This document shows, one piece after another, positions 1-64,000 of a stretch of 64,000 bases of DNA. Below the pieces are notes generated by a model. That model did not search any database, was not told where the DNA came from, and saw nothing but the letters and a program-made list of their open reading frames with translations. The position numbers were made by a program, and so were the translations under genes. How positions within the stretch are numbered: the stretch's first letter is position 1; each line of letters starts with the position of its first letter. Source of the stretch: an uncultured Fibrobacter sp. (GTDB lineage Bacteria; Fibrobacterota; Fibrobacteria; Fibrobacterales; Fibrobacteraceae); the NCBI RefSeq assembly GCF_947166265.1, contig NZ_CAMVDO010000004.1:1-64000 (forward strand). Reading direction: 5' to 3'.

Positions 1-33
1 TGTGGGGTGGCTCTCTAGCGCCGGACTCGTGGC

Positions 34-111
34 TCAAAGTACGCCGGAATAATCATCCGGAGTAAAACCGCGTTCAGCCATTCGTTCTAAAGCATGCTTT
101 GTTATGTTCAT
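34..111 (-). pseudogene. DUF4258-like N-terminal fragment (25 codons)
   Basis: A short open frame begins MNITKHALERMAERG and stops after 25 codons. The H-A-x-x-R-M-x-E-R-G pattern resembles the start of DUF4258 proteins, small toxin-like proteins that usually run to roughly 80-100 residues. The rest of the family does not follow in any frame I could read before the window edge, so this is either a truncated remnant or a chance match. A good promoter lies directly upstream (114-145). The start is not marked by a clear ribosome binding site, and the promoter box is almost on the ATG. Family assignment is weak because only the N-terminal motif is present. Confidence 0.35.
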
Positions 112-113
112 AA

Positions 114-145
114 TAAATATACAATATGTATGTACAGTTTGTCAA
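114..145 (-). promoter_or_regulatory. Predicted promoter, TTGACA-N18-TATATTTA
   Basis: Read on the minus strand, TTGACA (145-140) is followed after 18 bases by TATATTTA (121-114). This matches the promoter form seen several times in this window. It points at the short DUF4258-like frame and away from the mcrC end of the neighbouring unit. Confidence 0.5.
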
Positions 146-253
146 TATACGTTTGGTTTTCAGGGTGAAATAGAATTACCCCAATCTATTAACACGCAAC
201 ATTCAGAAAAAATGGGAATTTTGGCACCTTTTTAATGATCAATTATGGGTATA

Positions 254-291
254 CAAAAACAGCCCCCGCAGAGTCATTTTTTTTGGGGGGC
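254..291 (-). terminator. Possible terminator after mcrC
   Basis: On the minus strand GCCCCC (291-286) can pair with GGGGGC (267-262) across an 18-base loop, followed by GTTTTTG. It lies about 40 bases beyond the mcrC stop codon. The loop is long for an intrinsic terminator, so this is tentative. The rest of the interval 112-332 is AT-rich and holds nothing else I recognise. Confidence 0.35.
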
Positions 292-332
292 AATTTTGAT
301 ACAGCAAAAGTATTTTACAGGAGTTTTGGAAG

Positions 333-1838
333 CTACGTTTCTATTTGCGCTTTAATTTTTTCCACTAATTCTTTTTCGACATTCTGCATTTTAGCAACGA
401 AGTCGTCCCATTGGGTTGCACAAGCTGGAATAGGGACTGCAAACACAGATATCTCTCCCTTATAGCCTACGGTTTCCCAATCCCTGATACGGATGTCATT
501 TTCCTGTATTTTACGAGATTCGCTAAATGAGTATGGAGAAATCAAAATGGTTTTCGTTGCCTCTAGAGTATACATATAGGCAAGCATTTGCATCACATCG
601 CGACCTTTGATAAAAACGCGGTACTCGCCATTTCCATTTTTTGGTATATAATTATCTTCTTCAAATTCGGAATCGTTTTTATCAATATCATTGTCGTTCT
701 TATTCACGCACAATTTCTTGTATTTGGCGTCTAAAACAACAGACTTTTTGTTATTCGCCCCATCTCTTTTTCTATAAAAGTCGGGATAGTGATTTTTTCG
801 ACCACCAACCAAAAGCTGTATTCCATTTTCTCCCGTTCTGTTGTTGGAATGAATCAAGTCAACATGACTATCTTCAAACACCTTCGCCAAATACTCTTCC
901 CATAGCGAGGCTCCGTCAAACAAGATTCCCCTAATAGGCTTATCACTTTTGCCATAGCTCAATTTTTCATGACGCAAAATAGCCAAGCAAAGTTTGCGTA
1001 GATTTTCGTATGCGGTATAATATGGATGCGTCACAGGGTGCAGATTTTGGGCAATCACCTGCATCCTTGAATTTTTCGAGTATGTCGGCGTGGCCGCTAC
1101 AATGGAATTCACGTCATCGCGGGTATCAGTGTCCGAATCAAGAATGGAGCCACCAAAACTAAGGCTACGGATATATTCTATAGTATGGCGAACCAGTTGG
1201 GTTATCTTATTGTCGGTTGTATATTCACGGGTGTGGTAAGCAACCTTTCCATTGAATGGCATATTATAGCGAATGTGCCGCGCGACATCAATAGGTCCGC
1301 GGACATTGGCATCGTTATATTCACGAGTCACATACGCACGGAAAATTCCTTGTGCGCACGCCGCTTTCAGATAACTGGGAAAAAGGTAATATAAGAAATC
1401 AAGAAGTTTGTCTTCTGCAGAACCCGTCTGTGGAGCAAAGGCGACATTACAGACTTTCTGCAACATATAATGCAAAAAATAGTTCTGATTAGACTGGTCA
1501 AACCGAGATGTGATTTGCATTTGCAAATCATCACCAAGACCGATAAAGCCCATAACATTGCCGGTCTGAAAACTCGGTTTTTCAAGAACAGTTTCTTGTT
1601 CTTTGACCCAATCTAGCTTATAGACAAAATTATCATCTCTACCAAGATCGGCTTCTGCATTATTGAATGAGAATACGAGAAATTCACCATTTTTCTCTTT
1701 CCATTTGTCAGAGCACAATTCTTTCAGCGACTTTCCGTTAATCGCTTCTAAATTGCTCCGAAATTTTCCATGCCAGGGTCCCCACGTCTCATTCCACGGA
1801 GCAAACGTATACTGATTATCTTTTAGATAAATGGGCAT
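333..1838 (-). CDS. mcrC: McrC-like nuclease subunit of a McrBC restriction system
   Basis: 501 residues. McrC is the endonuclease subunit that binds the McrB motor ring and cuts DNA after translocation. The C-terminal half holds a PD-(D/E)xK nuclease core: W-E-E-Y near 313, then P352-D353, then D370-A-K372 after a 16-residue gap. The preceding 300 residues fit the McrC N-terminal region that plugs into the McrB ring. It is the last gene of a tight minus-strand series and follows mcrB by 20 bases, which is the usual mcrB-mcrC order. Length is somewhat above the E. coli protein. The base composition is AT-rich, unlike the rest of the window. All catalytic residues are present, so it should be active if expressed. 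Confidence 0.85.
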   Translation of the reverse strand: MPIYLKDNQYTFAPWNETWGPWHGKFRSNLEAINGKSLKELCSDKWKEKNGEFLVFSFNNAEADLGRDDNFVYKLDWVKEQETVLEKPSFQTGNVMGFIGLGDDLQMQITSRFDQSNQNYFLHYMLQKVCNVAFAPQTGSAEDKLLDFLYYLFPSYLKAACAQGIFRAYVTREYNDANVRGPIDVARHIRYNMPFNGKVAYHTREYTTDNKITQLVRHTIEYIRSLSFGGSILDSDTDTRDDVNSIVAATPTYSKNSRMQVIAQNLHPVTHPYYTAYENLRKLCLAILRHEKLSYGKSDKPIRGILFDGASLWEEYLAKVFEDSHVDLIHSNNRTGENGIQLLVGGRKNHYPDFYRKRDGANNKKSVVLDAKYKKLCVNKNDNDIDKNDSEFEEDNYIPKNGNGEYRVFIKGRDVMQMLAYMYTLEATKTILISPYSFSESRKIQENDIRIRDWETVGYKGEISVFAVPIPACATQWDDFVAKMQNVEKELVEKIKAQIET

Positions 1839-1858
1839 ATTCTTTGCAACGGAAAAGA

Positions 1859-3910
1859 TTAATCATTACCGCTTTCGCCTAGTTCTTTATCAGTTCCTTC
1901 AGTAGGATTTTCACCATTTACTCCAGGTTTCTTCGGTTCCTTATCACCATAGTAAGCATTTTTCAACTCTATAAGGAACTTGTCATCTTTATCCAATCCT
2001 CGTAAGTATTCGCGAACGACGCCCTCAATGTGATTTTCCCAAAGAGCTTTAAAAGCATCTGATTCATTTTTCTTGGACGAATCGTAATATTTGGCAAACT
2101 TCAAGAAATAAGCACCACCGATTTGATATGCCTGACCGAGATGATATTTAGGATCGAGAATTTTCTTATTGAGATCATCCATTCGATTTTTCAATCTTTC
2201 TAGAAGTTCAGGAGTGATATCTTTTTCCGTACTTTTCTTCCATTTTTCAACATTTCCAAACATCGATTCCTGGCTTTGTTTAGCCGTAATTTCCTTAAAG
2301 GCAAATCTACGACGCATAGCAAAATCAATACTATCAACACTGCGGTCGATATCGTTCATCGTGCCAATGATATAGACATTTTCAGGAACGAAGAAATGAC
2401 CGTAGTTTTCATTTTCACCGTCATCCTTTATACCTAAAGCCTCATCAAACTTATTCGGCTTTTTTTGGAGATTGGCATACTGCGTACGAATTGTTGTAGT
2501 TTTATTTTCATCTCCAAGATCATCTTGTTTTACACGATAACCAGGATCAATAGAATAGAAAAGTTCTCCCAAAATTTTGGACATTTCACCACGATTAATC
2601 TCATCAATTATAAAGACGAAGTTTTTTCGTTCCGTTTTCTTAGTATCGTCAAATTCAATTTTACCAGCTTCATCATAAATTTTTTGCGCAATTACAAAAA
2701 TATACGAATCCTTTTGTCTATGACGATTTCTACCCAACGCATCGCGAACGTCCTTTACCTTTTGGGGCTTTCCTTGTACTAAAACACCAACCAATTCATC
2801 TAGTTCAAATTCAACAACATTCTTTTTGGGATTATTCGGAATATTTACAATGATAGAATCATCATTTGCAAACTCAATAGAAAACTTATTTTTCGTTTGT
2901 TTTGTTTCAAAAGAATTTGGCAATTTTGCTTCAACAGATTCATCTTCAATTTCAGTCTCACCGTCTTCAATTCTAGAGAAAAACTCTTTGCATTTTTCTC
3001 TCCAAAAAATTTCTTTTCCTAAATCAGCCCCTGACTTTCGGCTATCTAATAAATTTTTCAAGGCTTTTCTACAAAAAGCCTTAAAAACACCTTCCTTCAA
3101 TTCAAAGCCTATTTTTTCTTGACCTTGATTCACAGGACGTAAGCCTTCTACGAAATCAGTGTAATCATAGGATTGATGGAACTGAACAAAACCAATTTCA
3201 TCTTTGGAACAACTCAGCATCTTCGTAGCAATATCCTTTGCAAGATACGTTTTACCTGTTCCCGGAGCACCATGAAGAATAATGTTATGATTATTGAGAA
3301 GGAAGTCTTTGATTTCACTTAATTTTTCTTCCATGATAATTTCCTCAGCAGTTTTGGTCTTTACCAATTCCTTGTATTTATTAAACAACGCTATATTACT
3401 TTTGTCCCATTGATCCAATTCTTCAACAAAATCATCAAACGACTCACTTAACAAGTCCTTTGAAGAAATAATCACATGCATTCCCTCATGCGACTGCCCT
3501 TTTCCTTTTTTAGAGGAATTTGTTAAAGCTTCATCAATTTTCCAGCCTTTCGCTTTACATACATTATTAAGTTGCGTCATCACATCAGGAAATAATTCAA
3601 CAGGCACTTCCTCATAGCCTCGTTGACTATTTCCACATCTTAATTCAAACCAAAAATAATCAGTACTTCTTAAAGTCAAGCAATACCCAGTTCTACCTTT
3701 AGCATCACCTTTTTGAGGCCACGCATTAGAATTCTTTCTACAAAAAAATATTTTTTCACCACTGAGTTTTTTATCTTTTTTGCTTGTTATTTCATCATCT
3801 TTTTTTTCAAACCAATCGTTTACTATTTGAAAACCTTTTGCTTCAAGCAACTGCTTTATCTTATCGCCTTTGCCTTCAACTATTTTTTTATTTTCCTCAT
3901 TATATTCCAC
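1859..3910 (-). CDS. mcrB: McrB-like AAA+ GTPase motor
   Basis: 683 residues with a GTG start, chosen because AGGAG lies 9 bases upstream. McrB-type AAA+ proteins form hexameric rings that hydrolyse GTP and recruit McrC. Walker A GAPGTGKT is at 214-221, Walker B FIIDEINRGE at about 433-442, and an NxxD motif (N519-D522, in GTMNDID) sits where E. coli McrB has its NTAD guanine-specificity motif; arginines follow in AMRRRF. The first 200 residues are the target-reading part. They do not look like the E. coli methylcytosine-binding domain, so what is recognised is unknown. A roughly 150-residue insertion between Walker A and B is longer than in E. coli McrB. Six bases separate it from the upstream DUF2779 gene, so the two are almost certainly co-transcribed. 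Confidence 0.88.
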   Translation of the reverse strand: MEYNEENKKIVEGKGDKIKQLLEAKGFQIVNDWFEKKDDEITSKKDKKLSGEKIFFCRKNSNAWPQKGDAKGRTGYCLTLRSTDYFWFELRCGNSQRGYEEVPVELFPDVMTQLNNVCKAKGWKIDEALTNSSKKGKGQSHEGMHVIISSKDLLSESFDDFVEELDQWDKSNIALFNKYKELVKTKTAEEIIMEEKLSEIKDFLLNNHNIILHGAPGTGKTYLAKDIATKMLSCSKDEIGFVQFHQSYDYTDFVEGLRPVNQGQEKIGFELKEGVFKAFCRKALKNLLDSRKSGADLGKEIFWREKCKEFFSRIEDGETEIEDESVEAKLPNSFETKQTKNKFSIEFANDDSIIVNIPNNPKKNVVEFELDELVGVLVQGKPQKVKDVRDALGRNRHRQKDSYIFVIAQKIYDEAGKIEFDDTKKTERKNFVFIIDEINRGEMSKILGELFYSIDPGYRVKQDDLGDENKTTTIRTQYANLQKKPNKFDEALGIKDDGENENYGHFFVPENVYIIGTMNDIDRSVDSIDFAMRRRFAFKEITAKQSQESMFGNVEKWKKSTEKDITPELLERLKNRMDDLNKKILDPKYHLGQAYQIGGAYFLKFAKYYDSSKKNESDAFKALWENHIEGVVREYLRGLDKDDKFLIELKNAYYGDKEPKKPGVNGENPTEGTDKELGESGND

Positions 3911-3916
3911 AGTCTC

Positions 3917-5965
3917 TTACTCCTGACAGTTTTTCCTGAAGTATTCCCAGATGCGGACCATTGCGAGGGTGTCGACTTCGCAGTATTTGAGGGATGCCTG
4001 GCGGATTGCTTCGGTATGCAGCTTGTTGAAGCGACCGGCTTGCAGCATCACGTAATCGAGCTTGCTGATGCCACCGCAGTTGATTTGCTTTTCATCGTTC
4101 CAGATGTCGGAATCGTCGAAATCGGCAGGGAACTTGTTTGCATCAACATTCGCGGCAAACTCTTTTAACATCGGCAAATTATGGTAGGGATCCATATTGT
4201 CGCCGTAATGATCGCGGAAATAAGCCTCATCGCTAGCCAAAATGGCAGGAAACACCTGCTTGATGGAATTAGAACTCCCCATCATCGGATGGTAGAAGTA
4301 TTTTTGAGCGACAGCCTTCAAATCCAACATATCACGGGGTCCTGCAGTAAACGGATACTTACAACTTCCCGTCGGATGCGTAATTTTTTCAATAAAGCGA
4401 ACCAACTCGTCCTTGTCGGATTCGTCTGATTCAATCAACTGAACTCTAATAGCGTTGAGAATAATATTTTCATGTTCTGCATAACGGAAGATCGTTCCGT
4501 CATCATTGTCCAATTGTTTTTTCAGTTCACGGACAAATTTGAAATTCGGATTCTTGCCAGCCTCTAGCGAAATGAACTCTCCCCCACGCCCTTCTTTGTG
4601 TTCATAATGTCCATCCTCATAACAGACATGGTGAGAGAACTGGTAGGCAACTTCTTCGTTCGGGCGCGAGCCCTTGAACAGCGGGACAGCACCTTGATAA
4701 GTTTCAAAATCGATAAAATGCAGCGGATAGGTCCACTTCGCCATTTCAGCTTTCGCGGCAGCCTTCAAGAATGTCGGTGCCACTTCACCGGTCTTTACGC
4801 TGTGAACATGCAAGAAACGCAGGTCATTATCCGAAAGTTTCGTGCGTTTTTGGAACGCTTCAGGAGTCGCTTCTTCAGCAGGAACATATTCGTATTCGTT
4901 GATATCGGTCAGGAGAAGCTTTTTCTGTTCAAGCCAGCCATTGCCCTTGAGACTTGGCGGCAGTCCCTTTGAACCACCCTTGACATCTACAATGCAAGGT
5001 TTCCCAGCAATATCAACTCCAAGCATATCCTTGAAGAACTCTGCACGACCATCTTTCTTGCCAGCTTTGCGTTCCTCGTCTGTGGCGTAGAACGGACAAT
5101 TAAATTTTTTCACATCAACTTTACAGAGGCTATAGTCCTTGCGGTTGTTGACATACATGTCCGCAACTTTTTCGACAAAATCCACAAAACAACCATTAAA
5201 TTTTTCATTAGCAATTTCAGGAATTTCATCATTGATAATCTTGTCGCAGAGTTCATCCACATCGATAACGCGGGCGATGCTATTTTTGCCCTGCAATTTT
5301 TCACGAATGTCCGAAGCACATTCTACTTCGCGATGACCATCCTTGAACTTAATCTGTAACAGCGAGCTCAAAGAATCAACATCGCTTATGGCATCGGTGT
5401 TTACAAGCATCAGCTTGGCACGAACCTTGAGGTGCGAATAACTTTCAAAGAACTTGGTAAACTGCTGCACCACGTATTTCTGGAATGTAACATCCAAAAT
5501 CTTATCTAGGTAATCCGATTTGAACTTGCCGCCGCGACCGTCAAAAGAATACAGCGGTTCATCGGCACCAATCCCCTTCGACTTGACTTCAATAATTTCA
5601 AGGGTATCACCCCGCTTGTGCAAGATATCGACATAGACCAAGAAGTTGTTCGTGCCAAAGGCGGCTTCAGCCACATCGGCATTTTCCATACGGAGAAAGC
5701 GCATCGTGTCTACAAGGGTTTTCATCTGGGCAGGAACCGGCGAAAGCGTCGGATCCCTGCGGATGATGTTCTCGTCGGGAACGCCCTCGTAAACGCGGGC
5801 AAGTGCACCAAACTGGTCGCCCACTTCGGCAATGCCATCGACTCCATCAAAGTGGTAGGCGTAGTCTTTGGAATTGCGGTAGTAATACGCATACATCGCA
5901 CATTCTACCGCCTGGTTGAACGCCGACTTGGTGAACTTTTTCTCGTGATACTTGTTGTCGAGCAT
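3917..5965 (-). CDS. DUF2779 protein: RecB/Cas4-like nuclease fused to DnaQ-like exonuclease
   Basis: 682 residues. The N-terminal part looks like a RecB/Cas4-type PD-(D/E)xK nuclease: a C22-containing motif at 11-30 (FTKSAFNQAVECAMYAYYYR), D113, E126-V-K128, and a helix with Q162 like the RecB QxxxY motif. Cysteines at 281 and 290 could help bind metal. The C-terminal half matches DUF2779, an RNase H-fold family: FIDFET (D419, E421), a middle Asp in DMLDLK (545-550), and Y661-C-E-V-D665, which together make a DnaQ-type DEDD exonuclease set. Two nuclease sites in one chain next to McrBC suggest it processes the DNA that McrBC cuts. That role is inferred from position. GAAGG precedes the ATG. 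It is 44 bases after the DUF285 gene and 6 bases before mcrB. Confidence 0.75.
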   Translation of the reverse strand: MLDNKYHEKKFTKSAFNQAVECAMYAYYYRNSKDYAYHFDGVDGIAEVGDQFGALARVYEGVPDENIIRRDPTLSPVPAQMKTLVDTMRFLRMENADVAEAAFGTNNFLVYVDILHKRGDTLEIIEVKSKGIGADEPLYSFDGRGGKFKSDYLDKILDVTFQKYVVQQFTKFFESYSHLKVRAKLMLVNTDAISDVDSLSSLLQIKFKDGHREVECASDIREKLQGKNSIARVIDVDELCDKIINDEIPEIANEKFNGCFVDFVEKVADMYVNNRKDYSLCKVDVKKFNCPFYATDEERKAGKKDGRAEFFKDMLGVDIAGKPCIVDVKGGSKGLPPSLKGNGWLEQKKLLLTDINEYEYVPAEEATPEAFQKRTKLSDNDLRFLHVHSVKTGEVAPTFLKAAAKAEMAKWTYPLHFIDFETYQGAVPLFKGSRPNEEVAYQFSHHVCYEDGHYEHKEGRGGEFISLEAGKNPNFKFVRELKKQLDNDDGTIFRYAEHENIILNAIRVQLIESDESDKDELVRFIEKITHPTGSCKYPFTAGPRDMLDLKAVAQKYFYHPMMGSSNSIKQVFPAILASDEAYFRDHYGDNMDPYHNLPMLKEFAANVDANKFPADFDDSDIWNDEKQINCGGISKLDYVMLQAGRFNKLHTEAIRQASLKYCEVDTLAMVRIWEYFRKNCQE

Positions 5966-6009
5966 AATACCTTCGTTTTAATTATTCAGTCAAGAAAAAT
6001 AGTTAAAAA

Positions 6010-7431
6010 TTATTCCTTGTACCACTTGGGAGTCTTCTTTTTCAGGGGAGAATCCGCAAACATATCGGACATATCAACATTTTTCGACACGTTCCATTTA
6101 TCAAGATTTCCTTGAAATTTAGAAGATGCGAACATTTCACTCATTGTCTCAACGTTTGACACATCCCATCCGCTGATATCACCATTAAAAATGGAATTTT
6201 TAAACATATGCTCCATGTTTGTAACATTCGACACATTCCATTTACTGATATCACCATTGAATTGCGATTCTCGAAACATATGACTCATATCTGTAACGTT
6301 TGACACATCCCATTTACTGATATCGCCATTAAAATCCTTATAACAGAACAAGCTTTCCATATCGGTAATTTTAGACACATCGATAAAATTCAAGTCACAC
6401 TTATCACCATTTTTCGTAATAGCCGCACGAATCAAAGCGTCCAAATGATTTCTGCTTTGAGCAACGACATTTTTTGCAGAGACGTCAAAGATTTTCCATT
6501 TTGGAACATATTCTTCATTATCAGATCCATAAAACAATTCCGATACATTACATTCTAAAGAAACATTCCATTTATCAATGTTCCCCTGAAATTTGGAATT
6601 TGCAAACATATAGCGCATATCCGTAACATTCGACACATTCCATTTGCTAACATCTCCATTAAATTCTGAGCCATCGAACATGCCGGTCATATCAGCAACT
6701 TTTGATACATCCCATTTACTGAGGTCGCCATTAAATTGCGTTTCACTGAACATGTTGGACATATCAGTCACATTTGAAACATCCCATTTACTAACATCGC
6801 CATCAAATTGAGAGTTACAGAACATGCTAGACATATCAGTCACATTTGAAACATTCCATTTGCTGATATCGCCATTAAAACTCGAATATTGAAACAGGCA
6901 ACTCATTATAGAGACATTCGACACATTCCATTTACTAATATCACCATTAAACGAAGATTCTTCAAACATCTGTTGCATATTAGAGACATTTGAAACATCC
7001 CATTCGCTGATGTCTCCATTGAAAGGCGTACTCAAGAACATTCCCATCATATCCTTTACCTTGGAAACATTCCATTGGCAAACATCACCGTTAAAAGCAG
7101 ACCATGCAAACATGGCTTTCATATTTACAACATTTGACACATCCCATTTGCTGATATCACCATTAAATTCGCTATTCGCAAACAAATCGCTCATATCCGT
7201 AACTTTAGATACGTCAATGAAATTCAAATCGCAATTTTTGCCATTCTTTTTAATAGCGGCTTTTATCAATTTAGTTAAATCATTTTTGTCTTTAGCAACA
7301 ACCGTCTTTTGTTCAGCGGTCTTTTTGGCAGCTGTAGTTTTCTTAGTTTCTACAGTTTTCTTGGCAGTAGTTGTCTTTTTAGTGGCAGTAGTCTTTTTCA
7401 CTTGTTTAGTTTCTTTTGTTTGTTCTTTCAT
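6010..7431 (-). CDS. DUF285 (BspA-like) repeat protein with basic tail, larger paralogue
   Basis: 473 residues. Residues 1-45 are a lysine/threonine/alanine-rich tail (repeated TAKKT and KKTT units), like the tails of histone H1-like bacterial proteins. A cap follows (DLTKLIKAAIKKNGKNCDLN), then nine roughly 24-residue repeats with core FNGDISKWNVSNVTDM, then a second cap (near 328) and four more repeats. This is the DUF285 solenoid. The protein ends in a P-K-W-Y-K-E motif shared with its neighbour. Most DUF285 proteins are secreted or surface-bound, but this one has no signal peptide or membrane segment, so it should be cytoplasmic. It probably arose by duplication: the leader AAGGCTGGTAAATATG is the same as that of the upstream paralogue. 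Function is unknown; binding of a partner or of DNA is an inference. Confidence 0.8.
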   Translation of the reverse strand: MKEQTKETKQVKKTTATKKTTTAKKTVETKKTTAAKKTAEQKTVVAKDKNDLTKLIKAAIKKNGKNCDLNFIDVSKVTDMSDLFANSEFNGDISKWDVSNVVNMKAMFAWSAFNGDVCQWNVSKVKDMMGMFLSTPFNGDISEWDVSNVSNMQQMFEESSFNGDISKWNVSNVSIMSCLFQYSSFNGDISKWNVSNVTDMSSMFCNSQFDGDVSKWDVSNVTDMSNMFSETQFNGDLSKWDVSKVADMTGMFDGSEFNGDVSKWNVSNVTDMRYMFANSKFQGNIDKWNVSLECNVSELFYGSDNEEYVPKWKIFDVSAKNVVAQSRNHLDALIRAAITKNGDKCDLNFIDVSKITDMESLFCYKDFNGDISKWDVSNVTDMSHMFRESQFNGDISKWNVSNVTNMEHMFKNSIFNGDISGWDVSNVETMSEMFASSKFQGNLDKWNVSKNVDMSDMFADSPLKKKTPKWYKE

Positions 7432-7452
7432 ATTTACCAGCCTTTTAGTTCT

Positions 7453-8292
7453 TTATTTTTCCAAAGAGCTTTCCTTGTACCACTTAGGAGGTTTCTTTTT
7501 CAATGGAGAATCATCAAACATCATCCCTATAATTTTCACTTTAGATATATCCCATTTGCTAATATCGCCATTAAAACGAGAATTAGAGAACATGCTGAAC
7601 ATATTGGTAACATTTGATACATTCCAATCGCTGATATTGCCATTAAATTGAGAACCATCAAACATCAAGGACATATTTGTAACTTTAGACACGTTCCACT
7701 TACTGATATCGCCAGTGAATTTCGATTCTTGGAACATCATGAGCATTTTCTTTACTTTAGATACATTCCATTGACTGATATCACCATTAAATTGAGAACC
7801 GTAGAACATTCCAGACATATCTGTAACATTTGAAACATTCCACTTGCTGATATCACCATTAAATTGAGATTCACTGAACATATCTTGCATATTCTTTACC
7901 TTAGATACGTTCCACTGGCTAATATCGCCATTAAACTGAGACTGACTGAACATAAATGTCATGTCCTGAACTTTAGACACATCCCACTGACTAATATCGC
8001 CATTGAATTGCGATTGCATAAATAAATTGCTCATATCCGTAACATTTGATACGTCAATGAAATTCAAATCACAATTTGTACCATTCTTTTTAATGGCGGT
8101 TTCTATCAATTTAATCAAATCATTCTTGTCTTTAGCGACAACTGTTTTTTGACCCGCGGTCTTTGGTGCAGCTGCTTTCTTTGGAGATGCTGTAGTCTTC
8201 TTGGTTGCTGTTGCCTTTGGAGACGCCACAGCCTTCTTAGCAACCGTAGCCTTTTTAGCTGTAGTTGTCTTTGCTTTTGTTTGTTCAGTCAT
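7453..8292 (-). CDS. DUF285 (BspA-like) repeat protein with basic tail, smaller paralogue
   Basis: 279 residues and the first gene of the predicted five-gene unit. Residues 1-50 are rich in Lys, Ala and Thr with AKKA/TKKT units. A cap (DLIKLIETAIKKNGTNCDLN) is followed by seven repeats of the FNGDISQWNVSKV type and a closing SPLKKKPPKWYKE segment. There is no signal peptide. It is a tandem paralogue of the downstream gene, with the same cap, repeat and end motif but one repeat block instead of two. Only 21 bases separate the two genes. A leader of about 200 bases with several hairpins and a C11 tract lies upstream. The AT-rich composition matches the rest of the island. Confidence 0.8.
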   Translation of the reverse strand: MTEQTKAKTTTAKKATVAKKAVASPKATATKKTTASPKKAAAPKTAGQKTVVAKDKNDLIKLIETAIKKNGTNCDLNFIDVSNVTDMSNLFMQSQFNGDISQWDVSKVQDMTFMFSQSQFNGDISQWNVSKVKNMQDMFSESQFNGDISKWNVSNVTDMSGMFYGSQFNGDISQWNVSKVKKMLMMFQESKFTGDISKWNVSKVTNMSLMFDGSQFNGNISDWNVSNVTNMFSMFSNSRFNGDISKWDISKVKIIGMMFDDSPLKKKPPKWYKESSLEK

Positions 8293-8323
8293 ATTTACCA
8301 GCCTTTTGCTTTAGATTTTTTTT

Positions 8324-8500
8324 TCAAAATAGAGAGCATACGTCAAAAGGACGGTTTCCATTGCGGAAATCGTCTTTGCCACTGACGCAACAAACTTGTA
8401 AAACAGATTTTACATAGGGGGGGGGGGTAACGGATTTTAGCGAATCACCTTTCTGATCCGTTCCAAACACAACAACGTCACCCAACATATTCATACAATT
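8324..8500 (-). promoter_or_regulatory. Structured 5' leader of the DUF285-McrBC unit
   Basis: On the minus strand, four hairpins can be drawn in order. First AACGGAT (8462-8456) pairs with ATCCGTT (8435-8429). After the C11 tract, GTAAAA (8413-8408) pairs with TTTTAC (8403-8398) around a four-base loop. Then TGCGTCA (8389-8383) pairs with TGACGTA (8345-8339) with one G-U. Enclosed within that, GACG-A-TTTCC (8374-8365) pairs with GGAAA-C-CGTC (8359-8350) with one internal mismatch. A 56-codon frame starting at an ATG at 8491 also crosses the segment, but its bases are better explained by pairing. It looks like a cis-acting RNA element; I cannot match it to a named family. Confidence 0.5.
8417..8427 (-). 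repeat. Homopolymer C11 (G11 on the plus strand) in the leader
   Basis: Eleven consecutive G on the plus strand lie in the leader of the DUF285-McrBC unit, about 125 bases from the first start codon, in the unpaired link between the first two predicted hairpins. Long G/C homopolymers are typical slippage sites for phase variation in bacteria. A length change would shift the short leader frame but would not join it to the DUF285 frame, which has a TAA just upstream. Confidence 0.7.
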
Positions 8501-8508
8501 CAAATATA
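8501..8508 (-). promoter_or_regulatory. Predicted promoter box TATATTTG for the DUF285-McrBC unit
   Basis: The minus strand reads TATATTTG, the same downstream promoter box as in front of both tRNA genes here. A weak TTTACA lies 21 bases upstream, which is farther than the usual 16-18. Transcription would start near 8495, giving a leader of about 200 bases before the first DUF285 gene. Confidence 0.5.
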
Positions 8509-8613
8509 CATCAAAAATTAACAAAGGGATGTAAAATAGCGTGATTTTTTGAAATTCCAGCCGTATTTCCGACTGATTTCGTAAAAAGAAATAAATTTTC
8601 CGAAAAAAAGGCA

Positions 8614-8689
8614 TTGAACGTTCAAAAATTACGTGTATAGTATAGATAGGGACCCTTTTCTCTGTCGCTACACGGAATCCTCCGTGTAG
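8614..8689 (+). promoter_or_regulatory. Promoter with palindrome and 5' hairpin ahead of the Rpn-type gene
   Basis: TTGAAC (8614-8619) and TATAGT (8636-8641) are spaced by 16 bases. The first box is half of a perfect 12-base palindrome, TTGAACGTTCAA (8614-8625), which could be an operator. Downstream CTACACGGA (8668-8676) pairs perfectly with TCCGTGTAG (8681-8689), forming a 9-bp hairpin in the leader 18 bases before the start codon. Confidence 0.45.
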
Positions 8690-8707
8690 AAACTATAAAA
8701 GGCAATA

Positions 8708-9622
8708 ATGACTAGAGAAGAATTTGCCGTTTTTCAGCATAAACTGAAAAATGCGGATGATAACGGACTTGACCTTGACGCAATCGTCAAGGAATACGAA
8801 CATCGGAATGTCTATTTCTACAATGATGGGTGCATCAAGAAAATTCTCGCAAGCGAGAAGAACTTGATGCTCACGACGGACTTGCTGAACGCAGCGCTGA
8901 ACCTTGTCGGTTCAGACCGCATTGAGAACCCGAAGCTCGTGAACCCCTATATTCCTGGAGAATTGGGATACCGCAGTGTTGAACCCGATTTGCTGCTGAC
9001 GAACGACCGTGGCGAAAATATTCCGCGTGACCGCATCTCCATTGACGTTCAGCATGAAAACAACGATTCTCTGTTCAACGACCGTTTGGTTCTTTATGTG
9101 GCTCGCCTTACGAGCAGCATGGAAAAGGTTGGAAAGTTTACGCGGCTGGAAAATCTGCATGTGGTCAGTTTCCAGTTTTTCGATGCGTTCAAGGAGTCCC
9201 CGAACTATCGCCATAAGGTACAGCTCCGCAATCAGGAGCAGCGTGTATATTTCGAACGGCAGACGGTGACGCTTATCGAAGTGAACAAGTTCCTCAAGCA
9301 GAAGGAAAAGTTCGAAGGCGACAATAGCCGCATTGCACAGTGGCTCCGTGCCATCGATACGCTCAACCGTGAAGCCGATTTCAGCGAGTTTGCTGCGGAT
9401 TCCGTGTTCAAGGTCTTGCAAAACGAGGTAAAATTGTGTAATTTTAGTGCTAGGTATATGATTAGCACGATGATGAGAGATGTTGAGAAGGCTAGCTGGG
9501 AATACAGTGGTGGCCTTAAAAAAGCTCGCGAAATTGCGAAGAAAATGCGCGATAAGGGAGTCGATATTTCCATTATAAAGGAAACGACTAATCTTTCCGA
9601 AAAAGAAATTCGCGAGCTCTAA
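8708..9622 (+). CDS. Rpn family PD-(D/E)xK nuclease / transposase-like protein
   Basis: 304 residues. It matches the Rpn/YhgA-like family with a PD-(D/E)xK nuclease fold, whose members promote recombination and are often mobile. The core is visible as VEPDLLLTN (D94), then ISIDVQ (D113, Q115), followed by a helix with FNDRLVLYVARL. The usual acidic residue of E-x-Q is Asp here. The C-terminal AREIAKKMRDKGVDISIIKE stretch with a closing LSEKEI segment is typical of the family's tail, a small helix-turn-helix-like motif. It stands alone with its own promoter and terminator. Its base composition is closer to the host than to the AT-rich island on its left, so it marks the island's right border. 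Confidence 0.8.
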   Translation: MTREEFAVFQHKLKNADDNGLDLDAIVKEYEHRNVYFYNDGCIKKILASEKNLMLTTDLLNAALNLVGSDRIENPKLVNPYIPGELGYRSVEPDLLLTNDRGENIPRDRISIDVQHENNDSLFNDRLVLYVARLTSSMEKVGKFTRLENLHVVSFQFFDAFKESPNYRHKVQLRNQEQRVYFERQTVTLIEVNKFLKQKEKFEGDNSRIAQWLRAIDTLNREADFSEFAADSVFKVLQNEVKLCNFSARYMISTMMRDVEKASWEYSGGLKKAREIAKKMRDKGVDISIIKETTNLSEKEIREL

Positions 9623-9644
9623 TTGCTCTAAAAATGCTATGCTT

Positions 9645-9667
9645 GGCGGTCAAATGGCCGCCTTTTT
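9645..9667 (+). terminator. Intrinsic terminator of the Rpn-type gene
   Basis: GGCGGTC (9645-9651) pairs with GGCCGCC (9656-9662) with one G-U pair around an AAAT loop, followed by five T. Confidence 0.75.
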
Positions 9668-9723
9668 GCTGTATAACGAGCTGATTTCCCCAAACATTGC
9701 TGAAGGGTAAAACAGAGATCTTA

Positions 9724-12039
9724 TTAAAACGAGACCTTCTTCCTGTTCCTAGGGTCGATTCGCTTCTGGATTGCGGTAAGCACACGGGTCAAAAGCCAGG
9801 CAATCAAGAAATAGATGATTGCGGTCGTCACCAGCGGGAAAAACGCCTCGTAGGTGCGGCTACGGATAATATCGGAGGCCTTGGTCAGGTCAAGGATGGC
9901 GATATAGCCCACCACCGAGGTCATCTCGACCATGCTGATGAATTCACCCTGGTAAACGGGCAGGAAATGCCTTGCCGCCTGCGGGAATACAATCCTGAAA
10001 AACGCCCTCACTTTGGTATAACCGAGCGAAAGGGCGGCTTCCATCTGTCCCCTATCCACAGCCTCGATTCCTGTGCGCATCATTTCAGACACATACGCCC
10101 CGAAGTTCATGCCAAATCCGATAATGGCGACCCATACCCCATCGAGCCCCGTGCGGGCGAAAACAACGTAGAAAAGAATCATCAACAGAACAACCGATGG
10201 CGTCCCCTGCAATATACGGATGTAGGTGATGGCAATGGCATCGGCAATTTTATTCTTCGAAAGTCTCATCAGGCAAATCAGGAATCCAAGAACAGTTCCA
10301 AAAATTGCAGACATAATCGAGATAAACACCGTAACGCCAATACCGTCTACAACGAGTTTCCAGCGATCTTCACGAATGAAGGTTCTCTCGAAGCTGGACT
10401 TCAACGAAACCCACAAGGTTTCTTCGTCGGAGGCAACAGTCTCCCCTTCTGCAGCCCGTTTCACAATGGCAACGACTCCGCCATCATAAACAGGGACCGA
10501 GAAATCAATGCTTTGCTTTCTTTCCTCGGTAATGGTGATCTCGCCCACAGCCAAATCACTTGCACCCGACACAAGCGAAGGCAAAATGGATTCAAAATTC
10601 ATATTCACAATTTCGAGTCCATAACCATAGGCCTCGCAAAAACGGACTACCCAGTCAATATCGTAACCGACAATGGCATTGTCCTTGATATAAACAAACG
10701 GGGCAACCTCCGTATTCGTGGCCAAGTGAAGTGTTCCATTTGTCGCTTTCAATTTCGACAGATCAATTTTCTTGACAGATTCATCGGAGCCAAACCAGAC
10801 AGCCTCCAAATCCGTCTTCAATCCCTGTTTGTTGGACTTCTGGATAAATTCCGTCATCTGTGCGCGCAACTTTTCGCCTTTTTCATTCTTGGGGAACGCA
10901 AAAGCGTAGTCGGCCTCTTCCAAAAGCTTATTTACAATTTCAATTCCTTTATAACTTGCAACCACGAGCCTTGCAGTAGGCTCATCAACAAGCATGGCGT
11001 CCAGCTTTCCGGCTTCAATCGATTTGGCCATATCGGCATAGGTATTGAAAAACAGGCTTTTTGCTTTCGGGAAGAAGGTATCCAGCACCTTATTGAAGGC
11101 ACATCCTGTCCCAAGACCAATCTTTACGCCATCACGATTCAATCCCTCTATAATTTCTTCTGGACTTTTCGCGACCTGTTGCGTTTTTTTACCATCGAGA
11201 ATCTGAACCGCCATCACGCATTCTGAAACATAGAAGGCATTAGAGAGGTAGTTTTTTTCTTTAAACGCGGGAGTTGCGCTTAACGTTGCCGCCGCAAAAT
11301 CGTATATTCCAGTTTCAATGCCGAGAATCACCGATTCAAATTCCACATTATGGACTTCAAGGCCATACCCCATTTCCGTGGCAAAGCGGGCCATCAGATC
11401 CATCTCGTAACCAACGATTTTTCCATCCTTGATGTATTCAAAGGGCGCAGTCGTGGCATTTGTCGCCATCTTGAGTGTGGGCATTCCCTCTTTTGCCTTC
11501 GGGAAATTCACCACTTTTCGGGTTTCATCGTTACCCAGCCAAAGTTGGTCGATCGAGTCCAAAAGACCCGCTGCACGATACTTTTCGATAAAGACGTTCA
11601 TCTCGTCGCGGAGCTTGCGCCCCTTTTCATTCTTCGGGAACACAGCCACGATGTCCATCGGTTCAAAGCCGGCGTGGATATAGCCGAGATTCGGATTTTG
11701 AAGAGCAGCATAACGAATAATCGGTTCGTCGTTGACAAAGCCATCCAGCTTACCGTTCGCCACTAGGTAAGCCATGTCGGGCGTAGACTTGTAATAGTCG
11801 ATTTTTGCCTTGGGGAGAAGCCGGCGAGTCTCTTTATCCACAAACACAAAACCCGTCTGCATACCGAGTCGCAAGTTCTTATTCTTGTTCATATCGGCAA
11901 TGGAATTGTACTTGAGATGTTTGTCCCTGAATTGCAGCGGAACATCCTTCAAAGAAGAGTCTTCTGTGGCAGCCAGGACACCGCTTGCGAAATGCATTAC
12001 GAAAAGCAGAACTATCCAAAATTTCAAAGTCGTTTTCAT
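9724..12039 (-). CDS. Amino-acid ABC transporter, fused substrate-binding domains and permease
   Basis: 771 residues with a signal peptide (about 1-23). It belongs to the polar amino-acid uptake type in which binding domains are joined to the permease, as in GlnP. Residues 30-175 match only the second part of a family-3 binding protein (DGFVNDEPIIRYAAL, then AVFPKNEKGRKLRDEM). Residues 187-425 form a full binding domain. Residues 435-540 match only the first part of a third one, ending at a DFSVPVYDGGVVAIVK segment. Residues 555-765 are the membrane permease with an EAA-like loop (EAALSLGYTKVRAFFRIVFP). The half-full-half order is unusual. It follows the damaged ATPase gene by 8 bases. Substrate is probably a polar amino acid but cannot be named. 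Confidence 0.88.
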   Translation of the reverse strand: MKTTLKFWIVLLFVMHFASGVLAATEDSSLKDVPLQFRDKHLKYNSIADMNKNKNLRLGMQTGFVFVDKETRRLLPKAKIDYYKSTPDMAYLVANGKLDGFVNDEPIIRYAALQNPNLGYIHAGFEPMDIVAVFPKNEKGRKLRDEMNVFIEKYRAAGLLDSIDQLWLGNDETRKVVNFPKAKEGMPTLKMATNATTAPFEYIKDGKIVGYEMDLMARFATEMGYGLEVHNVEFESVILGIETGIYDFAAATLSATPAFKEKNYLSNAFYVSECVMAVQILDGKKTQQVAKSPEEIIEGLNRDGVKIGLGTGCAFNKVLDTFFPKAKSLFFNTYADMAKSIEAGKLDAMLVDEPTARLVVASYKGIEIVNKLLEEADYAFAFPKNEKGEKLRAQMTEFIQKSNKQGLKTDLEAVWFGSDESVKKIDLSKLKATNGTLHLATNTEVAPFVYIKDNAIVGYDIDWVVRFCEAYGYGLEIVNMNFESILPSLVSGASDLAVGEITITEERKQSIDFSVPVYDGGVVAIVKRAAEGETVASDEETLWVSLKSSFERTFIREDRWKLVVDGIGVTVFISIMSAIFGTVLGFLICLMRLSKNKIADAIAITYIRILQGTPSVVLLMILFYVVFARTGLDGVWVAIIGFGMNFGAYVSEMMRTGIEAVDRGQMEAALSLGYTKVRAFFRIVFPQAARHFLPVYQGEFISMVEMTSVVGYIAILDLTKASDIIRSRTYEAFFPLVTTAIIYFLIAWLLTRVLTAIQKRIDPRNRKKVSF

Positions 12040-12047
12040 ATTCTCGC

Positions 12048-13130
12048 CTACTTCACCTGGAAATAAATTTGATTCACGCCATCAACGACACATTGTCTAT
12101 AGTTTTCAACGGCAACATCCACCAACCTTCGAGAAATTTCATCACAAGTTTCAAGCGGATTTATATTTTCCCCTACAAAGTCAATCTTGATTTCCACACG
12201 GCAGGATTCATCGGAATATTCAGCCACCAAATGGATGCTAGATTCTGGGGGCAATTTCATCAGCAAATTCTGCGCGACGAGCTCGTCAAATACAAAATTG
12301 ACATTTCGGGCAGTCCGCTTGTCAATTTGATTTTTCTCTACAAATTCAAAGAATTTTTGCACCACATTCGTAAAATCAGTCAATCCATTTTGCAGGCGAA
12401 CATCAAACACCTTCAGGCGTTTGATAAACTGTCGAGTCTTATCTTTTTGCGGATGAACGAAAACCTGTTCTGGAGAGCCTTCTTCGTAAATAACGCCCTC
12501 GTCCATATAGAAGACGCGAGTCGATATATCCTTCGCAAATTTCATTTCGTGCGTGACAATGAGCATGGTCAAGCCCTGCTTTGCCAAGTTGCGAATCACC
12601 GAAAGAACCTCCCCCACCATTGTCGGGTCAAGGGCGCTCGTCGGTTCATCGAACAGGACAATTTCTGGATCCATGGCAAGGGTTCGCGCAATCGCCACGC
12701 GCTGTTTTTGACCACCGGAAAGTTCCTCGGGCAAGTTATTCGCCTTGTCGGCAAGTCCCACCGTGCGGAGCAAAGCCATTCCCTTTTCGTAGGCTTCCTT
12801 TTTTGTCCGGTGCAGCAAATCCACTTGCGCCACCATGATGTTTTCGATGACGGACAAGTGATTGAACAAGTTGAAGGACTGGAAAACCATTCCCATTTTT
12901 CGGCGAAGCATCGGGACATTCGCCCCCGGTGCCGTAATGGATTTTCCGTCGATTAAGATTTCTCACGAAGTCGGGTTTTCCAGCCTATTGATGCAGCGAA
13001 GAAGTGTCGATTTACCAGTTCCTGAAGGGCCTATAATGGAAATAACCTCGCCTCGGTGAATTTCTGCATTCACATCTACAAGCGGAGTTACGTTGGGATA
13101 CACTTTTTTCAAATGCCGAATCGAAATCAT
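12048..13130 (-). pseudogene. Polar amino-acid ABC transporter ATPase with in-frame TGA
   Basis: Reading from ATG at 13130 gives [14 protein letters not shown], Walker [10 protein letters not shown] and RLENPTS, then a TGA at 12965-12963 exactly where the family has Gly of PTSGEI. GGA to TGA is a single-base change. The same frame then continues without a shift to 12048 (360 codons, counting the stop) through the Q-loop (FQSFNLFNH), signature LSGGQKQR and Walker [13 protein letters not shown] restart at 12911 would lack Walker A and could not hydrolyse ATP. The last 110 residues exceed the usual 245-residue subunit; a F-D-E-L-V-A-Q-N motif there recalls the N-box of GHKL kinases. So it is a recent pseudogene, a read-through case, or a base-call error. 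It is the partner of the downstream fused permease. Confidence 0.8.
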
Positions 13131-13266
13131 AATCGCAAACATTCCTTCTTAGATACTTTCAATTATAGCAAAAAGATTGCCATATTTTTACATTGAGGAA
13201 TCCATATTCCAATTTGGAACATTTAACTACTGGGCTAGAGCTTTTCGTTTTTTTATTTTTGTCACC

Positions 13267-16200
13267 ATGAGCAATTCTTTGTACGAAAAATTTGGCCGTA
13301 TCCCCAGTTTTTGCGCCCCCTTGTTCGGGCTGTTTTTTGTCGCATCTTTGATTTCTTGCGCTGGAAACGGCCAACCGTTGACAGATACAGAACCGCAACA
13401 AGCCGCAGACGAGAGCGACGGCGGATCCAGCTACACCGACAACTATTTTGACGACGGCTCCTCGCAGAATGCAAGCGGATCAAGTAACAAGGCCCTTCGG
13501 CAAGCTCAGGGACCTAATTCCGCAAGAGCTTTCAGCTCCGACGGATTCAGCTTCATTCTGCCGCAGGGCGGCGCAGGCGACTGGGCGCTTGTGGGCGACG
13601 AAAGCGGCGCCCACGAGAGCGGCGTCCCCTACGAATTTTACAACGCCAGCACGGGACGCCGCGCGGTCCTGGTCGAAATTGAACTCCCCAAGGGCGAACC
13701 CATGCGACTCATGGACCGCGCCCAGATGGAAATGCAGGCATTTGAATCAAGCGGCAAAAAGGCGACTCTCGCCGAGACCTACCCCGAAGAAAATTTCGGC
13801 GGCACCGGCGTTTTCTTTGACGTCGCAGGCAAGCGCTACGACAGCCCCTACGAAGCCGTGGGCTTTGTGACAGGCGCCGGGAGCCGCGTGTACACGCTCA
13901 CGCTTTCGGCCACCGACACGCCGCTCCAGCCGGGCGAACTCAAGAACGAATGGAAGGAATTCTTCGCGAACTTCAGCATGCGCGAAACTGCTGCAAGCGA
14001 AGGCCCGGAACTTTCGCCGAACAGCGTGCAAAGCTTTGACTCCCCCACGCTCGGCTACACCTGGGCCGTCAAGGACACCCTCTGGCATCACTGGACAGGA
14101 ATCGCCCGCCAGAACGACGACCCGGACCTGGTGCTCAGCAATAAGGCCGAAGACGTTTCGCTGTTCGTTTACGGGGCAACCGTTGAAAGCGACGCCGTCA
14201 ATTCGCAGGATTTGTTCAAGGTGCTGCTCGTGCGCCTGGGTGTCGACCCCAACAATCCGACGCTCGAAATGCACCGCCAAAAGGTCGGCGACCGCTACGC
14301 GCAGGACTTTACCCTGACTCACGTGGTCAACAAGTTCGACTTCTATTATACAGGCCGCTACTTCTATGACGACGGCCGCGGAATCTTGATCGTGAGCTGG
14401 ACCCAGGGCGTGAACAAGAAAAAATACGCCAAGGTCATGCAGCACGGTATCGAAGGCCTGACCGTGGGCGAAAAGCCCGCCACCGCAAGTGACGCCGAAT
14501 CCGCCAAGAAGCAGGCCAAGTTCAACGCCGCCATCATGAGCCAAGTGGGCATTCTGCGTCTGCTCGAAAACCAGCCGCTAGTGGCCCTCAGCTACTTTGA
14601 ACGCGCGAACCGCATGGATCCCGAAGAGCCGCTGTACCTGATCAACTGCGGATTCGTCTACCAGATGAAGGAACTTTACGGCCCGGGCATCAGCCACTTT
14701 GAAAGCCAGCGCGAACTGGTGCAAAAGAACGGCAAACTGCTCTCGATTTTGGGCGAAATGTACGAAGCCTTGTTCGACTACGGCCGCGCCCGCGAATGCG
14801 CCGAAGCCGCCCTCCGTTACACACCGAACAATCCGGAATACGTGATCAACTTGAGCGACGCCCTCTGGGGACTCGGTCAGCGCAACCAGTCGCTCGTGGT
14901 CGTGCAACGCCTTTACGACACGCAACCGAGCAGCCGCCTGGGAGTTTACCTCGCCAAGACCTACATGGGTCTCGACCAGTACGCTGAAGCCGTCGACATT
15001 CTTTACCAGGTGCGCCGCCGCTTTGGCATGAGCGTGGAACTCGGAAGCACCTTGATGGATGCCCTCATGTTCCTTGGCCGCTACGAAGAAGCCCGCGCTA
15101 TCAGCGAAGAAACGCTCGCCAAGGACAAGAACGACTACAAGATTTGGACCACGCAGGGCAAGATTCTATTCTACAGCCGCAATTACCGCGACGCCGAAAA
15201 GTCGCTCACCAAGGCACTCGCCTTAAAGCCCGATAACGAAGACGCCAAGAGTTTCCTCAGCGCAACAAAGGCATTCCTCGGCAAGGCAGACAACCGCACG
15301 CTGCAAAAGCCAATTACGCCGGTGGAAGAACGCACCAAGAACCTGAAGGGTCTCCTCAGCGAAACTGCCAAAAAGCAAGGCACCGAAGGCGATTTCCCTG
15401 CTGTGGTGCATTACAACAAGCAGACCTTGAAAGCCGAAAAGGGCGCGAACTGGGTCCGCACCGACGAAATGCTCATGGAAATCTTGGACATTCGCGGCGC
15501 CGCCATTTATCGCGAATTCACTTTCGACTTCTTGCCGGGATTCGACCGCATTTACCTGAATGCCCTCGAAGTCTACGACAGCAACTGGAACCTGAAGCAG
15601 AAGGCGAACCTGAACGGCGCCTACATTACTTACGCTACCGAAATCGGCGGCCAGAACGAATCGCAGACGGCGCATTTCCCGCTGCAAGAGCTTGAACCGG
15701 GTGACTTTATTTACCTGCAGTTCAGCCGCACCAACATCGAAAACAAGGGCATGATCCCCTACACCGACTTCGTGAGCAGCAAGGACGTTCCCGTAGGCCA
15801 GTCCAGCTTCCGCATTTACGCCGACACCGCCCGTTTTGTGACCGAAGAATACGGCCCGCTCGAAAAGAAGGCCATCAAGGGCGGCATCGAATGGAAAATC
15901 GAAAACCCGGTCATTATTCGCAAGGAACTCTACATGCCCGTGTACCGCGACTTTGGCGCAGGCCTGATGCTTACCGGCAAGCAGGAATGGAAGAACGTGG
16001 GCGAAGATTACCAGAACCTAATCAAGCACCAGTTCAAGCAGGCCGTGAGCGTACGAGAAAAAGCCCGTGAAGTCCGCGGTAGCAAGGCAAACGACAACGC
16101 CGTCAAGGCCATCGTGAACTTTGTGCGCCACGATATTCGCTACCGCGACATTCGATTCGGTGGACACAGCCTGATTCCGCAAACAGCCGAAGTCACGCTG

Positions 16201-17136
16201 AAAAAACACCAGGGCGACTGCAAGGACATGGCGCTCCTGCTTAAGGAAATGCTTGAATCCATCGGCGTCAAGAGCTACCTCACGGCCATCCACCTGACCG
16301 AAGAAGGCTTTGCCGGCCTCCCGACGATTCAGCAGTTTAACCACATGATTCTCTACATTCCGGCGCAGGGTCAAGTCACCGAACGCTGGGTCGATGCCAC
16401 CGACAAGACCGGCAACGATCGCCCTGTGCCGCTCGACATGGAAGGCAAAGTCGCACTCGTAATCAACGACGACAGCAGCCACGTGGTCACCACGCCGATT
16501 TTGGAAGACAATCAGGAGCACCAGATTGGTATTGAACACCGCCTGTTTATCGGTAACGACGGCGCCTGCGAATTCCGCGACTCGATTTCGTTGCAGGGCA
16601 AGTTCGCAAGCGTGATGCGTAACCGATTCTTTGGCCGCGACGCCAAGGAACAGGAAAAGCTGATGGAAGACTTCTTGGCCTCGGGTATCCCCGACGTGAG
16701 CATCGGAAACATCCGCATCGAGAACCTTACTGAATTCAACAAGCCGCTCGCCCTAGTTGTAACATACGCCTCGAAGGGTTACTTCGGCCAGGGCGGCTCC
16801 GAACTCAAGGGCCGATTCCCGAATGTGTGGGAACGCAGCCTGTTCAAGCTTCCGAAGGTTTCCAAGCGCCACCATCCGATTCGCATGCCCCACGAAACGC
16901 AGTTTGCATACAAATTAAGCGTTACAGCAGCAAGCGGCAAGACGGTCAAAATCACCGGCCCCAAGAAGCTCCCCCGTGAACCGGATTATGTGAGCTTCGA
17001 GAAGAATTACGACGGCAAGAACAGCATCAAGTGGACCACCTTCGCGCTTTACGCCGACCCCGCCGAATACAACAAGATTCGCGAGGAATGGACCTACTTG
17101 CTCAGCGAAACCAGCCCGATGATCGAGGTGAAATAA
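13267..17136 (+). CDS. Large lipoprotein with TPR, DUF3857 and transglutaminase-like domains
   Basis: 1289 residues. I start at ATG 13267 because it gives a lipoprotein signal with lipobox LISC (C31); longer starts overlap a promoter-like box. Residues 60-400 are a long region of beta-rich segments. TPR repeats cover about 420-670. A DUF3857 domain spans about 710-860 and a transglutaminase-like core follows with C985 (QGDCKD), H1026 (FNHM) and D1043 (WVDATD), a full catalytic triad. In this family the pair DUF3857-transglutaminase is common on exported proteins of Bacteroidota-related bacteria, but the substrate is unknown. It is probably anchored in the periplasm or outer membrane. Near residue 78 the segment ALRQAQGP is the translation of a short palindromic repeat (13491-13514). 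Confidence 0.85.
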   Translation: MSNSLYEKFGRIPSFCAPLFGLFFVASLISCAGNGQPLTDTEPQQAADESDGGSSYTDNYFDDGSSQNASGSSNKALRQAQGPNSARAFSSDGFSFILPQGGAGDWALVGDESGAHESGVPYEFYNASTGRRAVLVEIELPKGEPMRLMDRAQMEMQAFESSGKKATLAETYPEENFGGTGVFFDVAGKRYDSPYEAVGFVTGAGSRVYTLTLSATDTPLQPGELKNEWKEFFANFSMRETAASEGPELSPNSVQSFDSPTLGYTWAVKDTLWHHWTGIARQNDDPDLVLSNKAEDVSLFVYGATVESDAVNSQDLFKVLLVRLGVDPNNPTLEMHRQKVGDRYAQDFTLTHVVNKFDFYYTGRYFYDDGRGILIVSWTQGVNKKKYAKVMQHGIEGLTVGEKPATASDAESAKKQAKFNAAIMSQVGILRLLENQPLVALSYFERANRMDPEEPLYLINCGFVYQMKELYGPGISHFESQRELVQKNGKLLSILGEMYEALFDYGRARECAEAALRYTPNNPEYVINLSDALWGLGQRNQSLVVVQRLYDTQPSSRLGVYLAKTYMGLDQYAEAVDILYQVRRRFGMSVELGSTLMDALMFLGRYEEARAISEETLAKDKNDYKIWTTQGKILFYSRNYRDAEKSLTKALALKPDNEDAKSFLSATKAFLGKADNRTLQKPITPVEERTKNLKGLLSETAKKQGTEGDFPAVVHYNKQTLKAEKGANWVRTDEMLMEILDIRGAAIYREFTFDFLPGFDRIYLNALEVYDSNWNLKQKANLNGAYITYATEIGGQNESQTAHFPLQELEPGDFIYLQFSRTNIENKGMIPYTDFVSSKDVPVGQSSFRIYADTARFVTEEYGPLEKKAIKGGIEWKIENPVIIRKELYMPVYRDFGAGLMLTGKQEWKNVGEDYQNLIKHQFKQAVSVREKAREVRGSKANDNAVKAIVNFVRHDIRYRDIRFGGHSLIPQTAEVTLKKHQGDCKDMALLLKEMLESIGVKSYLTAIHLTEEGFAGLPTIQQFNHMILYIPAQGQVTERWVDATDKTGNDRPVPLDMEGKVALVINDDSSHVVTTPILEDNQEHQIGIEHRLFIGNDGACEFRDSISLQGKFASVMRNRFFGRDAKEQEKLMEDFLASGIPDVSIGNIRIENLTEFNKPLALVVTYASKGYFGQGGSELKGRFPNVWERSLFKLPKVSKRHHPIRMPHETQFAYKLSVTAASGKTVKITGPKKLPREPDYVSFEKNYDGKNSIKWTTFALYADPAEYNKIREEWTYLLSETSPMIEVK
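13491..13514 (+). repeat. Palindromic short repeat inside a lipoprotein gene
   Basis: The segment with core CTTCGGCAAGCTCAGGGACC differs by one base over 24 from a copy at 52151-52174, and also resembles the one at 37463-37484. It is read in frame as LRQAQGP in a low-complexity linker right behind the lipobox. Confidence 0.7.
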
Positions 17137-17142
17137 AACTTT

Positions 17143-18009
17143 TTAAAGCGGAGAGCCGGGGTTATAATTCAAATCCCGGACGGCATCGTTAATATCGGGA
17201 GCGGCATCGTACAGGAACCCCGCCAAGGCCTGTTCCGCAGTGACTCGCCTTCCGCCAATCCAATTCTTAAGCACGGCAAGCAGCCTTGCGATATGCCATG
17301 GCAACGGAATCATCCTATGATTCATCCCGGCAACATCCAAAATATGCTTAGCCATTTGCGCCATGCTCATCATATCGGCACCGGCAAGCGCATAAGTCTT
17401 TCCGACAGCATTTTCCGCAAGCCCCGCCGCTACGATTCCCTGCACCAGGTCCGTACTTTTCACGGGACGCTTGATGCATTTTCCGCCACCGGGCAACAGG
17501 TAGACCGGAAAGCGACGGACATAATCGGCAAACATATTGAACTCGATTCCGCCTCCGTCGCCAATCACAAGCGTCGGACGCACGATTGTCCAGGGAAGTC
17601 CGCTTTCCTTGACGAAACGCTCCCCCGCAAGTTTACTCTTGCCGTATTCGGTAAGCACCGGATAAGTCACCGAAATACTAGACACATAAACAAGCCGCTC
17701 TACGCCCGCTTCGCGGGCCGCACGCACGACGTTACGCGTGCCACCGGCATTGATGCGGTTAAATTCCCCTTTCTTGCAAGAAAGAAGAATTGCCGCCAAA
17801 TGATAGACAACCTGAACCCCATCAAAGGCCGCCCGGATGGACTCAGCATCCGTCACGTCCCCGTAAAAGACCTCCACCCCCTCGGGTAGTAACCCAGCCT
17901 GGGTATCGCCCGGGAGCGTCAACACGCGCACACACACACCGCGTTGCATGAGTTCCCGACAAAGCGCCTTCCCTACGACGCCCGCGCCCCCCGTCACCAA
18001 AGCAATCAT
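17143..18009 (-). CDS. NAD(P)-dependent epimerase/dehydratase-like protein (extended SDR)
   Basis: 288 residues. The N-terminus has the Rossmann motif TGGAGVVG (6-13), an acidic GDV loop near 50 and VYHLAA. The catalytic pair Y-x-x-x-K is in EYGKSK and the upstream serine in VSSISV. These mark the extended short-chain dehydrogenase/reductase superfamily, close to the nucleoside-sugar epimerases and 3-beta-HSD-like enzymes. The C-terminal half, which sets the substrate, gives no specific match, so the reaction is unknown. It ends 6 bases from the stop of the convergent lipoprotein gene and starts only 2 bases after dnaA ends, so it is probably transcribed with dnaA. Confidence 0.8.
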   Translation of the reverse strand: MIALVTGGAGVVGKALCRELMQRGVCVRVLTLPGDTQAGLLPEGVEVFYGDVTDAESIRAAFDGVQVVYHLAAILLSCKKGEFNRINAGGTRNVVRAAREAGVERLVYVSSISVTYPVLTEYGKSKLAGERFVKESGLPWTIVRPTLVIGDGGGIEFNMFADYVRRFPVYLLPGGGKCIKRPVKSTDLVQGIVAAGLAENAVGKTYALAGADMMSMAQMAKHILDVAGMNHRMIPLPWHIARLLAVLKNWIGGRRVTAEQALAGFLYDAAPDINDAVRDLNYNPGSPL

Positions 18010-18011
18010 CG

Positions 18012-19487
18012 CTAGGCTTCCAGCAAATAACGGATATCCTGAACCCTGCGAGCGAGGGATTCATCTTTTTCCATCTGCTTTTGCAACGACAGGACGGCGG
18101 CGATAACAGAAGAATAGTCTCGATTGAAAAGCTTGCCGATTTTTTCGTGCGATTCCGGAGTCAGTTCGCGGCAGAGGTACATCGCCACCTTGCGCGGCAA
18201 CGAGACCCCCGCATCCTGACGACGGCTTGCAAGGGCAACCATATCGGTACCGAACTCGAGGGCGACCACTTCGGAGATTCCCTTGGTGGTCAGTTCCTGC
18301 ATGCCCGTCGATCCCGGAGGAGCCACCAAGCGCTTGACAGCCCCAAGGTCCAGATTTTCCTGGCAGAACTGGTTCATGGCCGAAAGCCCGTTCAGCATAC
18401 CCTCGATCACTCGCACATTTTCGCGACGCGGAATCGAGAGGAACCTACAGATTTCTTCGCGATCCTTGTCGACAAACGGAATGTTCATCGATTTTTTCTG
18501 GATAAGCTTCATGCGGGTCGAAAGGTCCGGTTCATCGATACCCACCGCCACACAGGATTCCAGCGGAGCCAACAGCTTTGCCGAAAGACTAGGAATCGCA
18601 GAATGTCCGGCCGGCTTTTCGCCATCGGCAAGGCGGTTGAACTGAGACGGGTGCCTATCGCAAGAAAGCACCACCTGCTTACCGGCCGCACGCAGATGCT
18701 TGATCAATATAGCGAGGCGCATCTGAGTTTCGACACCACGTTCCAGCAGCTGAACGTCATCCAGCAACAGAATGTCGCAGTTTTCGTACTTTTCCTGGAA
18801 AGCGACCGCAAGTTCGCGGACATTTCCGATCTTAAACTTCAGGGCCTTGCTCATGGCTGTCGCATCGCGCAGAAAATCGTAGGCATGGCAATAAACGATT
18901 CGCGTACCCGCCTTCGCCTTTTGCATCTGGGCCGCCACGGCCTGCAGCAAGTGCGTTTTCCCGAGCCCCGACTTTCCGTAGACAAACAGCGGATTCAGAG
19001 CGGGATCCCCCGGATTTTCGGCAACGGACTTGCAGGCTTCACATGCCGTAAAGTTACATTCGCCCTCGACAAAGTTTTCGAAGGTATAGCCGGCATAAAG
19101 GGATAGCTTTCTACGGGGAATAACCTTTTTAGGGCGCGACACAGCCACGCGCGGAATCAAGGGGGCCACCGGCGCCACCCTTTTCTGCAGCACAGGCTTC
19201 TCGTTTTCCGCAATACGGATAGAATAATCTATATAATCAGAGCCCAGAACCTCGGCAAAGGCCTTGTTCAGAATATCCCCATAGTGCGACTTGATCCAAT
19301 TTTCACGCAATTCATCGGGGACCGTCAGCTGGACATGGCCATCAAAAAAGCCTTCGTAGACCACCGCATCCAAGATGGTAAGGCCAAAATAATCATTACA
19401 TTCTTCCCGCAGGCGGTCTTGAACGCGCTGCCAGACGCTTTCTGCGGAATCAGCATTCAATTCAATCAAAGAAACAGAGTTTGTCAC
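18012..19487 (-). CDS. dnaA: Chromosomal replication initiator protein DnaA, divergent
   Basis: 491 residues with all four DnaA domains. Domain I is at 8-90, a linker at 91-130, the AAA+ core begins at YTFENFVEGECNFTA (134-148), Walker A GKSGLGKT is at 171-178 and Walker B LLLDD at 240-244. Domain IV covers about 395-491. Two normally conserved spots differ: the box VII arginine region reads SLSAKLL (K304 in place of Arg), with about 10 extra residues before it, and the DNA-reading DHTTV motif is DYSSV (457-461). The gene is followed by the epimerase gene rather than dnaN/recF/gyrB. The family call is safe. Whether this is the only initiator in the genome cannot be told from here. Confidence 0.88.
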   Translation of the reverse strand: MTNSVSLIELNADSAESVWQRVQDRLREECNDYFGLTILDAVVYEGFFDGHVQLTVPDELRENWIKSHYGDILNKAFAEVLGSDYIDYSIRIAENEKPVLQKRVAPVAPLIPRVAVSRPKKVIPRRKLSLYAGYTFENFVEGECNFTACEACKSVAENPGDPALNPLFVYGKSGLGKTHLLQAVAAQMQKAKAGTRIVYCHAYDFLRDATAMSKALKFKIGNVRELAVAFQEKYENCDILLLDDVQLLERGVETQMRLAILIKHLRAAGKQVVLSCDRHPSQFNRLADGEKPAGHSAIPSLSAKLLAPLESCVAVGIDEPDLSTRMKLIQKKSMNIPFVDKDREEICRFLSIPRRENVRVIEGMLNGLSAMNQFCQENLDLGAVKRLVAPPGSTGMQELTTKGISEVVALEFGTDMVALASRRQDAGVSLPRKVAMYLCRELTPESHEKIGKLFNRDYSSVIAAVLSLQKQMEKDESLARRVQDIRYLLEA

Positions 19488-19855
19488 GTTTTACCAATCA
19501 TCTAAAAATCAAGCTGAAAATTAAATAAAGGTTTTCACCAAAAATGCAGTTTCTTAAAAAAAAATCACAGGGTGGCTTTTTTGAGCAATTTGGGGCATTT
19601 TTATTTATATTCCCCATTTTTCACCTCTCTTTGCAAATAAATCACGTATTTAGTCACTCCCCAATCAAATTTCTCACCCTATGTTTAGCACAACTTATCA
19701 ACAGATATTTTTTTTACTACATCTTGACAAAAAACTAAAGGAATTTTTGCTCAAAAAGGCACCACTTTCAAAGAAGTTACAAAAAAATAACCGCTTTTTT
19801 TGACAAAAAACGGCAATTTTTGATAGAAATTCTTGATTATCAATAACTTAGCAAG
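19488..19855. other. AT-rich gap upstream of dnaA, possible origin region
   Basis: About 370 bases without a gene, very AT-rich, with several runs of A and T and repeated TTTTTTGA / TTGACAAAAAA motifs. TTATCAACA (about 19697) is one base from the DnaA box TTATCCACA and TTATCAATA occurs near the other end. That is few for an origin, so origin status is only a possibility supported by the dnaA location and composition. Confidence 0.3.
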
Positions 19856-20290
19856 CTAGTGATTTTCGTCCATCTTGGACTGGAGGTTTTCAATCCGTTT
19901 TTCCAGGATTTTCTGGATTTCGGGAAGAAGACGGTCCTTGATGCGGTCCAGATAAAGGCATTGCAGCTGAATCATGCGGTTACGATGACGTCCTGCATGT
20001 TCCTGAATCCAATGACTTACGGCAATCTGGCGATCCTGAACGCGTTCCTGCAGCATCTGCTTAATGTAAGTCGTCTGGACCGACATATAGCGCTGCATAT
20101 TGAACGGAAGCTTGTAGGTGCGGATAAACTGCTTTAGGTATTCCAGCAACGAAAGATGCTGCCATTCCCTGTCGTGAATAAACTTGCGCAGTTCTTCGAC
20201 GTGGCTTTCAAAAAAAGGGATGATGGCCTTATCGTCGATCTGATAAAGTTCCAGTTCATCCTGTTTTTTGGTCGCTTCGTCAACAGCCAT
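19856..20290 (-). CDS. Hypothetical helical protein
   Basis: 144 residues, no signal peptide and no membrane segment. The sequence is rich in charged residues and predicted long helices (FFESHVEELRKFIHDREWQ; the last 30 residues could form a coiled coil). I do not recognise the family. It lies alone between the U32 gene (30 bases upstream) and the AT-rich gap before dnaA and may be expressed with the U32 gene or alone. It is short but has a clear start and consistent codon use, so it is probably real. Confidence 0.65.
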   Translation of the reverse strand: MAVDEATKKQDELELYQIDDKAIIPFFESHVEELRKFIHDREWQHLSLLEYLKQFIRTYKLPFNMQRYMSVQTTYIKQMLQERVQDRQIAVSHWIQEHAGRHRNRMIQLQCLYLDRIKDRLLPEIQKILEKRIENLQSKMDENH

Positions 20291-20320
20291 ATTTCAAATT
20301 TACAAAAAAAATGTATTTTA

Positions 20321-21628
20321 CTAGGCTTTACGCTTCACAAAAAAGAAAAAATTAGCATTTTCTGTGGGCACATTTACATTTTCTGGAAGGAAAACCCAAC
20401 CTTCGGTTCCCGGATGCAGGCAATCCACATCGGTTCCCTTGAAATTTTTCATCGAAAGGATTTCACACGGGAACTGCCCCGACGGAGTCATCAAATCGAG
20501 GGGATCGTCCAGCGAAAACGGATTTTTGACATTCACGCGACAGGCATGAGCCTCTGAATCATAAGCCACCACCTGGGCGGCAACACATCCGCCCGGAGCA
20601 TCTTCGTGGGTAGACTCGTAGTTCTGCGGCAAGGGTCCACGCAAAAAACCGGGCATAAAGCCGCGACCGTCCACAAACGAAATCGCACGGTGGACTTCAT
20701 CGGGGATCTTTACGGTTTCCACCCCCTGTTCCATCTGCGCGGCACAGGAATCAATCGCCATACGGTAGGAACGCACCACCTGGCTCAAGTAGTAAACCGA
20801 CTTGGTTCGCCCCTCGATCTTGAACGAATCAAGCCCCGCCGCCATCAGGTCGGGAATCACGTCGATCGCGCAAATGTCGCGACTGCTCATGAAATACGTT
20901 CCCCAAGTATCCTCGTCGAGGGCAATCGGATCTAATTCGGGGCGGTCCGTGCGTTGCAAGCTAAATTCACCTTCGTGTTCATGGTAATTTTCGCACTGCG
21001 GCTCCGGATTGGCGTACAGACGGTACGGCATGCGGCAGCTGTTGTCGCAGGCGCCCTGGTTTGCATCGCGGCGAGTCACCCAGTTGCTAAGCATGCAGCG
21101 ACCGGACATCGACATGCAAACCGCTCCGTGCACAAAAACTTCCAGCTCCAGATTCGGATTGTGCGCCTTGATTTCCGTGATCTCGGACAAGCGAAGTTCG
21201 CGACTCAATATGACGCGACGCACCCCAAGGTCATGCCAGAACTTGGCCGTTAGGTAATTCGTCGTATTCGCCTGGACCGACAAATGAATTTCAACCTCGG
21301 GACGCACCTGACGAAGCCACCCCACAAAGCCGGGGTCTGCCACAATCAAGGCATCGGGCCCAAGGTCTATCGCCGAAAGAAGCGCTTTCTGGAAGGATTC
21401 CACCTTGACATTTCGCGGAATCACGTTACTCGTGAGGTAAAACTTTTTACCCAGGGCATGGGCGTACTTGATCCCTTCAGCAAGGTCGTCCAGGTTCTTG
21501 AAACCATTTTCACGAGCCCGGAGCGAAAAGGCGGGCTGCCCCGCATACACGGCATCGGCACCGTAAGCAAAGGCGTATTTCATTCGGTTCAGGTCACCGG
21601 CAGGAGCTAGTAATTCAGGAAGTTTCAT
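20321..21628 (-). CDS. U32 peptidase family protein, TrhP/YegQ-like
   Basis: 435 residues. It starts with LPELLAPAGDLNRMKYAF, the N-terminal motif of the U32 family, and carries the U32 signature around 165-205: FVHGAVCMSMSGRC, then DANQGACDNSCR with several cysteines. Characterised relatives (TrhP/YegQ) act in hydroxylation of wobble uridine in tRNA rather than as peptidases, using prephenate. RlhA, another relative, modifies 23S rRNA. Which RNA is used here is not decided by the sequence. The length (435) is close to the TrhP type. It lies 3 bases from the end of the Wzi-like gene, so the two may be in one transcript. Confidence 0.82.
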   Translation of the reverse strand: MKLPELLAPAGDLNRMKYAFAYGADAVYAGQPAFSLRARENGFKNLDDLAEGIKYAHALGKKFYLTSNVIPRNVKVESFQKALLSAIDLGPDALIVADPGFVGWLRQVRPEVEIHLSVQANTTNYLTAKFWHDLGVRRVILSRELRLSEITEIKAHNPNLELEVFVHGAVCMSMSGRCMLSNWVTRRDANQGACDNSCRMPYRLYANPEPQCENYHEHEGEFSLQRTDRPELDPIALDEDTWGTYFMSSRDICAIDVIPDLMAAGLDSFKIEGRTKSVYYLSQVVRSYRMAIDSCAAQMEQGVETVKIPDEVHRAISFVDGRGFMPGFLRGPLPQNYESTHEDAPGGCVAAQVVAYDSEAHACRVNVKNPFSLDDPLDLMTPSGQFPCEILSMKNFKGTDVDCLHPGTEGWVFLPENVNVPTENANFFFFVKRKA

Positions 21629-21631
21629 AAA

Positions 21632-23203
21632 TTACCACTTGAATCCTGTTCTCAGGTACACTTTTTCGTCGTTGAACAGGGTGATTTCGCCGAGGAAAAA
21701 GACGTACTGCCCTTCGTAGCTGATAGACGGCGTAAGGGAGTACTCCATCTTCGCCCCCTTCAGGAAACGCTTATGGATTTTCATGTGATTGCGTCTTGGA
21801 GTCGTGTCGTTTACCGCACTGCCGTAATCGGTTCCCTTCCAGAACCAGGTGTTGCGGAGAGAGGCCGCGATATGATGGTCATAGCGTCCATACACCGTAA
21901 AATCGACCACCTGACTGTTCGGACCATTCTGGTTTCCGAGCGGACGACCTAGGTGAGCCATCTGGGCCGTATTCGCATGAAAGTGAGAATACACATAAGG
22001 TTCAATACGGGCGTATTCGGCAATAAAGCCCGACTCCAGCAAATGCGATTTGATATTGAAGTCGTGTGCGCCCTGCATACCAGCCATCCAAGCCCATTTC
22101 GCCTCGATATTGTCGTTTTTTGCAAGGCTCACCGGACTTTCCATATCGTCTAGATAATATTCCGTATAAATACGGAGAGACCGGAACAAACGGTAGTTCA
22201 AGTCAAAGGCGAGAGACCCGTTGTTGCTGTCTTCGGAATAGTTTCCCTTTTCCATGAATAGGGGAACCACCGGCACGAACAGCCAAGGTTTCAGGTTATC
22301 GTACTGAATCTGGAGTTCGCTGATACCAATCGTCGCATTCCCCGCAGCCAATTCATAGCGATGACCGAAAATGTTGCGGGTTTCATCCTTGTTGTTCATC
22401 CCCATGCCAGGATAAATGCGCAAGTCCCCATAAAAGGAATAGACGCGAAGCGGTCCGAACTGCATGTCGAGCGAAAGCATGTTGTACGGAAGCGCGAACT
22501 GGTTCAAGCTCAAGTTGTTGTAGTAGCCCGGGCCCCAGTGCATCACGTCGCGGCCAAAGTCGATGCGCGCCCAGTCGTAGTTCAAGGCAATATGGGCGCG
22601 ATAACGTGCATAGCTCGTATATTCGATTCCCGAATTGTTTTCCGACTTCTGATTTTCCAGGAACTCGCCATCAAAGGACCTGGGCTTGTCTGCGGAATGC
22701 CCCTCGTCATAAATGCGGGCGTCGAGAACAAAGTCAACCGAATCCGCATAGCCGCGCAGGTAAATGCCACCATCGATTCCCGGCCAGATCGTATCACCGA
22801 GAGCCTCTCCACCGCGGTAGTCCAAGCCACCCACCATAGACACGGCAATCGCTATTCGAGGAATTTCGGCATTCCGCTTCACGCATACGGAATCTTCTTT
22901 CTTACAGTCAAAATCTCCGTATCCCGAAATCGCAGGGCCATGATTTGCGTCGTAATAGAGCAAGGCATTCTTTTCGGTTTCGACAAAGTTCTTGCGGAAA
23001 GTCGTATCGCGGCGCGGATAAGCAAAGAACTGAGGCCCATCACCAGTCGTGACTCGGTGCAGTTCGTAAAGCATCGGGGAGTTTTCGAGGAGGCGCAAAT
23101 TGCGGACATTTTCAGGGCCATTCACCGGAGAGGCTGCAAAGGCAGACACTGATAGCAACGACACCGCAACAAGAGCGAGCGACTTGGATATTTTCTTTTT
23201 CAT
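21632..23203 (-). CDS. Outer membrane beta-barrel protein, Wzi capsule-assembly-like
   Basis: 523 residues counted from ATG 23203, which gives a clean signal peptide MKKKISKSLALVAVSLLSVSAFA; an upstream in-frame extension does not. The segment FGRDVMHWGPGYYNNLSLNQ, followed by PYNMLSL and LRVYSFYGDL, resembles the Wzi family (PF14052), 18-stranded barrels that bind capsular polysaccharide. The rest shows alternating hydrophobic residues typical of outer membrane barrels, and the last residues end in an aromatic (FKW), as expected of barrel proteins. No capsule genes are adjacent, so a general surface-glycan role is only a possibility. Confidence 0.68.
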   Translation of the reverse strand: MKKKISKSLALVAVSLLSVSAFAASPVNGPENVRNLRLLENSPMLYELHRVTTGDGPQFFAYPRRDTTFRKNFVETEKNALLYYDANHGPAISGYGDFDCKKEDSVCVKRNAEIPRIAIAVSMVGGLDYRGGEALGDTIWPGIDGGIYLRGYADSVDFVLDARIYDEGHSADKPRSFDGEFLENQKSENNSGIEYTSYARYRAHIALNYDWARIDFGRDVMHWGPGYYNNLSLNQFALPYNMLSLDMQFGPLRVYSFYGDLRIYPGMGMNNKDETRNIFGHRYELAAGNATIGISELQIQYDNLKPWLFVPVVPLFMEKGNYSEDSNNGSLAFDLNYRLFRSLRIYTEYYLDDMESPVSLAKNDNIEAKWAWMAGMQGAHDFNIKSHLLESGFIAEYARIEPYVYSHFHANTAQMAHLGRPLGNQNGPNSQVVDFTVYGRYDHHIAASLRNTWFWKGTDYGSAVNDTTPRRNHMKIHKRFLKGAKMEYSLTPSISYEGQYVFFLGEITLFNDEKVYLRTGFKW

Positions 23204-23446
23204 AACGTCTCGATTTTTCAAGAATCTTAATGGCGTTTGGAGAACATTTTTGCAAAGATAGTTTTTTATGGACACAAATTAAAGGATTTTCCGCTATTTT
23301 GGAGCCATTTGTTCCGAACGAGACAAATCGTTCCGTTTTTGCGTTCAACTTTTTCAAACAACCGTTTTTTTTAACATATATAGGGCAATTTTCCATAATA
23401 TCTTTTGTGAGGGACAATCAAAACACCCCTTCAAAAAGAGGATAAT

Positions 23447-25696
23447 ATGAAATGTTTGGGTATTTCTTCGCATATCTCGCTTGGGCTACTGGCCCTCCTT
23501 GCGGGATGTTCAAGCGACTCTTCTTCTACCTCCGCTGTCGACGACCTCAAATCGAGTATCGAAGGTGACATCGAAGGTGCTACCGAAAACAACAACGTCT
23601 GTCTAAACGACGGCTACTCCGCCATGCAGGGCGCCACGGGCGAAATCCTTTGCATGGATTCGGCAGGAAATCTCTCCTTCTGGATCAATCCGGACGGAAG
23701 TTTCGGCTATCCGGAATCCTCTCAAGAAGCTGGAACTCCGGACTCCAATTCGTCTGCAAGCGAATCCGGTGCAGCTTCCTCCGACAGCACCTCTACAGAA
23801 AATATCGAATCGAGCGCCTCTGCAACAGGCTCTACAGAAACACCCGCAAGCTGTGCCGACAGCAAAGCGCTCTATACCATCAACGGAGTTTCTTACTACC
23901 AGAGCGCCCAGGGTTACATCTACTACTACGACGGAGCCTGCAACCAGGTCAAGGTAGAAAGCGCCGTTTCCAGCAGCTCTGCCAAACCGTCCGTCGAAAG
24001 CAGTAACGACAGTCAGCCGACCGTAAGCAGTTCTTCCGTTACACCGGTCGAAAACAGTGGCGACATTCAAACACCCCAAAGCAGCGCCTCTACCACTCCG
24101 GCAGAGAATAATTCCTCTGCGTCTACGGCAACAAGCAACGCCTCTACATCCAACGGCAACTCGCCCACCATCAAGTACGCAGGTGCCGCAGCGACCATCG
24201 AAAACGATAACGGCTGCGTCAATATCGACGGAGGCACCGTCACCATCACCTGTGCAGGCGACTACAACTTCAGCGGTAACGGAGACGGACAAATCCAGGT
24301 GAACGCGGCTAGCACCGACAAGGTGGAGCTCTATTTGAACAACTTAACGCTTTCCCATTCAAGCGACGCCCCCCTCTATGTCCACAATGCCGACAAGGTG
24401 GTCGTAAACCTCGAAAGCGGCACCACCAACACGTTCTCTGACGCATCCACAAGAACAACCGACTACATCAAGGCCGACGGCACCAAGGATACCACGGGAG
24501 CGGCCATCTACGCCAAGGATGACCTCACCATCAAGGGTGAAGGAACTCTCAAGGTGACCGGCAACTACAACAACGGCATTCATTCCAGCAACGACCTGCG
24601 CGTCCGCGGCAACCCGACCATCAACGTGACCGCCAAGAACAACGGCCTAAAGGGCAAGGGCCTTGTGGATATCGAAGGTGGCGACATCACTATTTCGGCA
24701 ACAAACGGCGACGGCATCAAGAGCGATGAATGTAACGTAAGCGGCACCGATACCACCATCACCGAAGGCAAGGGTATCGTCGATATCAAGGGTGGCAAAA
24801 TCACCATCACCAAGGCGGGCGACGACGGAATTCAGGCATACAACTATGTCTTTATCCGCGACTCGGTTTCTGCCCCGACCATCAACGTGACCTCCACCGG
24901 CAAGGGAATCGTCTCGGAAAACAGGGTCTACATCAACGCCGGCAAGATCGACATTTCTTCGGGCGATGACGGCGTTCACTCCAACATGAACGTCTATTTC
25001 AACGGCGGCTACACGACCATCGCCGCCCCCAAGAACGACGGCGTACACGCCGATTCCACGCTGACAATCAACGACGGAACCATCTACGTCACCAATTCCT
25101 ACGAAGGCCTCGAAGCCTGGTACATCAAGGCAAACGGCGGCATCACCGATGTCTACGGAACCAATGACGCCTGGAATGCGGCGGGCGGCAACGACGGCTC
25201 GGGCAACACCAGTCAGGGCGGCCAGTCCAACTGGGGATTCCCGGGTGGCGGTGGCATGGGCCCCGGTGGTGGCGGCATGGGTAGCAGCAGCGGCTTCCTC
25301 ACGATTACAGGCGGCGTTCACCACGCAAAGACCGGCTCCGGTGACACCGACGGTATCGACAGCAACGGCGAACTCACGATTTCTGGTGGCGTTGTCATCG
25401 TTGAATGCCAGATCAGCGGCGGCATGGGCGGCTCCTTCGATTCCGACGGAAATGCAAACCTTACGAGCAAGACCGTCCTTGGCTTCAGCAGCGGCTCTTC
25501 GGAAAAGGGTTCCAACTACAGTGTCTCCTTCAGCACTAGCAGCTACTACGGCACCTCCAATGTAGCCTTCAAGCCCACCATTTCCGGTAGATACATGGTG
25601 ACCACCACGGGTCAGCCCTCGCAGGTGAGCAACGTTTCGAGCTACAGCAAGAGCGTTACCTTCCCGTCGGGTAGCACCGTCTACTACAACGAGTAA
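23447..25696 (+). CDS. Lipoprotein with Cthe_2159-type carbohydrate-binding beta-helix
   Basis: 749 residues. AAGAGGAT precedes the ATG. The lipobox is LLAGC (near residue 21) and a Ser/Thr-rich linker runs to about 235. Residues 240-740 match the Cthe_2159 carbohydrate-binding family (PF14262): repeated strands such as DLTIKGEGTLKV, NGIHSSNDLRVRG, GVDIEGGDITIS-type turns and GDGIKSDE, which form a right-handed beta-helix. Clostridium Cthe_2159 binds acidic polysaccharides such as polygalacturonate. A glycine-rich loop (GGGMGPGGGGMGSSSG) interrupts the helix near 610. Cys58-Cys69 and Cys143-type pairs in the linker could form disulfides. This is a likely surface protein for contact with plant cell wall, but the ligand is not shown by the sequence. 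Confidence 0.85.
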   Translation: MKCLGISSHISLGLLALLAGCSSDSSSTSAVDDLKSSIEGDIEGATENNNVCLNDGYSAMQGATGEILCMDSAGNLSFWINPDGSFGYPESSQEAGTPDSNSSASESGAASSDSTSTENIESSASATGSTETPASCADSKALYTINGVSYYQSAQGYIYYYDGACNQVKVESAVSSSSAKPSVESSNDSQPTVSSSSVTPVENSGDIQTPQSSASTTPAENNSSASTATSNASTSNGNSPTIKYAGAAATIENDNGCVNIDGGTVTITCAGDYNFSGNGDGQIQVNAASTDKVELYLNNLTLSHSSDAPLYVHNADKVVVNLESGTTNTFSDASTRTTDYIKADGTKDTTGAAIYAKDDLTIKGEGTLKVTGNYNNGIHSSNDLRVRGNPTINVTAKNNGLKGKGLVDIEGGDITISATNGDGIKSDECNVSGTDTTITEGKGIVDIKGGKITITKAGDDGIQAYNYVFIRDSVSAPTINVTSTGKGIVSENRVYINAGKIDISSGDDGVHSNMNVYFNGGYTTIAAPKNDGVHADSTLTINDGTIYVTNSYEGLEAWYIKANGGITDVYGTNDAWNAAGGNDGSGNTSQGGQSNWGFPGGGGMGPGGGGMGSSSGFLTITGGVHHAKTGSGDTDGIDSNGELTISGGVVIVECQISGGMGGSFDSDGNANLTSKTVLGFSSGSSEKGSNYSVSFSTSSYYGTSNVAFKPTISGRYMVTTTGQPSQVSNVSSYSKSVTFPSGSTVYYNE

Positions 25697-25729
25697 AAGA
25701 GACTCCTAATTATAATAGAGCGTCTACAG

Positions 25730-25758
25730 AAAGGTCCTCCGCTTCGCGGAGGACCTTT
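25730..25758. terminator. Bidirectional intrinsic terminator
   Basis: AAAGGTCCTCCGC (25730-25742) and GCGGAGGACCTTT (25746-25758) form a perfect 13-bp stem with a three-base loop. A/T ends make it usable for the plus-strand lipoprotein gene and for the minus-strand gene ending at 25807. Confidence 0.85.
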
Positions 25759-25806
25759 GCATTACAATTTAAACCGCCTTATAAATTGCCTTAAGCATTG
25801 ATGCGA

Positions 25807-26142
25807 CTAAAGGAGTCCCCTCTTTGCAGAACGCATCAGGCTCCTAAGCTGCTTGTTGTCCAGCTTAGGGACTTCCGCATCCTTTTGGGCGCGGGACTTC
25901 GGGGCGCAATCTTCGCAAAGGTGCTTGGTTACGGTTCCAAAGCTTGCGGCGCCGTTCGAGACAGTCGTTTCCTTGAAACGGTAAGAACGCAGCAAGGCCT
26001 CCTTATGGCACTTGTCGCAAATTCCCATCTTGGGGGCCGAAGCTTCGTGATGACGTTCCTTTTTCGGGGCGTCACTGGTTTCTTCCCAGGCTTTACTCTG
26101 GGCTGCAATCTTGCGTGCGAAATGATCGTCTGTCAGGCTCAT
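25807..26142 (-). CDS. Small protein with a possible zinc ribbon
   Basis: 111 residues, starting after AAGGAAGG. The middle contains two C-x-x-C pairs, ICDKCHKE and LCEDCAPK, about 35 residues apart, spaced as in treble-clef or zinc-ribbon folds. The first 40 and last 20 residues are charged and probably unstructured. It has no membrane segment or signal peptide. The family is not one I recognise. The next minus-strand gene lies 14 bases upstream, so it is probably the last gene of a short operon with the SGNH-like and TusA-like genes. Confidence 0.7.
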   Translation of the reverse strand: MSLTDDHFARKIAAQSKAWEETSDAPKKERHHEASAPKMGICDKCHKEALLRSYRFKETTVSNGAASFGTVTKHLCEDCAPKSRAQKDAEVPKLDNKQLRSLMRSAKRGLL

Positions 26143-26156
26143 GGTACCTTCCTTTT

Positions 26157-26741
26157 TTATTTTAACTCTTTCTTTATAAAGTCATTCAGGAAAAGCGCTA
26201 GGAACGTATTGCAAATCGAAGTCGGATGCCCTTCGTCGGTGTAAAGGCTCCGGCCAAACTTTCCCCGTTCCAACTGTTTTTCCTTGAACGCGGCCACGTA
26301 GGCCGCAAAATCCATAATCTTTACGCGCTGGTCATCCTTCTTTTCCAGCCCACGGATAAGTTCATTCAGCGCACTCAACTGCGACGGCGCCACAGGAAAC
26401 ATATCTTCGGGAATAGTCAAGAAATGAAGCGGAGCCAAGGTCTTGCTCAAGACTTCATCGGCGAGAGCTTCGTAAACGTCAAACACTTTAGCGTAGTCGT
26501 TACCACCCCGCTTGAGTTCCTTAAGGCCAAGTCCGATAATCATTCGCCCCGCCTTCTTGCCGATAATGTCGGCCGATGCGCGGTCGTACAACTGCCGCAG
26601 GCTCTGGGGGGCAGGCGCATTGATAGAAAACTGAACCGGACGATTCGCCTCACGGCAAAGGAGAATTTCGGCAAAGCGGTTGGCTGCTTCGCCCTGTTCT
26701 CCGAAAAGTTCATCGCCTATAATCAGTATCCTATTTTCCAT
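26157..26741 (-). CDS. SGNH hydrolase-like protein, nucleophile replaced
   Basis: 194 residues. The layout fits the SGNH/GDSL fold: IIGDELFGE at the N-terminus in place of GDS(L), a central IIGLGLKEL strand in place of block III, and D-E-G-H-P-T near 173 in place of the block V D-x-x-H pair. The catalytic Ser of GDS is Glu here, so it is probably not a normal esterase. It could be a degenerate or binding-only relative, and the match could also be partly superficial. It is 12 bases from the upstream TusA-like gene and has no signal peptide. Confidence 0.55.
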   Translation of the reverse strand: MENRILIIGDELFGEQGEAANRFAEILLCREANRPVQFSINAPAPQSLRQLYDRASADIIGKKAGRMIIGLGLKELKRGGNDYAKVFDVYEALADEVLSKTLAPLHFLTIPEDMFPVAPSQLSALNELIRGLEKKDDQRVKIMDFAAYVAAFKEKQLERGKFGRSLYTDEGHPTSICNTFLALFLNDFIKKELK

Positions 26742-26753
26742 TACTCCTATAAT

Positions 26754-27284
26754 CTACACTCTTGAACGCCGTTTGACCACAGAAAGGATCCAAAAATTCT
26801 CTTTTTTTTGCCTTTTTTTGACAATATGGCCATCGGCAACCAGCGCCCCCGGAACATTTTCGATGGGCGATCCATCGTCCAGGTAAATCTCGAGTTCAGA
26901 ACCTTCGGGAAGTCCAGACATCACAAGACGACTGCGCATGGCATTGTTGGGGCATACCACTCCACGCAGGTCCAAGTGTTCCGGAAATGTTCCCTTCAAA
27001 GCCTCCGGCAAAGGGGAAACCTTCGTTTTTTCGCAAAAAACGGCAATTTCGGGAGCGAACCTCGTAGGCGAGTCCAACCAAGTCCCAACAGGATACTCCG
27101 GCAAATTTATCGCGAGAACCCGAGCAAGGGCCTCTTCGGGCGAAATCACCTGAGCTGTTTCACGACGGAACCACTCCGAACAGGCAAAAGAGATTAGCCG
27201 TCTGAGAGCATCCTCGAAACCAGAGCTCCCCTTTTGGGCCTCCATCCACTTTTCCAACGGAGTTTTGGAATTTTCTGCCAACAT
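26754..27284 (-). CDS. Protein with C-terminal TusA/SirA-like domain
   Basis: 176 residues from ATG 27284; a longer in-frame start at 27446 would overlap the divergent glycosyltransferase gene and is rejected. The last 70 residues match the TusA/SirA fold (HLDLRGVVCPNNAM, then LEIYLDDGSPIENVPGALVADGH), including the Cys-Pro pair at which TusA proteins carry sulfur. The first 100 residues, with FACSEWFRRET, are of no family I know. TusA proteins are usually about 80 residues and single-domain, so this fusion is unusual. A role in sulfur relay is suggested by family only. It heads the short operon that runs to 25807. Confidence 0.65.
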   Translation of the reverse strand: MLAENSKTPLEKWMEAQKGSSGFEDALRRLISFACSEWFRRETAQVISPEEALARVLAINLPEYPVGTWLDSPTRFAPEIAVFCEKTKVSPLPEALKGTFPEHLDLRGVVCPNNAMRSRLVMSGLPEGSELEIYLDDGSPIENVPGALVADGHIVKKRQKKENFWILSVVKRRSRV

Positions 27285-27414
27285 AATCGAATATAAATGA
27301 TAATTTTTTGTGAAATAGCGATTATAATGTAGCAAACTTTCTACAGGGTTTCTATATTTGGCGCCAAGTTCCGAAAAAGGAACAAAAAGTTTTATAAATA
27401 GGTTATACGGTTTT

Positions 27415-28968
27415 ATGGCAATCAGTACAATCCTACTCGACATCATGTTCGTCGTCTACGTCATCGCGGGCATCGGACTTGTCATCTACGGTTTCAGCTG
27501 TTACTATAGCATCTACTTATTCTTAAAGAATAGCCGCACCACGCGGCTTTCCGACCGCAAGCACATCCTGCAGTTCTACCGCGAACACTCGATGGACGAC
27601 CTGCCGCAGGTGACCACCCAACTCCCCGTCTTTAACGAAGCGAACTGTGTCGAACGCCTGCTCGAAGCTGTTTGCGCCATCGACTACCCCAAGAACAAGC
27701 ACGAAATTCAGGTTCTGGACGACTCCACCGACGAATGTTACGAAGTTGCGAAGAAAAAGGTCGCCGAACTTGCCGCCAAGGGTTACGACATCAAGCTTAT
27801 TCACCGCACGAACCGTTCCGAATTCAAGGCCGGCGCCCTTAAGGAAGCCATGCAGGTCGCCAAGGGTGAATTCCTCGCCATTTTCGATGCCGACTTCGTC
27901 CCCGAGAAGGACTTCCTCCTCAAGACCATCCCCTACCTGGTAATGGACGAAAAGATTGGCCTGGTCCAGGGCCGCTGGGGCCACCTGAACCGCACCGAGT
28001 CCGGTTTGACACTCGCCCAGTCCATCGGTATCGATGGACACTTCGTGGTGGAACAGTCCGCCCGTAGCTGGGGCAAGCTCTTCATGAACTTCAACGGTAC
28101 TGCAGGCGTGTGGCGCAAGCAGGCCATCTATGGTGGTGGCGGCTGGGAAGGCGACACCCTGACCGAAGACATGGACCTTTCTTACCGTAGCCAACTCGCC
28201 GGTTGGAAGATGAAGTTCGTGTTCGACGTGATCGTTCCGGCCGAGCTCCCCAACGACATCAACGCCTTCAAGGCACAGCAGTTCCGCTGGGCAAAGGGTT
28301 CCATCCAGACCGCCATCAAGATTTTGCCGCGCGTACTCAAGGCCAAGGTTCCTCTCCGTGTAAAGATCGGCGCCATCCTCCACACGACGCACTACTCGAT
28401 CCACCCTTGCATGTTGTTTACCGCCCTCTGTGCTTGGCCGCTGCTCGCCTTCTTTGAACCGGTCGCACACCTGCCGACCTGGGCCTACACCGTCGGTTTC
28501 AGCTTTATCTTCCTCGCCGCGATCGCACCTTCTGTTCTTTACTTTGTGGCACAGCGCTGCTCCGGCTACACCGGTTGGAAGATCCGCCTGCTGTCCCTCC
28601 CCATCCTCATGGCTTTGGGTGTAGGCATTGCAGTGAGCAACTCCCGCGCCGTGTTCTCTGCCGTGATCGGTGCCAAGGGCAGCTTTGTCCGCACCCCGAA
28701 GAGCGGCGGATCCAAGAAGAAGGCCAAGAGCCACTACGCCCAGAAGTTCCCGTGGCAGGCTGTTGTCGAACTGGGTGTCGGCGTCTACTGCATCTTCGGT
28801 CTTCTGGAATACATCGGTGCGCAGAAGTTCATTATCGGACCGTTCCTCGCCCTCTATTCCGTTGGCTTCCTCTCGGTGAGCGTGCTGAGCTTTATGCACT
28901 ACATCGGCAACCTCATCGAAATGCACAAGGCCCGCGCCGCAGAAAAGGCCGTCGAAAAGCAGGACTAA
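27415..28968 (+). CDS. Family 2 glycosyltransferase, cellulose-synthase-like, membrane-bound
   Basis: 517 residues. The start at ATG 27415 removes an upstream in-frame stretch. One membrane helix lies at 10-35 and four more after residue 330. Between them the GT2 catalytic set is complete: DDS near 102, DAD near 160 (AIFDADFVP), TED near 248 (LTEDMDLSY) and Q-x-F-R-W (QQFRWAKGS). This is the pattern of processive or ceramide-type inverting transferases related to BcsA and CESA. The product is not evident; a beta-glycan or glycolipid is possible. A lysine-rich loop (SGGSKKKAKSHYAQ) is predicted to be cytoplasmic. It converges with the pseudopilin operon with a 4-base overlap of stop ends. Confidence 0.85.
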   Translation: MAISTILLDIMFVVYVIAGIGLVIYGFSCYYSIYLFLKNSRTTRLSDRKHILQFYREHSMDDLPQVTTQLPVFNEANCVERLLEAVCAIDYPKNKHEIQVLDDSTDECYEVAKKKVAELAAKGYDIKLIHRTNRSEFKAGALKEAMQVAKGEFLAIFDADFVPEKDFLLKTIPYLVMDEKIGLVQGRWGHLNRTESGLTLAQSIGIDGHFVVEQSARSWGKLFMNFNGTAGVWRKQAIYGGGGWEGDTLTEDMDLSYRSQLAGWKMKFVFDVIVPAELPNDINAFKAQQFRWAKGSIQTAIKILPRVLKAKVPLRVKIGAILHTTHYSIHPCMLFTALCAWPLLAFFEPVAHLPTWAYTVGFSFIFLAAIAPSVLYFVAQRCSGYTGWKIRLLSLPILMALGVGIAVSNSRAVFSAVIGAKGSFVRTPKSGGSKKKAKSHYAQKFPWQAVVELGVGVYCIFGLLEYIGAQKFIIGPFLALYSVGFLSVSVLSFMHYIGNLIEMHKARAAEKAVEKQD

Positions 28969-29186
28969 CGCTCTCGACGAGTTCCTGAAACATAAGGATT
29001 TATCCGCCGCAGCGCCTCGAGGCTTGCGGCGGTTTCTTTTTGGTAATCACCGTAAAGATGCAAATAGAGCCTGTGGTAGGCACCATAGAGCTGAAGGGCC
29101 GCCAAGGAAACCATAGACGCGGCAACGACAGCGACCAAAAGTTCAATCAGCGTAAAGCCAGCACCCTGTTTCAGTTCTTTCGACAC
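28965..29186 (-). CDS. Short GspJ/GspH-like pseudopilin
   Basis: 73 residues. The start GAGFTLIELLVAVVAASMVS is a type IV prepilin leader: a Gly before Phe, Glu at +5, and a hydrophobic stretch, so it is exported through prepilin peptidase. The rest is a single amphipathic segment with no globular head, whereas typical GspJ or GspH proteins are over twice this length, so this copy may be cut short or be a tip subunit. The start overlaps the previous gene by 16 bases. Confidence 0.7.
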   Translation of the reverse strand: MSKELKQGAGFTLIELLVAVVAASMVSLAALQLYGAYHRLYLHLYGDYQKETAASLEALRRINPYVSGTRRER

Positions 29187-29512
29187 CGGACAAGCCTCCT
29201 TAGTTGGACCGTGTGGACAGCCTCGGCGGAAACTAAAACCCAGGCTAGCGGTTTAATCCCAGGAACAGCTCTTAGGGCAACATCCGTTCCATTTAAGACA
29301 AAAGAAGTATCCCGGCATTCAGGAGGTTCCGCAACGAGCGATTCCACCGACTGAGCCACGGCTTGTAGCGTTCGGACCTGATTGCGTTCAACACTCCGCA
29401 GCAGATTGAACCCGTCCAGGAACCGCCCCAAAGCAGTCACACCTACGGCAAGTATGGCGAGCGACACACATACTTCCATCAAGGTGAAACCTTTTTTTTC
29501 ATCATTTTTCAT
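29171..29512 (-). CDS. GspI-like pseudopilin
   Basis: 113 residues. The N-terminus reads KKGFTLMEVCVSLAILAVGV, a class III prepilin signal with the G-F cleavage site and Glu at +5. The following residues fit the short GspI/GspV minor pseudopilin, an initiator of the pseudopilus tip. The gene overlaps both neighbours (4 bases upstream and 16 downstream), a tight translational coupling within the operon. Confidence 0.75.
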   Translation of the reverse strand: MKNDEKKGFTLMEVCVSLAILAVGVTALGRFLDGFNLLRSVERNQVRTLQAVAQSVESLVAEPPECRDTSFVLNGTDVALRAVPGIKPLAWVLVSAEAVHTVQLRRLVRCRKN

Positions 29513-30417
29513 TCAATATTCAGCTTCCATTCAAAGGGTTTCAGCGATCCTTCCACAAAATCCGGTACAAGCATCGAATCTACTTGCAAGGCTTCGGACG
29601 ATTCGAGAGACATCACAAACGACGGATATCGCATTTGGACTTTCGCAGTCCCGTTTGGGAAAGCCACCTCATGCAAAGCGACGACAACGCCCGAGAACTC
29701 CAATCCCCTTGATATTTCAACGCGATCCTCACTGAAGGCCTCTAGCCAATGGACCTTCGTCTGTCCGCGAAACACAAGAGGCCCCCGTGCATAAACGCGC
29801 AACGTGTCAAACACGGCACTTCCCCGTACCTCCATAGCGCCGTCCACCATGAACCTCCCCGAAGAAACGCGCCCTTCGAGGTCTAGCGACAAGTCCCCAT
29901 CCATAACCCTAAGCGCCATCGAAGGAATTTGCCCAAACATCCGACGATTTCCCGTCTTAGACACCAATTCTAGCGGAGGCTTCACCATCATGATTTCACG
30001 GTTCAGCTGAAGTCTAAACGCATCGTAAATGTCATGCCGCAAAGAATAAGACCGCAACATGTTACAGCCGCTATCGCACGCCACACCAGCAAGCACATGC
30101 ACACTCCTGCAAGAATCGACCTCGGCACGCAAATCAGCCCAAGGCCCCATACGCTCCTTAGAAACCCTGGGAAGATGAACGACTTCACGCCCAACATTCT
30201 CTGGAATTTGCTCAAAGAAACCTTCGGGAAGGCCCTCTAAATAGGCCAACAACGCAGACTCCGCATCGTAAATCCGCTGCTGTTGCAGCAAATAACGCAT
30301 CGCCAGCTGTCGCCCACTTCCGGGCATCTGCAAAAGCGAGGTCAGCAAGACCGTTACCGCAAGCAATATTCCAAGAACAAACGGCAAAACAGCCCCGAGC
30401 TTATCACATCGCCTCAC
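29509..30417 (-). CDS. GspK/PilX-like minor pseudopilin
   Basis: 302 residues from a GTG at 30417. The choice of GTG rests on GGAGG placed 6 bases upstream and on the 14-base overlap, which matches the style of the operon; an earlier frame start at 30477 lacks this. The N-terminus is LGAVLPFVLGILLAVTVLLTSL, a single helix with the Gly of a prepilin-type cut site but without the usual Glu at +5, a known trait of GspK. The remaining 260 residues form a large head domain with strands and a C-terminal jelly-roll-like end. GspK-type proteins cap the pseudopilus tip. The identification is by position and N-terminus. Confidence 0.62.
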   Translation of the reverse strand: MRRCDKLGAVLPFVLGILLAVTVLLTSLLQMPGSGRQLAMRYLLQQQRIYDAESALLAYLEGLPEGFFEQIPENVGREVVHLPRVSKERMGPWADLRAEVDSCRSVHVLAGVACDSGCNMLRSYSLRHDIYDAFRLQLNREIMMVKPPLELVSKTGNRRMFGQIPSMALRVMDGDLSLDLEGRVSSGRFMVDGAMEVRGSAVFDTLRVYARGPLVFRGQTKVHWLEAFSEDRVEISRGLEFSGVVVALHEVAFPNGTAKVQMRYPSFVMSLESSEALQVDSMLVPDFVEGSLKPFEWKLNIE

Positions 30418-31486
30418 CGCCCACCTCCACGATAGCCGTCGAATCGCCGCATCCGAGTTGAATGCGGTCGCGTTCAATCGAATTCAACGCAAACCTTCCA
30501 ACGCGCATACCCTCCTTCAGGGGGCTCGACTCCCCTAGCAAGGAATCGAACATCACAACAGCGACCTTGTGCTCCACCACCCCCATCAAATGAAACGAAG
30601 GCAGTTCGCATTTTTCAAAAACAGGCCTTGCATAGGGCACTTCATCGACAACATCCTCAAAAACGACTTCATGAAATTCCTTGGGAGGCAAAAGTTCTTC
30701 TGCAGGAGGGTCGATACATCCCACGCAATCATAAGAATCATTCTGCAAATGCCACCGACAAAGTAGTGAGACCGTTAAACAAAGGACTAGCGCAAGCCAA
30801 CACAAGCCTCTAGGCGCCCCTGTAATTTGCGTTACAGTCCTTTTTTTCAAGTCGATACGTCGCCAAAAGGGATCATGCGCCGCATCATTAAAAAGACGGC
30901 GTTCAAATACACCTTTCAAGCGAAACTCCTCAAAAGAATCGGCTCGAGAAAAAAGCGGATCCGTCCTTAAAAACCTCCGGAAACGTTCAAGCCGAATTTC
31001 TAGCAATTCGAGACCGTCACCAAAGCCGCTTTCTTCGGACCAATGACAAAGGCGCCCTTCGAAAAATACCAGAATAAAAAGCGAACCGTCAACGGTTGCA
31101 TAAAAGAAAAAATTCCCGCTATTGTCCTTAGATGCATTACGCATTGCCGCATCTGCAGCCGCATAGAGCCAAATCTGTCTTGGCAAAACCCTCCGCGTGC
31201 CCCAAGCCTTACGGAACGCCGAAAAAGACACCACCACCAGATAGCGTAAAAACCGACCTTCGGGTGCGTTGAACGAAACCAAAGGAATCATTCGAAAGTA
31301 GCCGCCATTTTCACGGATTCTAGAACGCAATTTCGGAAATTCGTATTCAAAAGCACATTCAAGTTCATCCCGCGAAATGATCTTGTCAAAAGTCGCCGTC
31401 TGCTCCCACATAAACAAGCTCACTTCGTGAGGAAAGCCGCGTTCAAACAATCCCAAGCAAGAATCAATTACCTTACGGACGCTCAT
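30404..31486 (-). CDS. Fused GspL/PilM-like and GspC/PilP-like secretion subunit
   Basis: 360 residues from ATG 31486, preceded by GGTGGAG; a GTG at 31501 would overlap more. The N-terminal 225 residues have strands such as NFFFYATVDGSLFILVFF and GRLCHW that resemble the actin-like cytoplasmic fold of GspL or PilM. One membrane helix follows at about 230-248 (LCWLALVLCLTVSLL). The last 100 residues, with LMGVVEHKVAVVMFD, SPLKEGMRVGRFALNSIERDR and a closing IVEVG strand, resemble the periplasmic homology region of GspC or PilP. In known systems these two roles are carried by separate proteins that link the inner membrane platform to the secretin. One chain that does both would be an unusual economy. 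The assignment is by fold pattern. Confidence 0.55.
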   Translation of the reverse strand: MSVRKVIDSCLGLFERGFPHEVSLFMWEQTATFDKIISRDELECAFEYEFPKLRSRIRENGGYFRMIPLVSFNAPEGRFLRYLVVVSFSAFRKAWGTRRVLPRQIWLYAAADAAMRNASKDNSGNFFFYATVDGSLFILVFFEGRLCHWSEESGFGDGLELLEIRLERFRRFLRTDPLFSRADSFEEFRLKGVFERRLFNDAAHDPFWRRIDLKKRTVTQITGAPRGLCWLALVLCLTVSLLCRWHLQNDSYDCVGCIDPPAEELLPPKEFHEVVFEDVVDEVPYARPVFEKCELPSFHLMGVVEHKVAVVMFDSLLGESSPLKEGMRVGRFALNSIERDRIQLGCGDSTAIVEVGGEAM

Positions 31487-33230
31487 CGGAAACTCCACCA
31501 CGCTCGATATGGGGCGTAATAAAGATGGCCAGTTCGTTTTCTTCTTCCTCTTCGGATGTATAGCAGAAAAGCCTCCCCAATAAAGGGATGCTCCCTAAAA
31601 ATGGAACCGCCGAACGCACCTCGGATTTACTCTTGCGGATAAGCCCTCCTAGGCAGAGGGTTTCCCCGTTTTCCAGGACCACCACCGTTTTCAGATTCCT
31701 AGTGCTGATATCGCGCGGGCCATCGCCGGAGCTACGCCCCGCCGTCTTGATTTCGGGCGAAACCTCTAGCGTAATGCGCCCCTCCTGCGTTACCGACGGA
31801 GTCAGTTCCAGCGAAATTCCGTCATTAAACGAGCGGTAATCCGTAATCGGATACCCATCGGCCGAAACTTGGCTCACCAGGTAATAGACCGTATTCGTCA
31901 CATTGAGTTCCGACTTGTTTCCATTGAGCGTCGTAAGCCTCGGACGCGCCAAAATTTCTGCGTAGTTGTTTTCTTCCATAGAGGCAAGTTCCATTTCAAA
32001 GCGGTCCGGCAAAAGCCCAATTTTTCCGAACGCCCCCGCCACAGAAAAATCCTTGTCCATAAAATCGAGATAGCCTCGAGCTCCGATATCGCGCTCCTGC
32101 GTTTTTCGCGAAGAACCGCTATGCAGTCCGATTTCAAAACCGTGCCCCTTCTTGAATTCCACCACAATGCAAGAAAGCGTCACCTGCAGCGCCGGAATAT
32201 CGATCAGTTTCAACAGATCCTCTGCCGACTGTATTTCCGACCTAGAGCCCACCAAAAGGAGAGCATTCTGTTCCTTGATTTCGGTCACTCCAAAATTGGA
32301 ACCAGAAGAAATCTTCCCCAAATAGGCCAAGGCTTTTTCGGAATGGATATGACGCAACGGGTAAAGGCGAGCCATCGAAAGAGCGTTTCGAGCGCCCCCT
32401 TCCGACACGAAAAGCGTCGAATCCTGCAGGGCGTAGCTGTAGCGCTTGTCCCTAAAAAGCGACTCCACCAAGGATTCCAGCGAAACGCGCGTCAAGCGGA
32501 GCCTTACGTTATCATGAATGTCGCCATAGACGGCCAAATTCAAGTGCGACAATTCCGCGAGTTCGTTCAACACTTGCAACAGGTTTCCGTCGCTAATTTC
32601 GGCCGAATAAAGTTCCCCATCACGTTCCAGGTGAATATCGGCAGCGGGTTCTTCGGGACGGTCCTCGCTTGAAATAAGCCGTTTACGCGCCTCGCCCACG
32701 CGAAGACATTCCCCCTCGCGCCATACGCGAAAGCCATGCGCCCCCATGATCGCGCGAAAAGCGGCCTCTGCCGACAGGGAATGCAGGTTTCCACTCACTT
32801 TTCCCATAAGCCCAGGATCAGCAAGGATGTTCAATCCGGAATTCAGCGAAAATTCTCGAACAAATTCATAGACGTCTTTTTCCTTGACCGACAAAGAAAT
32901 CAAGGAATCCTGCACCCTGAATTCATGTTCGCCATGGGAAACGGCGCGCCGCACATGATACACGGAGCCATCCTCAACGATTTCAAGCCCATGCGCCGAA
33001 CAAAGCGCCGTAAGCCCTTCCATCAGCCCCACTCCTTCCAGATGAAACGTCACCTTGGAATCAAGCGAATCGTCTACCAGAATGGGCGTTCCATAGGCTA
33101 GCGAAACCGTACGCATCACCTCGGCAATAGGCGTGTCTACAAAATCGAGAACGGCCGCCCGCAAGGGCATACAGCCGAGAATAAAGAAAAAAAGAATGGT
33201 CCCTAAAGAAAAAGACGGTCTATGCGACAA
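31473..33230 (-). CDS. Secretin of a type II secretion / type IV pilus-like system
   Basis: 585 residues with a signal peptide ending near residue 25 (PLRA-AVLD). N-terminal modules lie at about 25-330, including a segment ALLLVGSRSEIQSAEDLLKLIDIP typical of the N1/N3 ring domains. The secretin core (about 340-580) includes VTLSCIVVEFKKG, ARPRLTTLNGNKSELNVTN, VVVLENGETLCLGGLIRKS and VPFLGSIPLLGRLF, the GspD/PilQ signature. The secretin forms the outer membrane gate of these machines. It is the first gene of a tight operon with a GspL/GspC-like fusion and three pseudopilins. ATPase and platform genes (GspE, GspF) are not adjacent, so they must lie elsewhere if the system works. Confidence 0.88.
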   Translation of the reverse strand: MSHRPSFSLGTILFFFILGCMPLRAAVLDFVDTPIAEVMRTVSLAYGTPILVDDSLDSKVTFHLEGVGLMEGLTALCSAHGLEIVEDGSVYHVRRAVSHGEHEFRVQDSLISLSVKEKDVYEFVREFSLNSGLNILADPGLMGKVSGNLHSLSAEAAFRAIMGAHGFRVWREGECLRVGEARKRLISSEDRPEEPAADIHLERDGELYSAEISDGNLLQVLNELAELSHLNLAVYGDIHDNVRLRLTRVSLESLVESLFRDKRYSYALQDSTLFVSEGGARNALSMARLYPLRHIHSEKALAYLGKISSGSNFGVTEIKEQNALLLVGSRSEIQSAEDLLKLIDIPALQVTLSCIVVEFKKGHGFEIGLHSGSSRKTQERDIGARGYLDFMDKDFSVAGAFGKIGLLPDRFEMELASMEENNYAEILARPRLTTLNGNKSELNVTNTVYYLVSQVSADGYPITDYRSFNDGISLELTPSVTQEGRITLEVSPEIKTAGRSSGDGPRDISTRNLKTVVVLENGETLCLGGLIRKSKSEVRSAVPFLGSIPLLGRLFCYTSEEEEENELAIFITPHIERGGVSDERP

Positions 33231-33346
33231 ACGTCCCTCGGGAATGGCAATAACCCTGCCCGGGATATATCAAAGACTGCCTATCTGGCAGACAGGCTAG
33301 AATATAACAAAAAAATGCTCGGAGATAAGGATTTTACGAAAAAAAA

Positions 33347-33478
33347 TTATTCGTCCAGTTCCTGGTACGCTTCCTTGGCATTGGCGCGCGTCTCGTCATT
33401 GTTATTCTCGGGGGTACCTGCACAGGCAACCAACATCAGAACAGCAAACAGGGACATGACTACTTTGGTAAAACTCAT
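33347..33478 (-). CDS. Small lipoprotein (43 residues)
   Basis: ATG at 33478 is preceded by AAGGAG with 7 bases between. The product starts MSFTKVVMSLFAVLMLVACA, a lipoprotein signal with lipobox LVAC, followed by about 25 polar residues rich in Asn, Glu and Ala that end in ELDE. It has its own promoter (33503-33533). It is too short to assign to a family; small lipoproteins of this form are common near secretion operons and are often outer-membrane-associated. Codon use and ribosome site support it as real. Confidence 0.75.
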   Translation of the reverse strand: MSFTKVVMSLFAVLMLVACAGTPENNNDETRANAKEAYQELDE

Positions 33479-33502
33479 AAGGAAACTCCTTCTATTTTTC
33501 CC

Positions 33503-33533
33503 TAAATATATACGAAAAAAAAGTCGATGTCAA
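33503..33533 (-). promoter_or_regulatory. Predicted promoter, TTGACA-N17-TATATTTA
   Basis: On the minus strand TTGACA (33533-33528) and TATATTTA (33510-33503) are 17 bases apart. It leads into the small lipoprotein, whose start codon is 25 bases past the box, leaving room for the AAGGAG site. Confidence 0.65.
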
Positions 33534-33562
33534 GAATTATTCCTTAAATTTCGCATATTCAT

Positions 33563-33594
33563 AAAAAAGACCTGTTTGCAATATTGCAAACAGG
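33563..33594 (-). terminator. Intrinsic terminator after rplY
   Basis: On the minus strand CCTGTTTGCAAT and ATTGCAAACAGG (33594-33571) form a perfect 12-bp dyad, followed by TCTTTTTT. It lies about 55 bases past the rplY stop codon and ends the tRNA-Gln / rplY transcript. Confidence 0.8.
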
Positions 33595-33648
33595 CAAATT
33601 TTTCTCAATTTTCGTTGCGCACGTATGCGCTACGGAATTTGCTAAAAA

Positions 33649-34257
33649 TTACTTGGCTTCGGCAGCTGCATCAGCGGCAGCGGAATCGTCAGCCTTCTTA
33701 CCGCTCTTGGCAGTGATCGTGAAGATCACGGTGCGCGGCTGGCAAGCAAGTTCGATACCGTCGGCGAGCTTGAGGTCCTTGGCATAGAAGGTCGTCGGAG
33801 CCGGGAAGTCGGAGATGTCCATTTCGAGGACAGCCGGAATCTTGGCCGGTTCAGCGGCGAGCTGGATGTAGCGGTTCTGCTGAGCAAAGGTACCGCCCTG
33901 AGTCTTAACGCCAACCGGAAGACCGGAGAGCTTGACCGGAACGCGAACCTTGACCTTGGAAGATTCTTCGATCTTGAGAAAGTCGATGTGTTCGATTTCC
34001 TGGGTCAGGGGGTTCTTCTGGTAGTTGTAAATTACGGCAGCGTTGCCGGCCTTGCCATCAATTTCCAGGTCGAGAAGCGTGTAACGCTTACCCGGGGCGA
34101 GGACCTTGCGAACATCGATAGCGCTAACGCTGATATTCACAGACTCCTGACCCTTACCATAATAGACGGCCGGAATCTTGCCTTCCTTGCGGAGACGAGC
34201 GCAATCGCGGCTCTTGCCTAACACTCTCGAGGTTGCTGCGAGTTTTGTGAGTTCCAT
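33649..34257 (-). CDS. rplY: 50S ribosomal protein L25 (CTC form)
   Basis: 202 residues. It begins with a LAATSRVLGKSRDCARLRK segment, the binding face for 5S rRNA, and holds a second beta domain of the long CTC type (for example PVKLSGLPVGVKTQGG). The last 20 residues are an Ala/Lys tail (KADDSAAADAAAEAK), as in many CTC proteins. The length fits the long L25/Ctc form. It is the usual partner of pth, which is not next to it here; tRNA-Gln lies 39 bases upstream on the same strand and may share its transcript. Confidence 0.93.
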   Translation of the reverse strand: MELTKLAATSRVLGKSRDCARLRKEGKIPAVYYGKGQESVNISVSAIDVRKVLAPGKRYTLLDLEIDGKAGNAAVIYNYQKNPLTQEIEHIDFLKIEESSKVKVRVPVKLSGLPVGVKTQGGTFAQQNRYIQLAAEPAKIPAVLEMDISDFPAPTTFYAKDLKLADGIELACQPRTVIFTITAKSGKKADDSAAADAAAEAK

Positions 34258-34296
34258 AATTTTACTCCAATTAAGTAAATGGTTAAAAAAAATTCA

Positions 34297-34368
34297 TTGG
34301 GGTAGCAGGATTCGAACCTACGAATAACGGAATCAAAATCCGTTGTCTTACCACTTGACGATACCCCA
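34297..34368 (-). tRNA. tRNA-Gln (anticodon UUG)
   Basis: 72 bases. The acceptor stem TGGGGTA/TACCCCA, the T arm ending GGTTCGAATCC and the anticodon loop TTTTGAT with TTG are clear. CCA is not encoded. A TTTGAA-N16-TATATTTG promoter lies just upstream. Confidence 0.95.
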
Positions 34369-34377
34369 ATGGTGGCC

Positions 34378-34407
34378 CAAATATAGCAAATTTATGCAAA
34401 ATTCAAA
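34378..34407 (-). promoter_or_regulatory. Predicted promoter of tRNA-Gln, TTTGAA-N16-TATATTTG
   Basis: Minus strand TTTGAA (34407-34402) is followed after 16 bases by TATATTTG (34385-34378). The box ends 9 bases before the mature tRNA start. Confidence 0.65.
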
Positions 34408-34416
34408 GGGTTTGGG

Positions 34417-35283
34417 CTAAAAACCCTCGAAAAAGCGGGTTACCACCTGATACCTGGAGATAGGTTTCAGTTCTTCGGCAGCCTCTTTCGCCTGCGCGCG
34501 TGTTTCGAAGACGCCAAAAACAGATGCTCCCGACCCCGACATCAGGACGGACTTCGCCCCCAGGCGCTTGAACTCGTTTTTCATCTCTTCGACAAGCGGG
34601 TGCTTCGGGAAAACCGATTCTTCAAACGCATTGAAAGTATTGGCAAGAGCAAAGTCGATCGATGCGGCCTTGCCCGTGCGCATGCACTTCGCCTTGTAAG
34701 TTTCCCAACGGTCCGGACCAGATTTAGGAACGCCAGCGTAGGCATCCTTCGTCGGAACAGAATCAAGCGGAGTCGCCACCAGCAGATACTGTTCGCCACT
34801 CAACTGCAAAGGCTTTACAAAAGTGAGCTTTTCGCCAATGCCTTCGGCCATGGCCGTACCGCCCCGTACCAGGAACGGCACATCGGCACCGAGGCGGGCC
34901 CCGATTTCTTCGAGCTTTTCAAACTTGAACTTGAGCTTCCACAGCTGGTTCAGCAAGCGCAGCGTCGCAGCCGCATCGGCAGAACCGCCGCCAAGACCGG
35001 CACCCAGCGGCATTATCTTTTTAAGGTAGATATCGGCCCCATGAGTTGTCCCCGATTCCTGTTGCAACAGCTTTGCTGCCTTGTAAACCAGGTCGGACTC
35101 CAGCGGGTAGTTCTGCGGTTCATTGTAGCAAAGAGTGATGCGACCGTCTTCACGAATTTCGGCGCTTACCGTGTCGCCGGCATCGATAGTCTGAAACAGC
35201 GTGCCCAAGTCATGATATCCGTCTTCACGCTTGCGGATGACATCTAAGAATAAATTAACCTTAGCAGGAGCGTATTCTTTCAT
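34417..35283 (-). CDS. ispE: 4-diphosphocytidyl-2-C-methyl-D-erythritol kinase
   Basis: 288 residues. IspE phosphorylates CDP-methylerythritol in the non-mevalonate isoprenoid pathway. The GHMP kinase features are complete: KEYAPAKVNLFLDVIRKRED at the start (substrate and Lys motif), PLGAGLGGGSADAAATL near 93-109 (glycine-rich ATP loop) and VLMSGSGASVFGVF near 250-263. The length is usual for the family. A promoter box TAAGTTTG ends only 5 bases before the ATG, so the message may lack a leader. There is no obvious ribosome site. Confidence 0.95.
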   Translation of the reverse strand: MKEYAPAKVNLFLDVIRKREDGYHDLGTLFQTIDAGDTVSAEIREDGRITLCYNEPQNYPLESDLVYKAAKLLQQESGTTHGADIYLKKIMPLGAGLGGGSADAAATLRLLNQLWKLKFKFEKLEEIGARLGADVPFLVRGGTAMAEGIGEKLTFVKPLQLSGEQYLLVATPLDSVPTKDAYAGVPKSGPDRWETYKAKCMRTGKAASIDFALANTFNAFEESVFPKHPLVEEMKNEFKRLGAKSVLMSGSGASVFGVFETRAQAKEAAEELKPISRYQVVTRFFEGF

Positions 35284-35309
35284 GGTCCCAAACTTAGCAA
35301 AAAAATGTT

Positions 35310-35669
35310 CTAGTTCACCTTGATAACCATCATTGTAAGGTCATCAAAGGGATCTGTTCCTATTGAAAAGGCTTTCACGTCATCCGTGATTTTCCTCAGG
35401 AATTTTTCACCTCCACGAGGTTCGATAGAATTCAATTTATCCAACAGCCTTTTTTCACCATAAAGCTCAGCAAAAGCATTGTGAGCTTCAGGAAGGCCAT
35501 CGGTATAGAGGAACAGGCAATCCCCACTTTCAAACTGAATTTCAGTTTCTTTATATTGCGTAAAGTCGAACCCAGCAAGAAATGTTCCATGACGTTGTTT
35601 CAAGAACTCGAAGTTGCCGTCTTTTTTGGCAAAGCATACGGCATTGTGCCCCGCATTGGTACACTTCAG
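35310..35669 (-). pseudogene. SpoIIE-like PP2C phosphatase C-terminal remnant
   Basis: The open frame begins just after a TAA and reads LKCTNAGHNAVCF, then FESGDCLFLYTDGLPEAHN, GEKRLLDKL and DPFDDLTMMVIK. These are the last motifs of SpoIIE/RsbU phosphatases: N-A-G-H-N, the D-G strand and the metal-binding D-D-L-T. The preceding two thirds of the domain, including the first metal-binding motif, are missing, so it is a 5'-truncated remnant. A TTG at 35603 could start a 97-residue peptide, but that cannot fold as a phosphatase. RsbU-type enzymes are regulators of sigma factors and are common in this group. Confidence 0.72.
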
Positions 35670-35782
35670 TTATACGAAATCATATATTTTCTCTCTTTCT
35701 CATAACAAAAATAACAACAAAATTTCTCGACACCGTTTTCACGGGTAAGCCTTGAGAAGCAAAAAACGATATTTAAGGAAGC

Positions 35783-38700
35783 TTACCCGAATTTTCCGGA
35801 GCGTTGCATACTCTGGATTTCTTCGATTCCAAGGAGCATGGCGCGGGGTTTGCTGTTGCCCTTGGCAGGGCCACACACGCCGAGGCTGTAAAGTTGGTCC
35901 ACAATTTTACCGGCTCGGCTGAATCCCACGCTAAAGTGGCGCTGCACTGCAGATGTCGAAAGCCCGCGGCATTCCACCGCCCAGACAGCCACATCGTAAA
36001 GCAGCTTGTCAAGCTTGCCCAGGTCCTTTCCGCCACCTTCACCGTCTTCGTCGCCTTCACCGTCGCTGACATCGAAGGATTCCACCTGCGGGTAGAACAC
36101 ATTCTGGTCGGAGCAGGCGTCGGCAAGCTTTTCGGCTTCTTCGTCGCTGAGGAATGCGCCATGAACACGCACCGGTTCGGGGTCGTTCACCGCCTTGTAA
36201 AGCATGTCACCGCGGCCCAGGAGCTTTTCGGCGCCGGCATGGTCCATGACCGTGCGGGCGTCAATCTGCGATGCCACCTTGAAGCTGATACGCGTCGGCA
36301 AGTTCGCCTTGATGATACCGGTAATCACCTTTACCGACGGGCGCTGCGTGGCAAGCACCAAGTGAATGCCCACGGCACGGGCCTTTGCGGCAAGACGCGC
36401 CACGTTCTTTTCGATTTCCTTTCCGGCGACCATCATAAGGTCAGCCATTTCATCGATAATCACCACAATGAACGCCATGCGGTGGCTGCGGTCTTCTTCG
36501 GGGACTTCGTCAGGCAATTCGCCCGCTTCGAATTTCGCGTTAAAGCCGCCAATATTACGCACCTTCGCAGACGCCAGGACTTCGGTTCTGCGGTCCATTT
36601 CATAGCAGAGCCACTGGAGCGCCTGAATCGCAATTTCGGGCTTGGTAATCACCGGAGCCAGCAGATGCGGAATATTTTCGTACATCTTGAGTTCCACCGC
36701 CTTCGGGTCCACCAGGATCATGCGGAGTTCATCAGGAGTCTTACTGAAAAGCATCGAAGCCATGAGGGCGTTGATGCAGACCGACTTACCGGAACCAGTC
36801 TGACCGGCAATCAAAAGGTGCGGAGCCTTCGCCAAGTCCATCGTGAACGCTTCGCCGGTAATGTCCTTACCGAGCGCCACCAGAATCTTTTCGGGCGAGG
36901 GCTTAAACTTATCGCTCTGGAATACATCAAGGCTATACACCGTCTGGAACTTGCGATTCGGAATTTCGATACCGACGGCCGCCTTCCCCGGAATCGGCGC
37001 CAGAATACGCACCGACGAAACGCGGAGCGGAAGCGCCAAGTCTTCTTGCAACGCGGAGAATCGACTCACCTTCATGCCCGGGCCCGGTTCCACTTCAAAA
37101 CGGGTAATCATCGGGCCCGTTTCGCAGCCGATCACACGACCTTTCACCTTGAAGTTTTCGAGCTTTTCTTCGAGCATCTTGCCGATTGCGTTCAGTTCAT
37201 CTTCGGAGTAGTCGGCCATCTGCGGTTCGTGTTCTTCTAGAATATCGCTAATGGCAGGCACCTTGTATTCGTCGTAAGCCGTCGTCGGGTCACGCTGCGG
37301 AATGGATGCCGCCTTCATTCCCGAAGTCGAGGATCCAGGAGTCACAGTTCCAATCGAGGCACCCAAAGTTTCTTCCGGCATTTCGGGAACATCGCCCACG
37401 TCATCGGCACCGTAAACCTCGGGTACAAACGTTTCTTCGTCAGCCGCGCCATCACTTTCCAGCCCTTCGACAGGCTCAGGGACCTTACCAGGTTGGTGAG
37501 CTTGCCGAACCACCGTACCGGCAGGGACCTGTTCCGTTCGAGAAAAATCATTAGCAGAGATAGTCGGTTCGCCAGCCATCACTGTACGTTCATCGGCATT
37601 CTGCGCCGGAAGCGGCGCCATCGTCCGCTGGGTTACGCCCTTTGCGGCAGGCACCGTTCCCGTCGGCATCGCATTGGCAGATACCGTACGTGCCGACATA
37701 GCCCCCGTCATCGGAGAACCTTCGCGGCGAACATCACCCTTCACCTGCATACGACCACGGTGGTCCTTTTCCCAGGCAATCAGGTCGCGGGCTCGCTTGA
37801 GTGCCGCAATCTTTTCCTTGACTTCCACGATTTCAAGGGCATTCATCTTGCCACCGTTTAGGCGCAAGTATTCTTCGAGCCTGCGGATTTCCGGGTCGTC
37901 ATCCAGATTATACTCGCCCGCCACATTTTTCGTGGGTTCAACACGATAAGTCGCTTCCTGCGGTGCATCCACAGATTTTCCCTTAGCAGCAACCGTTTCA
38001 TTTTCAGGAGCCTCGTCCGGAACTTCAGGAATATCATCGATTCCGTTCAACGAAAATTCATCGTCCAGCCAATTGCTCCGTCCGCTGAAAGGCGTCACCT
38101 TGTTCTTACGGCGAATCTTGAAACCATCCGGCTTGATATTCACCGTATTGTCGTCCATGTAAACGCCACGCGGAAGAGCCGCACCAGGCAAATCCATGTT
38201 CGTCTGCACTTTAGGCATACGGCGCATATCTACAGGTTCATAGCCATCGTCCTCGGTCGGTTCCTTTTTCTTGAACACCGACTTAAACCAAGAAGTCGTC
38301 TGCACCACAAACTTGAAATGCCTCGGCCGAAGTCCAAACGCAAGCACCAAAACAAGAGCCAAAACGGTCAGAAGCGAAATCAGCGGTACAAGGATCGAAC
38401 TCGGGAAAAAGACCTGGGCGATGTTTTGACTAAAGAACTGCCCCAGGGTTCCGCCCCCCTGAATCAGAGCCTCCTTCGCCACTTTAGTATCACCGTAATT
38501 ACGCAGCGAGAATAAGAACGAAAATACGATCGACAAAAGCGAAAGTCCAACCGCATAGCGCATAAAGCGACCACGCCTCGAAACGGACACAAGGGTTGCC
38601 CCCCACATGACCAAAGCAGAAGACACAATCAGGGAAGCGACTCTTCCAAATACGAACGCCAGCACATCGGGAACCAACTGGCCCAAATAAGGCCCCAGGA

Positions 38701-38884
38701 CGTTTTCACGTTCCCCGCTATAGGCCGAACAAATGCACCCAAGCATCAAGATAAGGCCAAGCCCCACCAGGGCCCATCCCCCTAAAATGGATACAAAACC
38801 CTGTTCCGACGGAGAAAAAACGTCTTTTTTAGAAGATTTAGAAGATTTTCCCGCTTTCTTAGAAGATTTCTTTTGAGTAGCCAA
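35783..38884 (-). CDS. ftsK: DNA translocase FtsK
   Basis: 1033 residues. FtsK pumps DNA at the division septum and activates XerCD recombination at dif. Four membrane helices lie in the first 185 residues, a proline- and acid-rich linker follows to about 580, then the motor domain with Walker A AGQTGSGKSVCIN, Walker B MILVDPKAVELKMYE, and FIVVIIDEMADLMMVAGKEIE. The winged-helix gamma domain ends the protein (SLGVCGPAKGNSKPRAML). All motifs are intact. Near residue 465 the linker contains QAHQPGKVPEPVEGLE, the translation of an inserted pair of short repeats (37463-37514). A TATATTTA promoter box (38906-38913) lies upstream. Confidence 0.95.
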   Translation of the reverse strand: MATQKKSSKKAGKSSKSSKKDVFSPSEQGFVSILGGWALVGLGLILMLGCICSAYSGERENVLGPYLGQLVPDVLAFVFGRVASLIVSSALVMWGATLVSVSRRGRFMRYAVGLSLLSIVFSFLFSLRNYGDTKVAKEALIQGGGTLGQFFSQNIAQVFFPSSILVPLISLLTVLALVLVLAFGLRPRHFKFVVQTTSWFKSVFKKKEPTEDDGYEPVDMRRMPKVQTNMDLPGAALPRGVYMDDNTVNIKPDGFKIRRKNKVTPFSGRSNWLDDEFSLNGIDDIPEVPDEAPENETVAAKGKSVDAPQEATYRVEPTKNVAGEYNLDDDPEIRRLEEYLRLNGGKMNALEIVEVKEKIAALKRARDLIAWEKDHRGRMQVKGDVRREGSPMTGAMSARTVSANAMPTGTVPAAKGVTQRTMAPLPAQNADERTVMAGEPTISANDFSRTEQVPAGTVVRQAHQPGKVPEPVEGLESDGAADEETFVPEVYGADDVGDVPEMPEETLGASIGTVTPGSSTSGMKAASIPQRDPTTAYDEYKVPAISDILEEHEPQMADYSEDELNAIGKMLEEKLENFKVKGRVIGCETGPMITRFEVEPGPGMKVSRFSALQEDLALPLRVSSVRILAPIPGKAAVGIEIPNRKFQTVYSLDVFQSDKFKPSPEKILVALGKDITGEAFTMDLAKAPHLLIAGQTGSGKSVCINALMASMLFSKTPDELRMILVDPKAVELKMYENIPHLLAPVITKPEIAIQALQWLCYEMDRRTEVLASAKVRNIGGFNAKFEAGELPDEVPEEDRSHRMAFIVVIIDEMADLMMVAGKEIEKNVARLAAKARAVGIHLVLATQRPSVKVITGIIKANLPTRISFKVASQIDARTVMDHAGAEKLLGRGDMLYKAVNDPEPVRVHGAFLSDEEAEKLADACSDQNVFYPQVESFDVSDGEGDEDGEGGGKDLGKLDKLLYDVAVWAVECRGLSTSAVQRHFSVGFSRAGKIVDQLYSLGVCGPAKGNSKPRAMLLGIEEIQSMQRSGKFG
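37463..37514 (-). repeat. Pair of short palindromic repeats inserted in ftsK linker
   Basis: Plus-strand CCTTCGACAGGCTCAGGGACC is followed at 37491-37514 by GGTTGGTGAGCTTGCCGAACC. Both are close to repeats elsewhere in this window. They are read on the minus strand as VRQAHQPGK and PEPVEGLE and sit in the disordered linker of FtsK, so they are tolerated. Confidence 0.7.
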
Positions 38885-38905
38885 AATGCCTCCGCAAGTA
38901 CCCCC

Positions 38906-38913
38906 TAAATATA
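38906..38913 (-). promoter_or_regulatory. Predicted promoter box TATATTTA of ftsK
   Basis: Minus strand TATATTTA lies 22 bases before the ftsK ATG. The upstream element is weak (AAGACA, 17 bases away). The region 38914-39081 also holds the promoter of the divergent cyclase gene, which I cannot place. Confidence 0.45.
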
Positions 38914-39081
38914 ATTATTGTTGCTTTTTTTGTCTTGTCCACTTTTTTATTCCTAAGCACATAACCTATTGACTGTCAAAGACTTAGGCTACCAAAACCG
39001 GACTTTTTACATTCAGCGTTCGCACAAATTGTGCGTCCACGATTCACTTAAGGTTTACGACTATTTATTATCTTTCTTTGT

Positions 39082-42000
39082 ATGAAGAACACCAAGTTAC
39101 CCAAGCGATTAAAGAAGATTCTTGCGGGCTTTACCGCATCGACTATCGTTGTCATTGCGATCCTTATTTTTGGAAGTACACAAAACGACATGACCGGGAC
39201 TTCCCGCGAAAGTGCGGAATCGCTCGAAAACATTTTTTACGACCTGTTTTTTAAGGGCCGCTCCTTTGTAGACGACCACGACATCGGACTGAGCGACAAG
39301 ATTACCATTGCCGACGGTTACGACCCAAGCATCCTGATTGTAGATATCGATGAACCTTCGCTAGAAAAATTGGGTCCCTTTAACGAATGGGACCGCGACA
39401 TTCACGCAAACGTCGTTAAGAACCTGAGTGCCGGTGGCGCATCGGGTATCGGCTTCGATATCATTTTCAAGACTGCCGATTTTGGAAAGAAAAAAGCAGA
39501 ACAGGTGCTACAGGTTTTGGGCAACATCGCTCCCGAAACCCCCTGGGATTCCACCTATCCGAATATTCTCGCCAGTTTCAACTACGACTCCATGCTCGTG
39601 TCCGCCATTCACGAAAGCAACAACACCATCGTCTGCGACATGTTTGGCGAAGCCAAGGCCTATAAGCATGAATCTCAATGGAGAAAATTGAGCGGCGAGG
39701 CGCGCGCAAGGGAAATCGGCTTTGGTTCGACCATCAACAGTAACCAGGTCGACCATATCGAAAACATCGAGCCCAAGGACCTTCTGGACAATATCTTCCC
39801 CGAACTGGCTCAGGCAGGAGCTGGTGTCGGTACCGTAAACGCATACCCGGACAACGACGGTGTGGTTCGCCGCATCACGATGTTCTACCGATTCCCCAAC
39901 ATGGACCTTCCTGCAACAACCGACTCTTCGCTTGCAGAAGTCAGCAGAATCGACTCCAGCCACATCTACTCCACGATGTCGCTCATGACTGTCTTGCACC
40001 TGTTCCACAGGGATCCCAAGGACATCACCATCAAGATGGGCGAATACATCGACATCGGAAAGCCCTTCGGAATTTACAGGGACTCCAGCGGATTTTACCA
40101 CACCACCTACCCCAATTTCAGCTACCCCATGTTCGTGGCTCTCCGCGAAAAGCTGAAGGAAAAGAAAATCGAAAAAACGGCAAGCAAGAACTTTGTCGAC
40201 GTCACCAACAAGATTATCGCCATCAAGGACACCCTTGGAAAAGTTTCCTTCGACATTACCGGTCAAGACGACATTCTTGAAGGAAAAATCGTCAAGACAA
40301 TGATGCGCATCACGGAGGCGACACTCGATTCCGTAGAAGAAGGCTCTCCGCTTAAAATCGGAAAGAACATCACCCTCGAACTCGACGAAGACGAAGATGA
40401 CGGAAACCATTTCGTAATTAACGGAACCGGCTCCGATGAAGACGAAGAGGAAGGCATTCCTGTTTCAAGAAACATCATCAGGACGCTCCAGTTCTTTGCG
40501 GACTCCATCAAGAAAATTCCTGCAGGAAAGTCGGTGCACCTGTCCATGGATATGGACATTCATTACGACAAGGAACACAAGCGTTGGCATTCTAGCCAGG
40601 TGATTCTATCCGATGCTGTCATACGCGACATTCAGAATACCAGCGACGACAGAATCAACAACCTAAAACCCGGTGAAGAACTCCGATTCGGCCCCGTCAA
40701 GCGCATTCCTATAGACAGCTACGGACGCTACCAGGTCAACTTCAAGGGGCGTTACAACGTCGTCGAATCCAAGCGAACTTTCCAGCACCTTTCCTATAAG
40801 GATGTTTCCACAGGTAATGTCGATGCCGGTGTCTACCAGGGAAAAATTTTCATCCTGGGTTCCGCTGCTGCGGCTCTATTCGACTTCGTTCCAGTCCCGA
40901 GTGAAGAAAACTACCCCGCCGTTCTCATTCACGCCACCATCATCAAGAACATTCTCGAAGACGACTACATTGTGACCCTGGCCGAAAAATACCAGCGCGT
41001 CATCGTCATCATTCTCGCACTGGTCTGCTTGCTTTTGGGCCTTTACTTCAAGAGTTACCTGTCCGTCGCCCTTTCCCTTATCTTGATGGGCATCTACATC
41101 GTGGTCGCGTACAAGTATTTCGAAAGCGGACTCTACATCGGCGTATCCAAGCAGTTGCTTGCCATGCTCCTCACCAACATTTCGGCTCTGGTGGTCCAGT
41201 TCTATTTCGAAAACAAGGAAAAGAGCTTTATCAACAACGCGTTCAAGCAATACATTTCTCCGGAACTGATCGACGCCATGGTGGACCAGGAAATCATGCC
41301 GACCCTGGGTGGCGAAAAATCGAACATCACGGCCTACTTTACCGACATCGCCAGTTTCTCTACGTTCTCCGAAAAAATCGGTGACCCGAGTAAGCTCGTC
41401 GAACTTTTGAACGAATACCTTACCGCCATGACCGACACGCTACTCAGCAACAAGGGTACGCTCGACAAGTACGAAGGTGATGCCATTATCGCCTTCTTCG
41501 GAGCGCCGATGCCTTTGGAAAACCACGCCCAAAGTGCCTGCGACTCCGCAATCGACATGCAGAACAAACTTTTGCAGCTCCGCAAGAAATGGGCAAGCGA
41601 AGGGAACAAGTGGCCCAAAGTCGTCCACGACATGCACATGCGAATCGGTATCAACTCCGGCGACATCGTGACGGGAAACATGGGTTCTACCATGCGAAAG
41701 AACTACACCATGATGGGTGATGCCGTGAACCTCGCTGCACGCCTAGAAAGTGCCGCCAAGCAGTACGGTGCCTATATTCAAATTAGCGAGGACACCCAGA
41801 AGCACCTGGACGAAGGCCGTTTCATCTACCGTTCGCTCGACACCATCCGCGTGATAGGCAAGAGCCAGCCGGTCAAGACATTCGAATTGCTGGAAAAGAC
41901 CGGTTGCGAAAACGAGGCTACCCTCACCGAACTCGTCGGCATTTGGGAAAAGGCCCGCTCCTGCTACCTGAATATGGAATGGGACAACGCCAAGGCCCTG

Positions 42001-42165
42001 TTCGAGCAGTGCCTAGAAATCGAGCCGCATCACCCCGACCGCGACCCCGGCAGCAAGACAACCCCGTCGCACATTTACATCAAGCGCTGCGAAGCGTATA
42101 AAATAAACCCGCCAGTGGCACCTGGCGAGGAATGGGACGGCGTATTCACCGCTACAGAAAAATAG
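39082..42165 (+). CDS. CHASE2-domain adenylate cyclase
   Basis: 1027 residues. An N-terminal helix (about 11-32) and a long extracytoplasmic CHASE2 domain (from about 70, VDIDEPSLEKLGP and GIGFDIIF) are followed near 640-715 by three membrane helices, then a class III cyclase domain (about 750-935). The cyclase has metal-binding YFTDIASF and GDAIIAFFG, a Lys for the base in LDKYEGD, and VNLAARLE for ribose/transition-state residues, so adenylate rather than guanylate cyclase is likely. An acid-rich loop (ELDEDEDDGNHFVIN) with extra beta strands lies inside CHASE2. The last 100 residues look like a TPR-type module. It may sense an outside signal and make cAMP. Confidence 0.9.
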   Translation: MKNTKLPKRLKKILAGFTASTIVVIAILIFGSTQNDMTGTSRESAESLENIFYDLFFKGRSFVDDHDIGLSDKITIADGYDPSILIVDIDEPSLEKLGPFNEWDRDIHANVVKNLSAGGASGIGFDIIFKTADFGKKKAEQVLQVLGNIAPETPWDSTYPNILASFNYDSMLVSAIHESNNTIVCDMFGEAKAYKHESQWRKLSGEARAREIGFGSTINSNQVDHIENIEPKDLLDNIFPELAQAGAGVGTVNAYPDNDGVVRRITMFYRFPNMDLPATTDSSLAEVSRIDSSHIYSTMSLMTVLHLFHRDPKDITIKMGEYIDIGKPFGIYRDSSGFYHTTYPNFSYPMFVALREKLKEKKIEKTASKNFVDVTNKIIAIKDTLGKVSFDITGQDDILEGKIVKTMMRITEATLDSVEEGSPLKIGKNITLELDEDEDDGNHFVINGTGSDEDEEEGIPVSRNIIRTLQFFADSIKKIPAGKSVHLSMDMDIHYDKEHKRWHSSQVILSDAVIRDIQNTSDDRINNLKPGEELRFGPVKRIPIDSYGRYQVNFKGRYNVVESKRTFQHLSYKDVSTGNVDAGVYQGKIFILGSAAAALFDFVPVPSEENYPAVLIHATIIKNILEDDYIVTLAEKYQRVIVIILALVCLLLGLYFKSYLSVALSLILMGIYIVVAYKYFESGLYIGVSKQLLAMLLTNISALVVQFYFENKEKSFINNAFKQYISPELIDAMVDQEIMPTLGGEKSNITAYFTDIASFSTFSEKIGDPSKLVELLNEYLTAMTDTLLSNKGTLDKYEGDAIIAFFGAPMPLENHAQSACDSAIDMQNKLLQLRKKWASEGNKWPKVVHDMHMRIGINSGDIVTGNMGSTMRKNYTMMGDAVNLAARLESAAKQYGAYIQISEDTQKHLDEGRFIYRSLDTIRVIGKSQPVKTFELLEKTGCENEATLTELVGIWEKARSCYLNMEWDNAKALFEQCLEIEPHHPDRDPGSKTTPSHIYIKRCEAYKINPPVAPGEEWDGVFTATEK

Positions 42166-42538
42166 TATATGTCATTCTGAGCGAAGAACCGTAGGTTCGA
42201 AGTCAAAGAATTTAAAAACAATTAGAGATCCTTCGACACTGTCATTCCACTTCGTGGCTTGACAGGTTCGCCTCGGCAATGCAAGCCCATAAAATGGTCT
42301 TTCGCTGCTCTCGGCTCCCAAGTCATTCTCGACCGAAGGGAGGGCGGACAGCACTTGGCAAGTGGACGCCTTTGGCGTCCGCAATTTCGGCTCAACCATG
42401 CCAGAATGTAAACATTCTGTCGCGGCGTTCGCCTTATATGCTTTTGTTGCCTTAGTGCACATGGTCCTCGAAGGGGAGAATCCAGTGCTGAATCCCGTCG
42501 CTACGCTCCAGGATGACTGCTCAGGAAGACACTTCGTG
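42166..42538. repeat. Intergenic repeat region (ends TAGAGATCCTTCG / CAGGATGAC)
   Basis: This interval without a gene holds a long copy of the repeat family: TAGAGATCCTTCGAC at 42223-42237 and CAGGATGAC at 42509-42517, with a GTCATTCTGAGCGAA element just outside. Its interior includes GGACGCC/GGCGTCC dyads near 42370. A plus-strand frame that starts here runs into the antisense of panC and is a product of this repeat, not a gene. Confidence 0.6.
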
Positions 42539-43390
42539 TCAATTCAACTCGATATTGTCGATGAGTCTTGTCTTTCCGAAGAAGGCGGCCACCAAGATGA
42601 CAACCTTATCTTCGGGAGCGAGCATTCCGGAGAACTTCTGCAAGTCCTTCTGGTTGACGACTTCCACGAACTGCACGATGCCGCGAGCGGCAAGGATAGA
42701 CTTCAGCACAATGTCGCGAATCTTGGAGACGCTGCGTTCGCCCGCCTCATAGGCGGCCTTCGCCTGCGTCAAGCCGTCATAAATGCCCAGAGCACGGCTG
42801 CGTTCGTCTTCGCTCAGGTATTCGTTGCGGCTCGAAAGGGCAAGACCGGTCTCTTCGCGCACCAGCTTGACGCGATGAATCGTCAAGTCAAAGTTCAAGT
42901 CCTTCACCATGCGTTCGATAAGGAATACCTGCTGGTAGTCCTTTTCACCAAAATAGGCATGGTTGCAACCCGAAATCAGGAACAGCTTGGACACCACCGT
43001 GAGAACTCCACGGAAATGCCCCGGACGGTAGGCGCCGCAATACATGCATTCGAGAGTTTCGTCGCGCACAAGCGTGAGCGGATCTCCATCGGGGTACATT
43101 TCCTGCACACTCGGTGCAAACACATAATCGGCCCCAAGGGACGCCGCGAAATTGGCATCGGCTTCAAGACGTTTCGGGTACTTGTCCAAATCCTCGTTTT
43201 TCCCGAACTGGATCGGGTTCAAAAACACACTAACCACCGTAATGTCGCAGTCCTTGACGGACTCCTTAATAAGCGCTCCGTGCCCATCGTGAAGGGCTCC
43301 CATGGTCGGTACAAGCCCAATCACCTTGCCTTCCTTGGAAAGCGGTTTGAGAATTTTACGGAGAGATTCAACAGTAGTTACGATTTGCAT
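42539..43390 (-). CDS. panC: Pantoate--beta-alanine ligase
   Basis: 283 residues. PanC joins pantoate and beta-alanine using ATP in coenzyme A synthesis. The N-terminal VPTMGALHDGHGALI matches the first ATP motif (H-x-G-H), followed by SVFLNPIQFGKNEDLDKYPK. HFRGVLTVVSKLF and YFGEKDYQQ near 145-165 and LALSSRNEYLS near 185 are further signature motifs. Length is typical. The start overlaps by one base the stop of the kinase gene upstream (TAATG), so the three genes 44551 to 42539 form an operon. Confidence 0.95.
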   Translation of the reverse strand: MQIVTTVESLRKILKPLSKEGKVIGLVPTMGALHDGHGALIKESVKDCDITVVSVFLNPIQFGKNEDLDKYPKRLEADANFAASLGADYVFAPSVQEMYPDGDPLTLVRDETLECMYCGAYRPGHFRGVLTVVSKLFLISGCNHAYFGEKDYQQVFLIERMVKDLNFDLTIHRVKLVREETGLALSSRNEYLSEDERSRALGIYDGLTQAKAAYEAGERSVSKIRDIVLKSILAARGIVQFVEVVNQKDLQKFSGMLAPEDKVVILVAAFFGKTRLIDNIELN

Positions 43391-44040
43391 TATTTACCTT
43401 CTGGAACAAAATAAGTCGTCTGTTTCGGGCACGAGGCAATGGCATCCAGCACCAGCTGTAAATGGGCCTCGTTATGAACAAAATCAATATTGTCCGTATT
43501 GATAATCAGCACGGGCGCATAAGGGTAATTCCAAAAATGTTGGTCGAAGCGTTCCATGAGTCCGCTCAGGTAAGAACCTTCGATGGTCTTTTCCATGGCA
43601 CGCCCACGGCCGTGAATGCGTTTTAGAAGTGTCGGCACCGACGCTTGCAGGTAAACAACAAGGTCCGGTCGCGGAACATCGTGATTCAGGGCGCGCGCTA
43701 CCTGTTCGTACATGGCGTATTCGCTTTCAGACAAGTTCTGCGCTGCAAAAATCTGGTCTTTGTCAAAGGTGTAATCGCTTACCAGCAGGTCGCGGAAAAG
43801 GTCGCTTTGAAGGGCGGAATTCTGCAACTGCTTGAGGCGGTCCAGCAAGAAAAACAGCTGAGTCTGGAACGCGTAAGCCTCTTTGTTCTGGTAAAATTTT
43901 TCAAGAAACGGGTTCTCGATAAAATTTTCTTCGATAAACATCGCTTTCCAACGTTCGGAGATAATCCGTGCAAGCGAAGTCTTGCCGACTCCGATAGCCC
44001 CTTCTATCGCTAAGAAATGGACGCCTTTTTCTTTCAGCAT
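43390..44040 (-). CDS. Deoxynucleoside kinase (dGK/dAK type)
   Basis: 216 residues from ATG 44040; GGAGG lies 9 bases ahead, within the end of folK. The P-loop GAIGVGKTSLA near 13-24 is followed by the Asp/Arg motif (L-L-V-S-D-Y) and DLVVYLQASVPTLLKRI with the LID-like HGRGR motif. These are marks of the deoxyadenosine/deoxyguanosine kinase family that salvages purine deoxynucleosides. A longer start is rejected, since it runs through folK. It sits between folK and panC, which is a known arrangement in related genomes for genes of cofactor and nucleotide metabolism. Confidence 0.88.
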   Translation of the reverse strand: MLKEKGVHFLAIEGAIGVGKTSLARIISERWKAMFIEENFIENPFLEKFYQNKEAYAFQTQLFFLLDRLKQLQNSALQSDLFRDLLVSDYTFDKDQIFAAQNLSESEYAMYEQVARALNHDVPRPDLVVYLQASVPTLLKRIHGRGRAMEKTIEGSYLSGLMERFDQHFWNYPYAPVLIINTDNIDFVHNEAHLQLVLDAIASCPKQTTYFVPEGK

Positions 44041-44041
44041 T

Positions 44042-44551
44042 TCAGGGTTCCTCCGAAGTAATGACGCGGAACGGGATTTTTTCTTCTTTCTGCAAGAGGT
44101 CCGAAAGCAATTGTTTGACCTTGACTCCCACCTGCGGATCGTCCCATTCCGGAGCAATATCGTTCAAGGGCACCAGAACAAACTGGCGGTTTACAATTTG
44201 CGGATGCGGAAGATTCGGCCTCCCCTGGTGGACTTCCTTTCCAAAATAAAGGAGATCGAGGTCTATTTCACGAGAATTCCAATGTCCGCGGGGTTTTCTG
44301 CCCAGTACAAACTCGGCACCTTTCAGATAATGGAGCAAGCGAGTAGACGTTCCCGAATACCAGAAACTCACGACCTGGTTGAAATAGGGCCCCTGACCCG
44401 CCGGTCCGACCGGAGGAGTTTCATAGATGGGGCTTTCCAACCATCCGCCCGCCGAAATTTTGCGGAGCATTTCGCGACCCTCGCTCAAATGCTTAGAGCG
44501 ACTGGGGAGGTTCGATCCCAACGCGACAAAAACTCGTTCTAATGAATCCAC
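44042..44551 (-). CDS. folK: 2-amino-4-hydroxy-6-hydroxymethyldihydropteridine diphosphokinase
   Basis: 169 residues from GTG 44551. FolK makes the pterin diphosphate used by FolP in folate synthesis. Motifs are FVALGSNLPSRSKHL, SPIYETPPVGP, YFNQVVSF, REIDLDLLYFG with the catalytic D-x-D, and PHPQI near 120. GTG at 44551 is chosen because a TATATTTG promoter box (44556-44563) lies 4 bases ahead, so an upstream TTG (44572) would lie outside the transcript; this suggests a leaderless message. Length agrees with family members. It begins the folK-kinase-panC operon. Confidence 0.88.
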   Translation of the reverse strand: MDSLERVFVALGSNLPSRSKHLSEGREMLRKISAGGWLESPIYETPPVGPAGQGPYFNQVVSFWYSGTSTRLLHYLKGAEFVLGRKPRGHWNSREIDLDLLYFGKEVHQGRPNLPHPQIVNRQFVLVPLNDIAPEWDDPQVGVKVKQLLSDLLQKEEKIPFRVITSEEP

Positions 44552-44572
44552 GTTGCAAATATAGATATTCAA

Positions 44573-44841
44573 GGCCGTCTTTTTATGTCAAAAACGTGAA
44601 TTAGAGGACTCTTGACGCCCAAACAGGGAACATCAAAAGAAAAAATGTTTTTTCAATCAAAAAAACTCTATTTTCTATGACAAATCCACATATTTTAGTT
44701 ATTTTATTGTCCGTCGTACGAAAAGTGTACGGCTGGCCCATTCCAGTTCATCAAAAAATACCTGCCATTGGGCATTATTCATCTTTACATTAACATTTAT
44801 ATATCACCAACATTGCTGTTTAAATTATATAGGATACCATC
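44573..44841. other. Intergenic, upstream of rho
   Basis: About 270 AT-rich bases between divergent folK and rho. Several TATATATC and TAAATTATATAGG elements near 44800-44830 could be the rho promoter, but none has the clear spacing seen elsewhere. No autoregulatory structure could be proven by eye. Confidence 0.4.
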
Positions 44842-46827
44842 GTGGCTCCAATAAAAAAGAATTCCAAAGTTACTCACTTGGCTGACCAGGAATCTACAGG
44901 CATGGAAATTCCTGCAGAACTCGATCTTAAATTCGATAACGATACAGAAGAAAAAGCGGCAAAGCCCAAACGCGGAAGGCCTGCTAAGGCAAAATCGGAC
45001 AAGAAAAGCTCCGCAAAGCACACCGAAAACGAATCCGCACCCGAACAAGAAAACTCTGTCGCACAAGAAAACAGCAACGTTGCAGAACCTGAGTTTCAGG
45101 CTCAACCCGAAGAATTCAAGCCCGTAAGTCCGATTCCCGCAGAAAATCCTGTTTCCGTCGAAGGGGCCGAGCAGGTAAATGCAAGCGCAGAAACCGCAAG
45201 CGAAAACCCGTCGACTGAAAATGCAGAAAACGCTCAGGGCGAAAATGCTCAGAACGATGGCGGTCAGCAGAAATTCCAGAACCAGCAAAACCGTCGTTTC
45301 GACAAGTTCGGCAAGAACAACCGCCGTTTCGACAAGAACAATCGCCAGAACAGGAATTTCCAGCCCGAAGAAGAAGACCCGACTCCGCTCCCGGAACCGG
45401 ACTCCGAAGCATGGAACAAGGCACGCGAATGTTGGAGCAAGTACCGCAAGATGACCATGAGCGACTTGCAGGAACTCGCCTCCCAAAAGGAAAATCTGGA
45501 CTTTAGGCGTTACCGCAAGCAGTCTCTTGGCCTTTTATTGCAGAGTCTCGAAAACGAGAACAATATCGTCTATGCGGAAGGCCTTCTTGAAATCACTCCG
45601 CAAGGTCACGGATTCCTTCGCAATACGGAATTCAACTACCAGCAGGGCCCGGACGACGTCTACGTGAGCCAGAACCTGATTCGCAAGCTCGGCCTGAAAG
45701 TCGGCGACACCGTTGCAGGTCTTGCCCGCCCCCCGCGCGATCAGCAAGACAAGTACTACGCCCTTCGCCGTGTAGACAAGGTTAATTTCGAAGACCCCGA
45801 AAAAATCAAGCGCCGCGTGGCATTCGAATACCTGACCCCGATTCACCCGAACGAAAAGATTAAGCTGGAATGGAACTCTGAAGAATTCAGCACCCGCGTC
45901 ATGGATCTGTTCTCGCCCATCGGAAAAGGCCAGCGCAGTATTATTCTAGCCCCTCCGCGTACCGGTAAGACCATTCTCTTGCAGAACATGGTGCGTGCGA
46001 TCGCGAAGAACCATCCCGAAATTATCATCATGGTTCTTTTGATTGACGAACGCCCCGAAGAAGTGACCGAAATGCGCGAAATCGTCGGAAAGCTCGTCGA
46101 AAACAACCCGAACCTGCGTGCCGAAGTAGTCGCCTCGACCTTCGACGAACCGCCTGACCATCACGCCCGCGTGGCCACCATGGTCCTTGAAAAGGCAAAG
46201 CGCCTGGTCGAACAGCAAAAGGACGTCGTGGTGCTCCTCGATTCCATCACCCGATTCGCCCGCGCAAACAACGTTGTCATTCCGCACTCCGGCAAGATTC
46301 TTTCGGGCGGCGTGGACGCAAACGCCATGCAGTTCCCCAAGAAATTCTTCGGTGCAGCCCGTAAGATTGCAGACAAACTTGGCGACTTCATGAGAGACTC
46401 CAACGGTCAAATCGTCCTCGCCAATACGGGCGACCCCGAAAATCCGACAGAACCCGTACGCGAAATTATCCAGAAAAACGGCTCTCTCACCATTATCGGC
46501 ACGGCCCTGATTGAAACGGGTAGCCGCATGGACGAAGTGATTTTCGAAGAATTCAAGGGTACCGGCAACATGGAACTGGTCCTTGACCGCCGTCTCGCCG
46601 AAAGACGCACCTGGCCCGCCATTGACATCTTCAAGTCCGGCACCCGTAAAGAAGAACGCCTCCTTACGATGCACGAACGCAATGTCATCTGGAATTTCCG
46701 CCAGGGAACGCAGAACGACACTGAAAACGGAGTCATGGACAAACTCATCAAGTTCATGAAACAGAACAAGACCAATGCCGATTTGATTGAATTTATGGCA
46801 AAGGCCAGGGACAGCGTTAATCGATAA
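44842..46827 (+). CDS. rho: Transcription termination factor Rho, long N-terminal extension
   Basis: 661 residues from a GTG with AGGA 8 bases upstream. Residues 1-190 are an extension: an acidic start, an AT-hook-like [10 protein letters not shown], an acid/Gln-rich part, then repeated RRFDK-type units ([18 protein letters not shown]). Residues 195-290 hold the N-terminal RNA-binding fold ([20 protein letters not shown]). The RecA-like motor has the P-loop [21 protein letters not shown] with the catalytic Glu, and [13 protein letters not shown] (Q-loop region). Similar long N-terminal extensions are known in Rho of Bacteroidota and Actinomycetota and aid RNA binding or phase separation. It is probably first in an operon with proC (23 bases) and the sigma-54 regulator. 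Confidence 0.95.
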
Positions 46828-46850
46828 GTTTTTAACAGAAGGTATTGAAC

Positions 46851-47657
46851 ATGTCAGAAAAAATCTTTTTCGCAGGCACCGGCAACATGGGAGGAGCAAT
46901 TCTCCGCGGTCTTTTGAAGGCCGGAACCGACGCATCCACCATTTTCTTCTTTGACCCCTCCGACAAGGCCGCCGCCGAAGTTTCCGCTCTCGGTTGCGTA
47001 CGCGTAGGTAGCTTTGCAGAAGGCATCAACAAGGCAGACGTCACCTTCCTTTGCGTGAAGCCGCAGATTTTCAAGCTGGTGAGCGCCGAATGGAAAGCCG
47101 CTGCAGCCGCCGAAAAGTCCACGAAGACTTTCGTGAGCATTATGGCAGGCGTGACTCGCAAGGCCCTTATCGAAGTCCTGGGCGAAAAGAACCAGATTCT
47201 CCGCGTAATGCCGAACTTGCCGCTTACAGTCGGCAAGGGTTCCGTGGGACTTGCCACTGACGGCGTCACCGAAGAAACCCTCGCCATTGCCGAACGTATT
47301 TTCGGAAACATCGGCGTCACCTGCCGCGTGGCCGAATCGCTGATGGATGCGGTCACCGGACTTTCGGGCAGCGCTCCCGCCTACGTTTTCGAATTCATCG
47401 AAGGCCTTACCCGCGGTGGCGTGAAGGCTGGCCTTACCCGCGATGTCGCTCTCAAGCTCGCCCTTGGCACCATCGAAGGTAGCGTCGAACTCGTGAAGCA
47501 GTCCGGCAAGAGCCCCAGCGACCTCTGCGCCATGGTCTGCTCGCCTGCAGGCACCACCATCGCGGGCATCAACGCCCTCGAAGAAGGCGCCTTCCGCAGC
47601 ACGCTCATCAAGGCAGTCGTTGCCGGCACCGATCGCAGCAAGGAACTGGGAAAGTAA
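46851..47657 (+). CDS. proC: Pyrroline-5-carboxylate reductase
   Basis: 268 residues from ATG 46851, with AGAAGG upstream; an earlier TTG is not needed. ProC reduces P5C to proline. [13 protein letters not shown] is the NAD(P) loop, VTFLCVKPQ and [12 protein letters not shown] are the middle motifs, and the C-terminal family signature is seen as [22 protein letters not shown] with LALGTIEGS and [19 protein letters not shown]. All are intact and the length is typical. Confidence 0.95.
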
Positions 47658-47665
47658 GCCCCTAA

Positions 47666-48994
47666 ATGGCGACCTTCAATCTATTCGCGAAAGATAATGC
47701 AACGTCCTCTTTTATACAGGACGTTCTTTCGTCGGTGGATTACCAGGTCGATATTTTCCGCGACATTCCCTCGGCAGACGCTATTCCGCAAGTGCCTCTT
47801 GTTATTTGGGATCTGGATTCATTCCCCAAGCAAAGCCTACAGATGCTTCGGCTTTTTCGGGAAAAGTCTCCGGATACCCTGATTCTTGCATACGCGGAAA
47901 GTCCCGAACAGCTCAGTGGAATTTCGAACAAGCTTTACGACAGTTTTCTTTCGGTGGAATCTTTAAAGCTCCACCTGATGTCGCAAATTGCAAAGCTGAA
48001 AGAAATCCGCACGGCGCGTCAAATTTTTAACGAGCGCATGAGCCACCTGGTCGGGAAAAGCCCTGCCATGCAACAGCTCCGAAAAACAGTCCAGCGGGCC
48101 ATTGTGCATACCGGCCCCGTACTTATTCAAGGGGAAACCGGCGTCGGCAAGGAACTGATCGCCCGAGCAGTCGGCTGCATGTACGAAAAGTTCATCACCG
48201 TAAACTGTAGCGCCATTCCCGAAAACCTGTTCGAAAGCGAACTTTTTGGACACACCCGTGGAGCATTCACGGGGGCTCAAAATGAACGCATCGGTCTTTT
48301 TGAGGCAGCCGACGGCGGAGCCATTTTCCTCGACGAAATTGGAGATATGCCGCTACACGCCCAGGTCAAACTGCTGAGAGTCCTGCAGAACAAGGAAATC
48401 CGCCCAATCGGTTCCAACAAGACTAAGCATATCGATGTACGCATTATCGCGGCCACCAACAGGGATCTGCTGCAGGAAATCGCCGAAAAACGGTTCCGAG
48501 AAGACCTCTATTACCGCCTCAACGTGATTCCGATGCAGCTTTCGCCCCTCCGTGACCGTAAAGAAGACATCGAAGACCTAGCGAATTATTTTATTCACAC
48601 CTACCAGGGAACCGGCGAACACTATACGCTTTCTAAGGACGCGCTCCGTAAGCTACAGGAATACGACTGGCCCGGCAACATTCGCGAACTCGAAAACGTC
48701 ATTCAGCGGGCCCTCTGCTTTACAAGCGCCGGAATCCTTCAGCCCGAAGACATTCAAATCAGCGGAATCGCCCCCTCCCCTAACACAAGCGCCGCCCACG
48801 CCGCCCCCTCTGCAATTCACGACGATTATGAAAGTTTCCGCCACAAGCAATTAGAGCAGGAACGCGACTTTCTTGTCGAAAAAATCCGCAAATGCAACGG
48901 ATCTGTACGCCATGCCGCCGAAGAACTCGGAATGTTACGCACCGCCCTATACAACCGCCTAAACCACCTCGGCGTGAACATCAAGGAGATTTAA
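47666..48994 (+). CDS. Sigma-54-dependent regulator, NtrC type with atypical receiver
   Basis: 442 residues. Residues 1-115 look like a receiver domain but the acceptor region reads VIWDLDSFPK and the other acidic pocket residues are not clear, so phosphorylation is uncertain. The AAA+ core has Walker A GETGVGKE, the sigma-54 contact GAFTGAQ, Walker B AIFLDEIGDM and RFREDLYYRLNVI. A Fis-type helix-turn-helix closes the protein (VRHAAEELGMLRTALYNRLN). It should activate sigma-54 promoters. Its gene follows proC by 8 bases and ends at a terminator. The partner kinase is not nearby. Confidence 0.88.
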   Translation: MATFNLFAKDNATSSFIQDVLSSVDYQVDIFRDIPSADAIPQVPLVIWDLDSFPKQSLQMLRLFREKSPDTLILAYAESPEQLSGISNKLYDSFLSVESLKLHLMSQIAKLKEIRTARQIFNERMSHLVGKSPAMQQLRKTVQRAIVHTGPVLIQGETGVGKELIARAVGCMYEKFITVNCSAIPENLFESELFGHTRGAFTGAQNERIGLFEAADGGAIFLDEIGDMPLHAQVKLLRVLQNKEIRPIGSNKTKHIDVRIIAATNRDLLQEIAEKRFREDLYYRLNVIPMQLSPLRDRKEDIEDLANYFIHTYQGTGEHYTLSKDALRKLQEYDWPGNIRELENVIQRALCFTSAGILQPEDIQISGIAPSPNTSAAHAAPSAIHDDYESFRHKQLEQERDFLVEKIRKCNGSVRHAAEELGMLRTALYNRLNHLGVNIKEI

Positions 48995-49020
48995 GGGGCG
49001 CCCTTTGCAAAACGTTTAAA

Positions 49021-49051
49021 GCCTTGTCCGTGTGGACAAGGCTGATTTTTA
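49021..49051 (+). terminator. Intrinsic terminator of the rho-proC-regulator operon
   Basis: GCCTTGTCC and GGACAAGGC form a perfect 9-bp stem with a GTGT loop (49021-49042), followed by TGATTTTTA. It ends the plus-strand operon 26 bases past the stop. Confidence 0.82.
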
Positions 49052-49100
49052 TTTAAAGGCGTTTTTACCTAATGGGAGTCGCCCTTTTGCAGGATAATGA

Positions 49101-52100
49101 CTAGGGTGCTACGGGGTCGTCTTGAAAGCAACGAACGGAGAAGCCTATGCTCTTATACATCTCCCAAGAAAGGTCATATTTATACCAATTGTCTAATTTT
49201 GCATAGTTAGCATCCAAATACCAGCTATAAGCGAATTCGCCATCTTTCTCCGTTGCACTCCAGAAAAGGACATAAAAGCCAACATGCATAGATCCGTAGT
49301 TATCGTCACGGCCAACAGGGAGTGCAGAGAAGCCGCTTTCATTCGTCGCATTCATCCATTCTACATTGCCAAGCGCCTGCTGCGCAGCATAGTCAACATC
49401 GGAGAACAGATTGTCCCATTCACTGCCCATCGGGATATGCCAACCATCAGGACAGATTCCCTGGTGAGGAGTCTTGATTGACCCTGTAGGCACTGAGGCC
49501 TTCTGCCACTTGGAGTCTATATCCATAGCTGCAGTCCAGGTGTAGTAGCGGCCACCCTTCAGACAGTTTGTGGTATCATTATTATAGCACCAGTTGTTGC
49601 CTATCAGGTAACTATGCGCCCCTTCATCGGCATAGTTCAAGTTTTCTGCCATCACGGTCATACCGTTAATCGTCACAGTCTTGTAAATGCGTCCATCACG
49701 TTTATCTTTTAGCGTTCCGTAATCGACTTTGGGATTGAAATAATTTCTGACACCTACATCAAAGTCGTAAACATTTACATTTCTAAAACCATTATTTTCA
49801 CAAATACGGGTCGAATCATCGTTAAAGGTTCCATTCATCGCTACAGTACAGGCCATACCTTCCTGTTCTTCATTTGTGGTCGCCTCACGCCACACACCGG
49901 CATCACACACAAAGTACGTCTTAGTATCGACAATGCCAGTCATCATCTTGCCTTCCTTATCGCAGTCGTAACCCACGGTGTTATAGGCAACCTTGTCGAC
50001 CATCAATGTCCAAACGTGGTTCGATGCGCAACTGTAATAACGTTTGTCGTAACTCGACTGTCCCATTTCGCCGGTGCGGTTCGTGGTGCAGCCCATCAGT
50101 TTGAGTTTCACATCATTGTCGCTGGCATCTCGCCACTGGTTCTCGGCAAGGTCAAACACATAGTAGGCATCGGTGCTATCACCTTTCTGGACATCGCCGT
50201 CGCTGCCAGGCACCCAGCCCTGTGTATCCACGATATAAGCTGTGGTGCGAACCCATTCGCGGTCTTCGCACTTGTACCAGTAGCCATTCACGAAGCCCGT
50301 ATTCTTGTTTTTATTCGCGGCCACACTCTCAATGCAGCCTCCCAATTTCTGTTCTACAACGGAGGCGTCACGCCATTCCTTGGAAACAGCGTCGTACAAG
50401 TAGTACTTCGTTTCCGTTACGGAGCCGACCTTCACAGCACCATCTTTCCCCGCTTTCCACTGGTACGTATCCTTTTCAAAATCGTTTGCAATCACCCAGC
50501 GCATATCGCCCAGGCCATCGACAGCCTTGCAGATGTAACGCGTCTTAGAGCCTTTGCGTTTGCCAGCCGTCGCAGCCTTGACCGTTCCCGCCATTTTTGC
50601 ATTGCAGCTATCGAGGCCATATTCGGTTGTCCAGAAATGACGTATGTATTGTTCAAAATTCGGAACCATCGCAGAAAGGCCCCAAGCGGCTACGTTGTGG
50701 CGTATCGTTGCAAGGCTGCCCGAAGAATCCGCATCGGCACTCCAGTCCGCAATATCCATACGCGTCTTCGCATCGTCCCACGTACCGTCCTTTTCCATGT
50801 CCGTCGAAATCTTCGTCAGCAGTTCCGTAAGTTGAGCCACGGAGCGGTCGCCCTGGAACATAATCGAGAACGCAAGCAAAGCGCCATCTTCATCGCTAGA
50901 GCCCGCAATGCTCAGTCGTTCGGAATTACTGAAGCCCGTCGCATCGATGTCCAACAAACCGAAAATTTCCTTCTGCGCCTGTTCCTTCGCTTGCCTAACA
51001 GTCATTTTTTCGTGAACCACCAGGTAGATAACACGTTCGTATTCCAGATGTGTGAGCAGATTGATGTTCACGACATTGCCGAGCAGCACGTTCGTCACGC
51101 CGAACAAGGTCAGTGGAGATTTCGATTCTTCGCCGGTCACTTCGTTGCGGTAGTAACCCGTGGCCTCCAGCATCATGTACTGACTCACCATCATACGCGA
51201 GGGAATCCTGAATTCACCCTTGTCGTTTAGAATTTTTCCATCGAAGTTATTACCGGTCTGTGCCAGGGTACGGCCGCTTTCAAGCTCCTTCACCTGCACC
51301 TTGGAACCCGAAAGGAAAGGTCCCTTCTGCGACACACCTGAAATGGAATCAAGCGAAACAGAAACCTTTTCAGAGTCAAGTTCAACGGTGTCAACGACTC
51401 CACCGCTCCCCGAGCCGATATCTATTGTTGTCGATTTATCACCGCAGGTAATCGTAACCTTTGTACCCTTCTGGGCTAAAGTACAGCCAGTACCATCTTT
51501 TCCATTGGTTCCATTCGTTCCGTTAGTTCCGTTCTTACCATCTCTGCCGGCTGCACCAGGGTCGCCCTTTTCGCCGGTATCACCTTTTTCACCTTGAATT
51601 CCTTGTTCACCATCGGCACCATCTTTACCGGCAACACCCTGTTCACCCTTAGCGCCATTCAGCACCACTCCGACGCTATCGCCGTTACAAATAATCTTGA
51701 GTCCGCTCTTATCCTTGAGTTCCTTGGTGGTACAACTGAAGTTTCCTCCATCCAAGTAAACCGTATCGCCAGCCATGAACACTGTATCTTTCGCGGATTC
51801 CTTCGTGGCAAACCACTTGCCGTCTACGCAGATTCTTGCGGACGGCTCCCCCTTCACATAAGCCTGTTCACCCTGGTTGTTCTTGGTGCATTTAGGGAGG
51901 TCCTTGACAGACTCGACAATTTCAGTGCCGCCGGTCGCCACTTCCACGATTTTTTCGGTGGTGGTATTTTCGCCGCAAGCCGTGAACAAGACGAGAGACA
52001 AAGCAACAAGAAATGCACTGGATCCCGTCAGGGCTTTGCCCTTCCAGGATGACGTGGCTAGAGATCCTTCGACGCGCTTCGCTTGCACTTCGGCAGGCCC

Positions 52101-52241
52101 AGTGTACCACTCAGGATGACATTTTTGTGTGGATTTCATCATGGCAAAACGGCCCTTCGGCAGGCTCAGGGACCTTAATTGTATGGATCCGATCGCCTTG
52201 CGGCTCCAGGATGACTTGGTGGAGAATAAACTCTTTTTCAT
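49101..52241 (-). CDS. FISUMP-domain lipoprotein with collagen-like segment
   Basis: 1046 residues from ATG 52241. A lipobox at FTAC (Cys 89) is preceded by a hydrophobic core (SAFLVALSLVLF), but 60-odd residues lie between the start and this core and are translations of inserted repeats. Residues 200-265 are collagen-like (GEQGIQGEKGDTGEKGDPGA type G-x-y runs). The middle shows several repeated units with a common Y-F-V/W-C pattern (for example CDAGVWREATTNEE), known in Fibrobacter exported proteins. The C-terminal 150 residues are a FISUMP (Fib_succ_major) domain: DGRIYKTVTINGMTVMAENL, CPDGWHIPMGSEW and IGFSVRCFQD. Surface location is expected, role unknown. Confidence 0.88.
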   Translation of the reverse strand: MKKSLFSTKSSWSRKAIGSIQLRSLSLPKGRFAMMKSTQKCHPEWYTGPAEVQAKRVEGSLATSSWKGKALTGSSAFLVALSLVLFTACGENTTTEKIVEVATGGTEIVESVKDLPKCTKNNQGEQAYVKGEPSARICVDGKWFATKESAKDTVFMAGDTVYLDGGNFSCTTKELKDKSGLKIICNGDSVGVVLNGAKGEQGVAGKDGADGEQGIQGEKGDTGEKGDPGAAGRDGKNGTNGTNGTNGKDGTGCTLAQKGTKVTITCGDKSTTIDIGSGSGGVVDTVELDSEKVSVSLDSISGVSQKGPFLSGSKVQVKELESGRTLAQTGNNFDGKILNDKGEFRIPSRMMVSQYMMLEATGYYRNEVTGEESKSPLTLFGVTNVLLGNVVNINLLTHLEYERVIYLVVHEKMTVRQAKEQAQKEIFGLLDIDATGFSNSERLSIAGSSDEDGALLAFSIMFQGDRSVAQLTELLTKISTDMEKDGTWDDAKTRMDIADWSADADSSGSLATIRHNVAAWGLSAMVPNFEQYIRHFWTTEYGLDSCNAKMAGTVKAATAGKRKGSKTRYICKAVDGLGDMRWVIANDFEKDTYQWKAGKDGAVKVGSVTETKYYLYDAVSKEWRDASVVEQKLGGCIESVAANKNKNTGFVNGYWYKCEDREWVRTTAYIVDTQGWVPGSDGDVQKGDSTDAYYVFDLAENQWRDASDNDVKLKLMGCTTNRTGEMGQSSYDKRYYSCASNHVWTLMVDKVAYNTVGYDCDKEGKMMTGIVDTKTYFVCDAGVWREATTNEEQEGMACTVAMNGTFNDDSTRICENNGFRNVNVYDFDVGVRNYFNPKVDYGTLKDKRDGRIYKTVTINGMTVMAENLNYADEGAHSYLIGNNWCYNNDTTNCLKGGRYYTWTAAMDIDSKWQKASVPTGSIKTPHQGICPDGWHIPMGSEWDNLFSDVDYAAQQALGNVEWMNATNESGFSALPVGRDDNYGSMHVGFYVLFWSATEKDGEFAYSWYLDANYAKLDNWYKYDLSWEMYKSIGFSVRCFQDDPVAP
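52013..52241 (-). repeat. Nested repeat insertions at the start of the FISUMP lipoprotein gene
   Basis: The region holds three repeat pieces: GATCC...CTTCCAGGATGACG (52021-52053), CTAGAGATCCTTC (52058-52070) to CAGGATGACA (52112-52121), and GGCCCTTCGGCAGGCTCAGG (52151-52174, extended), then GGATCC...CTCCAGGATGAC to 52214. All are in one frame with the gene and add about 60 residues between start codon and signal core. Confidence 0.65.
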
Positions 52242-52589
52242 AGGAAACACCTTTTTTCACCTACAATTTAAATTATTACAGCAAAAGATATTCAGCAAGA
52301 AAGGGAGATTCCCAGTCATCCTCTTATGAAAAAAGCCTCCGGCTTATGACCGGAGACTTTTTAGATTCCCGCCTTCGCGGGGATGACACTTTTGCGAGTG
52401 TTTTTTAGTAGCATTTGGAAAAGGAGGGTCTGTGAGCGAAAAACGCCTGGTATTAACCAGGCGTGTTCGCGAGAGAATCCGCCAGCCTGCGCATTTCATC
52501 CAGATTCTAGCGGATTCGGTCGTACATTTCGGAGGGCGAAGCCTTCCCTAGTCTAAAAGCGAGGACTTACGTTAAGTAAGCCCGAGCAA
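52242..52589. other. Intergenic region with two hairpins
   Basis: No gene. CTCCGG (52337-52342) pairs with CCGGAG (52350-52355) with A and T runs on both sides, so it can act in either direction. A second hairpin, ACGCCTGGT (52443-52451) with ACCAGGCGT (52456-52464), lies nearer gdhA and is listed separately. The rest (52370-52430 and 52480-52580) includes CCGCC/GGCGG and GGGAAGG-type repeat pieces of no clear use. Confidence 0.5.
52439..52464 (-). terminator. Intrinsic terminator of gdhA
   Basis: On the minus strand ACGCCTGGT and ACCAGGCGT make a 9-bp stem with a 4-base loop, followed by five T. It is downstream of the gdhA stop by about 125 bases. Confidence 0.75.
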
Positions 52590-53942
<1,353 letters not shown>

Positions 53943-53991
53943 TTATATCTCCGTTGAGAGTTTTGATTGTTAATGTTTTTTTCAACGTCTG

Positions 53992-53999
53992 TAAAGATA
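53992..53999 (-). promoter_or_regulatory. Possible promoter box TATCTTTA of gdhA
   Basis: The minus strand reads TATCTTTA about 50 bases before the gdhA ATG. It is one base off the TATATTTA form used elsewhere. There is no TTGACA at the right spacing, so an activator is likely to be needed. Confidence 0.35.
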
Positions 54000-54041
54000 G
54001 CAAAGGGTTTAGAAAAAAAGTGAAAAAGGGGTAAAAAACTT

Positions 54042-54147
54042 CAAAAACCTACATTTTTGTAAGTTAGTATTTTAAAAGTTTTTAAAATTGCCTTTTTTCG
54101 ATAAATTTAGGGGCTAAGCGCAGCAAAAACCTACATTTTTGTAAGTT
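54042..54147. repeat. Two identical 24-base direct repeats upstream of gdhA
   Basis: The same 24 bases (core CAAAAACCTACATTTTTGTA) occur at 54042-54065 and 54124-54147, 82 bases apart. Each holds an imperfect dyad CTACA-TTTTT-GTAAG. Spacing of roughly 8 helical turns and the location upstream of the gdhA promoter suggest regulator sites that can be bridged. The rest of the interval 53940-54348 is AT-rich, with a CCCCGG/CCGGGG repeat hairpin near 54198. Confidence 0.6.
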
Positions 54148-54284
54148 TCAGGAAATTACCACAAAAAGTAAAATTCTTTTTACCATTTAACTAAAGATCC
54201 CCGGTCAAGCCGGGGATGACAAAAGAGGATCGTGGGGATAACAAGGAGGTGTATCAAGGACGAGAAAAGGGATAAACGGATTTG

Positions 54285-54311
54285 ACAAAAATACCCCTGG
54301 AACGACAGGGG
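54285..54311 (-). terminator. Intrinsic terminator after the inositol-phosphatase-like gene
   Basis: On the minus strand CCCCTG (54311-54306) pairs with CAGGGG (54299-54294) with a 6-base spacer, followed by TATTTTTG. It is about 40 bases past the stop codon at 54349. Confidence 0.65.
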
Positions 54312-54348
54312 CGTGAACGTAAGGATGAAAAGGGGATGGTTCGGGTGG

Positions 54349-55137
54349 TTATTCCACTGTCTTGATGAGCGTCTCGTGGAGAATCCCGTTCGAGAAAATC
54401 ACCTGTTCAGCGTCCACGAACTGCATCGGAGTTCCGTCAATATGCGTCGACTTTCCGCCAGCCTCTTCGACCAAAAGCGAAATCGCCGCAATATCCCAAG
54501 GGTAGCTCATTGTCATCACAAAACAGTCGATGCGGCCGCAGGCCGTAAAGCAGCCCTCGATGACCGCCGAACCAAGGCACTTCACGCGTTCAAAGGTTTC
54601 CGCCTCGCGGGCAAAGTTCTTCGAGTTCTGCACATTGATCTTTTCAGCGACACCCACGTTAAAGTCACCGTTGCTTACAATGGCATGCACCGGGTCCGAT
54701 TCATCGCTCACGTGAATGGGCTTACCGTTCATGAACGCTCCCCCGCCCTTCACCGCGGTAAAGAGTTCGCCGAGTTTCGGCAAATTCACAACCGCCACAA
54801 GCGGCTTGCCTTCAAAAAAAAGCGCAATCGAAATGCCCCACAAGGGAATTCCGCGGCTGAAATTCACCGTACCGTCCACCGGGTCAATAATCCAGCGGTA
54901 TCGCGGATCCGAGCCTTCGATAACGCCAGCCTCTTCGGTGCGGATGGAGTGTTCGGGGAAAGCCTTGCGAAGCCCCTCTACAATCAGCTTTTCACTCGCA
55001 TAGTCTGCGCGAGTCACCACGTCTTTCTTGGACTTGTACTTGACATCGCCCAAATTCTGTTGGATTTCAAGACAAAGAGCCCCCGCTTCTTTCGCGAGAG
55101 TTTCAGCCACAGAGAGAAAATCTTGAGTAGTAGACAT
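54349..55137 (-). CDS. Inositol monophosphatase family protein (SuhB/HisN-like)
   Basis: 262 residues. The metal-binding motif WIIDPVDGTVNFSRGIPLWG and the second motif near 205-225 (YPWDIAAISLLVEEAGGKST) match the FIG/IMPase superfamily. Such enzymes act on inositol phosphate, histidinol phosphate or 3'-phosphoadenosine phosphate, and the substrate cannot be read from sequence. The first metal-ligand Glu is in TEEAG near 70. No signal peptide. It ends near a terminator and starts 69 bases from the end of the next minus-strand lipoprotein, separated by a repeat, so it may have its own promoter. Confidence 0.88.
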   Translation of the reverse strand: MSTTQDFLSVAETLAKEAGALCLEIQQNLGDVKYKSKKDVVTRADYASEKLIVEGLRKAFPEHSIRTEEAGVIEGSDPRYRWIIDPVDGTVNFSRGIPLWGISIALFFEGKPLVAVVNLPKLGELFTAVKGGGAFMNGKPIHVSDESDPVHAIVSNGDFNVGVAEKINVQNSKNFAREAETFERVKCLGSAVIEGCFTACGRIDCFVMTMSYPWDIAAISLLVEEAGGKSTHIDGTPMQFVDAEQVIFSNGILHETLIKTVE

Positions 55138-55144
55138 AATGTTA

Positions 55145-55191
55145 CTAGAGATCCTTCACTTCATCACTTCGTGATTTCGTTCAGGATGACA
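55145..55191. repeat. Short intergenic copy of the repeat family
   Basis: Ends CTAGAGATCCTTC (55145-55157) and CAGGATGACA (55182-55191) enclose CACTTCGTGATTTCG with small dyads. It is the shortest full-looking copy in this window and lies between the suhB-like gene and the downstream end of a lipoprotein gene. Confidence 0.65.
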
Positions 55192-55206
55192 CAGCGTGTC
55201 ATTTAA

Positions 55207-57552
55207 TTATTCATTCTTATACGCGCAGCAGCGGAAGCCGATTATCGGAGACCTGTAGAAGTTCGCCGCCCCCCGGTACGAAACCCTTTCGCCCGTCAGG
55301 AAAACAACTTCGACATGGTCCGGCACATATTTCATGCCGTTCGCCAATTCTTCTAGCCACTTTTCGCCGCCCTTCTTGTATTCAGAATAGAGCGCATAGT
55401 CCGTCCCGACGGAATTACCGTTCGAATCCTGCACATCAAAGAACTGCAGCGAATCCTTGAAATCCTTTTTCGTCAGCACCATGAAAAGCGTCTTCGACGT
55501 ATCCGCCTTAAATACGGTATCAACCTTCGTTCCTTCGCGGTACAGGTAAACAGAATCTGTCGTATAAGCGAGGCGCGTAAAAATGGGGAAACTGCGGTTT
55601 GTGCAACGAGCCTGGGTTTCACGGTCAATGCCACCCATCGTCTTGTAGCTTCCGCCCTTGACAACCGCAATCGTATCTTCGGAGCGGCCATTCACCCACT
55701 CCTGGAACTGCCCCGGCATGTCGCGTACGCCCATCGGGTTCATGCAGCGGGAATTTCGCTTAACCACATCACTTGCTGTCAGGGAATCGTTTGTCGCAAC
55801 GTTACAATCCTTTATCAAGAAATCCGACAGGTAATCGGGCGAATCCGAAACATCTTCTTGAATCACGCCATAGGTAAGCGTTCCACCGGAAAGGCAGACC
55901 AGTTCCCAATCACGCTCGTTGCAGAGCCCCACCTTGAAACCGTCTGCCGAAATGCCTTCGCAAATCGCCTCCGCCTCGGAATGCCGCACATTCGTCACAA
56001 AGGCACCCGAATCATCCTGGTGTTCCAGGCGTTCCATACAGAAAACATTCGAGTCAGACGCCTTTACCGGCACAAAGCCTTCCGGACATTCGATTTCTTT
56101 TGCAAGCGCACCCGGCGACACGGCAATGGTATCGACTAGCGCCACCGAATAGTAACCCGATTCGTCAATCGAGCGGATTCGTAGTATCAGCGTATCTCCC
56201 GGAGCCACCCAACGGATGGTATCGGTCACAAAGGTTCCCTTCGACGCGACCTTCATTGTGTCTTTTGAAATTTTGTACAACTTGGTATAGCGGTCCAGAG
56301 AATCCGGTTGACGGTATACGACCCATTCCTTGGTGTTGCGGTCCAGGTATTCAATTTTATAGCGACTGACCTTGCCGTAGCACACCCTGGAAAGACAGGT
56401 ATCGGGGATACTCAGCACGGAATCCACCTTGATTCCATGGTCTACCTGGTAGGGGTCTACGCTCTGGCTCCAGAAAAAGCGCAGGCGGTTATTACTATCG
56501 AGCCTAGCCGTTCCCGGGAACAAGGTATCTTCAAGCGTAAAAATCTTGGTGGGCATCAAGGGAGCGATCGAATCGGTCGTATTAAAGGTCAGCCAGCCCT
56601 TTTCACGGTCATAGCGTTCGGTGCCCGAATCGTTTCCGCTAGAATCCCAAGACGAATAACCAATCCGGTATTCACTTTCCGGCTTAAGCCCTTCGATGGT
56701 CAGGCGGAAAAAGTTGGAATCCGGATCCTCGTTATAACCCTTGCCGTCCAAGATTACGAAACGAAGCTCATTTTTTGCGATATGGGATTCAGAGCCCACC
56801 CACAGGGAATCTTCAATGGCGTAAATTCGCGCATTGCGCTCGTAAAGCGTTTCGCCAGTCGAATCGATTCCCTCCGGGGTTTCAACCCGAATTTTCAACT
56901 TTCGCAAATCTTCGGAAGATTCTTTCGTATAAACAATAATGTTGTACCCCACAATGGGGCCAGAAAGTTCGCTCGGCTTGTAAAAATCGGTCTGGTCCGT
57001 AGGGCGCGTCCACGTAATAAGGGCACCCGTCGTCCAGGTGGAATCGTCCATGTTCAATTCCGACGGAGCGATGTCATCACGCAAGCGCAAATAAGTCCGT
57101 CTGACCGAGCCTTCGTGTCCACTCGCATAGTCGCAGTAGAGCGAAATCAACAGGCTGTCTCGGTTCGCCTCGACATGCTCCTGAATGTAGGGAGTCAGGT
57201 CAATCGTGTCGAATTGTGCTTCTAATTCCGAAGAGAACTTGAAGACCGCCGTCGCCTTTTCAAGATCCTCGTCATCGACAGACGAAGTGGAGTCCGTCAC
57301 GACGGAATCGCCCACCCACAAATAAATTTGCTTTAGGTCCAGGGTGTCATAGGGAAAGCGGAAACGCACCATGTAGCAGACGGCACCGCTATCGGCATCA
57401 TCTGCACACTGCCGAATGATCGAGATATCCGAAATTTCACGACCGAAAGCATACTCGACATCACTATCATCGTCGGAACAGGCGGAAAAGACAGCCAAGA
57501 CAAAAGCCGTCAACGCTAGGAAAACCAGACGAAATGGAGAAAACTTATGCAT
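55207..57552 (-). CDS. Lipoprotein with FGE/SUMF1-like C-terminal domain
   Basis: 781 residues. A signal peptide with lipobox VFSAC (Cys 25) is followed by an acidic stretch. Residues 30-480 contain several fibronectin-like beta segments (for example EYRIGYSSWDSSGND and YKIEYLDRNTKEWVVYR). Residues 495-781 resemble the formylglycine-generating (SUMF1) fold: FCMERLEHQ, SEAEAICEG, CNERDWELVCLSGG, MPGQFQEWVNG and IGFRCCAY. The FGE-type active cysteines are not preserved clearly, so an enzyme role is doubtful; many relatives are recognition modules. Probably anchored in the outer membrane and exposed. Confidence 0.75.
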   Translation of the reverse strand: MHKFSPFRLVFLALTAFVLAVFSACSDDDSDVEYAFGREISDISIIRQCADDADSGAVCYMVRFRFPYDTLDLKQIYLWVGDSVVTDSTSSVDDEDLEKATAVFKFSSELEAQFDTIDLTPYIQEHVEANRDSLLISLYCDYASGHEGSVRRTYLRLRDDIAPSELNMDDSTWTTGALITWTRPTDQTDFYKPSELSGPIVGYNIIVYTKESSEDLRKLKIRVETPEGIDSTGETLYERNARIYAIEDSLWVGSESHIAKNELRFVILDGKGYNEDPDSNFFRLTIEGLKPESEYRIGYSSWDSSGNDSGTERYDREKGWLTFNTTDSIAPLMPTKIFTLEDTLFPGTARLDSNNRLRFFWSQSVDPYQVDHGIKVDSVLSIPDTCLSRVCYGKVSRYKIEYLDRNTKEWVVYRQPDSLDRYTKLYKISKDTMKVASKGTFVTDTIRWVAPGDTLILRIRSIDESGYYSVALVDTIAVSPGALAKEIECPEGFVPVKASDSNVFCMERLEHQDDSGAFVTNVRHSEAEAICEGISADGFKVGLCNERDWELVCLSGGTLTYGVIQEDVSDSPDYLSDFLIKDCNVATNDSLTASDVVKRNSRCMNPMGVRDMPGQFQEWVNGRSEDTIAVVKGGSYKTMGGIDRETQARCTNRSFPIFTRLAYTTDSVYLYREGTKVDTVFKADTSKTLFMVLTKKDFKDSLQFFDVQDSNGNSVGTDYALYSEYKKGGEKWLEELANGMKYVPDHVEVVFLTGERVSYRGAANFYRSPIIGFRCCAYKNE

Positions 57553-57618
57553 CGGCTACAAAATAGCAAAAAATGATCCACCACATCACCATTTTTATAT
57601 AAATTCGCCTATTCGGAG

Positions 57619-57656
57619 TTGTCAAAGTCTATGCATTTTTGTAGATTTATGCATAG
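57619..57656 (+). promoter_or_regulatory. metK promoter with overlapping inverted repeat
   Basis: TTGTCA (57619-57624) and TAGATTTA (57642-57649) are 17 bases apart. CTATGCAT (57629-57636) and ATGCATAG (57649-57656) form a perfect 8-base inverted repeat spaced by 12 bases that covers the spacer and the -10 side, as expected of a repressor site. Confidence 0.5.
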
Positions 57657-57742
57657 AAAACATATAACCCCGTTTTTTCAGCGCTTGGGATTGCTCAAAA
57701 ATGCGACATTCTTTTCGGTGCTGGAAACACCTAGGAGCCAAA

Positions 57743-58933
57743 ATGGCACATTATCTCTTTACTTCTGAATCGGTGTCCAAGGGACATCCGGACAAAGTCT
57801 GCGACCAGATTTCCGACGCTATCCTCGACGCCTGCCTCGCCCAAGACCCGAACAGCCGCGTGGCCTGCGAAACGCTCGTGAACACGGGCCTCGTCGTGGT
57901 TTCCGGCGAAATCACCACCAAGGCAGTCATCGACTACCAGCAGATCGCCCGCAAGACCATCAAGGGCATCGGCTACGTGAATCCGGAACTCGCTTTTGAC
58001 TACAAGGGCTGCTCCGTGCTCGTCGCTATGGACAAGCAGTCCCCCGACATTGCCCAGGGCGTGGACGCCAAGGCCGCCGACGGTAAGGAAGATGACAAGC
58101 AGGGTGCCGGTGACCAGGGCATGATGTTCGGTTACGCCGTCAAGGAAACCAAGGAACTGATGCCGCTCCCGATCAGCCTCGCCCACAAGCTCATGGAAGA
58201 AATCCAGAACCTCCGCGAAAAGGGCAAGATCAAGTGGCTCCGCCCGGACGCCAAGTCCCAGGTGACTGTTGAATATGACGAAAACGACAAGCCGGTCCGC
58301 GTGGACACTGTGGTGATTTCTACCCAGCACGACGAATTCGTGAGCGGCAAGGAACTCAAGCACGCCACGATCGAAAAGGAAATCATCGAAAAGCTCATCA
58401 AGAAGGTGATTCCGGCAAAGCTTTTGGACAAGAAGACCCGTTACCTCGTGAACCCGACCGGCAAGTTCGTGGTCGGTGGCCCGCACGGTGACTGTGGCCT
58501 TACCGGTCGTAAGATTATCGTGGACACCTACGGTGGCATGGGTCGTCACGGTGGTGGCGCATTCAGCGGCAAGGATCCGTCCAAGGTGGACCGTAGTGCC
58601 GCCTACGCCGCTCGTTACGTGGCAAAGAACATCGTGGCTGCAGACCTCGCCTACCGTTGCGAAGTGCAGCTCGCCTACGCCATCGGTTACTCCAAGCCGG
58701 TGTCCGTTCTCGTGAACACCTTCGGCACGGGCAAGATTGACGACCACAAGATCGAAGAAATCGTGAAGAAGACCTTCGACCTCTCTCCGGCCGGCATCGT
58801 CAAGATGCTCGACCTGAAGAAGCCGGGTTACCAGGCTACCGCCGCCCTCGGTCACTTTGGCCGCACCGGCGCTCGCTTCACCTGGGAGAAAACGGATAAA
58901 GCCGCTACCCTGAAGAAACTCGCAAAGGTGTAA
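57743..58933 (+). CDS. metK: S-adenosylmethionine synthetase
   Basis: 396 residues from ATG 57743, preceded by TAGGAG; an in-frame start at 57701 is upstream of this ribosome site. MetK makes SAM from methionine and ATP. It has [20 protein letters not shown] at the start (ATP and Mg motif), [13 protein letters not shown] near 123-135, the P-loop-like [20 protein letters not shown] and [22 protein letters not shown]. All are intact. The gene stands alone between its own promoter and terminator. The upstream dyad is the sole visible control element; no SAM riboswitch is evident. Confidence 0.96.
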
Positions 58934-58993
58934 GCGACCGCTCGCGAAAGCACAAAAAAATTCAATTATCCAAACACCTCTGGATATTGCAAG

Positions 58994-59024
58994 GCTCCCG
59001 AAAATTTTTTTCGGGAGCTTTTTT
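58994..59024 (+). terminator. Intrinsic terminator of metK
   Basis: GCTCCCGAAAA pairs with TTTTCGGGAGC (58994-59018) with a short T loop, followed by six T. Confidence 0.88.
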
Positions 59025-59036
59025 ATGGGGAATGGT

Positions 59037-60455
59037 TTAAAACTGAAAATACAGGAAGGGGTTGTAGCTCTGCGTAAAGAGCGCAAGAATCGCTACGACA
59101 AAGATTCCAAGCACCAAAGCCACACGGGCAGGCGTAAAGTTCATGCACCAGTCGTAGCTGCGGAATCGCCAGAAAGAAAGCACCGTGGCAAGCGCCATAA
59201 ACACGACGCAGCTCGGAGTGAAGATTTCTGCAGAGAGCAAGGCATCCGAAACGGCAGTCGCCCCGAGTCCAAGCATATTCTTCCACATGCGAACGGCATC
59301 GCCTATAGAATCGGCGCGGAACAGCACCCAGCCGAACAGCACAATTACCTGGGTAATTGCAAGCTGAACCAACTGCGGAGCCTTATAGTAAAACGCCTGC
59401 TTGTTATTAGCGCGTTCCACAATCATAAAGAACGCATGGTAAAGGCCCCAGCACACAAAAGTCCAGTTAGCCCCGTGCCAAACGCCGCTCACGAACATCA
59501 CCAGGAACAAGTTGAAATACAAACGCGCCGTTCCGACGCGGTTACCGCCCATCGGAATGTACAGATAATCGCGGAACCAGCTCGTAAGTGAAATATGCCA
59601 GCGTTTCCAGAATTCGGTAATGCTCTTGGAACGGTAAGGTCCATTGAAGTTTCGCGGAAAATGGAACCCGAGCATCAGCCCAAGGCCTATCGCCATGTTC
59701 GAATACGCCGAAAAATCAAAATATATCTGGAACATGTACGCCAACGAACCCCACCAGCTGTTGAGTACGCCGGGGGCATCGGCCGCAAAAACGCGGTCGG
59801 CGATAATGCCCACCTGGTTCGCAAGGAAAATTTTCTCGGCAAAACCGAAACAGAAAAACACCATGCCGCGCACAAAGTTTTCAAGAGTATGCGTACGGGT
59901 TTCCAATTCTTCGGCCACCGTATTGTAACGCACGATCGGGCCCGCCACCAACTGCGGAAAAAGGGCCACATAGCACGCAAAAGTCGCAAAGTTCTTGACC
60001 GGAGGCGCCGTACCGCGCCACACGTCTATCGCGTAACTCATGGACTGGAACGAATAGAACGAAATTCCGACCGGCAAAAGCACCGTCATCACCGAGAACG
60101 GCTCGCACCCCAGCCGAGTCGCTACATCGTTAATGATGCCCATGCCGAACATGTAGTACTTGAAAAATCCTAGCGCCCCCAGGTTTACCGCGACCGCCGC
60201 ACCAAGCGCCAAGTTCCGCTGCAGCGGAGAAGCTCCCGGAGCCGAAATAAAGCGGCCAGCCACATACACCACCAGGGTGCAGCCGAACATCAAAAAGACA
60301 AGCCACGGTTCAAGCCAGCCGTAAAAGATGTAGCTGAAGACGGTAATGAAAAAGTTCAACGTCGAATGCTTCGCGTGTAACCTGTACAACACGAAGTACC
60401 CGACCAGGAAAGTCGGCAAAAAATAGAACAGAAAAATCTGGGAAGAGAAAACCAT
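59037..60455 (-). CDS. MBOAT family O-acyltransferase, AlgI-like
   Basis: 472 residues with about 10-12 membrane helices. MBOAT proteins move acyl groups across membranes to polysaccharide, lipid or protein. The family markers are present: NFNGPYRSKSITEFWKRWHISL with the invariant His, FRDYLYIPMGGNR, and FVSGVWHGANWTFVCWG with the second His. AlgI and DltB act with partner SGNH-type proteins, none of which is adjacent here. The next minus-strand gene upstream is a small exported protein (60601-60999), which may belong to it. The acyl acceptor is unknown. Confidence 0.88.
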   Translation of the reverse strand: MVFSSQIFLFYFLPTFLVGYFVLYRLHAKHSTLNFFITVFSYIFYGWLEPWLVFLMFGCTLVVYVAGRFISAPGASPLQRNLALGAAVAVNLGALGFFKYYMFGMGIINDVATRLGCEPFSVMTVLLPVGISFYSFQSMSYAIDVWRGTAPPVKNFATFACYVALFPQLVAGPIVRYNTVAEELETRTHTLENFVRGMVFFCFGFAEKIFLANQVGIIADRVFAADAPGVLNSWWGSLAYMFQIYFDFSAYSNMAIGLGLMLGFHFPRNFNGPYRSKSITEFWKRWHISLTSWFRDYLYIPMGGNRVGTARLYFNLFLVMFVSGVWHGANWTFVCWGLYHAFFMIVERANNKQAFYYKAPQLVQLAITQVIVLFGWVLFRADSIGDAVRMWKNMLGLGATAVSDALLSAEIFTPSCVVFMALATVLSFWRFRSYDWCMNFTPARVALVLGIFVVAILALFTQSYNPFLYFQF

Positions 60456-60600
60456 AGAGGATTGAGCTATGAGCGCGGGGCTAAAGCCCCTTTGAGGTAT
60501 GGGGTCGTGATGAAGAAGTCAATATCAACAACAAATTCCCTCAAAGGGAGCCGCAGGCGACCAACCTCACCGCACAAAGCGAGTGAAACGAGCGACCTCA
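60456..60600. repeat. Repeat pieces between MBOAT and small exported protein genes
   Basis: GGGGCTAAAGCCCC (60478-60491) is a small dyad, and CCTCAAAGGGAGCCGC and GCACAAAGCGAGTGAAACG stretches resemble repetitive intergenic elements in this genome. They do not look like a terminator with a T run. Confidence 0.4.
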
Positions 60601-60999
60601 TCACTCATTAACCTCAATAGCCAGGTAACGCGGAGATTCGTCATCAAAGTATTCATCTTCGACAGCGCCATCCCAGTTGCCTTCGAGCGGAACAAGCTTG
60701 AGCTTATGCTTGGCCTTTGCCTTGAATTCGCCCACATTCCCCTTGGACTTATCGGCCATCTTGTCTTTCACCTTGCCGCGGGCAATCAGGGGATTATATA
60801 CCCCCACCAGCACCTCCTTGGCATCAAGCGTTCCCGATTCCACCTTCAGGACCTTGTACTTGAACATATACACATAGCTGTAAAGGTCATTGCTAGGCAT
60901 CTTGCCCGGAATTTCGGTCAAGCGGCCTTCAATCGCAATAGGATCCGCCACGGCAAAAACAGCAAAGGCAAACAAGGCAATCCATAATTTTCTGAGCAT
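60601..60999 (-). CDS. Small exported protein
   Basis: 132 residues. A signal peptide (MLRKLWIALFAFAVFAVADP) is followed by a compact beta-rich domain: IAIEGRLTEIPGKMPSND, YSYVYMFKYKVLKVESG, and VLVGVYNPLIARGKVKDKM. I do not recognise the family. The fold pattern is a small periplasmic domain. It lies upstream of the MBOAT gene on the same strand, and in other bacteria small exported proteins partner with acyltransferases, so a partner role is possible. The intergenic gap is 145 bases with repeats, which makes co-transcription uncertain. Confidence 0.68.
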   Translation of the reverse strand: MLRKLWIALFAFAVFAVADPIAIEGRLTEIPGKMPSNDLYSYVYMFKYKVLKVESGTLDAKEVLVGVYNPLIARGKVKDKMADKSKGNVGEFKAKAKHKLKLVPLEGNWDGAVEDEYFDDESPRYLAIEVNE

Positions 61000-61054
61000 A
61001 AAGCCCCCATAAAAAGATTCTTCTCAAATATATAAAAAAGCAACCCTATAACAG

Positions 61055-61086
61055 AAAAAGGTTCCGACTTTCATCGGAACCTTTTT
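61055..61086. terminator. Terminator after tRNA-Asn, usable in both directions
   Basis: AAAAAGGTTCCGA (61055-61067) and TCGGAACCTTTTT (61074-61086) form a 13-bp stem with a 6-base loop, with T runs on both strands. It ends the minus-strand tRNA transcript. Confidence 0.78.
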
Positions 61087-61088
61087 CA

Positions 61089-61161
61089 CTGCTTCACTTG
61101 GACTCGAACCAAGGACAACGCGATTAACAGTCGCGGGCTCTACCAACTGAGCTATGAAGCA
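61089..61161 (-). tRNA. tRNA-Asn (anticodon GUU)
   Basis: 73 bases. The acceptor stem TGCTTCA/TGAAGCA with discriminator G, the D arm AGCTCAGTTGGTAGAGC, the anticodon loop CTGTTAA with GTT, and the T arm GGTTCGAGTCC are clear. CCA is not encoded. Confidence 0.95.
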
Positions 61162-61196
61162 ATTTTGTCTTTCGAGGTTTCCCTCATCGACGGCAC

Positions 61197-61226
61197 CAAA
61201 TATAGATAATACAGATTATTTGTCAA
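61197..61226 (-). promoter_or_regulatory. Predicted promoter of tRNA-Asn, TTGACA-N16-TATATTTG
   Basis: Minus strand TTGACA (61226-61221) and TATATTTG (61204-61197) are 16 bases apart. The box lies about 35 bases before the mature tRNA start, leaving room for a 5' leader. Confidence 0.7.
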
Positions 61227-61289
61227 GGGTAAAGGGCAATTTTTTTTGTTTTTTTTGAAAAAAAACATTTTTGTATGCACGGAGCCCTT

Positions 61290-62375
61290 CTAAACGTTCC
61301 TTTGTATGCCCTTGAGCAGCTCCGACATCTCTTCGGGACAGTCCGTACACTCAAAAACACGCGGTTCTTTCCAATAGGGCAACTGAATTTCGACCTTGTA
61401 AGCATAGAGCATCTGAGACTTTCCACCGAGGGCCTCCAGGTCTTCGGCGCTAAGCCCCGCCTCGGAATTGTCTACAGAGGAATCCCTAGACCAGGAACGC
61501 GACATTTTTTCGTAGTAGATCCCGTCGAAGCTGTACAGGCGATCCCCCAGAATCGGGAACCCGAGTTCAGCGAGGTGAGCGCGAATCTGGTGCTTGCGGC
61601 CCGTCAAAAGTTCCGCTTCCACTACAGAATAATTAGACTCCCCCGCAACAGGATGCAGAAGTTTTCCCCTGCCTAGGCACCTGAATCGCGTATGGCAGGG
61701 TTTGCCATCTGAAAAACGGTGCATCCGTAGCCGCAGACGGTCCTCGGGGTCTTCGCGCAAAGGCATTTCGCAGTCTACGACGCAGGCGTTACCCTCAAGG
61801 AAAACCTGAGAATCCAGAAAATCGAACGTCGAAGCCTCTGATTCTACCATCGGAAATTCGCCACGGACAACCGCCATATAGAATTTTTTCAGCAGGATTC
61901 GATCCAAATTCTTCTGGAACCTCGCCGCCGATTCTGCATACTTCGCAAACAGCATAAGTCCGCCGGTATCGCGGTCCAAGCGATGCATCGGCGTAGCCGT
62001 TTCGTAATCGGTTCCACGGCGAACAATCGAGGTGAAAGTATTGTAGAAAATATGCCCCGTATGGTGTACCGGCACCCCCGCAGGCTTTGCCACCAGCATG
62101 AATTCGTCGTCTTCGAAAACGATCTTAAAATCCGTCGGCACTTCGGGTTCGGTGTAGTTCGCCACGTGGTACACCACCTTGTCGCCCCGGTGCGCAACCG
62201 TTTCAAGGTTCGCCGTTTCACCGTTCACTTTCACGAATCCACCCGAAAGCTTTTCGCTCCACAATTCACGGCTATGGTAGGTAAAACGCTTACATAAGGA
62301 ATCGAGCAGAAGCCAGCCCTCGTGTTCAGGCTGCACCACGCTCTCGAAATACATATCAGAAGGTGCGCGCGACAT
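61290..62375 (-). CDS. RluA family pseudouridine synthase
   Basis: 361 residues from ATG 62375, which overlaps the nadD stop codon (TAATG); a longer frame runs into nadD and is rejected. The N-terminal 85 residues hold an S4-like RNA-binding part (LLLDSLCKRFTYHSRELWSEK). The catalytic motif MHRLDRDTGGLMLFAK (Asp near 137) is the RluA/RsuA family core, and AEPGVPVHHTG-type loop and RKHQIRAHLAELGFPILGDRLY near 290 complete it. Members modify 23S rRNA or tRNA uridines. Which target applies is not clear. Co-transcribed with nadD. Confidence 0.88.
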   Translation of the reverse strand: MSRAPSDMYFESVVQPEHEGWLLLDSLCKRFTYHSRELWSEKLSGGFVKVNGETANLETVAHRGDKVVYHVANYTEPEVPTDFKIVFEDDEFMLVAKPAGVPVHHTGHIFYNTFTSIVRRGTDYETATPMHRLDRDTGGLMLFAKYAESAARFQKNLDRILLKKFYMAVVRGEFPMVESEASTFDFLDSQVFLEGNACVVDCEMPLREDPEDRLRLRMHRFSDGKPCHTRFRCLGRGKLLHPVAGESNYSVVEAELLTGRKHQIRAHLAELGFPILGDRLYSFDGIYYEKMSRSWSRDSSVDNSEAGLSAEDLEALGGKSQMLYAYKVEIQLPYWKEPRVFECTDCPEEMSELLKGIQRNV

Positions 62376-63010
62376 TATTCCCTGTACAGTCCACGCTGCT
62401 TTATGTATTCGTACACTTTCGGGTGAAGTCCCTTGGGTTCTTCGCCACACAGGAGCGCCTTGCGAATGGCGGTACTCGAATAGACGCCTTCAAAGCCTTC
62501 TTCGGGGCCAAGCCACAACAGATTTGCATAGCCCTTCGCCTTGTGCGCCACCATATCCGGTTTCGGGTACCCGTTACGGGCAAATACAATCAGTTCGATG
62601 TCTCGCAGCAACAGGTGGCCGTTGTAGTTGGTGCCGAAAAAATTCATCGGATCACGCCAATGCGGAATGCCATCGTAGGTGTCGGCACCGGTCAGCAGTC
62701 GAAAGTTGATGTCGGGGAACTTTTCCTTGAGTCCACACAAAAATACGTACGAGCCACGAAAATCGCCCTGCTCAATTTCCAAGTCCGAAAGAATCAGACG
62801 TGGGTCGCCTTCCATGGCAAGTTCCAGCATGGCAAAACGGTCCTCGGGACTTGCATTCAGTTTCTTGTCCCAACGGTCCGGGCTCGGCATAAACCAAACT
62901 TCGTCACAGAAATTTCTTTCCAGACAGGTTTTCGCCACACGGATATGATCCAGGTGAACCGGATCGAAAGCACCCCCTAAAACCGCAACATTCTTCTTAA
63001 ACTCAGACAA
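62375..63010 (-). CDS. nadD: Nicotinate-nucleotide adenylyltransferase
   Basis: 211 residues. NadD makes deamido-NAD from nicotinate mononucleotide and ATP. The nucleotidyl-transferase motif GGAFDPVHLDHI (12-23) holds the H-x-x-H ATP motif, and YSSTAIRKALL near 177-187 is the I-S-S-T-x-I-R motif. A run of LTGADTYDGI fits the sugar-phosphate site. The gene overlaps the pseudouridine synthase start by 1 base, and 15 bases separate it from the next gene downstream of its own start, so it lies within a minus-strand operon. Confidence 0.93.
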   Translation of the reverse strand: MSEFKKNVAVLGGAFDPVHLDHIRVAKTCLERNFCDEVWFMPSPDRWDKKLNASPEDRFAMLELAMEGDPRLILSDLEIEQGDFRGSYVFLCGLKEKFPDINFRLLTGADTYDGIPHWRDPMNFFGTNYNGHLLLRDIELIVFARNGYPKPDMVAHKAKGYANLLWLGPEEGFEGVYSSTAIRKALLCGEEPKGLHPKVYEYIKQRGLYRE

Positions 63011-63025
63011 CGTAAATCCTCAAAT

Positions 63026-63592
63026 CTAGAACGCGAACACCGAGAAGCCCAGGTTCATCTGAATGCGACCACCACGAACTTTCTTATTCTTGAACGGATC
63101 GTAGTGCGAAAGCACCCAGCGGTATTCCACATCGGCAAAAAGCATCGTCTTCGAGAAAATATACAGGATAGAGCCGAATCCGGCCCCCCATTCGTTCCAG
63201 GCGACGTCACCAATATCGGAAAGTTCCTTGACACGCGAATACTTGCCCATCAGGTAAAGTTCGCCAAACAAGTGAACGCCAAGTTCAAAATCCAATTCGG
63301 AGTGATCGACATCGTAATCATCACCACTGTCGGCATCTTCTTCGTAACCGAACATTCCATACCCGATACGGAAAAAGCCCATTCCCGGATACCAGAGACC
63401 AACGATCGGTTCAATCTGTCGAAGTCCAATGCCACGGTCCGAACCCACGCCCGTCCCCGAGCCGAACCCAAGCGCACTTCCAACAATTAACGGAGTACGA
63501 ATGCCACTCAGAGCGGCCCCAGCCCCTCCCTGCGACCAGGCGGGAACGCAGGCAAACAGGGCAAACACGAGTATGGCGACAATCTTTTTCAT
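63026..63592 (-). CDS. Outer membrane beta-barrel protein
   Basis: 188 residues from ATG 63592, preceded by AGGAG; this gives the signal peptide MKKIVAILVFALFACVPAWS. The mature part has alternating aromatic strands (for example IVGLWYPGMGFFRIGYGMF and ELYLMGKYSRV), and ends in a Phe (SVFAF), as expected for an eight-stranded barrel. It belongs to no family I can name. It is 15 bases upstream of nadD on the same strand, so it may share the operon with the membrane protein before it. Confidence 0.75.
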   Translation of the reverse strand: MKKIVAILVFALFACVPAWSQGGAGAALSGIRTPLIVGSALGFGSGTGVGSDRGIGLRQIEPIVGLWYPGMGFFRIGYGMFGYEEDADSGDDYDVDHSELDFELGVHLFGELYLMGKYSRVKELSDIGDVAWNEWGAGFGSILYIFSKTMLFADVEYRWVLSHYDPFKNKKVRGGRIQMNLGFSVFAF

Positions 63593-63599
63593 AGGCTCC

Positions 63600-64000
63600 T
63601 CACGACACGGCAATGATCGCAATTCCAAGTCCCATCAAGACATTCACCGCGGCATCCACCTTGGTCATCTTGAAGAAACTCGGACGAATCGAATTTTCCT
63701 TGAAAATCTGGGAAATTTCCAAATGAGACAGGAACATCGAAACAGCAAGCTTTACAAACACGGCTCCCACCACCCAATAGGCGAGCCCCGAAAGATAGGT
63801 CAGCGCAATAAACAGGAGAGAAAGCGTTCCCGTCAGCAAAAAATTGGAACGACGAACGGACTGTTCATCCGAATCATTTTCGAGCGCCATCGCCTTGAAT
63901 TCCTTGACCTTTTCACAAATGGCCTCGTAGCTTGTCACCAGCTGATGCAGGTTATAGCCCACCAGCACAATGGATGCGACCAAGGTAATCTTTATAGCAA
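63600..64000 (-). CDS. Membrane protein, cut by the window edge
   Basis: The frame is open to the right edge of the window, so the start is not seen; a TTG at 63983 is only an internal candidate. The visible 133 codons contain about three membrane helices (FLLTGTLSLLFIALTYLSGLA, WVVGAVFVKLAVSMFLS, and a C-terminal VLMGLGIAIIAV). No family is recognised. It ends 7 bases before the start of the outer membrane protein gene, which suggests one transcript. Confidence 0.65.
   Translation of the reverse strand, partial: AIKITLVASIVLVGYNLHQLVTSYEAICEKVKEFKAMALENDSDEQSVRRSNFLLTGTLSLLFIALTYLSGLAYWVVGAVFVKLAVSMFLSHLEISQIFKENSIRPSFFKMTKVDAAVNVLMGLGIAIIAVS

Follow-up and report, generated by a model that had tools for sequence, protein, structure and literature searches.

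A recurrent Fibrobacter leader ORF with a C tract that probably switches the operon behind it

Homopolymer contingency loci, such as the poly-C and poly-G loci of Neisseria and Campylobacter, carry a pure C or G tract close to the start of an ORF; the tract lengths differ by single steps, the frames vary among relatives, and surface and restriction genes are among the targets. The Fibrobacter leader described here resembles these loci in all of these traits, but here the tract belongs to a distinct short leader ORF that comes with a promoter box of its own and a recurring flank, termed here the gate, and one and the same leader unit precedes unrelated operons. Phase-variable type I hsdS genes with simple repeats are a second related system, and in an hsdS locus found here (L208) and its relatives the specificity domains are likewise separated by a C tract or by AAGC repeats. 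They differ from the described genes in that the flank of the L208 tract is that of the leader, and the operon studied here would be gated from the leader and not from within a specificity gene. Leader-peptide attenuators also place a short ORF and nearby hairpins ahead of an operon, whereas the Fibrobacter leader has no conserved regulatory codons besides the tract and varies in frame and tract length. The open-access literature yielded no account of phase variation in Fibrobacter or of this leader.

The window is the whole stretch of 64,000 nucleotides that was analysed, taken from an uncultured Fibrobacter sp. The sequence-only reading had presented positions 8324 to 8508 as a structured leader; overall, the element is best read as a small ORF, and these coordinates comprise the ORF and its promoter box. 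The unit is read on the minus strand and starts with a -10 box, TATATTTG, found as reported at 8501-8508 and read from the sequence. An ATG (8492-8494) located 8 bases past the TATATT hexamer of this box opens an apparently leaderless ORF of 56 aa (8324-8494; MNMLGDVVVFGTDQKGDSLKSVTPPPYVKSVLQVCCVSGKDDFRNGNRPFDVCSLF), which ends with a stop codon at 8324-8326 and runs in frame through the C11 homopolymer. This tract was confirmed at 8417-8427 (G11 on the plus strand); it supplies proline codons, it is the presumed slippage site, and relatives carry C7-C15 at the same place. The gate segment with its P3 hairpin (TGTAAAATCTGTTTTACA, 8397-8414) is open in the frame set by C11, while C10 there would hit a stop at once. 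One off frame of the window gate keeps its TAA (8410-8412); the usual TAG is absent, and therefore the second off frame runs on to 8343-8345. An A9 run at 8317-8325 overlaps the TGA stop of the leader ORF (minus strand TGAAAAAAAAAT) and is a possible second slippage site.

The hairpins reported earlier were present, namely the perfect TGTAAAA/TTTTACA stem at 8397-8414 and the stem GACGATTTCC/GGAAACCGTC with one mismatch at 8350-8374. The latter lies within the open frame, is followed by CTTTTG and is, by sequence and predicted fold, a weak terminator candidate; terminator scans called no terminator in the window leader, this hairpin included. A possible stem P1 (8425-8483) would join GGGTGACG (8476-8483) with CGTTACCC (8425-8432), both arms being paired in the predicted fold.

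Five genes follow the leader, all on the minus strand. The first encodes a DUF285 protein of 279 aa (7453-8292; PF03382), starts 31 nt past the leader stop and carries an AAAAGG of its own ahead of the ATG. It is followed by a second DUF285 protein of 473 aa (6010-7431; PF03382), a DUF2779 protein of 682 aa (3917-5965; PF11074), an McrB-like AAA+ protein of 683 aa (1859-3910; AAA_5, PF07728) and an McrC-like subunit of 501 aa (333-1838; McrBC, PF10117). The adjacent McrB and McrC genes, with PF07728 and PF10117, are the pair by which McrBC is recognized, and the DUF285-McrBC operon looks like a restriction system. Relatives of the McrB-like protein, 48-61% identical, were found in 7 congeners; an orthologous DUF285-McrBC operon was not found in the congeners, which yielded only these McrB relatives. 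On the other side of the leader, the region 8573-8669 before a PDDEXK_2 (Rpn-like) gene (8708-9622, plus strand) is a repeated element, about 70-96% identical at several sites in the genome and in congeners, and a perfect 9-bp hairpin (CTACACGGA/TCCGTGTAG, 8668-8689) lies just past it. Upstream matches of a first DNA search fell mostly into this repeated region and were not counted as leader copies.

A long C or G run by itself is no rarity in this genome, where 7 runs of at least 10 were counted in 3.77 Mb against about 4 expected from a base-composition estimate, i.e., near chance. The tract together with its flank, unlike the bare run, recurs far above chance. The pattern TTTACA-N0-4-G8 gave about 35 sites in 61 congeners, where its reversed control matched 7 times in 3 genomes; a stricter pattern gave 47 result rows versus 2 for the control (80 genomes), and within the window's own genome the flanked tract has a single partner. 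Scanning 85,000 species genomes for the exact pattern, a form of search that diverged copies outside the genus would escape, returned 8 loci, all from Fibrobacter or Fibrobacterales, 5 of which were possibly already in the genus search. A sequence model (R1) mainly recovered its own training loci and added one new full-length copy (G084:C38); a further match, L216, is probably due to chance and was set aside. When read on the C strand, the loci split into class B, which are window-like, and class A, which lie before one lipoprotein family. Class A loci (L111-L114, L117, L122) have the arrangement TAAATTTTACA-ATG-G8..10 before lipoprotein genes; L111 and L112 have it in tandem, and in L122 the stop of an ORF read through G14 would overlap the lipoprotein start as ATGA. 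They were considered as the same element and rejected: their right flank belongs to one gene family and they are read on the opposite strand, which leaves homology unsupported. In L209 and L210, also before lipoprotein genes, TTTACA and TATATAT flank a G8-G9 tract at a promoter-spacer-like spacing of 18-19 nt.

Twenty class B leaders from 16 Fibrobacter genomes were aligned and showed a common anatomy. A TAnATTT-like box recurs 5-13 nt before an invariant ATG, and in 20 of 20 the ORF is open as far as the tract. For 15 loci the product of shuffle probabilities for this openness was about 1e-9, a value that includes some choice of ATG, as the ATG nearest to the -10 box was taken after the sequences had been inspected. 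The tract measures C7-C15 and is interrupted in one of the aligned leaders. It is followed by TGTAAAnTnTAG, which holds stops in two frames, only one of them in the window; with GTAAAnTnTAGTTTACAA or its variants after the tract, TAA is usually met after one codon and TAG after three. The third frame, V[NK][FS]SLQ, stays open for 15-265 codons toward the next gene or fused to it, and beyond the gate it outlasts the other frames (p 6e-5 with all loci counted; 0.008 when restricted to the 11 that are independent and unfused). From its stop to the next gene the gap is 3 nt in L119, 12 in L126, 15 in L121, 22 in L129, 28 in L120 and 31 in the window; in L148, L118 and L124 the open frame overlaps the next gene.

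These leaders thus combine a pure homopolymer of at least 7 residues with a reading frame set by its length and with lengths that vary among relatives. Tract slippage acting as translational phase variation is, by these sequence comparisons, the most likely reading of the leader and one that we favor with some confidence. The phase variation proposed in the sequence-only reading is supported by the comparison: tract length and frame vary among the relatives, and of three interrupted tracts two keep the frame (L125 and L211) and one does not (L204). These comparisons rest on consensus assemblies with one genome per species. Among pure-tract copies about 4 of 22, the window included, are in the open frame, at most the one third expected of a free-running tract, and with so few in the open frame many may therefore be off or decayed. 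The same-locus copies L120, L080 and L127 all have C9, as do L118 and L119.

That most copies are formally out of frame would also suit recoding, i.e., a ribosome or RNA polymerase that slips with a fixed frequency along the C run, such that a constant mix of frames sets a level and not a heritable state. Runs of at least eight C with a hairpin directly after them resemble recoding sites. Lengths from 7 to 15, shifting frames and interrupted copies in frame are nevertheless a better fit to slippage of DNA, and hsdS tracts at such sites are typical of phase variation; we therefore consider recoding very unlikely.

The other proposal of the sequence-only reading, a structured element that binds a ligand, is not supported, the signal past the tract being a coding one. 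There the differences between the window and L124 number 1, 1 and 6 by codon position, i.e., they are mainly third-position, and the window and its relatives differ in length without loss of frame; a related peptide, DFxxGNRPFDVCS, occurs in L124, L109 and L115, with changes mostly in third positions. Before the tract, the corresponding counts for window and L124 are 9, 10 and 9, so that an excess at the wobble position is absent. Compared with shuffled sequences, the leader fold scored z -2.0 on the minus strand (7 of 200 shuffles) and z -3.2 on the plus strand, and with z-scores this modest folding is therefore only mildly above chance. Covariation in P1 was weak: 57% of its cells pair, with some compensatory pairs, and the overall score was reached by 34 of 500 shuffles, while in P3 84% of cells pair and the sequence is nearly invariant. 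An Rfam search gave no match of the leader to a known RNA family. Rfam, fold z-scores and pair counting together gave the structured-RNA reading weak support only, and it was dropped. The leader is probably not a riboswitch or another conserved ligand-binding fold, and an RNA fold within it is possible.

A translational attenuator would use such hairpins differently: a ribosome stalled at the polyproline or CCC stretch would select among them and so set downstream transcription, the exact tract length being irrelevant. The ORF that is open up to the tract, the prolines that the tract encodes in every frame, the hairpin that adjoins it in most copies, the terminator-like hairpins that some leaders contain (L118, L123, L126) and the compensatory pairs of P1 are all compatible with this. 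It does not account for the single frame that reaches the cargo start, for in-frame fusion to cargo or for the use of pure C instead of CCN. Moreover, L121 and L123 lose the P3 stem and keep one or both stop codons, and the gate segment also sits inside hsdS. Attenuation is thus quite unlikely in our judgment.

Phase variation, the preferred reading, agrees with the relation of the leader to the genes behind it. Copies before related genes, which the sequence-only reading had suggested looking for, do occur: in L126 a leader precedes a DUF285 operon in another species, and many other genes follow it elsewhere. The cargo families comprise DUF285/McrBC, Band-7/GYF with a zinc ribbon, FRG, radical SAM with a TatD-like gene, and Fib_succ_major lipoproteins; DUF285 with PDDEXK_4 is a further combination. 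Similar leaders precede unrelated genes: the leader of L115 is 71% identical to that of L124 over 165 nt and 74% identical to that of the window over 88 nt. The leader has also been grafted onto genes whose relatives start without it. The TatD-like amidohydrolase has its native start MLFDFHVHMGQ, with no leader, in L127, whereas in L125 the leader replaces this start and is in frame through an interrupted tract (CCCTCCCCC). The same fusion is out of frame in L116 (C11) and L137 (C9), and the tracts of the TatD-like fusions are C8, C9, C11 and an interrupted one. For a PDDEXK_4 gene, the interrupted tract of L211 is in frame and the C10 of L205 is out of frame.

Changing cargo could also mean that the motif is mainly a synteny break or mobile repeat at which cargo is exchanged, by homologous or site-specific recombination, its coding potential being incidental or decaying. 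On the promoter side, L118 and L119 share 6.5 kb at 94% identity, and this homology stops 14 nt past the motif; a common leader with different cargo is seen in L120, L127 and L080, and the motif occurs in other contexts and on the opposite strand. Open frames that run to cargo starts and into fusions argue against it, and neither a recombinase nor paired sites were found at the motif. We give this explanation very little credence. A transposon end or integron-like site was suggested by the sharp break between L118 and L119; it was rejected as an assignment for want of the recombinase and paired sites and is kept within this rival. L120, L127 and L080 represent one chromosomal site with its leader and differing cargo, L120 carrying FRG and L127 radical SAM with TatD-like; this site is, from its layout, a likely exchange hotspot.

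Inside an hsdS gene, the tract and gate take another position. In L208, C8-AGGTAAACAATAGTTTAC splits the two specificity domains, with Methylase_S on both sides, and at about this position GTTAG-C7-9-CTAAC, GTTAG-G7-CTAAC or AAGC repeats occur in its relatives. The hsdS genes L230-L236 show GTTAG-C7..C9-CTAAC near the interdomain linker and also GTTAG-G7-CTAAC, as though the tract had been inverted; an interrupted in-frame CCCCCTCC belongs to the same set, and L232 and L233 carry an AAGC repeat run near the linker. Such sites would suit a dedicated, mobile cassette for phase variation, in which short inverted arms (TTAC...GTAA or TTAG...CTAA) enclose a homopolymer. It would be copied in front of unrelated genes for defence, surface and phage functions or into them, and a cell factor or fold-back structure would perhaps drive length switching or even invert the tract (compare C7 with G7 at one hsdS site). 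We regard this as tentative and on the whole unlikely. A small phage gene with a G8-G10 tract after about codon 19 was found in L165-L168 (IMG/VR phage contigs) and L089; L167 alone has it in frame, the tract is retained down to 56% protein identity, and by this pattern the gene is probably phase-variable.

Under translational phase variation, the TAnATTT-like -10 promoter would start the transcript at or beside the ATG, and a ribosome would translate about 20-30 codons before entering the C tract. If the tract puts the open frame in register, the ribosome would read through the conserved segment toward the first operon gene, and this read-through would either shield the leader from termination or couple to the start of the first gene; in fused loci the leader ORF is joined straight to the gene. 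Either of the other frames would bring the ribosome to a stop almost immediately (TAA and usually TAG, in the window TAA only), and expression of the operon would fall. Slippage of the tract would flip the state, and the window copy with C11 would be in the ON frame. The leaders therefore probably switch whichever operon follows as the C run lengthens or shortens. The earlier proposal of an expression switch for the whole system is retained as the best reading of the element, while its effect on the DUF285-McrBC operon is something we infer. As the window gate lacks one stop and the first DUF285 gene has its own AAAAGG, coupling there could be loose and the effect softened.

If this reading is true, a major rumen fibre degrader would randomly toggle restriction-type, nuclease and surface genes by means of an interchangeable leader, which would partly explain strain differences in phage sensitivity and surface. 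The recurring gate sequence prompts the question by what means such a short unit spreads, and it offers a handle for finding phase-variable genes in Fibrobacter.
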